In this document: positions 1 to 64,000 of the stretch, piece after piece
How positions within the stretch are numbered: position 1 is the first letter of the stretch
Layout of the letters: each line of letters starts with the position of its first letter
Translations under genes and position numbers: made by a program
Origin: Bryobacteraceae bacterium
GTDB taxonomy: Bacteria > Acidobacteriota > Terriglobia > Bryobacterales > Bryobacteraceae
Direction of reading: 5' to 3'
DNA: 64,000 bases
Assembly: GCA_019748195.1 (NCBI GenBank)
Contig: JAIEPW010000043.1
Location: 1 to 64,000 of the forward strand
Notes under the pieces: model-generated
Database searches by the model: none
Told to the model about the DNA's origin: nothing
What the model saw: the letters and a program-made list of their open reading frames with translations, nothing else

Positions 1-27
1 CATGAGCCGGCGTTTGTGACGGCGTAA
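1..27 (+). CDS. 3' end of upstream gene, probably nuoF (partial)
   Basis: Eight in-frame codons (reading HEPAFVTA) run from the window edge to a TAA at 25-27, five bases before the nuoG start. The tight spacing implies the same operon. In most bacteria the gene before nuoG is nuoF, the NADH/FMN-binding subunit of complex I, so nuoF is inferred from position only. Eight residues are too few to identify it. Confidence 0.4.
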   Translation, partial: HEPAFVTA

Positions 28-32
28 CTCCC

Positions 33-2144
33 ATGACCACTACCGCGGTTGAGACTGTCACGCTTACCATCGACGGAAAAACGATTCAGTCGCCCAAGGG
101 CACGCTGCTGATTGAAGCCGCCCGGAAGGCGGGCATCGAAATCCCCGCGTTCTGCTACTACGAAGGCTATTCCCTGCAGGCCGCGTGCCGCATGTGCCTG
201 GTGGAGGTGGAGAAGGCTCCCAAGCTCCAGGTCGGCTGCACTCTGCCGGTGGCCGAAGGCATGATCGTGCATACCGATTCCCCCCAGGTCCAGAAGGCGC
301 GCAAGGGCACGCTCGAGTTTCTCCTCACCAACCACCCGCTTGATTGCCCGGTCTGCGACAAGGGGGGCGAGTGCGAACTGCAGGACATGGTGTTCCGTTA
401 CGGGGCCGGGGAAAGCCGCTTCACGGAGATGAAGCTGCACATCGACGAGCAGCAGTGGTCGCCCGTCGTATTTTACGACGCTCCCCGCTGCATTCTGTGT
501 TACCGCTGCATCCGCGTGTGCGATGAGGGCATGGGCGTGGGCGCCTTGGGACTCGGCAACCGCGGCGCCAGCGCCGTCATCCTGCCCAACAAGGTCACCG
601 GCGACAACCAGCATTATCTTTCGTGTGACGAGTGCGGCGCCTGCATCGACATCTGTCCCGTGGGCGCGCTGACCAGCGGCATCTACCGCTACCAGACCCG
701 CCCCTGGGAGATGAACCACGTGGGCACGATCTGCACCCACTGCTCCAACGGCTGCAAGACGACGCTGGGCGTCCGCAACGGACGCATCATCCGCGGCAAC
801 AACCGCGATCACTCCGGTATCAACGGCGAATTCCTGTGCATCAAGGGCCGGTACGCGTTCGACTTCGTCGAGCATCCAGAGCGGTTGCAAAGCCCCCTGA
901 AGCGCGTGGGCGACCGGTTCGAGGAGATCCCGTGGTCGGAGGCCATCGAGACCGTCGCGGCCCGCTTCTCGGAAGTGAAAGCGGCGGGCGGGAAGTTCGG
1001 CGTCATCGGCTCCAACCGCACCACCAACGAGGAAAACTACTACCTGCAGAAGTTCGCGCGGCAGGGGCTGGGGACCAGCAACATCGATCACCAGCGCACC
1101 GGCGACCTGACCACGCTGTTAGACGCGCTGCAGGGGCGCGGCGGAGCGCTCGCCACCGTCGCCGACGTGTATCACGCCAAGGCCGTGCTGATCGTCGGCA
1201 GCGATCTTTCCCAACAGCACCCGCTGCTCGCCTTCCAGGCGCGCGCCGGCGTCCGGCATCACGACACGCGGGTGTACACGGTGACGCCCGGGCCCGTGCG
1301 CGAGGACAAATACTCCGCCCGCGGGGTGATCGCGCAACCCGGCGGCGAGATCGCGGCGCTGGAGGGTTTGCGCGAAGACCTGGCGAAAGAACCCGAACTC
1401 GTAATCCTCTTCGGCGATGCCATCAGGGGCGACGCCGTCCGGGCGCTGGTTCGGTTCGCCGATTCGCTGAGCATCCCCGTGAAGTATGTCTGCCTGCTCG
1501 ATTACGCCAATTCACGCGGCGCGGTCGACATGGGTCTCACGCCCGACCTCGGACCGGGGTATCATCCGGTGGACCGTCCGGGGCTGACCCTGGATCAGAT
1601 GCTGAAGGCGAGCGACCTCGACGTGCTGTGGATCGTCGGCGCGAACCCCCTAAGGAATCGGGCCCTGGCCGGCGAGAACACCTTTGTCGTGGTGCAGGAC
1701 CTGTTTCTCACCGAGACCGCGCGCCGCGCCGACATCGTCCTCCCCGCCGCCTCGGCTTATGAGAAGAACGGCACCCTGACCAACGTCTGCGGCGAGGTCC
1801 AGCGCGTCACGCAGGCCGCCAAGGTGATGGGAACCAAACCCGACCTGGAGATTTTCGGCCTCATCGCCCGCGAGATGAAGATCAATGTCGGCATCTGGCA
1901 GTGGCAGAAGATGTTCGAGGAGATCCGTAAGACAGTCCGTGGTTATAATGTTCCTTTGCCGGTTGTCGCGACTGGCGGCGCGGCCCAGACGAATCCGGTG
2001 AACGGGCGCGTGCCGAGCCTGATCCGGCCGGAGGAAATCCGGTCGGCCGGAGATACGCTGTTCACCTCCGGAACCACGGGACGCTATTCGAATGTTCTGA
2101 ACGCGGTCCTGGAGTCACCGGGCCGTCTGTACAGCGGAAAGTAA
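33..2144 (+). CDS. nuoG: NADH-quinone oxidoreductase subunit G
   Basis: Peripheral-arm subunit of respiratory complex I that carries electrons along its Fe-S chain. The N-terminal 2Fe-2S ferredoxin domain has C41, C52, C55 and C69. It is followed by the His/Cys cluster motif HPLDCPVC...C, then two cysteine groups (CILCYRC and CDECGACIDIC) and a further 4Fe-4S motif (CTHCSNGC) that opens a molybdopterin-oxidoreductase-like domain filling the C-terminal half. At 703 residues it is shorter than the roughly 900-residue enterobacterial form. Translation starts at an ATG five bases after the preceding stop, and nuoH follows after 12 bases. The family call is secure. The molybdopterin-like domain is expected to be structural rather than catalytic, as in other NuoG proteins. 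Confidence 0.96.
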   Translation: MTTTAVETVTLTIDGKTIQSPKGTLLIEAARKAGIEIPAFCYYEGYSLQAACRMCLVEVEKAPKLQVGCTLPVAEGMIVHTDSPQVQKARKGTLEFLLTNHPLDCPVCDKGGECELQDMVFRYGAGESRFTEMKLHIDEQQWSPVVFYDAPRCILCYRCIRVCDEGMGVGALGLGNRGASAVILPNKVTGDNQHYLSCDECGACIDICPVGALTSGIYRYQTRPWEMNHVGTICTHCSNGCKTTLGVRNGRIIRGNNRDHSGINGEFLCIKGRYAFDFVEHPERLQSPLKRVGDRFEEIPWSEAIETVAARFSEVKAAGGKFGVIGSNRTTNEENYYLQKFARQGLGTSNIDHQRTGDLTTLLDALQGRGGALATVADVYHAKAVLIVGSDLSQQHPLLAFQARAGVRHHDTRVYTVTPGPVREDKYSARGVIAQPGGEIAALEGLREDLAKEPELVILFGDAIRGDAVRALVRFADSLSIPVKYVCLLDYANSRGAVDMGLTPDLGPGYHPVDRPGLTLDQMLKASDLDVLWIVGANPLRNRALAGENTFVVVQDLFLTETARRADIVLPAASAYEKNGTLTNVCGEVQRVTQAAKVMGTKPDLEIFGLIAREMKINVGIWQWQKMFEEIRKTVRGYNVPLPVVATGGAAQTNPVNGRVPSLIRPEEIRSAGDTLFTSGTTGRYSNVLNAVLESPGRLYSGK

Positions 2145-2156
2145 GCTCAGGAACGG

Positions 2157-3347
2157 ATGAACTTTTTCATTCTCACGCTGATCAAGACAGGGATACTCCT
2201 GTTCATCTTCATGACCACGCTCGCCTACCTGCAGTGGATCGAGCGCAAAGTGCTGGCGCATATCCAATTGCGCATGGGTCCCACGCGAGTCGGCCCGTTC
2301 GGATTGCTGCAGCCGCTGGCCGACGTGATCAAGCTGGTGACCAAGGAAGGCATGATTCCCAGTCACGTGAACAAAGTCTTTTATTTACTCGCGCCGGTGA
2401 TTGCCGTAACCCTGGCCTTGACGTCCATTTCCGTGATCCCATTCGGTCCGCAGGTGGAGATTTTCGGCGTCACGACGTATCTGCAGTTGACCGACCTGTC
2501 AATGGGCATCCTGTTCCTGCTGGCGCTCTCGACGCTCGGAACCTATGGGATCGCACTGGCCGGCTGGTCTTCGAACAACAAGTACGCTCTGCTGGGCGGA
2601 CTCCGCGCCTCGGCGCAGTTGATCAGCTATGAGCTCCCCATGGCGCTGGCCATCGCCGCTCCGCTGCTGCTGCTGAACACGCTCAGTCTGCGGGAGATGG
2701 TGGAAGCGCAGCAGGGATACTACTTCGGCTTCATTCCCAAGTGGACCGTTTTCCAGGTGCTGCCGCTGCAGGTGGTGAGCTTTATCATCTACATGATCTC
2801 CGGCTTCGCGGAAACGAACCGGATTCCGTTCGATTTGCCGGAAGCGGAGAACGAACTGGTGGCGGGTTTTCATACCGAATACGCGTCGATGAAGTTCGCG
2901 TCTTTTTTCATGGCGGAATACGCCAACATGACGACCATTTCCTTCATCGCCGTGCTGCTGTTTCTGGGCGGCTGGCATCCGCTGTGGCCCGCCGAATACG
3001 GTTCCGATTATGTCGCTCCCCTGATCTTCTTTTTCGGCGCCGCCATCCTGTTGTTCCACGGTTTGAATCCCGCCCGTCCGAAGGACAAGCTTTTCATGCC
3101 GCCGTTCGGCATCGTCTTCGCCCTGGTGGGTGTGTTGTTCCTGATCCCCGCGTTGAAACCGATCTTGATCCCCATTTTCTGGTTCACCGGGAAGGTGGGC
3201 GCCATCCTGTTCCTCTACATCTGGATTCGCGGCACGCTGCCGCGGTTCCGCTATGACCAGCTCATGAACTTCACCTGGAAGTACCTGTTCCCGGTGTCCG
3301 TAGTCAATTTAATGCTCACGGGCCTCGTCGTGGCCCTGATGTCCTGA
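2157..3347 (+). CDS. nuoH: NADH-quinone oxidoreductase subunit H
   Basis: Membrane subunit at the junction of the peripheral and membrane arms, forming much of the quinone-binding chamber. The protein (396 residues) is strongly hydrophobic with about eight or nine helices. It contains the family signatures [19 protein letters not shown] near the N-terminus and the acidic loop [21 protein letters not shown] in mid-protein. An AGGA lies just before the ATG. It is co-transcribed with nuoG (12 bases upstream) and is followed after only seven bases by nuoJ. There is therefore no room for nuoI, which normally lies between H and J. Confidence 0.96.
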
Positions 3348-3354
3348 GACACGA

Positions 3355-3855
3355 ATGGATGTAATCCTTTTTCTCGTCTTCTCGGCGATCGCCGTAGCCT
3401 GCGCGCTGAACCTGGTGGTGCAGCGCCACCCGATTTCGAGCGCCATTTCGCTGGTCGGGGTAATGGCCTCGCTCGCCATCCTCTACCTGCTGCTGGGCGG
3501 CGAGTTTATCGCCATGGCTCAGATGATCGTCTACGCCGGCGCGATCATGGTGCTGTTCGTCTTCACCATCATGCTGCTGAACGCCGGCGCGGAGAAGCGC
3601 GGAGTCAAGCGCCCCTGGGCGGTCTATCTGGGTATCCCGCTGCTCACCGGATTGCTGGGCATCATCAGTTTCCTGGTGCAAGGACAGGTGCAGGGATCTC
3701 CGCCGGTGATTCTGGGCGGCTTTACCGGCGGCGCCGCGGGCGACGTGGGACGCGCACTGTTCACGCGCTACGTCCTCCCCTTCGAGGTGGTCAGCGTCCT
3801 GGTGCTGATCGCGATTTTGGGCGCCATGGTGCTTGCCCGAAAGGAAATCGAGTAA
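3355..3855 (+). CDS. nuoJ: NADH-quinone oxidoreductase subunit J
   Basis: Small membrane subunit of complex I (166 residues, about five helices) with the family pattern around residues 20-75: a conserved NPISSAISLV-like stretch and an FIAMAQMIVYAGAIMVLFVF helix. It sits in the core between NuoH and NuoK and takes part in coupling quinone chemistry to proton transfer. Its TAA is immediately followed by the nuoK ATG (TAAATG), so the two are probably translationally coupled. Missing nuoI directly upstream is the only oddity. Confidence 0.94.
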   Translation: MDVILFLVFSAIAVACALNLVVQRHPISSAISLVGVMASLAILYLLLGGEFIAMAQMIVYAGAIMVLFVFTIMLLNAGAEKRGVKRPWAVYLGIPLLTGLLGIISFLVQGQVQGSPPVILGGFTGGAAGDVGRALFTRYVLPFEVVSVLVLIAILGAMVLARKEIE

Positions 3856-4179
3856 ATGCCACCGCTTCCGGTGTCGCAGATTCCCCTGAATTGGTATCTC
3901 ATCCTGTCGGCGACGCTGTTTCTCATCGGCGTGGCCGGCTTCATCTACCGCCGCAACATCATCACCATCTTCATGTGCATTGAGCTGATGCTGAACGCGG
4001 TGAATCTTTCCTTCGTCGCCCTCTCCTATCAATGGAAGCAGGTGGACGGGCATATTTTCAGCTTCTTCGTGATGGTGGTGGCGGCGGCCGAAGCCGCCGT
4101 CGGCCTGGCCATCATCCTGACGGTCTTCAAGAACCGCCAGACACTGGAAGTGGACGAGATCAGCTCGCTCAGAAACTAA
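3856..4179 (+). CDS. nuoK: NADH-quinone oxidoreductase subunit K
   Basis: A 107-residue, three-helix membrane subunit of complex I. The conserved membrane glutamate lies in the helix reading FMCIELMLNAVNL (around residue 40), with a second in the helix VVAAAEAAVGLAII. These are the proton-channel residues of the family. Its start abuts the nuoJ stop and nuoL begins three bases after its own stop, so it sits within one polycistronic unit. Length and motifs match the family exactly. Confidence 0.95.
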   Translation: MPPLPVSQIPLNWYLILSATLFLIGVAGFIYRRNIITIFMCIELMLNAVNLSFVALSYQWKQVDGHIFSFFVMVVAAAEAAVGLAIILTVFKNRQTLEVDEISSLRN

Positions 4180-4182
4180 CCG

Positions 4183-6030
4183 ATGAACCTCTGGCTAATC
4201 CCAACTCTTCCTCTGATCGGCGCGGCCGTCAACGGGCTCTTCGGCCGGCGCATGCCCAGGATGGCGATCAACGCCGTCGCGGTGCTCAGCGTCGTCGCTT
4301 CCTTTCTGCTGGCCCTGAACGTCTTCAACAACCTGGGCGACCAGCCGATTGTCGAGCGCTACTTCACCTGGATCGCCTCCGGCGCGCTCACCATACCAGT
4401 GGAGTTCGCCGTCGACCGGCTGACCATGGTGATGCTCCTCATCGTTACCGGCATCGGATCGCTGATTCACGTGTACGCCGTCGGCTACATGGCCCACGAG
4501 GGAGGCTATTACCGCTTTTTCAGCTACCTGAACCTGTTCATGTTCTTCATGCTGGTGCTGGTGCTGGCCAACAACTACCTGCTGCTGTTCGTGGGCTGGG
4601 AAGGCGTGGGCCTTTGCAGCTATCTGTTGATCGGCTTCTATTTCCTGGAGAACTGGGCCACCAGCGCTGGCAACAAGGCGTTCATCGTCAACCGTATCGG
4701 CGACTTCGGCTTCATGCTCGCCATGCTGCTGATGTTCAACCAGTTCGGATCGCTGGATATCCCTGTCGTGCTCGAAGGCGCCAAGGCGCTCCCGGTGGAG
4801 CACTCCGCCGGGATGCTTACCGCGATCGGCCTGCTGCTGCTGGTGGGCGCGGCCGGTAAGTCGGCGCAGATCCCGCTGTACGTCTGGCTTCCGGACGCCA
4901 TGGCCGGCCCCACGCCCGTTTCCGCCCTGATCCACGCCGCCACCATGGTGACCGCCGGCGTCTACGTGGTGGCCCGCTCTTCCGCGATCTTTACCCACGC
5001 CCCCATCGCCATGGACACGGTGGCGATCATCGGCCTGGCCACGGCCGTGATGGCCGCGCTGATCGGCGTCCTGCAGAACGACATCAAGAAGGTGTTCGCT
5101 TATTCCACCGTTTCACAGCTTGGATACATGTTCCTGGCCCTGGGCGTGGGCGCGTTCTCGGCGGGCATCTACCACGTCATGACTCATGCCTTCTTCAAGG
5201 CGCTGCTGTTCCTCGGCGCCGGCAGCGTGATCCATGCCCTCGAAGGCGAACAGGACATCCGCAACATGGGCGGCCTGCGGTCGAAGATTCCGATCACGTT
5301 CGTGACGCTGATGGCCGCCGGGTTGGCGATCGCCGGATTTCCGTACACCTCCGGCTACTTTTCGAAGGATGAAATTCTGCTGGCCGCGCACCACCATTCG
5401 CCGTGGATGTTCTGGGTGGGCGTTTTCACCGCCGGCCTGACGGCGTTCTACGTCTTCCGCTGCCTCTTGCTGACCTTCTTCGGCGAGTATCGGGGTCACG
5501 CGCACCACCCGCCGCACGAGTCGCCGCCGGTGATGTGGATCCCGCTGGCGATTCTCGCCGTGCTCAGCCTCGGTGGCGGGTTTATCGCGATTCCGCATTA
5601 CCTCGAGCCGGTTCTCGGACACGCCGGCCAGGCCCACGATCCCACTCTGGTCATCATCGCGACCTCGGCCGGGCTGATCGGCATCGCGATCGCCGCGTGG
5701 ATGTACCTGATCGCGCCCGGCGTGCCGGACGCGATCGCCCGCACCTTCAAGGGCCTTTACAACTTCGTCTACAACAAGTTCTATGTGGACGAGGCCTACA
5801 ACGCCGCGGTGATTCAGCCGGTAATCGAAGGCTCGCGCATCTTCCTCTGGCGGGGCGTGGACGCCGGCCTGATCGACGGCATCGTCAACGGAGTGGGTAA
5901 ACGGTCCCGCGGCCTCGGCGGGATTCTCCGGCTCGCGCAATCCGGCAACATCCGCAATTACGCGGCATGGGTGGTGATGGGCAGCATCCTGGTCATCGTA
6001 TTCCTCGGCTTCTCGGGGGGCGCCAAGTGA
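4183..6030 (+). CDS. nuoL: NADH-quinone oxidoreductase subunit L
   Basis: Distal antiporter-like subunit of complex I (615 residues, many helices) that pumps protons. It has the Mrp/NQO signature blocks: [16 protein letters not shown] with the conserved glutamate, the lysine-bearing [30 protein letters not shown], and [15 protein letters not shown]. The C-terminus carries the long lateral-helix region typical of NuoL rather than NuoM or NuoN. Its TGA overlaps a GTG start for nuoM (GTGA at 6027-6030), which indicates translational coupling. Confidence 0.96.
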
Positions 6031-7556
6031 ACCTGCTCGACTTTGTGCTTTTCGCGCCCGCCGCGGCCTTTGTGATCGCGCTGCTGATCCCGCGCAACAA
6101 CCCCGGGCTTAGCCGGATGTTCACGCTCGGCGCCTCGCTGGTGATCTTCCTGGCTTCTCTGCTGTTGATCGGCGGCGTCTCGGCCGCCCCGCGCGAGTTC
6201 CGTTTCGTCACCGATTTCCAGTGGATCCAATCGCCCAATATCCGCTATCACATCGGCCTGGACGGCCTCAGCCTGTGGCTGGTGGTGCTCACCACGATGT
6301 TGACTCCCATCGCGGCGCTGATCTCCTGGACTTACATTGACCAGCGGGTGAAGGAGTTCTACGCTTTCCTTCTGCTGCTCGAATTCGGCGTGATCGGCGT
6401 CTTCGTTTCGCTGGACCTGTTCCTGTTCTTCGTCTTCTGGGAAGTGTCGCTGGTCCCCATGTACTTCCTGGTGGGCATCTGGGGACATGAGCGCCGCATT
6501 TACGCGGCCGTGAAATTCTTCCTGTACACCATGGTCGGCTCGATGATGATGCTCGCCTCCATGATCTGGCTGTACGGCAAGGCGGGCTCCTTTGACTATG
6601 GCATCATCCTCGATGGCCTGCGGACCGGAAAAATTGCCTTGACGTCCACGGAGCAGTTGTTGCTGTTCCTCGGCTTCTTCCTGGCGTTCGCGATCAAGGT
6701 CCCGCTGTTTCCGCTGCACACCTGGCTGCCCGACGCTCACGTCGAAGCCCCCACCGCGGGCTCCGTGATGCTGGCGAGCGTAATGCTCAAGATGGGCACC
6801 TACGGGCTGGTCCGCTACAATTTGCCCCTGTTTCCGCAAGCCTCGCGCGATTCCGCGCCGTGGATCGTCTCGCTGGCGATCATCGGCATCATCTACGGAG
6901 CCCTGGTCGCGATGGTCCAGCCCAACATGAAGAAACTGGTGGCCTACTCCTCCGTCAGCCATCTCGGATTCGTGGTTCTCGGTATCTTCTCGTTCACGCA
7001 GCAGGGATTGGACGGCGCCGTCTACCAGATGCTGAATCACGGCGTCTCCACCGGAGCACTCTTCATCCTGGTAGGTTACCTGTACGAGCGCCGGCACTCG
7101 CTGGAGATCTCCTCCTACGGCGGCGTCGCCACGCTGGCGCCATGGCTCTCCACCGTCTTCCTGCTCACCACCTTCGCCTCCATCGGGCTGCCGACGCTCA
7201 ATAACTTCGTCGGCGAGTTCCTGGTGTTGCAGGGCGCCGCCAAGGCCAACTTCAGTTGGGCTGTCTTCGCGGCCATCGGCGTCATTCTCTCCGCCTGCTA
7301 CATGCTCTGGATGTACCAGCGCGCCTTCCTGGGTCGCGCCGGCGAATCGCTTGCGCACCACATGCATGACCTCAGCCCGCGCGAGTGGGCGGCCATCTTG
7401 CCCCTGGTCGCGCTGATGATCTGGATGGGCGTTTACTCGCAATCGTTCCTGCCGCCGGTCAGCGCCCAGAACGCGCAGATTCTCGAACAGACCAAACGAA
7501 ACGTGGACTTCCGGGTGAGCAATCACGCGATTCAGGAGCTCGGAAATGTACGATAA
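6027..7556 (+). CDS. nuoM: NADH-quinone oxidoreductase subunit M
   Basis: Antiporter-like, proton-pumping membrane subunit of complex I (509 residues from the chosen start). I chose the GTG at 6027 because it overlaps the nuoL stop and begins directly with the hydrophobic N-terminus [11 protein letters not shown]. The longer reading from 5967 adds 20 non-hydrophobic residues inside nuoL. Family blocks include [43 protein letters not shown] and [18 protein letters not shown]. The 3' end overlaps nuoN by 11 bases. Confidence 0.95.
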
Positions 7557-9009
7557 GTTCATCCCCACCGCCGCCGATTACGTGCGCTTCGCGCCGGAAA
7601 TCCTGCTGACGGTCTTCGGGACGCTGATCATGTTGATCGAGGCCGGGCGCAAGGAGGACCAGCGCCGCCCTTACGGCATTCTTTCGCTGATCGCGTTGGC
7701 GGGCGCGATTTATCTGGCCTTCCCCGCCTACAATAACGCGGGGCCCGCGTTCCAGGGCATGCTGATCGTCGACGGCTTCGGCACCTTTTTTCGCGTGCTC
7801 TGCTATGTCGCGGCGGCGCTCGCCGTTCTCTGCTCCGGACAATATCTCTCCCGAGAGAAAGCGGATTCGGGTGAATATTACTCGTTGATCCTGTTCAGCG
7901 TCGTGGGCCAGGGCGTCATGGTGACCGCGAATGAACTGCTCATGGTCTTCATCGGCCTGGAAATCTCCTCCATCGCCACCTATGTGCTCGCGGGCTTCCT
8001 TCGCGACGACCAGCGCAACAACGAGTCGGCGCTGAAGTACTTCCTTCTGGGCAGCTTCGCCACCGCGTTTCTCCTGTACGGGATCGCCTGGATTTACGGA
8101 CTCACCGGTTCCACGGATCTCAGCCTCATCCGCGCCGCGCTCGGATCCGCGAATCCGCCGAACGTCATCCTCACCGGCACCGCGGCGGCCCTTATGTTCG
8201 TGGGTCTGGCGTTCAAGGTATCGGCCTTTCCCTTCCAGATCTGGACTCCGGATGTGTACCAGGGGGCGCCCGCTCCCGTGTCCGCGTTTATGTCCGCCGG
8301 GCCCAAGGCGGCGGCCTTCGCCATTCTCGTCCGCATCTTCATGACTGCCTTCGAGCCTATCGCCGCGCGCTGGGAGCCGATTCTCTGGGTTACCGCGCTG
8401 GCGACAATGGTCGTCGGCAACTTCGCCGCGCTCGCCCAGGTCAACATCAAGCGCCTGCTGGCGTACTCGTCGATCGCGCACGCCGGCTATATACTCGTCG
8501 CGATCACCGCCCAAAGCCAGATCGGCATCTCCGCCGTCATGTTCTATCTGGCCGCCTATACGTTCATGAACGTGGGAGCATTCGCCGCCGTCACCCACCT
8601 GGCGGGCAAGGACGAGAAATACGTCAACATCGAGGATCTCGCCGGCCTGGGTCAGCGCCAGCCGGTGACCGCCGCGCTGCTTTCCGTCTTCCTGCTGTCG
8701 CTGATCGGCGTGCCGCTTACCGGCGGCTTCTTCGGCAAGTTCTATATCTTCAAAGCCGCGCTGGATTCGAACCTGGTGTGGCTGACCGTGCTGGGGTTGC
8801 TGAACTCGGCGGTCGCCGCTTACTACTATCTGCGCGTGCTGGTTGTGATGTACATGCAGGACGCTTCCGCGGAGGTGCCGGCGCCCAAGCCGGTCAGCGG
8901 AGGCATCCTGGTCGCGCTGGTAGGCTCCGCCGTCGCGACCGTCATTCTGGGCGTGTTTCCCTCCGTGATTCTGAATTTCGCCGGCAAGTCCGGGACGCTG
9001 AATCCCTAG
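7546..9009 (+). CDS. nuoN: NADH-quinone oxidoreductase subunit N
   Basis: Third antiporter-like subunit of complex I (487 residues). Diagnostic blocks are MVFIGLEISSIATYVLAGF with the conserved glutamate, LAFKVSAFPFQIWTPDVYQG with the conserved lysine, and INIKRLLAYSSIAHAGYILV-like sequence. The ATG lies inside the end of nuoM (11-base overlap). It is the last gene of the operon: 60 bases later the convergent aconitase gene ends. The spacer has a GC-rich 6-bp inverted repeat (9023-9028/9043-9048) but no T run. Confidence 0.95.
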   Translation: MYDKFIPTAADYVRFAPEILLTVFGTLIMLIEAGRKEDQRRPYGILSLIALAGAIYLAFPAYNNAGPAFQGMLIVDGFGTFFRVLCYVAAALAVLCSGQYLSREKADSGEYYSLILFSVVGQGVMVTANELLMVFIGLEISSIATYVLAGFLRDDQRNNESALKYFLLGSFATAFLLYGIAWIYGLTGSTDLSLIRAALGSANPPNVILTGTAAALMFVGLAFKVSAFPFQIWTPDVYQGAPAPVSAFMSAGPKAAAFAILVRIFMTAFEPIAARWEPILWVTALATMVVGNFAALAQVNIKRLLAYSSIAHAGYILVAITAQSQIGISAVMFYLAAYTFMNVGAFAAVTHLAGKDEKYVNIEDLAGLGQRQPVTAALLSVFLLSLIGVPLTGGFFGKFYIFKAALDSNLVWLTVLGLLNSAVAAYYYLRVLVVMYMQDASAEVPAPKPVSGGILVALVGSAVATVILGVFPSVILNFAGKSGTLNP

Positions 9010-9069
9010 AAGCAAACACGCCGCCGCGCCTCGGGCGCCTTACGCGGCTCGAAAGCACCGTTCCCGGCG

Positions 9070-11718
<2,649 letters not shown>

Positions 11719-11729
11719 GGTATGGCCTT

Positions 11730-11735
11730 ATTTTA
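11730..11735 (-). promoter_or_regulatory. -10-like hexamer of acnA
   Basis: On the minus strand the hexamer TAAAAT ends 11 bases before the acnA start codon, and no purine-rich ribosome site lies between. This fits a very short leader or leaderless mRNA. It is one of fourteen similar placements in the window. Confidence 0.5.
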
Positions 11736-11764
11736 CCGTGCCGGAGCTGCCCTGGCCGCCACGC

Positions 11765-11807
11765 CGGTTACCTCTCCGCGACTCCAAGAGATCCAAGCGG
11801 TTACCTC
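11765..11807. repeat. Two 10-bp direct repeats CGGTTACCTC between divergent genes
   Basis: CGGTTACCTC occurs at 11765-11774 and again at 11798-11807, 33 bp apart (about three helical turns). Each holds the palindrome GGTTACC. They lie in the acnA/adaptor intergenic region, upstream of both -10-like hexamers. A regulator binding on one DNA face is possible, but no protein is suggested by the sequence. Confidence 0.4.
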
Positions 11808-11839
11808 CGCGCCGCCGCCGCCGTCTCTAAAGGCTGAGC

Positions 11840-11845
11840 TAAACT
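11840..11845 (+). promoter_or_regulatory. -10-like hexamer of the adaptor gene
   Basis: TAAACT ends six bases before the TTG start at 11852, with no Shine-Dalgarno sequence between. A transcript from here would begin at or next to the start codon. Confidence 0.45.
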
Positions 11846-11851
11846 AATACC

Positions 11852-13072
11852 TTGCGGGCCATCCTTCTACCCTCCGTTACTCTGTTCGCCGTATTCCTCG
11901 GCGGGTGCAACCGCCAGCCGCCGGTGCAGGCCAAGCCCGCGCCCGGCCCAGTGCCGATCAGCACCACCAGCGTCGCTGTCCGGGAGGTGCAGCGCGTCGT
12001 CGAAAGCGTGGGCACTCTCTTCCCCTATGAGGAAGCCATCGTGAGCGCCGAGATCGAGGGCCGCGTGGACGACGTAAAAGCCGATCTCGGGGACGCCGTC
12101 GGCAAGGGCCAGTTGCTGATCCACGTTTCGGACGAGGAACAGAAGTACATCCTGCAGCAGAACGAAGCGCAGCTCCGGCAGGCTTTGGAACGCCTCGGTT
12201 TGAAGGATGAAAACGACCGCATCGACGACGTTCGCAAAGCACCCGAAGTGCGCCGCGCCCAGGCGGACCTTACCGACGCGGACCAGCGCCTGAAGCGGGC
12301 TCGCACGCTGGTGGATCAGGGCATCTCCTCGCAAGCGGATCTCGACCAGGCGGTAGCGCGATTCAGCGCGGCCCAGGCTGCCTACGATTCGTCGCTGAAC
12401 CAGGCTCGCAACATGATTCAGATGGTGGAGCAGTTCCGCGCGCAACTCCAGCTCCAGCGCAAGAAGATGCGCGACACCTCCGTCTACGCGCCCTTCGCGG
12501 GCCTCGTCAAGGAGCGCCAGGTCAGCCTGGGGCAGTTTGTGCGGCCCAACACGCCTTTGTTCACCCTGGTGAAGATCGATCCCATCCGGCTGCGGATCGA
12601 GGTTCCCGAGCGCATGGCGCCCTGGGTCCGCAACGGCCAGACGGCGGATGTGTTTCTGGAGGCGTTCGAGGGCCAGAGCTTCAAGGGACGCATCTGGAGG
12701 ATTTCGCCCACAGTCGACCAGAGCAAGCGGACATTCATCGTTGAAGCGCTGATCGACAACCCCGGCGGCAAGCTGAAGCCGGGCTCTTACGCGCGAGCCC
12801 GCATCCCCACCGACAAGATGGAACGGATCAAGCTGGTGCCCGCCCGCGCCGTGGGTTACGTCTTTGGCTCCAACAAGGCCTTCGTCGTCACCAACGGCTC
12901 GGTGGATGCGCGCGATGTGAAACTCGGCGATCGTTTTGCGGCCGACGTCGAGATCCTCGAAGGACTCGACGAGGGCCAGGTGATCGCCACCTCAAACATC
13001 CAGCGGCTGGATTCGGGCGTGAAGGTGGAAGTGAATAACTCCCCCGCCAAGCCGCCCTCGCGCACCGAGTAG
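11852..13072 (+). CDS. RND/MFP efflux adaptor lipoprotein
   Basis: Periplasmic membrane-fusion (HlyD/MFP) subunit of an RND-type efflux pump. The N-terminus is a lipoprotein signal with lipobox LGGC (Cys at about 19). After it come a beta-barrel/lipoyl half (around residues 45-95), a long alpha-hairpin coiled coil rich in Gln/Arg/Ala (about 100-215), the second lipoyl half (VYAPFAGLVKERQVSLGQFV) and a beta-barrel and membrane-proximal C-terminal region. It starts at TTG 11852, which gives an uninterrupted signal peptide. No RND transporter or outer-membrane channel gene is adjacent, so it is an orphan here. Its stop codon directly abuts that of the convergent protease gene. Confidence 0.88.
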   Translation: MRAILLPSVTLFAVFLGGCNRQPPVQAKPAPGPVPISTTSVAVREVQRVVESVGTLFPYEEAIVSAEIEGRVDDVKADLGDAVGKGQLLIHVSDEEQKYILQQNEAQLRQALERLGLKDENDRIDDVRKAPEVRRAQADLTDADQRLKRARTLVDQGISSQADLDQAVARFSAAQAAYDSSLNQARNMIQMVEQFRAQLQLQRKKMRDTSVYAPFAGLVKERQVSLGQFVRPNTPLFTLVKIDPIRLRIEVPERMAPWVRNGQTADVFLEAFEGQSFKGRIWRISPTVDQSKRTFIVEALIDNPGGKLKPGSYARARIPTDKMERIKLVPARAVGYVFGSNKAFVVTNGSVDARDVKLGDRFAADVEILEGLDEGQVIATSNIQRLDSGVKVEVNNSPAKPPSRTE

Positions 13073-16000
13073 CTACTTCGTTCCGTGATAGTTCGGGTAG
13101 GCCGGCTTCTTGAAGACCGGCGGCGGGTTCTTCTTCAGGTCCGCTAACACTACTTCCACGGCTTTCTCCAACTGCGGATCGCGGCCTTGCCGCCACAGAA
13201 AGGGATCGAGTTCCACCTCGATGTCCGGCGGAACCCCCGCGTTTTCCACGTCCCAGGAGCCCTCCAGGTTGTAGAACGCCACGTTGGGAGAGGATACGAA
13301 GCCGCCGTCGATCAGCGGCGCCGCGCCGATGTTGCCCACCAGGCCGCCCCAGGTCCGCTTGCCGACCAACGGCCCGATCTTCATCTTCCGGAAGTACCAG
13401 GGCATGGCGTCGCCTCCGGAGCTCGAATATTCGTCGATGATCATCGCCTTGGGACCGTAAACGGACCCCGCGGGCGTGGAGAAATCTTCACCCTCGCGCG
13501 TGGTCCATTTGTTGAGGATCGGACGGCGCATGTAGTCGATGATATAGTCCGCCGCGAGACCGCCGCTGTTGGCGCGTTCATCCACCACCAGCCCCTGCTT
13601 GTCGATCTGCGCGAAGTAGTAACGGTTGAAATTCGTGTATCCTCCGCCCCCGGTGTTGGGCAAGTACAGATATCCCAGCTTCCCGCCGGAAAGCTGATCC
13701 ACCTTGCGGCGATTCCCTTCCACCCAGGCAAGGTTGCGCAGGCCGTTTTCGTTGGCCACCGGCACCACCGTTACTTCGCGAGCATTCGCGCCGTTCGCGT
13801 CCGGTCCCACGCGCAAGGTCACCTGCCGGTTCGCGGTGCCTTCAAAAAAGGCATGGACGTTGTCGGTGGCGCGCAACTCGCGCCCGTTCACGGCAAGCAG
13901 GTATTCGCCCTCGCGGACATTCACTCCCGGCTGCGTCAGGGGAGCCCGCAACTGTGGATTCCAATTTTCCCCGTTATAGACCCGCGCAAAGCGATATCGC
14001 CCATTCTCCAACCGGTAGTCGGCCCCCAACAGCCCTCCCGGCACCTGTTTGGCCTGCGGCTGCGCCCCGCCGCCGACAAACATGTGGCCGACAGAGATCT
14101 CGCCCAGCATCTCCTGGAACACGTAGTTCAGGTCACCCCGGCTGCCCACGGACTCCAGGTAGGGCGCATACCGCTTCTTCGCTTCGGCCAGGTTCAGCCC
14201 GTGCAGGCCCGGATCGTAGAAGAAATCGCGCTGGATCCGCCACACCTCGTTGTACATCTGGCTCCACTCCTCGCGCGGGTTCACGCGCATCTCCATCGTG
14301 TCGAGGTTCAGCCGGCCATCGCCGGGGCGCACCGGCGCGTTCGTCGCGGTGACGAACCACGCCGCCGCCGGACCCTGACCTTGGCGGTACAGCATCTTCT
14401 CGCCATTGGCCGACACCTCGAACGCGGACACGTCCGCGATCACAGGCTCCGTCTTGCGCGTTTTCCAGTCGAACTTCACGATGCTCGCCGTCTGCGGGAC
14501 GAACGTGTTGGGATCCACGACGTTCACGGCTTCGGCCGCGTATAGGATGCCCGCCTTGCCCGCCACAAGGCCCACGTAGTTGCGAGCCGGCAGCGGCATC
14601 GCCAGGATTCGCTGCGACAGCCCGTCCAGGTCCATCACGGTCTTCTTCGGTACGGTGTCGGGTTTTGCGGCGTCCGGCTTCTTCTCCGGCTCGGCGGGCT
14701 TCTCTTCGTCGCTCTCCGGCGCCAGCGGCGAGGGCTTATCCTTGGCCAGCACCACCACGTACACGTTGCGGCTCACCGGGCGGTTCACGCTCGACATGTC
14801 CAGCCACCAGCTCGCCGGACCCTGGTTGGTGGACGCGGTGAAATACAGGTAATCGCCCGAACGGTCGAAGACCGCGTACCGCGCATCCGACATCCCGTCC
14901 GACACTTGGGCCGGCTTGCCTGTTTCGAGCGAGAACACGAACGCGGACCGAAGGTTGTTCTTCATCAGCTTGGTATATGCGATCCAGTTCGAATCGGGGG
15001 ACCAGGCGGGGTCCATGCTCTTCACCGGACCGTCGTAGGTATCGCTGTCCACCTTTACCGGCTTCTGCTTCTCCAGGTCCACGTACCAGATGTTTAACCG
15101 CTTGTCCGTGTAGGCAATCTTCTTCGAATCCGGTGACCAGTACAGGTTGTAATAGAACGTAGGAGGCTCGCCGAGGCTGATCTTCTTCGGCGGCGCGAAG
15201 CCCGACTGTTCACGCACATGCAGCATGTACTCGCCGGATTCGTCGGAGAAATAGGCGATCCACCGGCCGTCCGGCGACCACCGCGGCGACCGCTCGGCCA
15301 CCCCGGAAGTCTCCGTCAGATTGCGGATATCACCCTTCTGAGCAGGAGCGGTAAACACTTCTCCGCGGGCGCCGAAAACCACCCGAGCCCCGGTCGGCGA
15401 CAAACCCCAGGAATTGATGTTGGCGGCGACTTTCTCAATCGAGGGCCGCACCGACGTCAGATCGCCCGTAACCTTGATATCCACTTTGTTCGCTTTGCCG
15501 GATTTCGGGTCCACAATGTAGATTGCTCCGAACTGCTCGTAGACCAGCGCATCCGGACCCTTCGCAAGCCACTTCAGGTCCAGCCCGTCGTTCTTGATCA
15601 CCGGCGTCACGGTCTTCTTCGCCGTGTCGTAGGCGAACAGCGACACCGGACCGCTGCGATCGCTCAGGAAGTAGACCCGGTCGCCGAACCAAACCGGATT
15701 GAAGTCGTTCGAGTTCTGGCGCGGGACCTTCTCCACCTTGGAATCGGCCAGGTTGGCGATCCACACCGGCGTCGTTTGCCCCCCGCGATACCGCTTCCAG
15801 ATGGTGAACGCCCGCTGGATGGGGACATATGCGATTCGCGAGCCGTCCGGCGAAAAGCTGCCCTCCTCGGCCTGCGGCAGGGGTACTTCCTCTTCCAGCC
15901 CTCCTTCCAGGCGCGCCACGAAAAGGCGATTGCCCCGCGAGTGGTTGGAGCGGTTGCTGGTGATCAGCACGCCCTTGCCGTCGTGGGTCCAGCCCTGCGC

Positions 16001-16321
16001 CAGATCCTGTCCGGGATGCCAGGTCAGGCGGCGGGGAACGCCGCCGGATGCGGCAACCACGAACGCGTCGATATTGCCGTCATACTCGCCAGTGAAGGCA
16101 ACCTGTGTACCGTCGGGGGAGAAGTGAGGGTTGGTCTCGGTGCCCACGGCGCTCGTCAGTTTGCGCGCCTCGCCGCCCTCGCGGGCCACCACCCACAGGT
16201 CGCCCGCATAGGAAAACACGATCTGAGTCTTGCTCAGCGCCGGCTTCTGCAGCAGCGGGGGCTGCGCCCAAGCTCCCCCCGCGACCAATAAAGCACACAA
16301 AACGAGCCCGTTGCGTTCCAT
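13073..16321 (-). CDS. Secreted tricorn-like protease (S41 family)
   Basis: Large peptidase that degrades oligopeptides, here exported (signal peptide over residues 1-19, ending AWA-Q), whereas archaeal tricorn is cytosolic. The N-terminal half (to about 560) is a set of WD40/TolB-like propeller blades with repeated FSPDG and WSPDG motifs. A Pro/Glu/Lys-rich linker follows (about 545-570). The C-terminal half has a tricorn C1 region, a PDZ domain and an S41 core, with the nucleophile in SSSGGDAMPW (near residue 967). The minus strand has a GGAGAG ribosome site before the ATG. Length 1082 residues is normal for bacterial tricorn homologues. Confidence 0.9.
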   Translation of the reverse strand: MERNGLVLCALLVAGGAWAQPPLLQKPALSKTQIVFSYAGDLWVVAREGGEARKLTSAVGTETNPHFSPDGTQVAFTGEYDGNIDAFVVAASGGVPRRLTWHPGQDLAQGWTHDGKGVLITSNRSNHSRGNRLFVARLEGGLEEEVPLPQAEEGSFSPDGSRIAYVPIQRAFTIWKRYRGGQTTPVWIANLADSKVEKVPRQNSNDFNPVWFGDRVYFLSDRSGPVSLFAYDTAKKTVTPVIKNDGLDLKWLAKGPDALVYEQFGAIYIVDPKSGKANKVDIKVTGDLTSVRPSIEKVAANINSWGLSPTGARVVFGARGEVFTAPAQKGDIRNLTETSGVAERSPRWSPDGRWIAYFSDESGEYMLHVREQSGFAPPKKISLGEPPTFYYNLYWSPDSKKIAYTDKRLNIWYVDLEKQKPVKVDSDTYDGPVKSMDPAWSPDSNWIAYTKLMKNNLRSAFVFSLETGKPAQVSDGMSDARYAVFDRSGDYLYFTASTNQGPASWWLDMSSVNRPVSRNVYVVVLAKDKPSPLAPESDEEKPAEPEKKPDAAKPDTVPKKTVMDLDGLSQRILAMPLPARNYVGLVAGKAGILYAAEAVNVVDPNTFVPQTASIVKFDWKTRKTEPVIADVSAFEVSANGEKMLYRQGQGPAAAWFVTATNAPVRPGDGRLNLDTMEMRVNPREEWSQMYNEVWRIQRDFFYDPGLHGLNLAEAKKRYAPYLESVGSRGDLNYVFQEMLGEISVGHMFVGGGAQPQAKQVPGGLLGADYRLENGRYRFARVYNGENWNPQLRAPLTQPGVNVREGEYLLAVNGRELRATDNVHAFFEGTANRQVTLRVGPDANGANAREVTVVPVANENGLRNLAWVEGNRRKVDQLSGGKLGYLYLPNTGGGGYTNFNRYYFAQIDKQGLVVDERANSGGLAADYIIDYMRRPILNKWTTREGEDFSTPAGSVYGPKAMIIDEYSSSGGDAMPWYFRKMKIGPLVGKRTWGGLVGNIGAAPLIDGGFVSSPNVAFYNLEGSWDVENAGVPPDIEVELDPFLWRQGRDPQLEKAVEVVLADLKKNPPPVFKKPAYPNYHGTK

Positions 16322-16410
16322 AACTCTCCAGGATGGCAGGTGTCGAATTCCCCGTCCAGTGGCTTCTGGACTCTCGACATTTAGACGGGCGAGAAAAAGC
16401 CTCGTTCCGC

Positions 16411-16797
16411 TCAGGCGGGCCGGTCGTGGCGGGTTACGCGAATTACAAAATGCTTCGGGCCGCTGGAATCGGCCGTCAGAAAGGGCAGGTTGACCTCGGC
16501 CGTGCCGGCTGCGTCCAGCTCAGCCTGCGCTTTTGCCGCGGCCTCCAACAGCCGCTGCATCGCCAGGGGGTCCTGCTCCAGGTGGGAGCTCGTCTGCCGC
16601 GACGCCTCCAATATCAGCCAGGACAGGAGGTCCTGTTCGTTCCTTCCCGGGATGCCGCTTTGTGGGAACGCCGGTCGGGGCGCCGCGGCGGGCGGCGCGG
16701 TATGCGGCTGATCCTCCGGTGGCGTCAGGATACGCTTTAGAACCACTACCGCCGCCACCATTAGCAGCGCCAACGCGATCACCACGGGCAGGCTCAT
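16411..16797 (-). CDS. Small membrane-anchored protein of unknown function
   Basis: A 128-residue protein I do not recognise. It opens with one hydrophobic segment (residues 3-21), then a Pro/Ala-rich linker (about 26-50), an alpha-helical, Gln/Ala/Glu-rich stretch (about 55-100) and a short C-terminal strand-like tail. The likely topology is an N-terminal anchor with a soluble domain outside or inside the membrane. It stands alone between the YciI-like gene and the tricorn gene. A TACGCT hexamer ends eight bases before the ATG, which supports the start. Codon usage looks like its neighbours. Confidence 0.65.
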   Translation of the reverse strand: MSLPVVIALALLMVAAVVVLKRILTPPEDQPHTAPPAAAPRPAFPQSGIPGRNEQDLLSWLILEASRQTSSHLEQDPLAMQRLLEAAAKAQAELDAAGTAEVNLPFLTADSSGPKHFVIRVTRHDRPA

Positions 16798-16805
16798 AGC
16801 CTGCT

Positions 16806-16811
16806 AGCGTA
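16806..16811 (-). promoter_or_regulatory. -10-like hexamer of the 16797 gene
   Basis: TACGCT on the minus strand ends eight bases before the start codon, with no ribosome site between. Confidence 0.4.
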
Positions 16812-16826
16812 TCCGATTTGGGCCGC

Positions 16827-17516
16827 CTAAAATACTTCGTCGGCTATGAACCACACCAACGCCTGCGGTTTCACCCAGCCGTTCTTGACAAACGGATCGT
16901 CGGCCACCGCCTTCAGCGCCGCGGCGGTATCGCTCCCGCGGAACGCCGCGACCCCGATGAAGTCCTTGGAACCAAGCAAGGGAGCCATGAACAGCACCTC
17001 GCCGCCGGATCGCAGCTTGTCGCCGAAAGCTACATGCTCCTGCATGATTTTCTGGTTCGCGGGCGCGCCGGTATCCGGCCAGGCCGGCGTGCGCCAGTAA
17101 ACCACCAGCGCACGCCGGTTCATGGTCCACTTCGCATCCGGACCTTCCTTCCGTTTCGCCGCCACCCTGTCGCCCAACCCTGGAGGTCCGGGCCAGGCGA
17201 ACACATCCACCAGGAGCCGCTTCCCCAGTACGGCCGGATCCTTCGCCGCCGCCGCGCGAGCCTGCTCCACCGGAATACCCTTGAAAATCACCACGCCGCG
17301 CAGGTCGGGCGAATCTGCCAGCGGCCCCGCGCCAATCAAAATGCCGTCCGCCGACATCTTGTCCAGGTGGGCCATGTGCGCCTTTTGGATTTCCATCGCC
17401 TGCTCCCGCGGAATGTTGGTTCGCTCGGGATGGGCTCGCAGGAAGCCAAACACATACTCTGGGGTTGCCTGGCCCAGGCAAAGCGTCGCGGCCGCGAAAA
17501 ACAAAAGGGATCGCAT
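16827..17516 (-). CDS. Secreted protein with two YciI-like domains
   Basis: The chosen start (ATG at 17516) opens a short signal peptide (about residues 1-16, ending CLGQ). Reading further upstream adds 40 charged residues that would bury it. Two related ferredoxin-like YCII units follow: one at roughly 20-110 (HMAHLDKMSADGILIGAGPL) and one at about 125-225 (MQEHVAFGDKLRSGGEVLFMAPL). YCII domains usually occur as small cytosolic dimers of uncertain activity, so a fused exported pair is uncommon. The function is unknown. A GGAG element precedes the start. Confidence 0.75.
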   Translation of the reverse strand: MRSLLFFAAATLCLGQATPEYVFGFLRAHPERTNIPREQAMEIQKAHMAHLDKMSADGILIGAGPLADSPDLRGVVIFKGIPVEQARAAAAKDPAVLGKRLLVDVFAWPGPPGLGDRVAAKRKEGPDAKWTMNRRALVVYWRTPAWPDTGAPANQKIMQEHVAFGDKLRSGGEVLFMAPLLGSKDFIGVAAFRGSDTAAALKAVADDPFVKNGWVKPQALVWFIADEVF

Positions 17517-17572
17517 GGGAAAGTAAGTCTCCACAGAACCATTACACGAGCCTGGCCATCTCTTTGGAGGGA

Positions 17573-18076
17573 CTAGCCGCGAGGACCGCCCGGTTCCATT
17601 CGCCCCGTCAGCGGGCGTACCACCGTGCCGCCGCATACCCCGACACCAGTGTTCAGCAGTGCGTTCAGGAAGTTGTACAGCACCGTATACACCATCTGCT
17701 CGCTGACCGGCGTCTTGCCCGGCAGTTTGAAATCCACGGGAAGTTCCTTGTTGATCTGCAGCCGGATGGAGTGCGGCAAAGGACGGCCTCTCGGGTCCGT
17801 TTGATTGGCCATTTCGATGGGCGTCTGCAGAATGCTGCCGTTGCTTCCGTCCACATAGAACTGGCAGCGCGAGAACCAGCCGAGGTTCTGGGGATCCGCC
17901 GCGTCGAAGAGCAGCAACGGCGCCTGCCGCTCCGCGGCCTTCAGATCCAGCAGTACATTGCGCGTGTTGTCCTGCAAGCGGAGCTCAAATCCGGCTTGCC
18001 TGGCAATGTTCTCCAGGAACTCGCCGTCGAGTTCCAGGAGCACCAGTTTGTGCCTGCCAGCCTGCAGATACTGCAT
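17573..18076 (-). CDS. Hypothetical cytosolic protein
   Basis: A 167-residue protein without signal peptide or membrane segment that I cannot assign. It mixes predicted strands and short helices (for example HKLVLLELDGEFL near residues 9-21) and ends in a Gly/Pro-rich tail. It starts four bases after the stop of the macrodomain gene, so the two are probably co-transcribed, although a TATCCT hexamer also ends six bases before its ATG. Confidence 0.65.
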   Translation of the reverse strand: MQYLQAGRHKLVLLELDGEFLENIARQAGFELRLQDNTRNVLLDLKAAERQAPLLLFDAADPQNLGWFSRCQFYVDGSNGSILQTPIEMANQTDPRGRPLPHSIRLQINKELPVDFKLPGKTPVSEQMVYTVLYNFLNALLNTGVGVCGGTVVRPLTGRMEPGGPRG

Positions 18077-18080
18077 GGAA

Positions 18081-18611
18081 TCAGGATATCAGCCCGCGGT
18101 AGACCTCGAAGTCGTCACGGTCATACGCCACCAGAATGACGATGCGGAGGCTCGCCGGCGCATGCGCCCGGAGCGCGGCCAGCGCGACCTCCGCCGCCTT
18201 TCCCTTGGGGTAGCCGTAGACCCCGGTGCTGATTCCGGGAAAGGCCAACGATGTCAGTTGCCGCTCTTCGGCCAGCCGCAGGCAGGTGGTGTAACACGAG
18301 GCAAGCTGTGCCGGCTCCCCCGAAACGCCTCCCCGCCACACCGGACCCACGGCATGGAAGACGAACCTCGCGGGCAGGAGTCCAGCGCCGGTGACCACGG
18401 CGCTGCCCGTTGGGCAGCCGCCCCGTTCGCGCCGGATCACGCCCAATTCCTGCATCAACGACGGTCCCCCGGCGCGGTGGATGGCGCCATCGACGCCTCC
18501 CCCGCCGCCCAAACCCGGATTCGCGGCGTTCACGATGGCGTCCGCGGCTACCTGGGTGATATCACCCTCAACGAGCCGCAGTCGCAGGCCGTTCTCCAGG
18601 ACCGTCTCCAT
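18081..18611 (-). CDS. Macrodomain protein (ADP-ribose binding / deacetylating)
   Basis: Single macrodomain of 176 residues. The family motifs are GDITQVAADAIVNAAN at the N-terminus (ADP-ribose adenine and catalytic Asn region), GGGGGVDGAIHRAGG (phosphate loop) and FPGISTGVYGYP (second phosphate-binding loop). Close relatives (YmdB and MacroD types) remove acetyl from O-acetyl-ADP-ribose or ADP-ribose from proteins. Activity here is inferred from intact motifs. It is divergent from the HAD gene at 18698. A TAGCAT hexamer ends eight bases before the ATG. Confidence 0.9.
   Translation of the reverse strand: METVLENGLRLRLVEGDITQVAADAIVNAANPGLGGGGGVDGAIHRAGGPSLMQELGVIRRERGGCPTGSAVVTGAGLLPARFVFHAVGPVWRGGVSGEPAQLASCYTTCLRLAEERQLTSLAFPGISTGVYGYPKGKAAEVALAALRAHAPASLRIVILVAYDRDDFEVYRGLIS
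18083..18088 (-). promoter_or_regulatory. -10-like hexamer before the 18076 gene
   Basis: TATCCT on the minus strand ends six bases before the ATG and overlaps the macrodomain stop codon. It could be chance, because the two genes are four bases apart and may share a transcript. Confidence 0.3.
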
Positions 18612-18619
18612 TTCGCTTC

Positions 18620-18625
18620 ATGCTA
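18620..18625 (-). promoter_or_regulatory. -10-like hexamer of the macrodomain gene
   Basis: TAGCAT on the minus strand ends eight bases before the macrodomain start codon, with no ribosome site between. Confidence 0.4.
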
Positions 18626-18697
18626 CCCTACCGTGTGCCATGGAATTGAGCGCGACGGGCGACCGCGAGATGCGGCGGGACTGGTGAAGAGGCCCTG

Positions 18698-19375
18698 ATG
18701 CCCCTCGTGCTCTTCGACATCGACGGAACGCTGCTTCGCAAGCAGGGAATCCACCACCGGCAAGCCCTGATCGAAGCCGCGCAGCGCGCTTTCGCTGTTC
18801 CAGTAAGCATGGAAGGCGTCCCCGTGGCCGGCATGCTCGATCACACTATCCTCATGGAGATGCTGGGCCGCGCCGGGATCCCGCAGGCCCGCATCCGCGC
18901 CGCAATGCCCGCGATGCAGGCGGACGCCGAACGCTGGTATCTCCGCAACGCCCCAGCCAGCCTCCGGTCCAAGGTGTGTCCCGGCGCGCGCATGTTGCTG
19001 TACCGCTTGCATCGCCGGGGCGTCGCAACCGGCCTGGTTACGGGCAATTTCTCGCGGATCGGCTGGCGCAAAATGGACATCGCCGGGCTGAGGGGCTACC
19101 TTCGCTTCGGCGCGTTCGCGGAGATGGCTCGCGACCGAGCCGGCCTGGTGGGAATCGCCGTCCGAGAAGCCCGCCGCAAAGGCTGGATTGACCGCTGCAG
19201 CCCCGTCGTCCTTATCGGGGACCACGTCAACGACATCCTCGCCGCCAAGGCCAACGGGGTCCGGGCGGTCGCTGTCGCCACGGGGGTTCTCGGCGCCGGC
19301 GAACTCCAGGCCCACCAGCCGCACCTGGTGGTGGACACCATGCGCGAGCTCAGCGTCGACCGACTGCTCGCTTAG
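18698..19375 (+). CDS. HAD-superfamily hydrolase, phosphoglycolate-phosphatase-like
   Basis: Cytosolic phosphatase-type HAD protein of 225 residues. Motif I DIDGT lies at residues 7-11 (nucleophile and general acid Asp), motif II in VTGN (about 114), and the acidic motif IV in IGDHVND (about 177). A helical cap is inserted between motifs I and II, as in phosphoglycolate phosphatases. The substrate cannot be told from sequence. A GAAGAGG ribosome site sits before the ATG. The 3' end overlaps the convergent metalloprotease gene by four bases. Confidence 0.86.
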   Translation: MPLVLFDIDGTLLRKQGIHHRQALIEAAQRAFAVPVSMEGVPVAGMLDHTILMEMLGRAGIPQARIRAAMPAMQADAERWYLRNAPASLRSKVCPGARMLLYRLHRRGVATGLVTGNFSRIGWRKMDIAGLRGYLRFGAFAEMARDRAGLVGIAVREARRKGWIDRCSPVVLIGDHVNDILAAKANGVRAVAVATGVLGAGELQAHQPHLVVDTMRELSVDRLLA

Positions 19376-21750
19376 TTCCAGTCGCAGCCGATCGGCTGAC
19401 CCGGCGGCGGCTCGGGCGGCCGTGTCACCGGAATCTCTTTCGGGTTCTCCTGGTAGCGCTGAATCAACGCCGACACGTACGGACCCGCCCAGGTCTTCAT
19501 CGCCTGCAGCTTGTCCCAGGCGATTTCGCGTGCTCGAGCCGGCGCGCCCTCATCATGCGCCAGACTCATCAGGTGATACAGGGCGACGTAGTTTACCGCC
19601 CGCTGCACCTCGCGCTGCAAGCCCGAGGCCGCCGGCGCTCTCCACGTGCGCGCCAGCAGCTTCTCGATCACCTCGCCCAGCCCGTCGATCGCCGGATCGG
19701 ATGCGTGCTGCTGGACCAGCCGCGCCGCCCGCTCCGGATTCAGAATCAGCCGAACGGTGAGGTTCGCCGCGGACTCGGCCGCGCCCACCGGATCGAAGGT
19801 CAGTCCCGTGCGCGTCCGGAAATCCTCCCGCGTCCGGTCATAGGAGAACGCCCGCGGCGGGATCAGCGATACCAACTTCGCCGGCAAAGTCAACGCCTCC
19901 GGCGTGATCGTCGCCAGTAGCGCATCCAGCGCCTTCTTCTGCTCCGCCGCGTTCACCGTCTCCAGGATCTTCTGCCCGTCGCCCCGAATCGAGTACGTGT
20001 AGAAGACGCCGCCCACGCTTTTCGCGGCCGCCTCTGTCTGGTAGCGGTGCAGAAGGTAGATGGGCGCCAGGACGTCCTCCAGCGTCGACCACGGCGCGCC
20101 TTCCCGGATATTGTTCGCTCCGAAGCGATCGAGCGCCCGCCGGCGGATGTGCATCAACCGGTTCAGCTCCTCTACCGCATTCGCGCCCGAATCCCATAGG
20201 TGGCTCCCCGGGTGGGCTGAACCCTCCGGCCGCGAATCCGAATCGGTGATGAAGAGATATCCTTCGCCGGTAGCCTTCCGCAGAATCGCGTCCAGCTCTC
20301 TTTTTTCGTCCGCTCCCGGCGCGAACTCGCGATATCCGAAGTTGATGGAAATCTTGTCCCACTCGCCGATGCCCGTGGCGTAGGCGTTGCGCAAGTCCGG
20401 CGTCCCGGCGCCCGGCAGGTCGATCCAGGGATGCGGGTAATCCATTACCGAGACTCGCCCGCCGCCGGGCGCCGACCCAGCCTTCGCGCTCGCCGCGAAG
20501 TTGTGCGCGATCCCCAGCGTGTGGCCCACTTCGTGCGCCGACAATTGCCGGAGACGCGCCAGCCCCATCTCCAGCATTGCCGGATTCACGGGTTTGCCTT
20601 CTTCGTAGGGAGCCAGCAGCCCTTCCGCGATCATGTAATCCTGCCGCACCCGCAGCGATCCCAGCGTCACATGACCTTTCAGAATCTCCCCCGTCCGAGG
20701 GTCCGCGATCGACGCGCCGTAAGACCATCCCCGCGTCGAGCGATGCACCCAGTTCACGACGTTGTAGCGGACGTCCATCGGATCCGCGTCCTCCGGCAGG
20801 ATCTCCACCCGGAAGGCGTTGCGGAATCCGGCTGCTTCGAACGCCTGGTTCCACCAGGCGGCTCCCTCGCGCAGCGCGGAGCGGATGGGCTCCGGCGCTC
20901 CGCGATCGATGTAATACACGATCGGCTTCACGGGCTCGTCCGAGCCAGGCTTCTTCTGCAGCCGGTGCCGCGAAATCCAGCGCTTCATCACCGGCTCCGT
21001 AACTGGACTGGCGTAATCGGCGAACTCAGGCCCGTTGAACGGCGCCCGCGGGTCGTGCAATCGCGGCCGGTAGTTGCCGTCCGGCAGCTCGATGAACGAG
21101 TGATGCTCGCGCACGGTGATCGCGCTCGATGTGGGAGCGTGGCCCGCCACCAGATTCCCCGGCTGATCGGAGGTGAAGGTCAGCGTCACCTCCACCTCCG
21201 TATTCCTTGGGAACGCCTTCGTCCGGGGCAGGTAGAACGCGCTGCGCGAGGCGTCCAACCGGTACGTTCCCTGGCGCATGCGCTGCAGCCGGCTGGCGAT
21301 GTCGTGGACGTCGCGAAGAAAGAAGTTGGTGGCGTCCACCAGCACCTTGCCGCCATCCTCGGCCTCCACCGTGAACCCCCAGTGCGTGGACCTGGCGAAG
21401 GACTGCTCCACCGCGCTGCGCTCGGCGGCGTCGCTGGTCAGGGCGCGATACCGGTAGTTCGATTCGATCATCAGGACCTTCGGGCCCACACGCTCGAACT
21501 TCACCACCCGCTCGTTGCCCAGTTGCCCGCGGTCCAGGCCGATATCGTTGGAGCCCAGCCCGGCCGCCAGCGATCCGATGTACAACAGCTCGCTGTCGAA
21601 ACGGTCGATTTCCATCCACATCTTGCCCGTTTTCTCATCCCAGTAGAGGGGGACGAAGCCCGGCAGCTTTCGGGCGCCGGCGGTTTTCTCGGCGATGGTC
21701 GCGGCGGAAAGCGAGGAAATCAGGAGGAGCGGAATCAGCAGGAGTCGCAT
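19372..21750 (-). CDS. Secreted zinc-dependent metalloprotease, DUF5117 type
   Basis: Exported protease of 792 residues with a signal peptide (about 1-18). The extended zinc motif HEVGHTLGIAH (near residue 405) gives three His ligands and the catalytic Glu. The conserved NFAAS follows. The long N-terminal region (about 25-330, with WTDERIDF-like beta-rich sequence) and the helical C-terminal part match the large bacterial family that carries DUF5117/DUF5118 around a metzincin-like core. It is probably periplasmic or secreted. A TACGAT hexamer ends 11 bases before the ATG, and no ribosome site is visible. Confidence 0.87.
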   Translation of the reverse strand: MRLLLIPLLLISSLSAATIAEKTAGARKLPGFVPLYWDEKTGKMWMEIDRFDSELLYIGSLAAGLGSNDIGLDRGQLGNERVVKFERVGPKVLMIESNYRYRALTSDAAERSAVEQSFARSTHWGFTVEAEDGGKVLVDATNFFLRDVHDIASRLQRMRQGTYRLDASRSAFYLPRTKAFPRNTEVEVTLTFTSDQPGNLVAGHAPTSSAITVREHHSFIELPDGNYRPRLHDPRAPFNGPEFADYASPVTEPVMKRWISRHRLQKKPGSDEPVKPIVYYIDRGAPEPIRSALREGAAWWNQAFEAAGFRNAFRVEILPEDADPMDVRYNVVNWVHRSTRGWSYGASIADPRTGEILKGHVTLGSLRVRQDYMIAEGLLAPYEEGKPVNPAMLEMGLARLRQLSAHEVGHTLGIAHNFAASAKAGSAPGGGRVSVMDYPHPWIDLPGAGTPDLRNAYATGIGEWDKISINFGYREFAPGADEKRELDAILRKATGEGYLFITDSDSRPEGSAHPGSHLWDSGANAVEELNRLMHIRRRALDRFGANNIREGAPWSTLEDVLAPIYLLHRYQTEAAAKSVGGVFYTYSIRGDGQKILETVNAAEQKKALDALLATITPEALTLPAKLVSLIPPRAFSYDRTREDFRTRTGLTFDPVGAAESAANLTVRLILNPERAARLVQQHASDPAIDGLGEVIEKLLARTWRAPAASGLQREVQRAVNYVALYHLMSLAHDEGAPARAREIAWDKLQAMKTWAGPYVSALIQRYQENPKEIPVTRPPEPPPGQPIGCDWN

Positions 21751-21761
21751 GGCGAACAGAT

Positions 21762-21767
21762 ATCGTA
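21762..21767 (-). promoter_or_regulatory. -10-like hexamer of the metalloprotease gene
   Basis: TACGAT on the minus strand ends 11 bases before the start. A second candidate, TAGGAT, lies at 21767-21772. Confidence 0.4.
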
Positions 21768-21778
21768 TCCTAGCCGGT

Positions 21779-22396
21779 TCAGGAAAGGAGCGACCGAAGC
21801 TCGGCTACGACAGCCTTCAGCTCCGCTACTTCGGCTTCGAGCGCGGCCACCCGATCCGCCAGACCCGCCGTCCCGCCAGCCGGGCGAGCGTCTTCCACGG
21901 GCATCGCCGGCTCCCCCGCGATCAGGTGCGCCCAGCGGGCTTCCTTCATCCCCGGCGGCACCGGCATGCGGATGGCCAGGCCCTTTTCCGCCATTCCACG
22001 CAGGCAGCTCTCGACATCTTCCAGGTCCGAAAACGCATGCATGCGTTCCGCACGGCTTCGCAACTCACCAGGCGTCTGCGGTCCGCGAAGCATCAGCACG
22101 CAGAGGGTCGCGAGCTCGCGGGGTGACAGGTTGAGCTTCTCGCCGATCCGGTGCGACCACTTTTCCACGCGGTGTCCAGCGCCCGACAGGCGCGACACCC
22201 ATCCCTTATCTTTCAAGCTGTGAAGAGCCTGCTCCACGGCGCCTTCCTCGAAGGCGACCACCGGGTCACGGTTCGACTTCTGGTTGCACGCCGCCAGCAG
22301 CGCGTTCACCGTCATCGGGTAATACTCCGGTGTCGTCAGGTCCTTCTCCAGCAAAGCCCCGAGCACGCGCACCTCCACCGGGTGCAACGGATCCAC
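21779..22396 (-). CDS. DUF480 (YceH-like) winged-helix protein
   Basis: A 205-residue protein of the YceH/DUF480 family. Tandem winged-helix-like modules cover about residues 1-170 (EVRVLGALLEKDLTTPEYYP at the start, LSPRELATLCVLMLRGPQTPGELR in the middle). A C-terminal coiled coil follows (about 178-205, heptads of Ala/Leu/Val/Glu). Function in the family is unknown, with DNA binding suggested by the fold. The start is a GTG that directly follows the TAA of the propeller gene at 22397 (TAAGTG), so the two are coupled. A decayed copy of its first 42 codons lies at 23921-24039. Confidence 0.88.
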   Translation of the reverse strand: MDPLHPVEVRVLGALLEKDLTTPEYYPMTVNALLAACNQKSNRDPVVAFEEGAVEQALHSLKDKGWVSRLSGAGHRVEKWSHRIGEKLNLSPRELATLCVLMLRGPQTPGELRSRAERMHAFSDLEDVESCLRGMAEKGLAIRMPVPPGMKEARWAHLIAGEPAMPVEDARPAGGTAGLADRVAALEAEVAELKAVVAELRSLLS

Positions 22397-23695
22397 TTAC
22401 TTCTTCTCCGAGATGCAGAACAGCGTGTTTTGGCCGCGCAGGTAAATTTCGCCGTCCGCGATCGCGGGGCTGGCGACGAAAAACTGATCCGCCAGCGTAT
22501 TGGTGGCGAGCACTTCATACTGCTCGCCCATCTTCAGCACGATCACGTCTCCTTCCTCGCTTGCCAGGTACAGCTTGCCGTTCGCGCCGACCGGCGAAGC
22601 CTTGAAGTTGTAGGGCTTGGGCAGCCGCTGCTGGTGATAGTACGGCTTGCCGGTCCTGGCATCGAAACACGAGATCATGCCGTTGTCGGTGAGGAAGTAC
22701 AGCTTGCCCTGATGCAGCACCGGCGAGGGCGTGTAGGAGTTGCCCCGCTGATTCGTCCAAGCCACGGCGTCGGTTCCGCTCAAATCACCCTCGCCGCCGA
22801 GCTTGATCGCCAGCAGATTCGGGTCGCGGAAACCGCTCATGACGATCACCAGGTCCTCGTGCTTCACCGGCGCCGGAATCACATTCAGGCCCAACCCCTT
22901 CACTTCCCACACCGGCTTGCCGCTCGCGAAATCGTAGGCGATCGTCTTGCGCGTTCCCGGCACGATCACCTGCTTCCTGCCTTGATGCTGGATCACCAGG
23001 GGCGGCGCCCAATTGCTGACTTCATTGCGCGTCTGCCGCCATAGCTCCTTGCCGCTCGACTTGTCCAGCGCCACCAGGAAGCCGTCCGCCTCATGATCGA
23101 AATTCAGCAGCAGCGTGTTCTCATGCAGGACCGGAGCGGTGCCTTCGCCGAAGGAGTTTCGCATCTTCATCCGGATTCCCAGGTCCTTCTCCCACAGCTT
23201 CTTGCCCTTCAGGTCGTAGGCGTACACGCCCCTGGACCCAAAGAACGCGATCAGCACCTTGCCGTCCGTAACCGGCGAGTTCGAGGCGAAGCTCCCGTAC
23301 TTAGGGTGATAGCCTTCGTGCGGCTTCACCGTCAACGCCACGTTCTCCCACTGCTTTTTTCCCGTCTTGCGATCGAGCGCCATTACGAGCAACTGCTGTT
23401 CCGGCTGCTCCACCGCGGCGCCGCCCGGACCGCGGCCGCTTGCCAGGTTCTGCGCCCCGTTTACCGCGGTGGTCAGGAAGATCTGATCGCCCCAAATCAC
23501 CGGGGACGAAAACCCGCGGCCCGGGATACTCGCCTTCCACTTGATGTTCTGCGTGTCGCTCCACTGCAGGGGGGCGTCGCCGCGAGCCATGCCGTCGTCG
23601 GCGGGACCTCGCCACCGCGGCCAGTCATCGGCGCTAAGCACGCTACAAACACACAAGGTCCAGAGGGTGATGGCTTTCATGGGATCTTTTCGCAT
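22397..23695 (-). CDS. Secreted PQQ-like beta-propeller protein (copy 1)
   Basis: A 432-residue exported protein. The signal peptide begins at MKAITLWTLCVCSVL, so the second in-frame ATG (23680) may be the true start. The mature part consists of PQQ-type propeller blades with repeated AxDxxTGKxxWE-like motifs (DRKTGKKQWEN, DKSSGKELWRQ, DARTGKPYYHQ). Opening DWPRWRGP is typical of acidobacterial and planctomycete PQQ-repeat proteins. There are no heme motifs and no evidence for a bound quinone, so an enzymatic role is not implied. It is nearly the same protein as the one at 24040-25341, and DUF480 is coupled behind it. Confidence 0.88.
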   Translation of the reverse strand: MRKDPMKAITLWTLCVCSVLSADDWPRWRGPADDGMARGDAPLQWSDTQNIKWKASIPGRGFSSPVIWGDQIFLTTAVNGAQNLASGRGPGGAAVEQPEQQLLVMALDRKTGKKQWENVALTVKPHEGYHPKYGSFASNSPVTDGKVLIAFFGSRGVYAYDLKGKKLWEKDLGIRMKMRNSFGEGTAPVLHENTLLLNFDHEADGFLVALDKSSGKELWRQTRNEVSNWAPPLVIQHQGRKQVIVPGTRKTIAYDFASGKPVWEVKGLGLNVIPAPVKHEDLVIVMSGFRDPNLLAIKLGGEGDLSGTDAVAWTNQRGNSYTPSPVLHQGKLYFLTDNGMISCFDARTGKPYYHQQRLPKPYNFKASPVGANGKLYLASEEGDVIVLKMGEQYEVLATNTLADQFFVASPAIADGEIYLRGQNTLFCISEKK

Positions 23696-23777
23696 GATAC
23701 GACACCGCCGCCCTGTTTTTCCGTCGAACCTTCCGTAACTTCGCGGCCGGATGGCCCGCGCGTCTCCATGAGGTCGA
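23696..23777. promoter_or_regulatory. Duplicated divergent intergenic region, copy 1
   Basis: This spacer aligns along its length with 25342-25423 (shared blocks ACACCGCCG, TTTTCCGTC and CGTCTCCA). The conservation suggests a shared ancestral promoter region for the propeller gene on one side and the DUF4097-like gene on the other. In this copy the rightward gene is dead. Confidence 0.6.
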
Positions 23778-23924
23778 ATTGAGAATCACCGCCCCGCGGA
23801 CTGCCTTGCCTGTTCCGGCCGACTAGTCGACGAGGCGCGAAACCGGCACCTTGAACGGCAGGGTCACCTTCGATTTCCCGGTTCAGGTGCATGGCGTTAT
23901 CACCGAACGCCCGAGGTTGAGATT
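23778..23924 (+). pseudogene. Relic of a DUF4097-like gene
   Basis: The start context of the intact gene at 25424 is recognisable, but a base inserted in the ATG destroys it (GAATTGAG against GAATGATC). Most of the gene is deleted. From about 23819 the sequence again matches the intact gene's 3' part (GCGAAACCGGCACC...TTGAACGGC). Its reading NGRVTFDFPVQVHG corresponds to NGKINVDFPVQVQG near the intact C-terminus. The last ~25 codons are missing and the sequence runs straight into the DUF480 relic. Confidence 0.8.
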
Positions 23925-24039
23925 CGACTTGTGGTTGCACGGCCCACGCCAGCGCCTTCACGCTCATCGGGCAATACTCAGGTCCTTTTTGGGGACAGTG
24001 CCCGAGCACCCCCGCCTCCACCCGGTGCAGTGGCTTCAG
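23921..24039 (-). pseudogene. Relic of the DUF480 gene N-terminus
   Basis: Read on the minus strand this gives VEAGVLGHCPQK then PEYCPMSVKALAWA, matching VEVRVLGALLEK and PEYYPMTVNALLAA of the intact DUF480 protein. The start codon has decayed from GTG to CTG immediately after the propeller stop, an internal 8-12 base deletion is present, and everything beyond about codon 42 is gone. It is a non-functional remnant of the second copy. Confidence 0.85.
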
Positions 24040-25341
24040 TTACTTCTTTTCCGAGATACAGAAGAGCGTGTTCTGGCCCCGCAGATAGATCTCGCCGTCA
24101 GCGATCGCCGGGCTGGCGACAAAGAACTGATCGGTCAGGGTGTTTGTCGCGAGCACTTCATACCTCTCGCCCATCTTCAGCACGATCACGTCACCTTCCT
24201 CGCTCGCCAGGTAGAGCTTGCCGTTTGCACCCACCGGCGATGCTTTGAAATTGTACGGCTTGGGCAGCCGCTGCTGGTGATAATAGGGCCTTCCGGTCGC
24301 GGCGTCGAAGCACGAAATCATGCCGCTGTCGGTCAGAATGTACAGCTTGCCTTGATGTAGCACTGGCGAGGGCGTAGCGGAATTGCCGCGCTGGTTGGTC
24401 CACACCACCGCATCCGTTCCCGTAAGGTCGCCTTCCCGGCCAAGTCTGACCGCCAGCAGGTTGGGCTCGCCAAACCCGCTCATAACGAAAACCATATCCT
24501 CGTGTTTTACTGGAGCTGGGATGATGCTCCAACCGAGACCCTTCACCTCCCAGACCGGCTTGCCCGTGACGAAGTCATAAGCGATCGTCTTTCCTGCTCC
24601 GGGCACGATCATTTGCTTCTTGCCCTGATGCTGGATGACCAGCGGCGGCGCCCAACTGCTGATCTCATTCCGCGTTTGCCGCCACAGCTCCTTCCCACTG
24701 GTTTTGTCGAGCGCGACCAGCAGGCCCTCCGCCTGGTGATCGAAGTTCAGCAGCAGCGTGTTCTCATGAAGCACCGGGGCCGTGCCTTCCCCGAACGCGT
24801 TGCGCATCTTCATCCGGATGCCGAGATCCTTTTCCCAGAGCTTCTTGCCCTTCAAGTCATATGCGTAAACCCCACGTGAGCCGAAGAACGCGATCAGCAC
24901 CTTGCCATCGGTTACCGGCGAGTTGGACGCGAAGCTCCCGTACTTGGGGTGATAGCCTTCATGCGGCTTCACCGTCAGCGCCACCTGCTGCCATTGCGTC
25001 TTCCCGGTATTGCGATCCAGGGCCATCACGAGCAACTGCTGCTCGGGCTGTTCCACCGCCCCGCCGCCCGGACCCCGACTGTTCTGCGGATTCTGCAGGC
25101 CATCGACCGCGGTCGTCAGGAATATCTGATCCCCCCAGACCACTGGGGACGAGAATCCGCGCCCCGGCACGGCGGCCGTCCACTTGACGTTCTGCGTGTC
25201 GCTCCAATTGGTCGGGGCGTCGCCCGGCGCCATGCCGTCGTCCGCCGGACCACGCCAACGCGGCCAGTTGTCGGCTCCTAGAACGCTACAAACACACAAA
25301 GTCCAGAGTGTGATCGCTTTCAATGAATCTCCTTGCATCAT
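24040..25341 (-). CDS. Secreted PQQ-like beta-propeller protein (copy 2)
   Basis: Paralogue of the protein at 22397-23695, of the same length (433 residues) and with the same blade motifs. The substitutions look conservative (DDWPRWRGP versus DNWPRWRGP at the mature N-terminus). The ATG of copy 1 corresponds here to TTG (LKAITLWTLC). Either that TTG or the upstream ATG at 25341 may start translation. Both copies keep full reading frames, which implies continued selection on each. Role unknown; likely periplasmic. Confidence 0.87.
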   Translation of the reverse strand: MMQGDSLKAITLWTLCVCSVLGADNWPRWRGPADDGMAPGDAPTNWSDTQNVKWTAAVPGRGFSSPVVWGDQIFLTTAVDGLQNPQNSRGPGGGAVEQPEQQLLVMALDRNTGKTQWQQVALTVKPHEGYHPKYGSFASNSPVTDGKVLIAFFGSRGVYAYDLKGKKLWEKDLGIRMKMRNAFGEGTAPVLHENTLLLNFDHQAEGLLVALDKTSGKELWRQTRNEISSWAPPLVIQHQGKKQMIVPGAGKTIAYDFVTGKPVWEVKGLGWSIIPAPVKHEDMVFVMSGFGEPNLLAVRLGREGDLTGTDAVVWTNQRGNSATPSPVLHQGKLYILTDSGMISCFDAATGRPYYHQQRLPKPYNFKASPVGANGKLYLASEEGDVIVLKMGERYEVLATNTLTDQFFVASPAIADGEIYLRGQNTLFCISEKK

Positions 25342-25423
25342 CTACAACACCGCCGTCGGACTTTTCCGTCAAAGTCTACGTAACTTGACGGCTGATCGGC
25401 CGTATCGTCTCCAGGAGGATCGA
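25342..25423. promoter_or_regulatory. Duplicated divergent intergenic region, copy 2, with ribosome site
   Basis: Counterpart of 23696-23777. It holds a strong AGGAGG (25413-25418) five bases before the ATG of the DUF4097-like gene. In copy 1 the matching position reads CATGAGG, so the site is weakened there. Confidence 0.65.
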
Positions 25424-26203
25424 ATGATCAAGACTGCCCCACTGCTGCTGGCCTTCGCCGGATTGGCTTTTGCCCAGGACAAGACCATGTCGTGCAATGA
25501 CCGGAACTGGAACGGCGACCGCAAACAGTTTTGCGAGATCCGGGAACAGAACATCCCGTACTCGGGCCGCCTTTCGGTGGATGCCGGCCGGAATGGCGGA
25601 ATCACCGTGAAGGGATGGAACCAGTCCGGCGTCCTGGTGCGCGCAAGGGTGGAAGCCTGGGGAGACACCGAAGCCGACGCCCGATCGATGGTGAATCAGA
25701 CACGGCTGGACCTGTCCGCCGGAATGGTCCGCGCCCAGGGTCCGGAGACCCGCGCCCGGGAGTCCTGGAGCGTCAGCTTCGAGATTTTCGTGCCGAACCG
25801 CGCCGACCTGAATCTGACCGCCCAAAACGGCGGAATTGGGATCTCGGATGTCACCGGCCGCATCGAGTTTGACACCGTCAACGGCGGCGTTACTCTACGG
25901 CGTCTCGGGGGCGATGTAAAAGGCGAGACCCGCAACGGCGGGCTGGATGTGGAGCTTGCCGGATCCCGGTGGGAAGGCCAGCAACTCGATGTCACGACGG
26001 CAAACGGCGGCGTGAAGATGGCCATCCCGGCCAACTATTCGGCCAGGCTCGAAACCGGCACAGTCAACGGCAAAATCAACGTCGATTTTCCCGTGCAGGT
26101 GCAGGGCGACATCAGCCGGCGCCTTTCGTTGAATCTTGGTTCCGGCGGTCCGCTGGTGCGCGCCATTACAACCAACGGCGGCGTCAAGATTCAGAAGATC
26201 TAG
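25424..26203 (+). CDS. Secreted DUF4097-like beta-strand repeat protein
   Basis: A 259-residue exported protein (signal peptide 1-17, ending AFA-Q). The middle and C-terminal parts are repeated short strands with NGG turns (QNGGIGI, VNGGVTL, RNGGLDVEL, ANGGVKM, TNGGVKI), the pattern of DUF4097 putative adhesin / beta-solenoid proteins. Two cysteines near residues 26 and 38 may form a disulfide. I chose the ATG at 25424 for its AGGAGG and signal peptide. A strong terminator follows at 26245. It is divergent from the propeller gene. The molecular role is unknown. Confidence 0.8.
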   Translation: MIKTAPLLLAFAGLAFAQDKTMSCNDRNWNGDRKQFCEIREQNIPYSGRLSVDAGRNGGITVKGWNQSGVLVRARVEAWGDTEADARSMVNQTRLDLSAGMVRAQGPETRARESWSVSFEIFVPNRADLNLTAQNGGIGISDVTGRIEFDTVNGGVTLRRLGGDVKGETRNGGLDVELAGSRWEGQQLDVTTANGGVKMAIPANYSARLETGTVNGKINVDFPVQVQGDISRRLSLNLGSGGPLVRAITTNGGVKIQKI

Positions 26204-26244
26204 CTGCAAGAACGCCGGGCGATCACCCTACCCGGTTCTCACTT

Positions 26245-26278
26245 AGCGGGCCGGCCTTAACCCTGCCCGCTGTTTTTT
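26245..26278 (+). terminator. Rho-independent terminator after the DUF4097-like gene
   Basis: A 7-bp stem AGCGGGC (26245-26251) pairs with GCCCGCT (26265-26271) around a 13-base loop, and six T residues follow at 26273-26278. Confidence 0.8.
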
Positions 26279-26324
26279 ACGTTGTGTTGAGGAAGAGCGA
26301 CGCCGGCGCCAGACCGGTCCCACC

Positions 26325-26355
26325 AAAAAAAGGCCCCGGGGCTCATTCCGGGGCC
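26325..26355 (-). terminator. Rho-independent terminator for leftward transcripts
   Basis: On the minus strand an 8-bp GC stem GGCCCCGG/CCGGGGCC (26348-26355 with 26332-26339, 8-base loop) is followed by seven T residues (26325-26331). It would end transcripts arriving from rluE. The rest of 26356-26485 shows no gene. Confidence 0.8.
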
Positions 26356-26485
26356 AGAGAGTCGGAGCATCCGGAGCTTGCGCCCCGGAAACTTCGGAGG
26401 AAAACCATCTGTGCGACTCAAGAATACGGCTTCCCTTTCCTCTTCGGATGAACCGCCAGATTCATTTGCGGATCGGGAAAAGACT

Positions 26486-27076
26486 TTAGAACGGACGCTT
26501 CGGGTGTACCAGTTCGTGATGCAGCCGCGCCATCTCCACGGGCGTCAGATCCCGCCATTCCCCCGGCGCGAGCCCCGCCAGGCTTAGCTCGCCCACCCCC
26601 ACGCGAATCAGCCGCAGCGTCGGCAACCCGACCGCGGCGGTCATGCGCCGGACCTGGCGGTTGCGTCCCTCGGTCAGCTTGATCTCCAGCCAAGCCGTCG
26701 GAATCGACTTGCGCGAGCGGACCGGCGGCTCGCGCGGCGGCACCTCCGGGTGAATCTCGCGAACCTTGGCCGGGCGGGTCCGGTAGCGCAGGATCTCCAC
26801 CCCGCTCCGCAGCCGCTCCAGGGCAGCACGCTCCGGAGTGCCCTCCACCTGCGCCCAATACGTCTTCTCGTGCTCAAAATTGGGGTTCGCCAGCCGATGC
26901 TGAAGCCAGCCATTGTCGGTCAGCACCAGCAAGCCTTCGCTATCGTGATCCAGGCGGCCTACCGGGTAGACGTCCGGGACCGGAACGAAGCTCTTCAATG
27001 TCGGCCGTCCCGTGTTCTCCCGGTCAGAAAACTGCGAAACCACGCCGTACGGCTTGTTCAACAGAAGGCACCGCAA
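26486..27076 (-). CDS. rluE: rRNA pseudouridine synthase, RluE type
   Basis: A 196-residue RsuA/RluB/RluE-family enzyme without the S4 domain, as in RluE, which modifies U2457 of 23S rRNA. The catalytic Asp is in [14 protein letters not shown]. Other family motifs are [12 protein letters not shown] at the N-terminus and [12 protein letters not shown]-like sequence near residue 138. Translation begins at a TTG, supported by a TACTCT hexamer ending six bases upstream. The target base is inferred from subfamily architecture. Confidence 0.87.
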
Positions 27077-27082
27077 TCCAGA

Positions 27083-27088
27083 AGAGTA
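27083..27088 (-). promoter_or_regulatory. -10-like hexamer of rluE
   Basis: TACTCT on the minus strand ends six bases before the TTG start and lies just downstream of the amidohydrolase stop. Confidence 0.4.
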
Positions 27089-27090
27089 GC

Positions 27091-28713
27091 TTATTTGCCG
27101 GCCGCATACACTTCGCGCCCGGCCAGGAAGGTCCGCGCCACCTTGACCCCCAGGGTGCGATCCGGATCCATTGTCAGCAAGTCCTGGTCCAGCACGATCA
27201 GATCGGCCAGCTTGCCCGGCTCGATGGAGCCTTTCTGCTTCTCCTCCCTGGTGAAGAACGCGGGGTTCCGGGTGTAGGCGAGAATGGCGTCCTTCATTGA
27301 GATCCGTTCCTGGGGGCCATGGACCGCTCCGCTCATTCCCTTTCGGGTCACCGCGGCATAGAGGCCGACCATGGGGCCGATCGGCAGGATGTCGCTGGAG
27401 ATCGCCAGGAAGATGCCCATCTTCATCGGAGTGGCGACGGGATTGTTGACGGCGGCGCGCTCCGGTTCCAGATTGTCGTTATAGCGGCCTTCCAGCGTGT
27501 AGGTGAAATTGGGCTGCTGCGAGATCCACAGATTCAGCTTCGCCATCTTGTGCAACGTTTCGCGGGGCGGCATCATGCTGAAGTGGTTCAGGTAGTGGCG
27601 GTGATCGGCCCGCGGCATCTCGTTCAGCACCCGCTCGAAGGCATCCACCGTGAGTTGGATGGCCGCGTCGCCGATGGTGTGCAGCCCCAGTTGCCAGCCC
27701 AGGCGATGGCTCTCGCGCATCCGGTGGAGGAGCTCTTCGGGGGTCATTGTGAGCTTGCCGCGGAAGTTCGGCTGGCCTTTATAGGGAAGGATGGTATAGG
27801 CGGCGGGTCCGGTGAAGCCGCCGTCCACCAGCATCTTGATGGCGCCCAGGCGGAGGCGTTCATCGCCGTCGCCGGTTTTCCCGCGGAACGCGCGCAGGGC
27901 CTCGACGCCGGGCCAGTAAATCTGGACGGCGGCCCGCGGCAGTTCCGCCCCGTGCACGGCGTAGATCGCCTGCCATTCCTTCCAGTCCTCCGGCGAGGCT
28001 CCGGCCAGGACAATGCTCGTGATCCCCAGCGAGAACAGCCGTTTCAGCTTGGCGATCAGGCTGGGTCGCAACTGCTCGCGGGAGGCTCGCGGGGCGTGCC
28101 GCAGGAAGACATCGTTACGCTCCCGGATCACGCCGTTGGGCTCGCCGGCGGCGTCCTTCTCGATCACGCCGCGATCCGGGTCGGGCGTCGACCGTGTCAC
28201 GCCCGCGGCTTGCAACGCGAGCGAATTTCCCACCGAACTATGACCTCCGGCCCGCGTGAGCACCACCGGATTGGCGGGCGCCGCGGCGTCCAGATCCGCG
28301 CGCAACGGCCGGCGCTTCTCCTCGAGCTGATCCTCGCTCCAGTTCCCGCCGGTGATCCAGGCTCCCTTTCCCAGCCGGGCGGCCATGGCGCGGATTCGCG
28401 ACTGAATTTCCTGAATGCTGCGGGCGTCCTCCAACTCGATGTAGAAAGGAGCGTCGCCGCGAAGATGAATGTGGGTGTCGTTGAAGCCGGGAAGCACCGG
28501 GCGGCCGTTCAGGTCGATCACCTGGGGCGCGCGGAACCGCGCGGCGATGCTGTCATCGCCCACCGCCACAATCCGCCCGTCCTTGACAGCCACGGCGCGC
28601 GCGATTCGGAAGCCATCGTCCGCGGTCACGATCTTGCCGTTCTTCAGGATCAGGTCGGCGGGTTGCTGGGCGGCCAGCAGCAAGGCGGTCCCAAACAGCA
28701 GCGCGAGTTTCAT
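27091..28713 (-). CDS. Exported amidohydrolase (YtcJ-like, amidohydrolase-3)
   Basis: A metal-dependent hydrolase of 540 residues with a short signal peptide (about 1-15, ending LLAAQ). The HxH metal motif lies in [10 protein letters not shown] (about residue 80), preceded by the small beta-sandwich domain. Downstream motifs HTIGDAAI and DILPIGPM follow the amidohydrolase-3 pattern. The family acts on varied amides and formamides, so the substrate is unknown. A TAGAAT hexamer eight bases before the ATG overlaps the stop codon of the monooxygenase gene. Transcription may therefore be independent despite the 11-base spacing. Confidence 0.87.
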
Positions 28714-28721
28714 ATCGCGCC

Positions 28722-28727
28722 ATTCTA
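28722..28727 (-). promoter_or_regulatory. -10-like hexamer of the amidohydrolase gene
   Basis: TAGAAT on the minus strand ends eight bases before the ATG, and its first three bases are the TAG stop of the upstream gene. Confidence 0.45.
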
Positions 28728-30038
28728 CGCGATGAGCGGACGCGCCGATCGCGCCGCCCCGCGCTGAATCTCCTTCTTAAGAGCATTTACGTAGGGCACG
28801 AAATCCACCTGCATCGTGTGACGCGGCGCGGATCCGTAGCGGCGGCGCATGCGCTCACGCTCTTCCCGGATCTCCCGCTCCATGCGCTCGGCCGAGGGCA
28901 GGCCGTACTCGCCCAGCAGATACTTCGCCACCCACACGCTCTGCAGCTCGGCCAAGGGCATGATGGCGCCCAGCGGCTGCAGCAACCCGATGAAGAACAG
29001 GTCCGGATAGCGGGGATGAAACACGCGCCGGAACAACGGCAGGTCGTTATTCGGGGCGCTGATCAGGTCCGGACGGAAGAACGGGAAGCTGAGTTTGTAT
29101 CCGGTGCAGTACACAATCGCGTCGATCGCCTCCCGCGTCCCGTCGGTGAACACTACTCCGTCGCCGTCCAGCCTGGCGATGTTGGGCTTCGGTTTCACGC
29201 GGCCGTGGGCGATGCGGTTCAGGATGTCCGGGCTTACCGTCGGATGGGCCGAAAGCAGCCTGTGGTCGGGCTCGGGCAAGCCGAAATCGCGGGGATTCCC
29301 GGTGGACAGGCGGATCAGAAAGGCGAGCACGGCGCGCTGCCAGGAAAACGGCATCCACCCCGGCAGCGGTTGTCTATCGAGAGGCCTGCCGAAGAGGTAC
29401 TTGGGGATGATGTGGAATCCGCGCCGCACCGAGAGAAACGTCGCCTGGGACACGGTGGAAGTTTCCACGGCGATGTCCATGGCGGAGTTGCCAAACCCGA
29501 CCACCAGGACGTTTTGATCGCGGAAGGGCTCCGGCTCCAGATAGTGGTGCGAGTGCAGGATCTTGCCCTGGAACTGGCCGGGAAAGGGAGGCTCGGGCCA
29601 GCGCGGGTCCCAGTGATGGCCGTTGGCAACCAGCAGTGCGCGGTAGTTGTGGCGGGAGCCGTCTTCGAGGGTGATCTCCCAGCCGCCCGGCGCCGGCTCC
29701 GCGCGCGCCACCCGCGTGCGGAAGCGGATGTGCGCCTTCAGCTTGAAATGTTCCGCGTAGTCGTCGAAATACCGCGCGATCTGCGAGTGATGCGGGAAGT
29801 CGGGATAGTCCCGCGGCATCGGGAAATCCGAATACTGCATGCGCAGGCGGGAGGTGTTGATGTGCAGGCCGCGATAGGCGCTGGACATGCCGTTGGAGTT
29901 CCGGTACACCCAGTTGCCGCCCACGCGCTCACCCGCTTCGTAGCAGTCGAACGCGATGCCGCGCTCCTTCAGCGCCTTGCAGGCTGTGATCCCGCTGGAG
30001 CCGGCGCCGATGACGCACACCTTATCTCGCACGGACAT
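28725..30038 (-). CDS. Flavin-containing monooxygenase
   Basis: Cytosolic FAD- and NADPH-dependent oxygenase of 437 residues. The FAD Rossmann motif GAGSSG starts at residue 11. The FMO/BVMO fingerprint FxGxxxHxxxY appears as FQGKILHSHHY (about residue 155). The NADPH Rossmann motif is VVGFGNSAMD (about 180), and a C-terminal DAIVYCTGY matches the conserved ATGY box. The ATG at 30038 was preferred over an upstream start because a TACACT hexamer ends ten bases before it and the glycine-rich motif then lies at the usual distance. The substrate (S/N-oxide or ketone) is not predictable. Confidence 0.88.
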   Translation of the reverse strand: MSVRDKVCVIGAGSSGITACKALKERGIAFDCYEAGERVGGNWVYRNSNGMSSAYRGLHINTSRLRMQYSDFPMPRDYPDFPHHSQIARYFDDYAEHFKLKAHIRFRTRVARAEPAPGGWEITLEDGSRHNYRALLVANGHHWDPRWPEPPFPGQFQGKILHSHHYLEPEPFRDQNVLVVGFGNSAMDIAVETSTVSQATFLSVRRGFHIIPKYLFGRPLDRQPLPGWMPFSWQRAVLAFLIRLSTGNPRDFGLPEPDHRLLSAHPTVSPDILNRIAHGRVKPKPNIARLDGDGVVFTDGTREAIDAIVYCTGYKLSFPFFRPDLISAPNNDLPLFRRVFHPRYPDLFFIGLLQPLGAIMPLAELQSVWVAKYLLGEYGLPSAERMEREIREERERMRRRYGSAPRHTMQVDFVPYVNALKKEIQRGAARSARPLIA

Positions 30039-30048
30039 TCTGCAGGCT

Positions 30049-30054
30049 AGTGTA
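30049..30054 (-). promoter_or_regulatory. -10-like hexamer of the monooxygenase gene
   Basis: TACACT on the minus strand ends ten bases before the ATG at 30038. It supports this start over the upstream one. Confidence 0.45.
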
Positions 30055-30121
30055 CATGTGCTCGCGCCGGGCTTGTCTGGCAGCATGAGCCGCGGAGTGC
30101 TGACGACTTTCGCCCCAACTA

Positions 30122-30150
30122 TTGACAGGAAAGCCGTTTATCCGCAAAAT
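30122..30150 (+). promoter_or_regulatory. Sigma-70-like promoter for the 30291 gene
   Basis: A perfect -35 TTGACA (30122-30127) is separated by 17 bases from CAAAAT (30145-30150). The leader to the ATG at 30291 would be about 134 bases, unusually long for this window. No riboswitch fold was recognised in it. Confidence 0.55.
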
Positions 30151-30290
30151 TTCACGAAAGGTCTTCTTTGGGATCAATCTGCGCGTTACGGGTTAAGGAA
30201 CGATTCGAGTTTCGTTCACGTCATTGGAGCAGGGCATCAGTTTCCTGCCGGTTCTGCCGATAGGGACTGTCAAGTACCGTGGAGGCGCGT

Positions 30291-30917
30291 ATGCACATCT
30301 TTGGTGATCGTCAGTTTGTGGAGGTACCGGGCGGCAAGACGCACGAGCTGCCGCCGCTGCTGGTGAAGACCACGCCCGGCGTCAGGCGGCTGGACCGGGT
30401 GATGGGCATGGCCGAGGAGATCGTGACCGATGAGGACCTGATTCCGCCGGTATCGCTGGACGGAATTGCATCGGATGCCGATGTCGAGCGGCGCAAGATG
30501 GACCTCGCCATCAACCTGGTGGAGCAGTACCTCACCTTCGTCACCCACTGGCAGTGGGGCGACAGCGTACTCGAATGGATCCGGCAGTGCGAGATGACCT
30601 TCGACACCCGGATCGATCTGCGCAATCTGATCCGCACCGATATATGGCCGCACGCCGGGCGCGCCAGCTTTGTCACCTTGATCGAAGACAAAGCCGTGCC
30701 GCATGCGGGAGTCGCGCTGGATCGCGCCGTGGGCATGCGCCTCACCTTCCGCCAGCCGCCGCCCATCGGCTGCTTCTCGAATCAGTTCCTGCTGTACCTG
30801 AACGGATCGCTCGCCACCACGGCTTACCAAACCTGGTCGGGCATGGTCTCCGGTCCCACGTCGTCACTGCCGCCGGAGCGTTTCCACTTCCAGGTGGTGA
30901 ACCTCAGCGAACAGTAG
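30291..30917 (+). CDS. Hypothetical protein
   Basis: A 208-residue soluble protein without signal peptide or membrane helix. I do not recognise it. It is rich in aromatic and acidic residues (THWQWGDSVLEWIRQ around 84-98) and contains a beta-rich second half. I chose the ATG at 30291, which has GGAGG at 30281-30285 with five-base spacing, over an in-frame GTG at 30279. It is a single-gene unit with its own promoter and a long leader. Confidence 0.7.
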   Translation: MHIFGDRQFVEVPGGKTHELPPLLVKTTPGVRRLDRVMGMAEEIVTDEDLIPPVSLDGIASDADVERRKMDLAINLVEQYLTFVTHWQWGDSVLEWIRQCEMTFDTRIDLRNLIRTDIWPHAGRASFVTLIEDKAVPHAGVALDRAVGMRLTFRQPPPIGCFSNQFLLYLNGSLATTAYQTWSGMVSGPTSSLPPERFHFQVVNLSEQ

Positions 30918-30975
30918 CCCGCATTCGAACGCCTCTTTCGCTACACCTCGGGGACCTCCGGAGGATCGCCGGTGA

Positions 30976-30981
30976 TATACT
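30976..30981 (+). promoter_or_regulatory. -10-like hexamer of the propeller-amidohydrolase gene
   Basis: TATACT lies 30 bases before the ATG at 31012. A GAGGTG ribosome site lies between, so this transcript has a conventional leader. No good -35 is seen. Confidence 0.45.
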
Positions 30982-31011
30982 CGGCCTCACCCAAGTCCAC
31001 GAGGTGTTTCC

Positions 31012-34000
31012 ATGAAAAAGCGTCTCCTGCTCGCTTCCTCCGCCTGCCTGATCGGCTGCGCCGGTTTGTGGTTGTCGCCAGTCTTCAGCCAGGACAAGCC
31101 TCCGGAAAAGAAGCCGGGGCTGCCGCTCAAGACGGAGCGGAAGCTCGACTTCTCCACCAGCGAAGGCACCTGGATGTCGCTCACCGTATCGCCCGACGGC
31201 GGCACCATCCTCTTCGACCTTCTCGGCGACCTCTATACTCTGCCGGTCGCCGGCGGAGAAGCCAAGCTGCTGATGGGAGGGTTAGCCTTCGAGGGCCAAC
31301 CCGCTTACTCGCCGGACGGCAAGCGGATCGCCTTCCTCAGCGATCGTGAAGGCTCGGAGAACTTGTGGGTAGCCGGCGCCGACGGATCGAACCCCAAGCA
31401 GCTCTCCAAGGAGGAGCAGGCCAACTTCCTCTCGCCGGCCTGGAGCCGCGACGGGCAGTACGTGCTGGTGTCCAAGTCGACTCCCGCATCCGGCGCGCAG
31501 GAAATTTGGATGTATCACGTCGACGGCGGCGCCGGAATCCAGTACACCAAGTCCAAGGAGCGTCCGGACACGCCTCGCGACCAGATGCGCAATCACATGG
31601 GTCCGGTGATGTCGCCGGACGGCAAGCACGTCTATTTCGCCGAGCGGCGCAACAACTTCACCTACAACGCCACCTTCCCGCTGTGGCAGGTGGTCCGCAA
31701 GAACGTCCTAACCGGTGAGCAGGACACCGTAACGAACGCCGCGGGCAGCGGCATGAAACCGCTGCTCTCACCCGACGGCAAGACGCTCGTGTTTGCCACG
31801 CGCCTCGATAATGAAACCGGACTCCGTATCCGCGATCTCACCACGGGCGAGGAAAGCTGGCTGAAGTACCCGGTGCAGCGTGACGAGCAGGAATCGGTGG
31901 CTTCGCGGGACACCATGCCCGCCTTCTGCTTCCTTCCGGACGGCAAGAGCCTGATCACCAACTACGCGGGAAAGCTGTGGCGAATCGGCGTCCCCGGCGG
32001 ACAAACCACCGAGATTCCGTTCACCGCCAACGTCTCGCTCGACCTGGGGCCGCAACTCAAGTTTCCGATGCGGCTGGAGGAAGGGCCGGTGCGGGCACGG
32101 CTGATCCAGGGAGCCATTCCTTCGCCCGACGGAACCAAGGTGGCGTTCTCGGCGCTGACGAAGCTGTACCGCATGGATTTGCCGTCGGGACGGCCGGCGC
32201 GCGTCACCACTTCGACTGCCCGCGAGTATCAGCCCGCCTGGTCCCCGGACGGCCAATGGCTGGCCTACGCGACGTGGGATGGCAACGGCGGTAACCTCTG
32301 GAAGGTCCGCGCGGACGGTTCCGGGGCGCCGCAGCAGCTCTCGCGATTGTCGGCCTACTATCGCGACCCGGTCTGGTCTCCGGACGGCTCCAAGATCGTC
32401 GTTCTGAAGGGTTACAACCGGACGCGGATCACCGCCGCGGGCGACCTCGGGGGCCTGATCGGCATGGATCTGGTTTCCCTCCCCGCGGCCGGGGGAGATC
32501 CTACCGTGATCATGGCGGCGCGCGGAGCGGGCCGGCCGCACTTCCGCACGGCGGAGCCGGATCGCGTCTATGTTTATGCCGTCAGCGGCGGCGGACCCAT
32601 GGGTCCGGCGGGCGAACTCGTGTCCGTACGGTTCGACGGAACCGACCGGCGCCGCCATTTGAAGGTCTCCGGCCCCGGACGGACGCCGGACCAGCCGGCG
32701 GGCGCCGAGGACATTCGCGTTTCCCCGGATGGCCGCTTCGCCCTCGCGAAGCTCACCCGCCAGTTGTACCTGGTATCGATGCCGCCCACGGGCGGCGCGG
32801 AACCCATCGAAGTGAAGGTCCAGAGCCCGGCCATCCCGGCGCGGAAGCTGACCGACCTGGGCGCGGATGATTTCGCCTGGGCGGAGGGCGGCAACCTGAT
32901 CACCTGGTCCTTGGGCGCCAGCCTGTTCCGCCTTCCAGTGTCCGGCGTGAACTTCGATCCCAAGGCCAAGCCCGCTCCCTCGGAACTCGAAGTCGCGGTG
33001 GAGGCGCCGCGCGCCAAGCCCTCCGGCTCCGTGGTTCTGCGGGGAGCGAAGATCATCACCATGAAAGGGGATGAGACCATCCCGGACGGTGATGTCCTGG
33101 TGACCGACAACCGTATCGCCGCCGTGGGCCGGCGTGGCGCCGTGACCGTACCGGCCGGCGCCAGGATCGTCGACGTGAAAGGCATGACCATCATGCCCGG
33201 CGTGGTGGACACCCACGCGCACTACTTCGAAATCAAGCGCGGCCAGTTGGAGATGGACAGTTATGCGTATCTGGCGAATCTCGCCTATGGCATCACCACC
33301 GGGCGCGATCCGCAGACCATGACCAACGACGCGTTCGCCTACCAGGACCTGATCGAATCCGGAGAAATGCTCGGTCCGCGCGCGTTCTCCACCGGACCCG
33401 GCATCTTCAGCGACACCAACTTCAAGAGCTATGAAGAAGCCCGCGATACGATCGCCCGGTACAAAAAGTACTACCGCACCAACACCGTCAAAAGCTACAT
33501 GGTAGGCAACCGCCAGCAGCGCCAATGGGTGGTTCAGGCTTGCAAGGAAAACGGGATCATGCCCACCACCGAGGGCGGTCTGGACCTGAAGCTCAACTTG
33601 ACCCACGCGATCGACGGCATGGCCGGCAACGAGCATTCCTTCCCGGTGGTGCCCCTGATGAAGGACACGGTCGAGCTGTTCGCGAAATCGGGCATCTTCT
33701 ACACGCCCACGTTGCTCGTCGCCTACGGCGGGCCATGGGCCGAAAACTACTTCTACACCACCACCGAGGTGTACAACGATCCCAAATTGCGGCGCTTCTT
33801 CCCCACCGATGTACTCAATCTGAAGGCGAAGCGCCGGCCGTGGTTCAGCAAGGACGAGCATGTCTTCCCCAAGCTGGCGGCTTCGGCGGCGAAGATCGTG
33901 CGCGCCGGCGGCCGGGTCTGCATCGGCGGTCACGGGCAGATCCAGGGCATCCAGTGCCACTGGGAGATGTGGGCGCTGGCCGAGGGCGGGCTTTCCAATC

Positions 34001-34287
34001 ACGAGGTGCTCCGCGCGGCGACGCTGCACGGCGCGGAGGCCATCGGCATGGATCAGGACCTCGGGTCGATCGAAGGGGGCAAGCTCGCGGATCTGATCGT
34101 GCTGAAGAAGGACCCGCTGGCCGACATCCGCAACACCAACACGATCCAGTACGTCATGAAGAACGGCGAGTTGTTCGAAGGGGACACGCTGAACCAGGTC
34201 TGGCCGGCGGAGAAGCCTTTGAAGCAGCAATGGTGGTGGAAGGACAATCCCGCTAAGCCGGCGCCTACCGGCGGGGGCCAGCAGTAA
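31012..34287 (+). CDS. Exported TolB-propeller / amidohydrolase fusion protein
   Basis: A 1091-residue protein with a signal peptide (about 1-25, ending VFSQ). The N-terminal two thirds (about 45-660) are WD40/TolB-like blades with recurrent YSPDGKRIAF and WSPDGSKI motifs. From about 675 an amidohydrolase begins (VLRGAKIITMKGDE), with the HxH metal motif DTHAHYFE, later His residues in IGGHGQIQGIQCHWE, and the C-terminal [15 protein letters not shown] signature. This fusion is known from several soil and marine phyla. The substrate is unknown, with peptides or cyclic amides possible. The 3' end overlaps the convergent S41 gene by 23 bases. Confidence 0.88.
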   Translation: MKKRLLLASSACLIGCAGLWLSPVFSQDKPPEKKPGLPLKTERKLDFSTSEGTWMSLTVSPDGGTILFDLLGDLYTLPVAGGEAKLLMGGLAFEGQPAYSPDGKRIAFLSDREGSENLWVAGADGSNPKQLSKEEQANFLSPAWSRDGQYVLVSKSTPASGAQEIWMYHVDGGAGIQYTKSKERPDTPRDQMRNHMGPVMSPDGKHVYFAERRNNFTYNATFPLWQVVRKNVLTGEQDTVTNAAGSGMKPLLSPDGKTLVFATRLDNETGLRIRDLTTGEESWLKYPVQRDEQESVASRDTMPAFCFLPDGKSLITNYAGKLWRIGVPGGQTTEIPFTANVSLDLGPQLKFPMRLEEGPVRARLIQGAIPSPDGTKVAFSALTKLYRMDLPSGRPARVTTSTAREYQPAWSPDGQWLAYATWDGNGGNLWKVRADGSGAPQQLSRLSAYYRDPVWSPDGSKIVVLKGYNRTRITAAGDLGGLIGMDLVSLPAAGGDPTVIMAARGAGRPHFRTAEPDRVYVYAVSGGGPMGPAGELVSVRFDGTDRRRHLKVSGPGRTPDQPAGAEDIRVSPDGRFALAKLTRQLYLVSMPPTGGAEPIEVKVQSPAIPARKLTDLGADDFAWAEGGNLITWSLGASLFRLPVSGVNFDPKAKPAPSELEVAVEAPRAKPSGSVVLRGAKIITMKGDETIPDGDVLVTDNRIAAVGRRGAVTVPAGARIVDVKGMTIMPGVVDTHAHYFEIKRGQLEMDSYAYLANLAYGITTGRDPQTMTNDAFAYQDLIESGEMLGPRAFSTGPGIFSDTNFKSYEEARDTIARYKKYYRTNTVKSYMVGNRQQRQWVVQACKENGIMPTTEGGLDLKLNLTHAIDGMAGNEHSFPVVPLMKDTVELFAKSGIFYTPTLLVAYGGPWAENYFYTTTEVYNDPKLRRFFPTDVLNLKAKRRPWFSKDEHVFPKLAASAAKIVRAGGRVCIGGHGQIQGIQCHWEMWALAEGGLSNHEVLRAATLHGAEAIGMDQDLGSIEGGKLADLIVLKKDPLADIRNTNTIQYVMKNGELFEGDTLNQVWPAEKPLKQQWWWKDNPAKPAPTGGGQQ

Positions 34288-35671
34288 GCGATTCCAGCGC
34301 GCGGCGGACCACCGGGTCGCGCCGCGCCTCCACTTCATCGCCCTTGGCGACGCTGATGCCGAGGCTGAACAGCTCCTGCTGCAAGCGGCTCTGAATCCAG
34401 TCGCGCTCCGCCAGCCACTCCCCCACGCCCGGCCGGATCTGGCGTTCGGACAGGAACACCTGGAACTCATCCAGCAGCTTGCCGGTCACCTGGAAGCTTT
34501 CATGGATCGAGTTTCGCTGCAGATACTCAGTGGCGAAATTCGTGACCGCGCCGCTCGCTTCGAGCACCGCGCGCAGGCGGCTGGGAACGGCCGGCGCCAC
34601 CACGTGATCCGGGTCGATTCCGCCGCGAACCTGCGCATCGGTGGTCAGGGCGCTGTCCTGCAGGGGACGCTGGATGTTGCGGCCCGACGGCGTGTAATAA
34701 AAGGCGGTGGTGAGCGCAAGCCCCGCGCCCCGCGACAAGGGAAACACGCTCTGCACCAGCCCTTTGCCGTAAGTCGGCTGGCCGATGATCGCGCCGCGCT
34801 TGTGGTCCTGCAGCGATCCTGCAAGGATCTCGGACGCGCTGGCTGATTTCTCATTGACCAGCACGGCAACCGGGAACGAATAGTGCCGGGCGCCGGCCGG
34901 CACTTTGATCTCTTCGCTTTTTTCCTGATTGCGAGCCTTGATGTTGAGCACCGTGTCGCCCGGTTTCAGAAACATCGATGCGACTTCCACCGCGGCCGCC
35001 GCAACACCGCCCGGATTGTTGCGAAGGTCGATCACCAGGCCTTGCAGCGCCTCGCCGCCCAGCGCCTCCAGCTTTTCCCGCAGCAGCCTGCCGGTGGGCT
35101 GATCGAAAGAAGCGATCCGCACATAGCCGATGCCGGGCTGCAGCAGGTAATCGCGGTCGACGCTCGGGGAATCCATCAGCTCCGGGGTAAGCGTGAACTG
35201 CAGAATCCGCGCGTTTCCAGGGCGGCGAACATCCAGGCGGACCTGTTGTTGCCGCGCCTGGCCCAGCAGTCCCACCAGTTGCTCGAATTCCAGGCGGGCC
35301 AGCGGAATTCCGTTGATGGCGAGAATCTCGTCGCCCGGCCCCAGGCCGGCCCGGGCGGACGGCGTTCCGGGAAGGGTCTGCAGGAAAATGACCCGGCCCG
35401 GCAGGACGCTCACCACGCTGCCGAAGCCCTTCTGTTCGGACCGCTCCATCTGCTTGAGCTGCTCGAACTGGCCGGGGTCGAAAAAGACGGAGTGCGGGTC
35501 CAGCATGCGCAGCGCTCCTGGCAGCGCCCCGGCGTATATCGCTTCGTTGGGAAGCTCCGATGCCGCGTTCTCTCGGGTGACGGCGAAAACTTCGATGAAC
35601 TTCTTGAGCTGCCGCTCCAGTTCCTCGAGGGGGTCGGCGAACAGCAGCAGGCAGAAAAACAGACCGCTCAT
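34265..35671 (-). CDS. S41 C-terminal-processing-type protease
   Basis: Envelope serine protease of the CtpA/Tsp family, 468 residues. It has an N-terminal hydrophobic signal-like segment (about 3-14), a helical region, a PDZ domain (about 95-170, VLPGRVIFLQTLPGTPSARAGL) and a catalytic core. The nucleophile Ser is in EKSASASEI (near 275) and the general base Lys in YGKGLVQS (about 300). It starts at the base next to the ddl stop, so it probably shares the ddl transcript. A role in trimming periplasmic or peptidoglycan-linked proteins is typical of the family. Confidence 0.89.
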   Translation of the reverse strand: MSGLFFCLLLFADPLEELERQLKKFIEVFAVTRENAASELPNEAIYAGALPGALRMLDPHSVFFDPGQFEQLKQMERSEQKGFGSVVSVLPGRVIFLQTLPGTPSARAGLGPGDEILAINGIPLARLEFEQLVGLLGQARQQQVRLDVRRPGNARILQFTLTPELMDSPSVDRDYLLQPGIGYVRIASFDQPTGRLLREKLEALGGEALQGLVIDLRNNPGGVAAAAVEVASMFLKPGDTVLNIKARNQEKSEEIKVPAGARHYSFPVAVLVNEKSASASEILAGSLQDHKRGAIIGQPTYGKGLVQSVFPLSRGAGLALTTAFYYTPSGRNIQRPLQDSALTTDAQVRGGIDPDHVVAPAVPSRLRAVLEASGAVTNFATEYLQRNSIHESFQVTGKLLDEFQVFLSERQIRPGVGEWLAERDWIQSRLQQELFSLGISVAKGDEVEARRDPVVRRALESLTAGPRR

Positions 35672-36646
35672 CTAACGCTCGTACCGCAACGCGCTCTTGG
35701 CCCGATGCCGCTGCACCGCGTACCCGATCAGACGGTCCAGCAACTGGCCGTAAGGGATTCCGGACGCCTCCCACATCTTGGGATACATGCTGATCGACGT
35801 GAAACCAGGAATGGTATTCACCTCATTGATGTACAGGTTGCCCGTGGATTCCTCCATCAGGAAGTCCACCCGGGCCATCCCTTCGCACTCGACGGCCTGA
35901 TAACATTCCACGGCGAGCCGGCGGATGAGCTCCGACTGCTCCGGCGTCACATCCGCCGGCACGACAGTGCGGGCGGCGTCCAGCAGGTACTTGTCCTCAT
36001 AGTCGTAAAATTCGCGGGACGGCAGGATCTCGCAGGGAACGCTGGCTAGCGGCTCGTCGTTCCCCATCACGGAACACTCGAACTCCCGGCCCGCGATGCC
36101 CCGTTCCACAATCACCTTGCGGTCATAGCGAAACGCGTCGGCAATGGCTGCTTCCAATTCGGCGCAGTTGCGGGCTTTCGAGATGCCCACGGAACTGCCC
36201 AGGTTCGCCGGTTTCACGAAAACAGGGAAGGGAAGCCTGCCACAAATTTGCTCCAGCGAATACGCGCCGCGGACCGTGATGTAATCCACGACCGGGAGCC
36301 CGCGCTGCACCGCCAGCCGCTTCATCACTTCCTTGTCCATGGACGCCGAGGAGCCCAGAACGCCGGGTCCCACGTAGGGAAGGTCGGCCAGCTCCAGCAA
36401 ACCCTGAACGGTTCCGTCTTCCCCGAAGGTCCCGTGAAGCAGCGGGAAGACGACGTCGATCTCCTGGTTCGCCCCCGGCTCGGGGACAATGGGCCGCGGG
36501 CTCCACTTGCCCTCCTTGGAGATGAAGTACTGGAGGATCTTGTATTTCTCGGGATCCAGCGCCTCCATCACCGACTTCGCGGAGCGGATGGAGACTTCAT
36601 GCTCTCCGCTGCGCCCGCCATAAATCACTGCAATGCGTTGTTTCAT
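35672..36646 (-). CDS. ddl: D-alanine--D-alanine ligase
   Basis: Cytosolic ATP-grasp enzyme that joins two D-alanines for peptidoglycan. At 324 residues it has all family blocks: YGGRSGEHEVSI at the N-terminus, PLLHGTFGEDGTVQGLLEL, the ATP-grasp FVKPANLGSSVGI, and the C-terminal VDFLMEESTGNLYINEVNTIPGFT with Mg ligands and the carrier loop. The start follows the DUF481 gene stop by three bases, and the S41 gene begins right behind the ddl stop. The three form a compact leftward unit with an envelope theme. Confidence 0.95.
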   Translation of the reverse strand: MKQRIAVIYGGRSGEHEVSIRSAKSVMEALDPEKYKILQYFISKEGKWSPRPIVPEPGANQEIDVVFPLLHGTFGEDGTVQGLLELADLPYVGPGVLGSSASMDKEVMKRLAVQRGLPVVDYITVRGAYSLEQICGRLPFPVFVKPANLGSSVGISKARNCAELEAAIADAFRYDRKVIVERGIAGREFECSVMGNDEPLASVPCEILPSREFYDYEDKYLLDAARTVVPADVTPEQSELIRRLAVECYQAVECEGMARVDFLMEESTGNLYINEVNTIPGFTSISMYPKMWEASGIPYGQLLDRLIGYAVQRHRAKSALRYER

Positions 36647-36649
36647 TCG

Positions 36650-37696
36650 TTAGTTGCCCGCTGTCAGTTTGAACCCGGTGGTTAGAATCACGTCACTCCG
36701 CTGGGTGCCCGGCACGGGATTCGAGATATAGCGGTTGCTGAGCGCCACCTGCAGCCCTACCCATTTCCACAGGTTCGTGGTGGCGGAGGCGTCCAGCGCC
36801 ATGCGGAACTCGCCCGGATTGCTGAACGCGGGGTAGATGATGAACTTCTGCCGGATCTGGAGGGCCGGGTACTGCTTGGTAAACTCCTCGCTGAAGAGGC
36901 CCTCGGCGATGCTGCGCGTCAGCCCGGTGGAGAACACTTCCCGGTTGTAGCTCGCGCCGCCCAGGAAATCCAGGGTCATGTTCTCGCTTCGGATCACGTT
37001 GCGTCCGAAACCGGCGCCCAGGACGCTGCGCAGATCCAGCCGCTGAAACTGATCGTATTCCAGATCGCCCGACCCGAAGGCGAACGAATTGCGGCTCAAC
37101 TGGCGATCGTAGCGGGCGCTGCCGCGCCGCGCGTTTGCGGTTACCCTGGTGTCGGACCCGTCCCGTCCCCGGGCGTACAGCGTGGTGGCGGTCAACACCA
37201 GCTTGTCCACGCGGGTGGTGCGCGCGGCGTTCAACGTCAGGTTGTACGTGGAGGTGTTCGCGTTTCCGCGCGCGATCACCACGCCGGTGGCCAGGCTACC
37301 CTTCCAGATATCAAAGAACCGGGGGTCCGCCGCCCGCCGCGCGGCGCGCCACGCGGTGACCTCCTCGCCCTCCGAGCGCATCCGGGTGATCTCGTCGCGC
37401 GGCAGAATCACAGGACCCGCGTTCGCCGTCTCGATCACGATGTCCTGCTCCTGCACACGAACCGGACCGGCCAGAATCTGCCCGGTCCTGGTGACCAGGT
37501 AGACCTCGCCCGCCGCGTTCAGCGACGTCACCGCGTCCCAGTTCACCTGCACGGCCCCAAAGAATTCGGTCTCCACCGAAAGCTTGCCGTTTTCCAGCTT
37601 CACGAACTTCCCGGTGACCTTATCGCCGTTGCGGACCATTACCTCATCGGCTCTCGCGGCCAGCAGGAACGTCATTGCGCAGACTGCGTACTTCAT
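36650..37696 (-). CDS. DUF481 outer-membrane beta-barrel protein
   Basis: A 348-residue exported protein (signal peptide about 1-16, ending ARAD). The N-terminal part (17-125) is a small beta-domain binding motif pair resembling SH3-like repeats (NGDKVTGKFVKLENGKL). From about 140 the DUF481/YdiY region gives alternating amphipathic strands ending in an aromatic-rich barrel terminus (TTGFKLTAGN). Likely an outer-membrane barrel with unknown cargo. It precedes ddl with three-base spacing. Confidence 0.82.
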   Translation of the reverse strand: MKYAVCAMTFLLAARADEVMVRNGDKVTGKFVKLENGKLSVETEFFGAVQVNWDAVTSLNAAGEVYLVTRTGQILAGPVRVQEQDIVIETANAGPVILPRDEITRMRSEGEEVTAWRAARRAADPRFFDIWKGSLATGVVIARGNANTSTYNLTLNAARTTRVDKLVLTATTLYARGRDGSDTRVTANARRGSARYDRQLSRNSFAFGSGDLEYDQFQRLDLRSVLGAGFGRNVIRSENMTLDFLGGASYNREVFSTGLTRSIAEGLFSEEFTKQYPALQIRQKFIIYPAFSNPGEFRMALDASATTNLWKWVGLQVALSNRYISNPVPGTQRSDVILTTGFKLTAGN

Positions 37697-37710
37697 TGTC
37701 CAGCTTCTTC

Positions 37711-38625
37711 TCAGATGATTCGTTTGCCCATGGCGGACATGATCAGTTCCACCGCCAGGTTCGCGGTCTTGTTGGCTTCATCGATCACCGGATTCACCTC
37801 CACCACTTCAATGGAGGCGATGTGATCGGTATCGCCGAGCATCTCCATCACCAGGTGTGCCTCGCGATAGGTGATGCCGCCCTTCACCGGGGTGCCCACG
37901 CCGGGCGCTTCATGCGGGTCCACGGAGTCCATGTCGTAGGACAGGTGGAATCCGGCCGTTCCGTTGGTGATGACCGAGATCGCGTCCTGCATGACGCTGC
38001 GCAAGCCCCGCTCGTCGATGTCGCGCATCGTGAACACGGAGACCCCGGCCGCCTGCACGATACGCCGTTCCTTCTCGTCCACGCTGCGGATCCCAACCAG
38101 CGCCACGTTCCGCGGATCCACTTTCGGCGCCCAGCCGTAAAGACCGGTGAGCTCCTTCGGACCCTGCCCGATGCAGCACGCAAGGGGCATTCCGTGAACG
38201 TTCCCGCTGGGCGAGATTTCCGGCGTATTCATGTCGGCGTGAGCATCCACCCAGATCAGACCCATCTTCTGGTTCTTCTTGCGGAAGTGCTGCGCCATGC
38301 CGGAGACCGAGCCGACCGCGATCGAATGGTCGCCGCCGAGCACCACCGGAAGGTCCCCCTGGTCCGCCGATTTCTCCACGATCTCGGCGAGACGAGTGCA
38401 AGTCTGGGTGATTTGGTGCAGATAGCGCGCCGTTTGCGGCCCCACCGGCGAGCTTTCCGGCTGGTCCACCATGACGTTGCCCAGGTCCTTCACTTCGTAT
38501 CCCAGAAGCGCGATCCGCTCATCCAGATTGGCCACGCGAATGGCGGACGGGCCCATATCCACACCGCGGCGGCCGGCGCCCAAGTCCATCGGCGTGCCGA
38601 TCACTGCTACGCGAGTTTGACGCAT
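37711..38625 (-). CDS. rocF: Arginase
   Basis: Ureohydrolase of 304 residues that hydrolyses arginine to ornithine and urea using two Mn ions. Metal ligands are in GGDHSIAVGSVSG (His), WVDAHADMNTPEISPSGNVHGMP (Asp-x-His-x-Asp, with arginase-type substrate loop) and SYDMDSVDPHEAPGVGTP (Asp-x-Asp). The SGNVHGMP loop favours arginase over agmatinase. Translated leftward between asnS and the DUF481 gene, with short spacers (24 and 14 bases). Confidence 0.93.
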   Translation of the reverse strand: MRQTRVAVIGTPMDLGAGRRGVDMGPSAIRVANLDERIALLGYEVKDLGNVMVDQPESSPVGPQTARYLHQITQTCTRLAEIVEKSADQGDLPVVLGGDHSIAVGSVSGMAQHFRKKNQKMGLIWVDAHADMNTPEISPSGNVHGMPLACCIGQGPKELTGLYGWAPKVDPRNVALVGIRSVDEKERRIVQAAGVSVFTMRDIDERGLRSVMQDAISVITNGTAGFHLSYDMDSVDPHEAPGVGTPVKGGITYREAHLVMEMLGDTDHIASIEVVEVNPVIDEANKTANLAVELIMSAMGKRII

Positions 38626-38649
38626 GTAGCTACCAGTTTGACACGCGGG

Positions 38650-39972
38650 TCACGGCCGCGTGCGGTAAAGCATTCGCGGATAGGCGATCGTTTCACGGAT
38701 ATGCTCGATGCCGCTCATCCAGGCCACGAACCGCTCCACGCCCATCCCGAAGCCGGCGTGCGGAACCGTGCCGTAGCGCCGCAGATCCAGATACCACTCG
38801 AACGCCTCGCGCGGGAGCTTGTGCTCCTCCAGCCGTTTCAGCAGCAGGTCGCAGTCGTGGATGCGCTGGCCGCCGCCGATGATCTCTCCGTAGCCTTCGG
38901 GCGCGATGAAATCCACCCCCAACGCCAGTTCCGGACGTTCGGCGTCGGGCTGGAAGTAAAACGCTTTCACTTCGGTCGGATAGCGGTCCACCATCACCGG
39001 CCGGTCCAGCCCCTCGGTCAACAGCGTCTCGTCCGTGTTCCCGAAATCGCCGCCCCACTGGATCTCGCTGCCCTTGCCTTGCAGAAGTTTCACCGCGTCG
39101 TCATAGCTCATGCGGTGAAACGGGGCTTTCACCGCTTCCAGCTTCGCCACGTCGCGCTCCAGCGCCTTCAGCTCTTCCCGGCGATTTTCCAGCACGCGCG
39201 CGATCACGAAGCACACCAGCTCTTCGCCGACGCGCTTGACGTCCTCCAGGTCCGCGTATGCCATCTCCGGCTCCACCATCCAGAACTCCGTCAGGTGCCG
39301 CCGCGTCTTGCTCTTCTCCGCCCGGAAGGTGGGCCCGAAACAGTACACCTTGCCGAACGCCATCGCGTTCGCCTCGTTGTAAAGCTGGCCGGACTGGGTC
39401 AGATAGACCTTCTCATCGTCGAAGTAATCCACCTCGAACAGGGTGGAAGTGCCTTCACAGGCCGCCGGCGTAAAGATGGGCGTGTCCACCAGGGTGAAAC
39501 CGTGCGAATCGAAATAATCGCGGATGCCGCGGATTACTTCGTGCCGGATGCCGATGATGGCGTGCTGCCGCTTGCTCCGCAGCCACAGGTGCCGGTGATC
39601 CATCAGGAAATCGACGCCGTGATCCTTGGGCGTGATCGGGTAGGGATGCTCCTCGGGAACGCGCTGCACCACCTCCACCCGCTCGATGTCCATTTCGTAG
39701 CCGCCGGGCGCGCGGCCTTCCTCCCGGATCTTGCCGGTCAGGATCAGCGAGCTCTCCTGGGTCAGATTCTTCAGCGTCTCAAAGGTCGCCTCCGGGAGGT
39801 TTGCCTTGACGCCCACGCACTGCATGACACCCGTGCCGTCGCGGAGCAGCGGAAAAACGATCTTGCCGGAGCGGCGCAGATTGTAGAGCCACCCCGGGAT
39901 GCTGACGGTTTCGCCGGCATGGCGGCTGGCCTCCGCGATGGTGATACGGTGGGCGCTGCTGAGTTCACTCAT
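38650..39972 (-). CDS. asnS: Asparaginyl-tRNA synthetase
   Basis: Class IIb aminoacyl-tRNA synthetase of 440 residues. The N-terminal OB-fold anticodon-binding domain (about 15-110) is followed by the catalytic core. Motif 2 reads [21 protein letters not shown] and motif 3 [15 protein letters not shown]. The loop [10 protein letters not shown] and the motif-2 style separate it from AspRS. The ATG overlaps the stop of the upstream isomerase-like gene by four bases (ATGA). If the organism charges tRNA-Asn directly, a transamidation route is not needed for Asn. Confidence 0.93.
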
Positions 39973-40826
39973 GATTCTTCCCGTTCTTCGGATTGCAGGT
40001 CTTGCTCCAGGCGGTCGAACACCTGTTTCACGTAGTCAAGCGGCGGCTGGAACTCCGGCGTGTCGCGCAGCTCCAGCACCAGCGGGAACTGTCCCGGCAC
40101 GGACCCAAAACGCTTGAGCGACCTTCTCCAGTCGATCGTGCCCCCGCCGGTGAGCTTTGGAAACAGGTGCAGATCGTCACGGCCGTCATTGTCGTGGACA
40201 TGCGTCGAATAGAGCCGGTCCTTGAGGGTGTCAAACGCGTCGACCACGCCTTCCTGCATGTTTGCGTGACCGGTATCCAGGCAGAAGCCGACGCGCAGAT
40301 GCGTCACGCCGAGGAAATGCAGCAGCCTCTCCGCGCTGGACATCCCGTTCGGGATATTCTCCAGCAGCACTTCCACGCCCCGCTGCCGCGCGAACAGGCT
40401 GATCTCGTCCAGCGAGTCGAAGGCCGCGTCCAGCTTCCGTTCGTCATAGTCCTCGCCGGTCACTCCCAGATGCTGGATCACGTAGCGGCAGGGGATGATC
40501 TCGGCGATTTCGATGGCGAGCTTCACCTCATCCACCATGGCAATGCGCTTCGACTTCACCGGCTCCGTGATATTGATGACCGAATTGGGTCCGGAACGCC
40601 CTCCTGCTTCGTCGGTGTACAGAGGCGCGTGAAGGGCGTGCAGCTTCAGCTTGGAATCGCGAAACCAGTGTCCGAGTTCCGCGATCTGGGCGCGATTCCG
40701 CCAGTCGACATGCTGGCGCGCGCAGAAAATCTCCACCAGCGGAATTCCCGCGTTCCAGATGCGGTCCAGGGTGACGGTGTTCAGGCGCTGCTGGATGAAG
40801 AGGTACGTCGAGAGTCCGCGCTCCAT
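39969..40826 (-). CDS. Sugar-phosphate isomerase/epimerase-like TIM barrel
   Basis: AP-endonuclease-2-like TIM barrel of 285 residues. Metal-binding residues typical of the family are seen in VLLENIPNG (Glu), [15 protein letters not shown] (Asp and His), and [15 protein letters not shown] (His-x-His). The family covers xylose isomerase-like enzymes, so the substrate is open. Its 3' end overlaps asnS by four bases. Its ATG overlaps the TGA of the gamma-glutamyltransferase gene by one base, so the three are co-translated. Confidence 0.83.
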
Positions 40827-42490
40827 CAGTAACCGGAAGCCTTTCCGTCGCCGCGTCCGTCAGAGCCCCCCATCAGCCACCCATCGCGCAGCAGAATCGC
40901 TTCCACGCGGGCGATCACCACGCCAGGCGAATAGTCCACCTGATGTCCCATCTGTTCCAGCATCCGCGCCGTGTCGGGCGAGATTCCGCCTTCCAGGTAC
41001 AGCTTGTCGGGCTTCCACTGATGGTGGAAGCGCGGCGCATCCACGGCGTCCTGGGGGTTCATGTTGAAGTCCAGGATGTTGAGGATCACCTGCATCACTG
41101 CGGTGATAATCCGTGACCCTCCGGGCGCTCCCGCCACCAGGTACAGTTTGCCGTCCTTGGTCACGATGGTGGGCGTCATGGACGACAGCGGACGCTTGCC
41201 GGGCTGGATGGCGTTCGCCTCCCCCTGCACCAGGCCGAACATGTTCGGCTCACCTGGTTTCGCCGCGAAGTCGTCCATCTCGTTGTTCAGCAGGAAGCCC
41301 AGTCCCGGCACGGTGACGCCATTTCCGTAGCCGCCGTTCAATGTGTAAGTCACGGCGACCGCGTTCCCCTGTTCGTCGACGATCGCGTAATGAGTCGTTT
41401 CGCCGCTCTCCGCCAGGTTCTCGCCGGCGCGGATCACATCGCTATTGGTCACCCGCTCGCGATCAATGCTCGCGGCTCGTGCCCGGATGTATTCCGGATC
41501 CAGCAGTTTGCGGACCGGCACTTTGTAGAAGTCCGGATCACCCATGTATTCGCTGCGATCCGCGTAGTAGCGGCGCATGGTTTCAGCCGCGTAGTGGATC
41601 GCCGCGGCGGAGCCGGCGCCCGTTTTCTCATAATTCGATTTCTCGAGCATCGACATCATCTGCAGGATGCCGACGCCGCCGGAGCTCGGCGGCGGCGCGG
41701 TGATCACGCCGTACCCCTTGTAGGTGCCTTCCAGCGGCTTCCGTTCCACAGCCTGGTACTTCCGGAGATCCTCGGCGGTGATCAGCCCGCCCGCTTTCAC
41801 GGATTCCGCCGCGAACTTGCGCGCGATCTCGCCCTCGTAGAACTCCTTCGCGCCGCCGCGGCCGATGCGTTCCAGCGTTTGAGCCAGTTCCGGCTGACGG
41901 AACACCTCACCCATCTCGTAATACTGCCCGTCTCGTTGGAAGATGCGCTTCGATTCCGTGAATCGGGACAGAATCGTCGAGTTGCGAAGTCCTTGCGACA
42001 GCGAATACGACACCGGAAAGCCATCCCGCGCCAGCCGCACCGCGGGCTCCACCAGATCCGTCCATTTCTTCTTGCCGTACTTCTGATGCGCCAGCTCCAG
42101 ACCCCGCACCGTACCGGGAACGCCGGCCGCCTTCCATCCCTCGATGGAGTCGCGAGTGGGCTTCCCGTCCGGACCGAGATACATGTTCCGGGTCGCCGCC
42201 ATCGGCGCGCGTTCCCGAAAATCGAGGAACGTCGACCGCCCATCCGCGAAGCGGATCAGCATGAACCCGCCGCCACCAATATTCCCTGCAAAGGGATGAG
42301 TCACCGCCAGCGCCAGGCCCACGGCGACCCCCGCGTCCACGGCGTTGCCGCCCGCCTTCAGGACGGCGACCCCCACGTCGGTGGCATGCGGCTCCTGCGC
42401 AACCACCATAGCCTTCCGGGCGCGCACCGGCTGTCGCGCGTCGGCGGGCAGAATCGCCAGCAGCGCCAGGAGAACGCTCACTTTTCGCAT
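40826..42490 (-). CDS. ggt: Gamma-glutamyltransferase
   Basis: Periplasmic N-terminal-nucleophile hydrolase that cleaves gamma-glutamyl bonds of glutathione and related peptides. The precursor (554 residues) has a signal peptide (about 1-18) and matures by cleavage before the catalytic Thr in GETTHYAIVDEQG (about residue 375). Substrate motifs include GNIGGGGFML near the N-terminus and RPLSSMTPTIV. I chose the ATG at 42490 because a TACAAT hexamer ends eight bases upstream. The ATG two codons earlier would lie too close to it, and longer readings add 42 residues before the signal peptide. Confidence 0.93.
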   Translation of the reverse strand: MRKVSVLLALLAILPADARQPVRARKAMVVAQEPHATDVGVAVLKAGGNAVDAGVAVGLALAVTHPFAGNIGGGGFMLIRFADGRSTFLDFRERAPMAATRNMYLGPDGKPTRDSIEGWKAAGVPGTVRGLELAHQKYGKKKWTDLVEPAVRLARDGFPVSYSLSQGLRNSTILSRFTESKRIFQRDGQYYEMGEVFRQPELAQTLERIGRGGAKEFYEGEIARKFAAESVKAGGLITAEDLRKYQAVERKPLEGTYKGYGVITAPPPSSGGVGILQMMSMLEKSNYEKTGAGSAAAIHYAAETMRRYYADRSEYMGDPDFYKVPVRKLLDPEYIRARAASIDRERVTNSDVIRAGENLAESGETTHYAIVDEQGNAVAVTYTLNGGYGNGVTVPGLGFLLNNEMDDFAAKPGEPNMFGLVQGEANAIQPGKRPLSSMTPTIVTKDGKLYLVAGAPGGSRIITAVMQVILNILDFNMNPQDAVDAPRFHHQWKPDKLYLEGGISPDTARMLEQMGHQVDYSPGVVIARVEAILLRDGWLMGGSDGRGDGKASGY

Positions 42491-42498
42491 GAACATCA

Positions 42499-42504
42499 AT
42501 TGTA
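42499..42504 (-). promoter_or_regulatory. -10-like hexamer of ggt
   Basis: TACAAT on the minus strand ends eight bases before the ATG at 42490. The same GCTACAATTG context precedes the DinB gene. Confidence 0.5.
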
Positions 42505-42587
42505 GCGCGCCTGCTGCACCGCGCCGTCCCGCCGCGCCCCGCTGGAAACGGACTGTTCTGATCGCACTTTCCGCCATCAAATTCTTC

Positions 42588-42616
42588 TTGTCACGAACGG
42601 ATTTTTCCTGCATCAT
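42588..42616 (+). promoter_or_regulatory. Candidate promoter of the bd-like/Rieske/cytochrome b cluster
   Basis: TTGTCA (42588-42593) and CATCAT (42611-42616) are 17 bases apart, 19 bases before the ATG at 42636. They match sigma-70 elements at five and four of six positions. Confidence 0.4.
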
Positions 42617-42635
42617 CGCTTTCTTATCAGCTTTT

Positions 42636-43778
42636 ATGAACTCCTTCCCGGCAGTCGACCCGATACCCCTGCCAGCACCCGTCTGGCTGATGAAAGTCCT
42701 ACATGTTGTAACTCTTTCGTTACACTTCGCTGCAGTCGAAATTTTGCTCGGCGGGTTGCTGATCGCCGCGATCCTCAGCGTTTCCGGGCACGGAACGTAC
42801 GCGCGCCACGCCGCCGGTGCGATGGCCCGCCGCCTGCCAATTGTGATGACTTACGTCATCAACTTCGGGGTGCCTCCCCTGCTGTTCGCGCAGGTGCTTT
42901 ATGGGCGCGCGCTCTACACCTCCAGCGTCCTGTTGGGCGCCTGGTGGATCGGCGTCGTGTTCCTTCTGATGGCCTGCTACTGGCTGCTGTACCAGTTTTC
43001 GGAACGAATCGAGGCTGGGAAGACGGCATGGCCCGCAGGACTCGCCTCCTGGATCCTGGCAGGGGGAATCGCCCAGATCCTCACCGGCAACATGACTTTG
43101 ATGCTCCGCCCGGAAGCCTGGGCCGCCATGTATGAGCGGTCCGCGGTGGGAGCCCACTTGCCTTCCGGGGACCCCACCATGATGCCGCGCTTCTTCTTCA
43201 TGCTCGCGGGAGGGCTGATGACGGGCGGCGTCTGGATGTTGTATCTGTCTGGTCGATCGGTGTTCGCCAAGGAAATGAAGGGTTACCTGAGCGCGTTGGG
43301 CGGCAGAATTGCCGCCGTTGCTGCGATAGCCGCCATCGGACTCGCGTTCCTCGTCGTCAGCCGGCAGCCCGATGCCGTGCGCTCCGGCTTGGCCAACCAT
43401 ACTCTTTATTCGATCTCCGGCTATGCATGGCTGGCGCTCGCCCTTCTCATACTCGCCGCGGCGGCGATGGCCGGACTCGGCAGGCATCAAAGCGCCTTCA
43501 CGACCCTCGGCGCACCGCTGCTGACCGTGCTGGCGATGATCGCCATGACGCTGTATCGCGACGGCATTCGCGACCTCAGCCTGCTGCAGAAGGGCTTCGA
43601 CGTGTGGCAGCGCACCGAAGTGTCTAACTGGAGCGTGATCGGTCTGTTTCTGCTGCTGTTCGTCGCCGGTCTCGGGGTTATCGGATGGCTGATTTCCGTA
43701 GTGGCTAAGGCGGCAAAGCAACACGAGGGTCCGGGCCCTGTGATTGATTCCGGAAAGATCATGAAAGGAGCGGCTTGA
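42636..43778 (+). CDS. Cytochrome bd subunit-I-like membrane protein (subunit A)
   Basis: Polytopic protein (380 residues, about nine helices). I could not place it in a named family, but it aligns in order with the bd-like protein at 45351: LHF (H30) versus SHF (H29), a tyrosine-rich helix pair, ILTGNMTLMLRPEAW versus ILTFMLTPGQTW, and PRFFFMLAGGLMTGGVW versus PSLFLRICVCISLAGVW. It keeps H23 and H30, but the membrane glutamates present in the paralogue (E105, E112) are absent here. It opens the four-gene unit; Rieske follows three bases after its stop. Whether it binds heme is open. Confidence 0.7.
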   Translation: MNSFPAVDPIPLPAPVWLMKVLHVVTLSLHFAAVEILLGGLLIAAILSVSGHGTYARHAAGAMARRLPIVMTYVINFGVPPLLFAQVLYGRALYTSSVLLGAWWIGVVFLLMACYWLLYQFSERIEAGKTAWPAGLASWILAGGIAQILTGNMTLMLRPEAWAAMYERSAVGAHLPSGDPTMMPRFFFMLAGGLMTGGVWMLYLSGRSVFAKEMKGYLSALGGRIAAVAAIAAIGLAFLVVSRQPDAVRSGLANHTLYSISGYAWLALALLILAAAAMAGLGRHQSAFTTLGAPLLTVLAMIAMTLYRDGIRDLSLLQKGFDVWQRTEVSNWSVIGLFLLLFVAGLGVIGWLISVVAKAAKQHEGPGPVIDSGKIMKGAA

Positions 43779-43781
43779 AGC

Positions 43782-44267
43782 ATGGCCGACCTGGTTTCTC
43801 CCCACATCCGTCCGCTTGACGAAGAAGATTCGCCGGGCAGCCGTCGTATGTTCCTGGCCGCCGCCGGAGTTGCCGGCGCGGGCTACCTGGGCGCCCTCGG
43901 CTACCCGATTTACCGCTACCTGGCATCGCCCGTGGAGCAGGCGGCTAAGACCTCGGCGGTCAGCGAAGTCGCGTTGAAGGACGCGCAAAAGCTCGCCCCG
44001 GGAACGGCGCTGATGTTCAAGTTCGGATCCGCGCCCGCGCTGCTGATTCATCATAAGGACGATACCTGGGTCGCGATGAGCGCCGTCTGCACGCACCTGG
44101 GCTGCACCGTGCAGTTTCAGCCCGAGCACGACCGCATTTTCTGCGCCTGTCACGGAGGCGTGTACGACATGAAGACGGGCGCCAACGTCAGCGGGCCCCC
44201 GCCCAAGCCTCTGAAGTTGTTCAAGACCGCGGTGAACGAGGAAGCTGTGGTGGTTTCAAGGGGATAA
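43782..44267 (+). CDS. Rieske 2Fe-2S protein
   Basis: Redox subunit of a quinol:cytochrome c oxidoreductase. The N-terminus carries a Tat-type signal/anchor (SRRMFLAAAGVAGAGYLGA, residues 20-40). The Rieske domain has box I CTHLGC (C103, H105, C108) and box II CACHGG (C121, C123, H124), with the usual disulfide pair. At 161 residues it is compact. It sits between the bd-like subunit and cytochrome b, with two bases to the latter, so it is almost certainly part of the same complex. Confidence 0.94.
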   Translation: MADLVSPHIRPLDEEDSPGSRRMFLAAAGVAGAGYLGALGYPIYRYLASPVEQAAKTSAVSEVALKDAQKLAPGTALMFKFGSAPALLIHHKDDTWVAMSAVCTHLGCTVQFQPEHDRIFCACHGGVYDMKTGANVSGPPPKPLKLFKTAVNEEAVVVSRG

Positions 44268-44269
44268 CC

Positions 44270-45343
44270 ATGGGACAGGCAATCTATCACTGGTTGGATG
44301 AGCGGCTTGGTCTGGAGGAGTTGAAGGCGTTCGCGCAACACAAAACGGTCCCCGTCCATGCCCATTCGTTCTGGTATTACTGGGGCGGCATCTCCCTGCT
44401 GTTCTTCCTGGTGCAGGTCTTCACGGGAATTCTGCTCCTGGTCTACTACCGGCCTGGAGCTGATTCCTACGAGTCCGTTCGGCAGATCACCTATCAGGTC
44501 AACTTCGGATGGCTGATCCGCGCCGCTCATTCCTGGGCCGCGAACCTGATGGTCTTCGCGGTGTTTGTCCACATGTTCTCGGTGTTTTTCATGAAGGCGT
44601 ATCGCAAGCCGCGAGAGCTCGGATGGCTCTCGGGAATGGTCCTGCTGCTGATCGCCATGCTGTTTGGATTCTCCGGCTACCTGTTGCCGATGGACGACCT
44701 CGCCTACTTCGCCACCAAGGTCGGCCTGGAGATTCCCGCCTCCATGCCCATCATCGGGGGCGCGCTCGCCGACCTGGTCCGCGGCGGACCGGAAGTGAAT
44801 GAGTTCACCGTCCAGCGATTCTTCGCACTGCACGTTGTGGTGCTGCCCCTGATCTTCGTGCCCATTCTGGCCTTCCATCTCTGGCTGGTGCAGAAGCACG
44901 GCAACGCATGGCCCCCGAGTGAGGAAGCCAAGCCTGCCGCCGAGCGCAAAACCATGCCCTTCTTCCCGAACTTCGTCTGGAAGGACCTGGCAATGTGGCT
45001 GATCGCCCTGAACGTGCTCGCCGTTCTCGCGTCGATGTTTCCCTGGGACCTCGGAAAACAGGCAGATCCGCTCGCTCCCGCACCCCTCGGAATCCATCCC
45101 GAGTGGTACTTCATGAGCTCGTTCCAGATGCTGAAGATGATGGGCAACTGGTTCCCGGGCGCGGCGGGCGAAGCCCTCGGGATCTCCATCTTCACGTTGG
45201 GTCTGATCCTATGGACGCTGATCCCGTTCTACGATCCGGATTCGAAGTCCGGCCGCCGGGCGCGTCGCGCGCATTACTTCGGCTTGTTTGCCTGTGTGGT
45301 TCTGATTGTCACCACCGCGGTGGGTTATTGGGCGGTGCGATAG
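44270..45343 (+). CDS. Cytochrome b subunit of a Rieske/cytochrome b complex
   Basis: A 357-residue membrane protein that carries the two b hemes and the quinol-oxidation site. Heme ligands are H87 and H101 (13 residues apart) and H188 and H203 (14 apart), the latter spacing as in cytochrome b6 types. The Qo motif PEWY is at 277-280 (HPEWYFMSSF). N- and C-terminal parts are fused, and the last helix ends TTAVGYWAVR. No cytochrome c1 gene follows. Instead comes the bd-like protein with a heme c domain. The quinone type is not visible here. Confidence 0.93.
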   Translation: MGQAIYHWLDERLGLEELKAFAQHKTVPVHAHSFWYYWGGISLLFFLVQVFTGILLLVYYRPGADSYESVRQITYQVNFGWLIRAAHSWAANLMVFAVFVHMFSVFFMKAYRKPRELGWLSGMVLLLIAMLFGFSGYLLPMDDLAYFATKVGLEIPASMPIIGGALADLVRGGPEVNEFTVQRFFALHVVVLPLIFVPILAFHLWLVQKHGNAWPPSEEAKPAAERKTMPFFPNFVWKDLAMWLIALNVLAVLASMFPWDLGKQADPLAPAPLGIHPEWYFMSSFQMLKMMGNWFPGAAGEALGISIFTLGLILWTLIPFYDPDSKSGRRARRAHYFGLFACVVLIVTTAVGYWAVR

Positions 45344-45350
45344 AGGCTTT

Positions 45351-46703
45351 ATGAATTATCCATTCTGGGATGTTCCGGTGATCGGCTCCGCCTGGGTCAT
45401 CGGGTTGATCGCGATCTTCCACGTGATGATTTCGCACTTCGCCGTCGGCGGTGGACTTTACCTGCCGATGGCGGAGCGGAAAGCCCTGCGCGAGGGCCGC
45501 GAGGAGTGGATGGACGTGCTGCGCGGGCACGCCAAGTTCTTTCTGATCCTGACCGGTGTGTTCGGCGCCGTGTCGGGAGTCGGCATCTGGTTCGCCATCG
45601 GCCTGGCTCACCCGGAAGCGACCAGCACTCTGATTCATAACTTCGTCTTCGGCTGGGCTATCGAGTGGGTCTTCTTCATCGTGGAACTGACCACGGCCGC
45701 CGTCTACTACTACACCTGGGGCCGCATCGACGATAGACTGCACCTGAAGATCGGCTGGCTTTACGCTGGAGCTTCCTTCTGTACGCTGGTGATCATCAAC
45801 GGCATCCTTACCTTCATGCTGACGCCCGGACAGACCTGGCTGGGTGTCGCCGGCACGGGTGCGGAGGCCAGCGTCTTCTGGAACGCCTTCTTCAACCCCA
45901 CCTACTGGCCGAGCCTGTTCCTGCGAATCTGTGTCTGCATCTCCCTGGCCGGAGTCTGGGCCTTGATCACCGCCAGCAGAATCGACGGCGAACAGTTCCC
46001 GGCCCTGAAAACCAGCTTTGTTCGCTGGAGCGTGAAGTGGCTGCTGCCGTCTTTCGTCGCGATGCCGTTCCTGATGCTGTGGTACCTGGCGATGGTGCCA
46101 GAGACGCAGCGCGCGCTGCTGACGCTCGGCATCGCCACCATCGGCTCCGGCACGTTTTCCCAGGTGACCCGCGCCGCGCTGGTGATCGCCATGGCCTCGG
46201 CTACCATCGTGGGAGTCGCCTACTTCCTGGCCTACCGCAGCCCGCGCGATTTCGGGTTTGCCCACGCCGTCGCCGTGCTGGTGCTCGCGCTGTTCGCCAC
46301 CGCCGCGGGCGAATACTCCCGCGAGCTGCTGCGCAAGCCGTACGTGGTCGGAGATCACATGTACTCAAACGGCGTTCGCGTGAAATCGGTAGCCGCCATC
46401 AACGAATCGGGGTATCTCCGGAATTCCCTGTGGACTGGTGGGAATCGCGGAGAAGCAATCTTCCGGGGCCAATGCGGCTCCTGTCATACCGTCGACGGCT
46501 ACCGCTCCATGAAGAAGCTGCTGGCGGCCCGTGACGCCGCCGGTATCGCGAATCTGCTGAAGATCCTGCACGAGAATAAGGACGATTCGCCGTACCGGCG
46601 GTTCATGCCGCCGCTCGCCGGGACGCAAGAGGAGGTTGCGGACTTGGGCGCGTACCTCGCGGGACTGGCGAAAACCGGACCCGCGACGGCATCGGCTAAG
46701 TAG
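45351..46703 (+). CDS. Cytochrome bd subunit-I-like protein with C-terminal cytochrome c (subunit B)
   Basis: Fusion of a CydA-like membrane part (about residues 10-345) with a class I cytochrome c domain (C375-x-x-C378-H379, distal M419 in RFMPPL). The N-terminal helix FHVMISHFAVGGG matches CydA around its b595 histidine, and helix GWAIEWVFFIVE keeps glutamates at 105 and 112. The CydA b558 histidine position is not evident (FLRICVCISLAGVW). No Q-loop and no cydB gene are present, so a classical bd oxidase is unlikely. I chose the ATG at 45351, seven bases after the cytochrome b stop. It may act as a c1-like electron exit. Confidence 0.82.
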   Translation: MNYPFWDVPVIGSAWVIGLIAIFHVMISHFAVGGGLYLPMAERKALREGREEWMDVLRGHAKFFLILTGVFGAVSGVGIWFAIGLAHPEATSTLIHNFVFGWAIEWVFFIVELTTAAVYYYTWGRIDDRLHLKIGWLYAGASFCTLVIINGILTFMLTPGQTWLGVAGTGAEASVFWNAFFNPTYWPSLFLRICVCISLAGVWALITASRIDGEQFPALKTSFVRWSVKWLLPSFVAMPFLMLWYLAMVPETQRALLTLGIATIGSGTFSQVTRAALVIAMASATIVGVAYFLAYRSPRDFGFAHAVAVLVLALFATAAGEYSRELLRKPYVVGDHMYSNGVRVKSVAAINESGYLRNSLWTGGNRGEAIFRGQCGSCHTVDGYRSMKKLLAARDAAGIANLLKILHENKDDSPYRRFMPPLAGTQEEVADLGAYLAGLAKTGPATASAK

Positions 46704-46736
46704 AACAACGCCGGGGCCGCCTGAAAAAGGTTCAGC

Positions 46737-47201
46737 CTAAGAAATCGCCTTGCGCAACAGAACAATCTGCCCGGCGTGATACACGTTGTGCTGCACCACC
46801 CCGTGCAGGAGGAAATACAGCGAGTATTGCTTGCCCGGAACCGTCTGCGTGAGCTCCTCCGCGGTCACGTCATGCGCGTCCTCCAGCAGCCGGCGATGGA
46901 CGCTCTCCAGGTGCCCCAGCGCCTGATGCCAGGCCTCCTCGGAGACCGCCGGCATGGGTGGGAAGTTCTGCTCGTCCGGCATCTCGCCGATCTCCTGACC
47001 CTCCAGCACGCGCAGCGCCGCCTCTTCCCAGGCGGTGATGTGCAGAACGATTTCCCAGATCGTGTGCGCGGACGCGAGCGGCCTCATGGCGGCTTGCGCC
47101 GCAGTCAGACCCTCCACCGATTCGCGGACGCCCGGTCCATGCCAGGCATGGCCTTCATAGGACCGTTTCAACTGATCGCAAAATCGCCGAACTTCGTCCA
47201 T
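46737..47201 (-). CDS. DinB-family protein
   Basis: Four-helix-bundle protein of 154 residues with the metal-binding His triad of the DinB/YfiT superfamily: H in VLHITAWEEAAL and two in GVVQHNVYHAGQI. Related proteins include bacillithiol and mycothiol transferases, so a thiol-S-transferase or similar activity is possible. The ATG at 47201 is supported by a TACAAT hexamer ending six bases upstream. Longer readings add 51 basic residues inside the divergent promoter region. It is convergent with the respiratory cluster, separated by 33 bases. Confidence 0.85.
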   Translation of the reverse strand: MDEVRRFCDQLKRSYEGHAWHGPGVRESVEGLTAAQAAMRPLASAHTIWEIVLHITAWEEAALRVLEGQEIGEMPDEQNFPPMPAVSEEAWHQALGHLESVHRRLLEDAHDVTAEELTQTVPGKQYSLYFLLHGVVQHNVYHAGQIVLLRKAIS

Positions 47202-47207
47202 GGCGCA

Positions 47208-47213
47208 ATTGTA
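47208..47213 (-). promoter_or_regulatory. -10-like hexamer of the DinB gene
   Basis: TACAAT on the minus strand ends six bases before the ATG at 47201, in the same GCTACAATTG context as ggt. Confidence 0.5.
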
Positions 47214-47278
47214 GCCGGATCGGGCGCGGCTGTAAGGAACCGTGCCCCGACGGCCGATCATGCGATCGAGGCTTTTCC

Positions 47279-48166
47279 ATGTGGCAGCTAACTTGGGGCG
47301 CGACCTTTCTCTTCCTTGCCCAGGATCTTGCCGGTCCAGCGTGGCTGGTCCCATTTCCCGGAGCGCAACCGCAGGAAACCCGGTCCCCGGCCTCGGTGCG
47401 CGCCCAATACGTCGCAGCCGCGAGCACCGCAGAGGTGATCGAGCACTACAGGAAACAGATTGCCGCGGCCGGTCTCACGCCGGTCGTCAACGGCGACGGG
47501 CTGGGAACGGCGATCCGCGCCTCCGCTCCGGAATGCGACCTCCTGATCCAGGTCCGGAAATCCACGGGCGGCACTCTCGTCCGGACTGCGTGTTCCTCAC
47601 GGGCGGAAGCCCCCGGCCCGCTCCCCGCCGTCACGGGAGCTCCGCCGGCGCGAAACCGGTCGCCTCAAGCGATGGTCGAGGCGCATCGCGAACGCGCCAG
47701 AACCACCATGCAGAAGTACGATCAGCCCGTCTACCCTCCGCATCCCAAGCTGGAAATCTGGGACGAAAGCACTCGCCCCCCGCTCGAATGGCCGGCGTGG
47801 CTCGTTCACATGCCCGGGGCGAGCCGAGCCCTCACGGTCACGCAGCGGGTGGACAAGAACGAAAAGCAGCCGTATCTGCATAGTTCGTTCACGACGAACG
47901 CGCCCATGACCGAAATTCACGAGTATTACGAAAGCTTGTTCACTGCTAACGGCGTGCCCCCGCCCGTCACCCGGCTCTCCACCGGGCAAACCCTGGGCGG
48001 CGTGATTCAGAACAAGTCCGGATCCGTGGAAGCGAACCGCTACGTACGCGGCAACCACGGCGCGCACTGGTCCTACCGCGTGTCTTACAACCGCAGCTAC
48101 CTCAACGCCCCGATCACCGTAACACTCACAGTGAGCACCCGCCCGGACTTCAAAAACCGGCGCTGA
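47279..48166 (+). CDS. Hypothetical protein with an internal duplication
   Basis: A 295-residue protein of unknown function. Its N-terminus is mildly hydrophobic (possible signal, about 1-16). Two halves resemble each other: PAWLVPFPGAQ (about 20-30) with ASTAEVIEHYRKQIAAAGLTPV (about 48-70), and PAWLVHMPGAS (about 173-183) with APMTEIHEYYESLFTANGVPPP (about 206-228). The linker contains many Pro/Arg residues. A duplicated small alpha/beta module is likely. The ATG is divergent from the DinB gene. Confidence 0.68.
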   Translation: MWQLTWGATFLFLAQDLAGPAWLVPFPGAQPQETRSPASVRAQYVAAASTAEVIEHYRKQIAAAGLTPVVNGDGLGTAIRASAPECDLLIQVRKSTGGTLVRTACSSRAEAPGPLPAVTGAPPARNRSPQAMVEAHRERARTTMQKYDQPVYPPHPKLEIWDESTRPPLEWPAWLVHMPGASRALTVTQRVDKNEKQPYLHSSFTTNAPMTEIHEYYESLFTANGVPPPVTRLSTGQTLGGVIQNKSGSVEANRYVRGNHGAHWSYRVSYNRSYLNAPITVTLTVSTRPDFKNRR

Positions 48167-48168
48167 TC

Positions 48169-48696
48169 TTAACGCCGATCGTCATTGCCGCCGAGTACGT
48201 CTCGGATATCGGCAAGGGTGACCAGAAGAGTCATCGGCTCCCGGCTGCTGCAGGTGAATCCAAGACTCAGATAAAACCTGCGGGCTTCTTCCGAAATCGC
48301 GTGTACAATAATTCCGCGAATGCCGATCAGTTCGGCCGCGCTTGCAACCCGCCGGGCGGCGTCACGAAAGAGCCCTCTACCGAGCCCTTTGCCCTGCCGC
48401 TCGCGATGCACGGCGAGGCGCGCAAGAACGGCCACCGGTATGGGATCCGGCATGTTCCGGCGGAACCTTCCCGGCGCAGCCGCCCCGGTGATAACACCTG
48501 ACGCGAGCGAATAGTAGGCGACCACGCGAGAATTCTGTTCGCACACAACGTAGGTTCGTGTGGCGCCACTCACCTGATTGGATCGTGCCCGGCGGCGCAG
48601 CCATTCGTTGAGAGAGGGCTCGCCGGAGTCGAACTCATCCAGGTCGTGGGACTCGCCGAGCGGGGCCGGCGAAGAAAGCGTGCTTACTTCTCCCAT
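48169..48696 (-). CDS. GNAT acetyltransferase, TacT-like toxin
   Basis: N-acetyltransferase of 175 residues. The acetyl-CoA pyrophosphate loop is RERQGKGLGRGL, and a conserved Tyr (RRFYLSLGF) sits where GNAT toxins place the catalytic Tyr. The N-terminal FDSGEPSLNEWLRRRARSNQ motif is typical of TacT/AtaT-type toxins that acetylate aminoacyl-tRNA. It overlaps the upstream antitoxin gene by 13 bases, the usual arrangement. Toxicity and tRNA target are inferred, not shown. Confidence 0.8.
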   Translation of the reverse strand: MGEVSTLSSPAPLGESHDLDEFDSGEPSLNEWLRRRARSNQVSGATRTYVVCEQNSRVVAYYSLASGVITGAAAPGRFRRNMPDPIPVAVLARLAVHRERQGKGLGRGLFRDAARRVASAAELIGIRGIIVHAISEEARRFYLSLGFTCSSREPMTLLVTLADIRDVLGGNDDRR

Positions 48697-48968
48697 GGAG
48701 AGGGCGTCTCCAGCGAGCGGCGCAGACGCTTGTTGGGGCGCGGAGGGCTGTCCAGCCGGGCCAGGTACTCCGCGAACGCGCGAGGCTCCACGGCGAACAC
48801 AGTTCGGTCAAGCAAGGTGTCTTCCGCGGCGCGGCGCGCCGCGTCGAGCACAAAGTCCGTCCTCGTCTTGCCTGCCAGCGAAGCCGCCTGGTCAATCAAA
48901 GCTCGGAGTTCCGGGCGAATGCGAAGATTCAGCGAATCGCGCCTGGGTGCTGCTGCGGGGTCGGCCAT
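48684..48968 (-). CDS. DUF1778 ribbon-helix-helix antitoxin, TacA-like
   Basis: A 94-residue protein: an N-terminal RHH DNA-binding domain (about 10-55, SLNLRIRPELRALIDQAASLAGKT) and a C-terminal extension (LARLDSPPRPNKRL) that probably wraps the partner acetyltransferase. The ATG at 48968 matches family length and has GGAG upstream. The first of the two genes, it is expected to repress its own promoter (see 48981-49022). Confidence 0.83.
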   Translation of the reverse strand: MADPAAAPRRDSLNLRIRPELRALIDQAASLAGKTRTDFVLDAARRAAEDTLLDRTVFAVEPRAFAEYLARLDSPPRPNKRLRRSLETPSPWEK

Positions 48969-48980
48969 TGTCGAACGCTC

Positions 48981-49022
48981 CAGTACTTTCTTCAATATAC
49001 CAGAGCGTACTGACATTGTCGT
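48981..49022 (-). promoter_or_regulatory. Toxin-antitoxin promoter with inverted repeat
   Basis: On the minus strand ACGACA (49017-49022) and TATATT (48994-48999) are 17 bases apart, 25 bases before the antitoxin start. The inverted repeat CAGTAC (48981-48986) / GTACTG (49007-49012) brackets the -10. It is a plausible RHH operator, with the antitoxin as candidate ligand. Confidence 0.5.
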
Positions 49023-49062
49023 TACGCGCTCGCTCAAGCGGCTCCCCGCTCACCCGATCCGA

Positions 49063-49068
49063 TATCAT
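49063..49068 (+). promoter_or_regulatory. -10-like hexamer of the M14 peptidase gene
   Basis: TATCAT ends seven bases before the ATG at 49076, and no ribosome site is present. Confidence 0.45.
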
Positions 49069-49075
49069 ATTCCCC

Positions 49076-51985
<2,910 letters not shown>

Positions 51986-52039
51986 TTCGCGGGGTTCCAG
52001 ATCGCTGCCTAAAGCGGAGATTCGCCCGCGACGATCTGG

Positions 52040-52045
52040 TACTCT
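52040..52045 (+). promoter_or_regulatory. -10-like hexamer of the esterase gene
   Basis: TACTCT ends eight bases before the ATG at 52054, with no ribosome site between. Confidence 0.45.
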
Positions 52046-52053
52046 CAACCGCA

Positions 52054-53520
52054 ATGAAAGCTCTCCTGCTGATGCTGGCGGCAATCGGCGCCGCCGCTCA
52101 GACCCTGGAACGCGCTCCCGGCGCGGACCCTGCCGCAAACCCGGGATTCCAGGGCCGCGCCTTCACTATCAGCTCGGAGATCCTGGGCGAGACCCGCACC
52201 GTTCTGGTGGCGCTTCCGCCGTCGTTCGAGAAAACCAGCGCGCCGCGCCGCTACCCGGTGGCGGTGATTCTTGACGGCCAATCCGTGATGTCGCGCGTCG
52301 CGCCAGCGGCCGCGGAACTGATCCGCAACGGCCAGATTCCCGAAATGGTGCTGGTCGGGATCGAAAACATTGACCCCTTCCGCGGCCGCGTTCGCGACCT
52401 GACCCCGCCTGGCCTTTCCGTGAGCGGCAGCAGCCGCAATGAAGGCGGCGACCGTTTCCTGGACTTCATCGAGCGTGAGCTTCTTCCGGCGATGGACAAG
52501 CAATTTCGCACCGCCGCCCCCCGCATCCTCATCGGGATGTCCTCCGGTGGCATCCTGGCCACGTGGGCCGCGGCTTCGCGGGATACCTTCCGGCTGGTGA
52601 TCTCGTTGGACGGGCCTATGCACCTGGATGCGCACTGGCTGCCGAAAAAATTGATCGCGCGGGCGAAATCGAGCGCCGTGCCGATTCATTACGCAGCCTA
52701 CTCCGCGCGGTTCGACTGGCCGACGGACCTGTGGAAGGAATTGCAGTCCGCCGCGCCGCCCGCCTGGCGTCTGCAACAGCAGCACCTGCCGCGCGAGACG
52801 CACAACTCCATGCTCATGCTGGGAGCGTATCTCGGGCTGCGGTTCGTGTTCGAGCCTTACTCCAAAATGTCCGCTCCGGAGATGCCCACCACCAGCATCC
52901 TGCCTTATTACGACAAGCTCAGCGCGGTCTACGGCGCGCCTCTCGAACCGCCGCAAAGCCTGATCCGCGAAGTGGTGGACGACCTCACGATGGAAGGCCG
53001 CGGCGCGGATGCGCGGCGTGCCTTCGAGCGGCTAACCAACCTTTACGGCCAGAGCGCGGACGCCCCGGCGCGATTGGCTCGCATCGCCGAGGTGGAAAAG
53101 CGGCCGCCCCCCGCCGAAACGGTGGAGAGCCTGTTGAATCAGCCCTTCCCAACTCCGGAAGAAGCCCGCGAGTTCCTCGGCGACTGGAAAGGCGAGGACT
53201 GGATGAATCCCGAGGCCCGTAACACCGCCCACGTCCGGATCCGCGTGGAAAACGGCCGGGTCGTGGGCGAGTCGTTCGATTACCCTCCCGGCATGGCGCC
53301 GATGCGGAGGCCGCTTCAACTCCTGAAAGTGGGCAAGGACACGATGACGTTCGGCTACATGAACGGTATGCGGCCTCGCGGCATGATCCTATGGGAGCTC
53401 AAGCGAAACGGCGAATACTTCGATGGCCGCATGCGCTGGGGCGGTGTCGCCTTCCGCATGGAGGACGGCCGGGAGCCGCCCGTAATTCACATGCGGCTCC
53501 GAAAGGTTACGGCTCAGTAA
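52054..53520 (+). CDS. Secreted esterase-D-like alpha/beta hydrolase
   Basis: Exported hydrolase of 488 residues (signal peptide about 1-16). The Fes/esterase-D fold occupies about 30-275. The nucleophile Ser is in GMSSGGILA (about 167), and the His in RETHNSML (about 250) may complete the triad. The C-terminal 200 residues form a second, unassigned beta-rich region. Related proteins hydrolyse siderophores or esters. Substrate unknown. It overlaps the E1 gene by seven bases at the 3' end. Confidence 0.83.
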
Positions 53521-55613
53521 GCCAGCGTTTCCTCGAATTTCTCGATCAGATCCGCGTTCTGCGGCAGGATCTCGTCCTCGAGTTGCGGGTTGTAGCCAAC
53601 CCAGGTGTCCAGCGCGCCGATCCGGCCGATGGGCGCGTCCAGGTAGTCGAACAGCTCGCTCGCCACGCGAGCGCAGATCTCCGCTCCATAACCGAAGCTG
53701 AGCGTGTCCTCGTGCGCCATCACCAGCCGGCTCGTCTTCCGCAGCGAGCGCTCGATCGCGTTCCAATCGTATGGATTCAGAGTACGGAGGTCCATCACCT
53801 CCACCGTCTTCGCGGGATAGCGCTTTTCGATTTCGGCCGCCGCCTGCAGGCAGCGCTGCACCAGGAACCCGTAAGTCACAACGGTCAGGTGCTCGCCCGG
53901 CTTGACGATCCGCGCCTTCCCGAACGGGATGGTGTATTCCGCGCCCGGATGCGGCGTGCGGTTGTAAGGCTCGCGATACAGGCGTTTGTGCTCCAGGAAC
54001 AGCACCGGATCGTCGCAGCGGATCGCCGTGCGAAGCAGGCCGCAGGAATCGAGCGCGTTGGACGGAAACACCACCCGCAGCCCCGGGATGTGGGTGAAGG
54101 TCACCTCGCCGTTCTGGCTGTGGTAAATCGCGCCGCCGGTCAGGTACCCGCCGATCGCCACCCGGATCACCGCGGGCGCGGACCAGTGCCCGTTGGATCG
54201 CCACCGCATGGTGGCGAGCTCATCCCGGATCTGCATCATCGCCGGCCAGATGTAATCGAAAAACTGCACTTCCACCACCGGCTTCAATCCGCGCGAGGCC
54301 ATGCCGATCGCCCGCCCCACGATCCCCGCTTCCGCCAGTGGTGAATTGAACACGCGCCGCGAGCCGAACTTGATCTGCAGCCCGTGCGTCGCCTTGAACA
54401 CGCCGCCCTTGCCCTTCACCTCGCCCAGATTCTCCTCGCGGCTGCAATCGGCGACATCCTCGCCGAACACCACCATCTTCGGGTTGCGGGCCATCTCCTC
54501 ATGCAGCGTCCAGTTGATCTCGTCCACCATCGTCCGCGGATCGCCGGAAAATCGCGGCTGGGTCTCAAATTCGGAAGATGCGGGATCAACGGTCTCGCTG
54601 TAAAGGTGCAGCAGCGCCGAGCCTTTCGCCGGCGGGTCCGCCACCAGCACGCGATCCGTCGCCGCCTGCAGCTCCTCGTCCACCTCGCGCATGATCTGCT
54701 CGATCTCCTGCGCCGTGCTGTAGCCCGCGTCGATCAGGTAGCGCGGGAAACGGTGCAGGCAATCGCGTTGGGCTTCCCGCTCCCGTTCCGCCGCGGTTTT
54801 GTACAGTTTCTCGTCGTCCGACAGCGAGTGCGAGTACGGCCGCGTCACCATCCCGTGCACGAACGCCGGCATGCGCCGGGTGCGGGCGTATTCCACCGCC
54901 TCGCGCATGGTCTGGTACGACTCGAGGAAATCCGTGCCGTCGCACTTGAAGCGCTCCAGCCCCGGAAAGCCTTCCACCAGCTTGGATATGTCGCCGCCCG
55001 CCGTCTGCCGTTCCACCGGAACGGAAATGGCGTACCCGTTGTCCTCCACCAGAAAGATGACCGGAAGCTTGTCCAGGCAGGCCAGGTTCAGCGCCTCCCA
55101 GAACTCGCCTTCGCTGGTGGCGCCATCGCCGGTGCAGACCAGCGTCACTTCGTCCGAGTCCGGATTCAGGATCTTGCCCGCATGCGCGCAGCCGGCTGCC
55201 TGCAGAAATTGCGTCCCCGTGGGCGATGAACTGGAAACGATGTTCCACCGCTTGTGACCCCAGTGCGAGGGCATCTGCCGCCCCCCGCTGTTGGGATCCG
55301 CCCCCGCGCCCACCGAGCCCAGCAGCATCTCCTCCGCCGTCATGCCCAGCGCCAGGCACAGCGCCCGATCGCGGTAATAGGGATAAAACCAGTCGTAACC
55401 GGTCCGCATCGCGAGGCCGGCGGCGCAGGTCAGGGCTTCATGTCCGGCGCCGGAGATCTGAAAGAAAATCCGGTTCTGCCGCTTCAGCAGGATTTCCCGG
55501 TCGTCGATCCGACGGGATGTCTGCATGATTCGGAACGCCCGGAGCAGGTCTTCGCGGCTGAGCTGGGTTGGCTTCGCTGCGAGATCCGCCTTATGGTCTG
55601 TGCTGGTAAGCAT
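53514..55613 (-). CDS. 2-oxoacid dehydrogenase E1, fused alpha and beta subunits
   Basis: Thiamine-diphosphate enzyme decarboxylating branched-chain or related 2-oxoacids. The alpha part (about 1-330) has the ThDP motif [19 protein letters not shown] with the paired Asn in VEDNGYAIS. The beta part (about 365-699) contains [10 protein letters not shown] and [18 protein letters not shown]. The two are normally separate polypeptides, so this single 699-residue chain is a fusion. No E2 or E3 gene is adjacent. GGGAGAT is present before the ATG. It is the only gene in its transcription unit. Confidence 0.88.
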
Positions 55614-55692
55614 CGGTAGCGGGTGGATCTCCCGGTATTAGTGTAGCCAATGTCACCACCGCACCCAAGGGCCCAAGCACGGTATTCGCGCC

Positions 55693-55724
55693 GGAAGCGA
55701 TGTTACACTTGAAAATTCGCTTCC
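55693..55724. promoter_or_regulatory. Inverted repeat upstream of apt
   Basis: Perfect 8-bp arms GGAAGCGA (55693-55700) and TCGCTTCC (55717-55724) flank 16 bases containing TTACACT, which is -10-like. It may be an operator or an RNA hairpin at the head of the apt-ispE-prs cluster. The binding factor is unknown. Confidence 0.4.
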
Positions 55725-55737
55725 AACCCGAAACCAC

Positions 55738-56253
55738 ATGGAACATTTGAAAGCGCTCATCCGGGAAGTCCCGGATTTTCCCAAGCCCGGCATCAACTTC
55801 TTCGACATCACCACGCTCCTTAAGGATCCCAAGGGCCTGTCGGCGGTCATCGGCGGCCTTCGCGATCATTACGCCAGCCAGAAAATCGACGTGGTTCTCG
55901 GAATCGAAGCCCGCGGATTCATCTTCGCTCCTGCCCTCGCTTACGCCCTGGGTGTCGGCTTCATCCCCGTTCGCAAGCCCAAGAAACTGCCCGCCGCCAC
56001 GGAGCGAATCGAATACGCGCTCGAATACGGCGCCGACGCCCTGGAGATCCATCGCGACGCGGTGGAGCCCGGACAGAGCGTGCTGATCGTCGACGACGTC
56101 CTGGCCACCGGCGGCACCGCTCGCGCCGTCACGCAACTCGTGGAGAATCTGGGCGGCAAGGTCGCCGGTCTGGCCTTCGTCCTGGAACTGGATTTCCTCA
56201 AGGGCCGTGACCGCCTCTCCGGCTACGAAGTCCACTCGCTGCTCAAGTACTGA
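55738..56253 (+). CDS. apt: Adenine phosphoribosyltransferase
   Basis: Cytosolic purine-salvage enzyme forming AMP from adenine and PRPP. The 171-residue protein has the class I PRTase fold with the PRPP loop [16 protein letters not shown] (about 115-130) and the APT hood motif [15 protein letters not shown] near the N-terminus. [17 protein letters not shown] is also typical. It opens the conserved apt-ispE-prs-ribosomal-protein cluster, nine bases before ispE. Confidence 0.95.
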
Positions 56254-56262
56254 AGCGCGCTC

Positions 56263-57234
56263 GTGAAACGCCTCCGGCTCAAGTCGTTCGCCAAGATCAA
56301 CCTGGATCTGCGGGTGCTCCACCGGCGGACGGACGGCTACCACGAGCTGCGGACCATCTTCCAGACGATCTCGCTCCACGACCTGATTGAGGTCGAGTAT
56401 CGCCGCAGCCGCGTTACGCGCCTGGAGATCGAAGGCAACGTCCATATCTCCCACAACCTGATCCTGCAAGCGGCCGAGGCGGCGCTGGACTCGCAGCGAG
56501 CCACGGCGTCGCTCCGTTTCGTGCTGAGGAAGAACATCCCCATGGGCGCCGGGCTGGGAGGGGGATCTTCGAACGCGGCGGCGGTTCTCCTCGCCATCCC
56601 ATTCCTGACCGGCAAGCCGCTGCCGGACCAGCCGCGGATCGCCGCGTCGCTCGGCGCGGATGTGCCGTTTTTTCTTCACGGTGGAACCGCACTCGCATGT
56701 GGAACTGGAACTGAATTGTATCCGCTGCCCGACGCCCGGTTTGGACCGGGCCTGCTGATCGCGCCGGAAATCCATTCCTCCACCGCGGACGCCTACCGGG
56801 CGCTGAATCGCCCCCCACAAGAGGCTGCGTTGACATCCCCGGAATCGTCATCTAAAATTAATGGTTTCCAGCACTTAGTCTGGTCCTTGAGCAGGTCTCG
56901 CGGAGGTGGGAGCGGGACCGGGTACGAGAACGACTTCGAGCCGGCCGTCTTCCGGCAATATCCCCAGTTGGCAAAGCTCTTGCGTGCCCTTGAGCGGCAA
57001 GGCGCGGCGCCCGCGCGAATGAGCGGCAGCGGTTCGTCATTGTTTGGATTTTGGGAGAGCAACACGCCGCGGGATCGGGCCGCGGCGGCCTTCCCGGGAC
57101 AACGGGTGGAGCGGATTCAGGTAGTCAGCCGGAGCCGGTATCAGCGGATCTGGTTGCGGCAGTTGCAGCCGGATTCGACAGGCGGATTGGGGAATCGACA
57201 CACATGGCTGCCCCCAGGCTGGTTCGGGCAATGA
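56263..57234 (+). CDS. ispE: 4-diphosphocytidyl-2-C-methyl-D-erythritol kinase
   Basis: GHMP-family kinase of the MEP isoprenoid pathway, phosphorylating CDP-ME in the cytoplasm. The start is GTG. ATP-binding PMGAGLGGGSSNAAA lies near residues 93-107. N-terminal SFAKINLDLRVLHRRTDGYHE and C-terminal ARMSGSGSSLFG (GHMP motif 3) complete the fold. At 323 residues it is slightly longer than usual, because of a Ser/Gly-rich stretch (about 185-225) between substrate lobes. Its stop overlaps the prs start (ATGA at 57231-57234). Confidence 0.92.
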   Translation: MKRLRLKSFAKINLDLRVLHRRTDGYHELRTIFQTISLHDLIEVEYRRSRVTRLEIEGNVHISHNLILQAAEAALDSQRATASLRFVLRKNIPMGAGLGGGSSNAAAVLLAIPFLTGKPLPDQPRIAASLGADVPFFLHGGTALACGTGTELYPLPDARFGPGLLIAPEIHSSTADAYRALNRPPQEAALTSPESSSKINGFQHLVWSLSRSRGGGSGTGYENDFEPAVFRQYPQLAKLLRALERQGAAPARMSGSGSSLFGFWESNTPRDRAAAAFPGQRVERIQVVSRSRYQRIWLRQLQPDSTGGLGNRHTWLPPGWFGQ

Positions 57235-58175
57235 GATTCAACCATCTCAAGATCTTCACGGGCACGGCTCACCGCGCGCTGGCGCAGGAGATCTGCCGCG
57301 AACTGGGCTGTCACCTCAGCGCCGCCACCGTCAAGCCGTTTTCGGACGGCGAAATTCACCTGCAAATCGAAGAAAACGTTCGCGGCGCTGATGTTTTCGT
57401 GGTCCAGCCGACGTGCACCCCGGTGGACCGCCATATCATGGAAGTGCTGCTGATGATGGATGCCTTGAAGCGCGCCTCAGCAGAACGCATCACGGCAGTG
57501 TTACCCTATTATGGGTATGCAAGGCAGGACCGCAAGGACCGGCCGCGCATGCCGATTTCGGCCCGCCTGGTAGCCAGCCTGCTGGAGCGCGCCGGAGCGG
57601 ACCGGATTCTTGCTCTCGATCTGCACGCAGCTCAGATTCAGGGCTTTTTCGATGTCCCGGTGGATCATTTGTTTGCCACGCCGGTGATGATCGAATACTT
57701 CGCGCCTCTCCGCGGGGACACGTTGATCGTGGTGTCGCCGGACGCCGGCGGCGTGGAGCGTGCGCGTGCGTTCGCCAAGCGGCTGGCCGCGCCCCTGGCG
57801 ATCATCGATAAGCGGCGGACGGAAGTGAATGTCGCCGAGGTGATGCACATCATCGGCGAAGTGGACGGGAAGGACTGCTTGATTGTCGACGACATGATCG
57901 ACACCGCGGGAACGCTGGTGAAGGCCGCCGAGGCTCTGTACAAACAGGGCGCGCGGTCGGTGCGCGCTTGCGCCACCCACGCCGTCCTGTCCGGCCCCGC
58001 CGTCGAACGCATTTCCGCGAGCAGCCTCACCGAGGTCATCGTCACCAATTCCATCCCGTTGCGCGAAGAAGCCGCCGCCTGTTCCAAGATCCGGACATTG
58101 TCGGTGGGGCCGCTGCTCGCGCAAGCCATCCAGTCGATCCATTCCGACGGGTCGGTCAGCACCCTATTCGTATAA
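57231..58175 (+). CDS. prs: Ribose-phosphate pyrophosphokinase
   Basis: PRPP synthetase feeding nucleotide, His and Trp synthesis. Length 314 residues is standard. Motifs: PFSDGEIHLQIEENVRG, the Lys/Arg flexible loop YYGYARQDRKDRPR (about 97-110), VSPDAGGVERA, and the PRPP-binding IVDDMIDTAGT (about 217-227). I chose the ATG overlapping the ispE stop because it gives the family's N-terminus directly. An upstream ATG at 57204 would add nine residues. Confidence 0.95.
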   Translation: MRFNHLKIFTGTAHRALAQEICRELGCHLSAATVKPFSDGEIHLQIEENVRGADVFVVQPTCTPVDRHIMEVLLMMDALKRASAERITAVLPYYGYARQDRKDRPRMPISARLVASLLERAGADRILALDLHAAQIQGFFDVPVDHLFATPVMIEYFAPLRGDTLIVVSPDAGGVERARAFAKRLAAPLAIIDKRRTEVNVAEVMHIIGEVDGKDCLIVDDMIDTAGTLVKAAEALYKQGARSVRACATHAVLSGPAVERISASSLTEVIVTNSIPLREEAAACSKIRTLSVGPLLAQAIQSIHSDGSVSTLFV

Positions 58176-58194
58176 GGAGTTTGAGGAATTTCGC

Positions 58195-58872
<678 letters not shown>

Positions 58873-58880
58873 CGGACCCC

Positions 58881-59477
58881 GTGCCGGCGGAATTTCTCAT
58901 CGCCGGGCTGGGGAATCCCGGTCCGGAATACGAGTTCACGCCGCATAACCTCGGGTTTCTGGTGATGGACCGGCTGGCGGAGCGGAATCAGATCCGGATC
59001 AGCCGGAAAGAGAACATGGCGTTCGTGGGCCTGGGGACCGTGGCGGGCAGGGAAGCGGCCCTCGCGAAACCGCAGACGTTCATGAATGTCAGCGGCCCTT
59101 CCGTGGAGGGGTTGCTGAAGCGATATGAGTTGGGGCCGGACCGGCTGGTGGTTGTCTATGACGAGCTGGACCTGCCCTGGATGCGGTTGCGGATCAAACC
59201 GAAGGGCTCGGCCGCGGGCCACAACGGGATGAAGAGCGTGATCCGCAGCGTGGGAACCAACGACTTTGCCCGGGTTCGCCTGGGCATCCATCCCGGTCAT
59301 CCCGTGGATGGCGCGCGGTTTGTACTCGCTCCTTTCAAGCGGGCGCAAATCGGGGACGTCCGCGATTTCGTGGATCAAGCCGCGAGCGCGGTGGAGTCCA
59401 TACTTGCCGAAGGCGTCGAGAAGGCCATGGCGGTTTATAACCGTCGCGCCCAAGGCTTAAATGAAGAGGAAGAATGA
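58881..59477 (+). CDS. pth: Peptidyl-tRNA hydrolase
   Basis: Recycles tRNA by cleaving peptidyl-tRNA. The 198-residue enzyme has GLGNPGPEYEFTPHNLGF at the N-terminus with the catalytic His (about 22), KPQTFMNVSG and the Asp in VVYDELDLP (about 94). It starts with GTG. The stop overlaps the rpsF start by four bases (ATGA), coupling the two. Confidence 0.94.
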   Translation: MPAEFLIAGLGNPGPEYEFTPHNLGFLVMDRLAERNQIRISRKENMAFVGLGTVAGREAALAKPQTFMNVSGPSVEGLLKRYELGPDRLVVVYDELDLPWMRLRIKPKGSAAGHNGMKSVIRSVGTNDFARVRLGIHPGHPVDGARFVLAPFKRAQIGDVRDFVDQAASAVESILAEGVEKAMAVYNRRAQGLNEEEE

Positions 59478-59914
59478 GAGTCTACGAAGAGCTGTTTATC
59501 CTTCGACCGAACGCCACCGATGAGGAAATCACCCCCCTCGTCGAGCAACTCACCGGGCTGATCACCAGTTCCGGCGGGGTCGTGGACGCTACCGAAAAAT
59601 GGGGCGTCCGCCGGCTGGCTTACCGCGTGCAGAAACACGCGGAAGGCTATTACATCCTGATCAAGTTCCACGCGGGCGCGACCCTCGTCAAGGAACTGGA
59701 GCGCCGACTGCGCCTCACTGACCTGGTGCTTCGATATCTCACCGTTCGCACCGATGAGCGCATGAAGAAGCTGGTGAAGCGCGCCAAGAAGCGCGAGGAG
59801 CGAATGAAGCGGAAGCCGCAAATGCCGGCCCCCGCCCCCGCCGCTCCCAGCGTCGAGCAGCAGATGTTGACCCAGCAGGCGCCCGTGCCGGGCGAACCGG
59901 CGGCCCAGGAATAA
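59474..59914 (+). CDS. rpsF: 30S ribosomal protein bS6
   Basis: Small-subunit protein pairing with S18. The S6 fold covers residues 1-95 (MRVYEELFILRPNATDEE onward), and the remainder is a Lys/Arg-rich then Pro/Ala/Gln-rich tail of about 50 residues. Translation overlaps pth. rpsR follows 18 bases later. No ssb gene intervenes between rpsF and rpsR, unlike in many bacteria. Confidence 0.94.
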   Translation: MRVYEELFILRPNATDEEITPLVEQLTGLITSSGGVVDATEKWGVRRLAYRVQKHAEGYYILIKFHAGATLVKELERRLRLTDLVLRYLTVRTDERMKKLVKRAKKREERMKRKPQMPAPAPAAPSVEQQMLTQQAPVPGEPAAQE

Positions 59915-59932
59915 GGAACAGGAGAAATCATC

Positions 59933-60232
59933 ATGGCGGAAGGAAGAGGGGGAAAGCCGGTACCGGCTTCCCAAAAACCCACGGGCGGCGACAAGGCGGT
60001 CGCCGGAAAGAAACAGTATTTCCGGCGCAAGAAGGTCTGCCGGCCCTGCATGGACAAGAACGAGTCCATCGACTACAAGAATGTGCGGTTCCTGTCGCAG
60101 TTCATCTCCGAGCGCGGCAAGATCCTGCCCCGGCGCATCTCGGGCACCTGCGGCCCTTGCCAGCGGCGGCTGACCGAAGCGATCAAACAGGCGCGCCACA
60201 TCGCGCTGCTGCCCTACGCGGCGCAAATCTAA
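59933..60232 (+). CDS. rpsR: 30S ribosomal protein bS18
   Basis: A 99-residue S18 with a Lys/Gly-rich N-terminal extension (about 1-32) before the conserved core. Paired cysteine motifs CRPC and CGPC suggest the zinc-binding C+ form. The core sequence [23 protein letters not shown] is typical. An AGGAG is spaced before the ATG. It precedes rplI by 15 bases. Confidence 0.94.
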
Positions 60233-60247
60233 GGAGCACCAGTCACC

Positions 60248-60697
60248 ATGGAAGTCATTCTCCGCGAAGATGTCGAAAAACTCGGTAGCCGGGGCCAGGT
60301 GGTGAAGGTCGCCTCCGGCTACGCTCGCAACTTCCTCATCCCCCGCCGCATGGCGGTGATGGCAACGGAAGCCAACAAGAAGATCGTGGATCAGGAGCGG
60401 CAGGCCGCTCTGCGCCGCGAGGCCAAGGAAGCCTCCGACGCCCAGGAACTGGCCCGCATGATGGGCTCGGTCGTCGTCACCATCCGCCAGAAGGCGGGCG
60501 AGAACGACCAGTTGTTCGGCTCGGTGACGGCGCAGAACATCGCCGACTCCCTGGACAAGCAGGGCTACAAGATCGATCGCCGGAAGATTCAATTGGCCGA
60601 GCCGATCAAGACCCTGGGCGAGTTCAAGGTCCCGGTCAAGCTGCACAAGGACGTCACCCTGGAACTGCCGGTGAACGTCGTCAAAGAAGAAGAGTAG
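60248..60697 (+). CDS. rplI: 50S ribosomal protein bL9
   Basis: A 149-residue L9 with the N-terminal MEVILREDVEKLGSRGQVV domain, GYARNFLIPRRMAVMAT loop, connecting helix and C-terminal domain. AAGGAG precedes the ATG. It ends the ribosomal cluster, and a hairpin follows at 60720-60742. Confidence 0.95.
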   Translation: MEVILREDVEKLGSRGQVVKVASGYARNFLIPRRMAVMATEANKKIVDQERQAALRREAKEASDAQELARMMGSVVVTIRQKAGENDQLFGSVTAQNIADSLDKQGYKIDRRKIQLAEPIKTLGEFKVPVKLHKDVTLELPVNVVKEEE

Positions 60698-60719
60698 TTT
60701 CCCAATCTGCAACAATCAG

Positions 60720-60742
60720 GAGGCCGGCCGTGTGCCGGCCTC
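60720..60742 (+). terminator. Terminator-like hairpin after rplI
   Basis: A 9-bp stem GAGGCCGGC (60720-60728) pairs with GCCGGCCTC (60734-60742) over a five-base loop. Only a weak T stretch follows, so termination may be partial. It overlaps a potential TTG start at 60743, which argues for the ATG at 60764 for the next gene. Confidence 0.6.
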
Positions 60743-60763
60743 TTGCCGTTTGAAGTGAACCTT

Positions 60764-62254
<1,491 letters not shown>

Positions 62255-62340
62255 CATTTAGCTGCGTTTTATTCACTCTCCACATCACTGCTGATCTTTC
62301 TGCGAACCGGGAGGACGCTCGGATCGTACTCGGTATCAGA

Positions 62341-62346
62341 TAGTAT
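62341..62346 (+). promoter_or_regulatory. -10-like hexamer of the PadR gene
   Basis: TAGTAT ends eight bases before the ATG at 62355, with no ribosome site between. GTATC and GATAC flank the start and could be part of an autoregulatory site. Confidence 0.45.
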
Positions 62347-62354
62347 ATAGAGCG

Positions 62355-62672
62355 ATGGCGATACACCTTAAGCCGAACTGGTTTCATGTGCTGCTCGCTT
62401 TGTCCGAAGGCGACCAGCACGGCTATGCGATCATGCAATCCGTTCTGGAGCACACCGGCGGGAAAGTCCGCCTTTGGCCTGCCACCCTTTACGGAACTTT
62501 GAAGAAGCTGGTGGACGCCGGGTTGATCGAAGAGACCGGCGACCGGCCGGCGTTCGACGACGCGCGGCGCCGTTACTACCGCCTGACCCCGGAAGGACAG
62601 GCCGCCCTTGCCGCCGAGAGCAGCCGCCTGCGGGAACTGGTGCGGATTCTCGATTCGCGGGTGCCCCTATGA
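62355..62672 (+). CDS. PadR-family transcriptional regulator
   Basis: A 105-residue winged-helix repressor of the short PadR class: LLALSEGDQHGYAIMQ at the N-terminus, the recognition helix TLYGTLKKLVDAGLIEE and a C-terminal dimer helix (AALAAESSRLRELVRILDS). In Acidobacteriota such genes usually regulate the adjacent ADOP permease. Its TGA overlaps the permease ATG (ATGA), so the two are coupled. Confidence 0.92.
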   Translation: MAIHLKPNWFHVLLALSEGDQHGYAIMQSVLEHTGGKVRLWPATLYGTLKKLVDAGLIEETGDRPAFDDARRRYYRLTPEGQAALAAESSRLRELVRILDSRVPL

Positions 62673-64000
62673 GCGCCGGACAGGCAGCCGGCGCCGCGAT
62701 CCATGCGTATCGCTGGCTCGCCCGCGGATTTCCGGAGGAGTTTCAGCGGGCCCACGGGAACGAACTGGTCGCGCTATCGGAAGACCTCATCCAGCACGTG
62801 GCCGCGCGCCAGGGCTGGCGGGGTTTTCTACCCTTTGTCGCCGGGATGTTTGGAGATCTCATCATGCGTCTGATCGCGGAACTGAGCGCCGAGTTTTGGC
62901 TGAATGTGAAGTATGCCTTGCGTACCCTGCGTAAGTCGCCGGGATTCGCCGCGGTGTCGATTCTCTCTCTGGGCATGGGGATCGGGATGGGAACTTCCGT
63001 CTACAGCCAGTTGGAGTCCACGGTGTTTCGGGAGGTTCCGCGGGTTGCGGAGCCAAAGGGCCTGGTGCGGTTCCAGCGGCCGGCTGGATATCCGGATTAC
63101 GAGGATTATCGCGACCATTCCGGCCAGTTCGCCACACTGGCCGCTTACCTGGCGCCCGTGCCTTTCGTGGTGAATTGGGGGGCCGGCCCCGAGCGCGCCT
63201 GGGGCCACCTGGTGACCGCCGATTACTTCGCGACCCTGGGAGTCGCGCCCTACCTGGGGCGACTCATCGGACCCGAGGACAAGCCGGGCGGCCTTCCGGT
63301 GGCGGTGCTCAGCCATCGCTACTGGCGCGACAAGCTGGGCGCGCGCCGCGACATCGCCGGAAGCTCGATCCGGATCAACGGGCAGGCCGTTACCGTCATT
63401 GGCGTCGGGCCACCGGATTTCCTGGGCGCCTCCCCCATGATGGCTGCCGCCGACCTGTTCCTGCCCACCAGCATCCAGACGCGGGTGGCGCCGGAGCTCG
63501 GCAGCGGCGCGCTTACAGACCGGCGCGTGGCCGCGTTTCAGTTGTTCGGACGGCTAAGGCCCGGCGTTAAGGTCTCCGAGGCCGAGAACGCGCTGGATAC
63601 GATGGCGCGGAATCTGGAACAGCAGCGGAACGATCCGGGCAAGGACCACAAGGGCCGCCGCGTCACGCTGCTGCCGGGTGGACGCCTGATTCCGGTGCGC
63701 GATGAGGATCTGCCCACCGTTACTGCGTTTCCGGCGATTCTGGTGGGCCTGATGCTCTGGATCGCCTCCGCCAACGTCGCCACGATGCTGCTGGCCCGGG
63801 CCTTGGCGCGCCGCAAGGAGATCGCCGTGCGGCTCGCGATCGGCGCCGGCCGGGGGCGAATCCTCCGCCAACTGCTCACCGAAAGCATGCTTCTGGCGAT
63901 CGCGGGCGGCGCCGTCGGACTGCTCTTTGCGTACTGGTCCAACTCCACCACCGAATGGTTCCGTCCCATCATCCCGAACTACATGGATCTCCAACTGCGG
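62669..64000 (+). CDS. ADOP-type ABC transporter permease (partial, 3' end outside window)
   Basis: The 444 visible residues start with a soluble prefix (about 1-85, helical) typical of acidobacterial permeases, then the first membrane helix (about 95-115) and a MacB-like periplasmic core (about 120-330, PDFLGASPMMAAADLFLP). A membrane helix and the conserved RRKEIAVRLAIGAGRGRILRQLLTES come around 390-415, and the next helix follows. The gene is open at the window end. Such proteins are thought to export or sense peptides and drugs with a MacB-type ATPase located elsewhere. Confidence 0.9.
   Translation, partial: MSAGQAAGAAIHAYRWLARGFPEEFQRAHGNELVALSEDLIQHVAARQGWRGFLPFVAGMFGDLIMRLIAELSAEFWLNVKYALRTLRKSPGFAAVSILSLGMGIGMGTSVYSQLESTVFREVPRVAEPKGLVRFQRPAGYPDYEDYRDHSGQFATLAAYLAPVPFVVNWGAGPERAWGHLVTADYFATLGVAPYLGRLIGPEDKPGGLPVAVLSHRYWRDKLGARRDIAGSSIRINGQAVTVIGVGPPDFLGASPMMAAADLFLPTSIQTRVAPELGSGALTDRRVAAFQLFGRLRPGVKVSEAENALDTMARNLEQQRNDPGKDHKGRRVTLLPGGRLIPVRDEDLPTVTAFPAILVGLMLWIASANVATMLLARALARRKEIAVRLAIGAGRGRILRQLLTESMLLAIAGGAVGLLFAYWSNSTTEWFRPIIPNYMDLQLR

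Follow-up and report, generated by a model that had tools for sequence, protein, structure and literature searches.

Gene content and layout of the locus

The window analysed here (the whole stretch of 64,000 nucleotides) sits in contig C148 (144,124 bases), part of a genome that totals 5.83 Mb over 154 contigs. Two propeller genes lie at the locus between an intact DUF480 gene and an intact, divergently oriented DUF4097 gene, together with two copies of a divergent spacer and, between the propellers, fragments of both outer genes fused at a novel joint (Table 1). The DUF480 gene is the sole match at E 1e-10 across this genome, and its left neighbour was assigned by Pfam to the DUF4953/DUF5117 metzincins. 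At window positions 22394-22399 the GTG start of DUF480 follows immediately on the propeller 1 stop codon, so that DUF480 may be transcribed from the propeller message.

Table 1. Features of the duplicated locus, in window coordinates.
Feature	Position	Strand	Characteristics
DUF480 (YceH-type), intact	21779-22396	-	PF04337, 193.3 bits (cut-off 25)
Propeller 1, 432 aa, slowly changing	22397-23695	-	PF13360 (PQQ_2)
Spacer copy 1, divergent, upstream	23696-23779	no strand	aligns to 25342-25425
DUF4097 fragment	~23780-23920	+	~35-nt weak 5' remnant, ~569-bp gap, codons 202 to ~236, in-frame TAG
Novel joint	23918-23926		DUF4097 (~26132) fused to DUF480 (~22270); best breakpoint fit
DUF480 fragment	~23921-24039	-	first ~42 codons; 10-nt deletion, two 1-nt insertions
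Propeller 2, 433 aa, faster changing	24040-25341	-	PQQ_2; N272S and Y322A, both in columns that are otherwise invariant
Spacer copy 2, divergent	25342-25423	no strand	AAC-N16-CGT upstream of DUF4097
DUF4097 (toastrack), intact	25424-26203	+	PF13349, weak: 25.3 bits (cut-off 22.9)

Both propellers carry the Pfam PQQ_2 domain, and the fold predicted for propeller 1 (a model of mean pLDDT 76 built from six sequences) is BamB-like, its closest matches in the PDB being BamB structures (3prw, E 7.2e-19, TM 0.63 by query length). They differ from BamB proper in scoring 59.0 and 55.9 bits against TIGR03300, far under the equivalog cut-off of 285.2, and the 50 fold matches listed are 15-21% identical to propeller 1. 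The propeller family is expanded in this genome, with 35 propeller-like matches, several of which may belong to a single gene; besides the two of the window, ten more reach E <= 1e-40.

Tandem duplication and fused remnants of the outer genes

A segment comprising DUF480, propeller, spacer and DUF4097 has been duplicated in tandem, as the sequence-only reading had proposed. At block scale, a direct repeat of 85% identity pairs 22358-22657 with 24001-24300 and another of 75% pairs 23815-23920 with 26027-26132. The propeller genes are identical at 1065 of 1316 columns of a local alignment (87% for the proteins), and a quick tree of 53 rows groups them as sisters (SH-aLRT 100). The spacer (~84 bp, 23696-23779 against 25342-25425) matches at 60 of 85 columns (score 89, z 10.9), above all of 500 shuffles (maximum 39), and so better than the random identity that had been named beforehand as a refutation. 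The homology thus spans genes and spacer alike, with order and orientation preserved and the copies contiguous, and the spacer and both fragments are duplicated in register with the propellers, at scores far above shuffles for spacer and fragments. The interval first proposed (22270-26203) does hold the duplication, although its start falls inside the DUF480 gene. Chance resemblance, or the independent acquisition of two propeller genes, might be entertained given how numerous propeller-like stretches are in this genome, but it is refuted by the duplication in register of the spacer and both fragments and by the sister relationship of the copies, and we regard it as practically dismissed.

The two relics are real. 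The DUF4097 fragment (23815-23905 against 26027-26118) is identical to the intact gene at 72 of 92 columns with a score of 82, the maximum of 100 shuffles being 31, and the DUF480 fragment (23923-24029 against 22272-22386) at 87 of 118 columns with a score of 89 (maximum of 29 in 100 shuffles). A whole-genome search that used the protein of the intact DUF4097 gene as query recovered the former independently, at 23800-23946 (E 4.2e-7, one TAG inside). Its first 35 nt (23780-23814) align only weakly, and taken alone they show no significant likeness to DUF4097 (score 16, under the shuffle maximum of 20). According to a two-piece alignment, the sequence equivalent to 25456-26024 (~569 bp) is absent within this fragment, which is also missing the last codons of the gene. 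The best-fitting junction connects DUF4097 at ~26132 with DUF480 at ~22270, in good agreement with the position near 23921 deduced earlier. A 5-bp word common to both sides of this junction was dropped as a sign of junction homology, since 88% of shuffles also share one.

Fragment changes were polarised against 29 DUF480 and 31 DUF4097 orthologues. At codon positions 1 and 2 (150 columns), 21 changes fall on the fragment side and 2 on the intact side, with 7 that could not be assigned, while at position 3 (73 columns) the corresponding figures are 9, 4 and 10. The excess of 21 over 2 is what dead copies would show. The extra copies of the outer genes have decayed and their remnants are fused at a single joint. 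This is the part of the proposed reciprocal loss that stands, namely that the fragments decayed and not their partners.

The spacers also differ in a putative promoter. The pattern AAC-N15-17-CGT, similar to promoters of ECF sigma factors, precedes 15 of 31 DUF4097 genes, the intact gene of the window counted (shuffle mean 2.1, maximum 8), and it is not present in spacer copy 1 (23696-23779). The first pattern tried matched 7 of 32 (in shuffles, 2.4 on average and 7 at most) and two stricter ones 5 of 31 and 7 of 31 (shuffle maximum 3 each). All four patterns were chosen after seeing the sequences, and the enrichment and the absence from spacer copy 1 are for this reason only suggestive.

Later loss or truncation at birth

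The synonymous comparison of the two propellers, suggested at the outset as a check, gave a dS of about 1 (1.06, bootstrap 0.83-1.42), with dN 0.077 and dN/dS 0.073; 91 of 194 4-fold sites differ, 70 of the 91 by transversion. The value is uncertain because methods differ (LWL85 0.91, ML 2.0). The K2P distances of fragments and spacer (0.26, 0.31, and 0.35) are mutually consistent and all lie under the propeller dS. Neutral decay since the propeller split predicts ~57 (48-68) fragment-side changes over the 150 columns of positions 1 and 2, against 21 assigned and 28 at most (none of 4000 draws gave 21 or fewer, and P is ~0.0003 for 28 or fewer), in a clock that takes the synonymous rate as the neutral rate and covers only ~225 bp of fragment. 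If the least diverged propeller windows (dS 0.62-0.66) are used instead, ~38 changes are expected, close to the 28 or fewer seen. Third positions of the fragments differ at 23 of 73, compared to 0.41 in the propellers (P 0.06).

The fragments have thus changed too little for the propeller dS, which leans to a later loss of extra outer genes that were once whole, a reading to which we give about an even chance. The segment would have been duplicated in tandem with the extra outer genes remaining whole through much of the period that followed, and these would have been lost later, one deletion making the joint. In Salmonella, young pseudogenes are reportedly cleared quickly (PMC2916853), which speaks for a recent death of the remnants as well. 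Later loss needs, however, one deletion beyond a duplication with internal breakpoints, and the 23 of 73 third positions are somewhat too few for long function of the extra outer genes. On the former existence of complete copies, the clock therefore leans in favour (28 or fewer of 150 seen, ~57 expected) and the count of events against.

Less probable, yet a serious contender, is a truncation at birth, in which one ~3.86-kb duplication (~22270 to ~26132) had its breakpoints inside DUF480 and DUF4097. The joint would be the duplication junction itself, DUF480 would never have been whole twice, there would be no reciprocal loss of whole genes, and the ~569-bp internal deletion would have come later, in an already shortened DUF4097 copy. 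No complete extra copy is needed here, since such a duplication abuts the end of DUF4097 on the body of DUF480. It takes the fewest events and yields a joint of the form observed. Among the 20 of 21 repeat families listed, none places a sizeable copy of the outer flanks between the propellers, and the proportions of 30/150 at positions 1 and 2 and 23/73 at position 3 are about the ratio for a fragment unconstrained from the start. Nonetheless, the amount of change is roughly half or less of what the propeller dS leads one to expect, and the junction homology is no better than chance.

The discrepancy between fragments and propellers could also arise from the propeller side, if the block duplication were younger and recombination with a diverged homologue had overwritten one propeller, whole or in part, which would give the propellers a greater apparent age than the fragments. 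We consider this improbable. The agreement among fragments and spacer at a divergence lower than the propeller dS would fit, as would the uneven synonymous change, top or nearly so in the windows with changed invariant residues. But the copies are closest relatives with full SH-aLRT support, no donor was seen, and homologous recombination is normally inefficient between genes that differ by ~19% in DNA. Gene conversion as the source of the low fragment divergence was likewise judged unlikely, because the longer propeller genes should homogenise first. Over propeller codons 252-324, synonymous change is saturated or highest, in windows that include residues 272 and 322; these codons are possibly a recombined segment.

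Propeller divergence and the origin of the gene order

Both propellers are under purifying selection on average (dN/dS 0.073), and they differ at 57 of 432 residues. Their evolution has been asymmetric, with end branches of 0.017 for propeller 1 and 0.15 for propeller 2 (quick tree, 53 rows). Relative-rate counts of propeller 2 to propeller 1 changes were 21:7 with L160 as the outgroup, 24:4 against a ten-outgroup consensus and 16:5 against the consensus of all 46 related sequences. Propeller 2 is the more changed with every one of the ten outgroups (range 22:7 to 20:12), weaker asymmetries being those with L013 (20:12), L167 (19:11), and L184 (16:8), and six of the ten give a chi-square above 3.84. 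Among 67 columns invariant in the 46 related propellers (five of 51 having been left out as too short), propeller 2 departs at two (N272S and Y322A) and propeller 1 at none. In a leave-one-out comparison, 10 of the 46 sequences also differ at one to three columns that the others keep constant, so that the two losses are suggestive, the more so for a short branch. The propeller 1 model places both residues in loops of consecutive repeats, with a short strand five or six residues further on. In PQQ-type propellers, loops of this kind line the ligand face.

That dosage was kept only for the propeller, as the sequence-only reading also had it, is not borne out, given the asymmetric change of propeller 2 and its loss of two residues invariant in 46 relatives; the near-identical products free of divergence that one associates with dosage are not what this pair shows. 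Propeller 2 was probably kept for a shifted function instead. A more specific scenario appears rather unlikely to us: a block duplicated and functional for most of a long history, a single deletion fusing the remains of the outer genes, and a propeller 2 gaining a new ligand site through changes at two residues, placed in corresponding loops of adjacent blades.

The arrangement was sought in 237 genomes of the family, in which the genome of the window is the only one of its genus. Counting this genome, DUF480 is present in 202 of the 237 (E 1e-10), a close DUF4097 in 74 (E 1e-40) and a close propeller in 57 (E 1e-105). No single-copy arrangement of the three genes was found in the relatives, a set with no second genome of the genus, so the check on relatives proposed earlier came back empty. 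When the best 29 of the 201 relatives with a DUF480 match were opened at that locus, DUF480 and DUF4097 were divergent neighbours with no propeller between them in four, all of genus g25, with a gap of ~56-137 bp between aligned ends and with spacers that by eye look like the DUF4097 side of the window's spacer. DUF480 and DUF4097 are absent beside all 53 propeller loci opened elsewhere, up to 1.5 kb on each side, and likewise from wider stretches around propellers (30 and 7, overlapping those 53). The three genes are thus not a conserved block, and the idea of an old three-gene order fails on the propeller-free pairs of g25 and on the propeller loci that have neither neighbour. From these four genomes of one genus, the simplest reading is that a propeller was probably inserted between a divergent DUF480/DUF4097 pair before the duplication. 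Alternatively, g25 may have lost the propeller instead of never having had it. Pointing the other way from an insertion is genome G031, where DUF480 (C15, 106419-107024, +) adjoins a distant propeller paralogue (107032-108330, -, 39% identical), although the two are convergent.

Other loci show partial resemblances. In genome G001 (C74, locus L113), a distant DUF4097 (36%) is located close to a gene related to the window's metzincin gene, the left neighbour of DUF480. A related propeller is tandemly duplicated in another genome (L182, G246:C146:2809-4101 and 4470-5486), as two adjacent genes of the same strand with 77% identity across 337 residues, but this was a separate event, each of them being 57-59% identical to the window's copies.

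Partial gene duplicates are described as frequent in C. elegans and Drosophila and rare (7%) in yeast (PMC3449122). The locus shares with partial-gene tandem duplications the direct order and orientation, the novel joint and the incomplete end genes, and differs in being bacterial and in having fragments that are decayed yet readable. The event is of an ordinary kind, by general processes that are well known, with unusually readable leftovers. As a bacterial case it is a clear one, because the debris left by a tandem duplication can still be read and a clock on the relics allows truncation at birth to be weighed against later loss, and it points to a propeller paralogue that may perhaps have an altered function.
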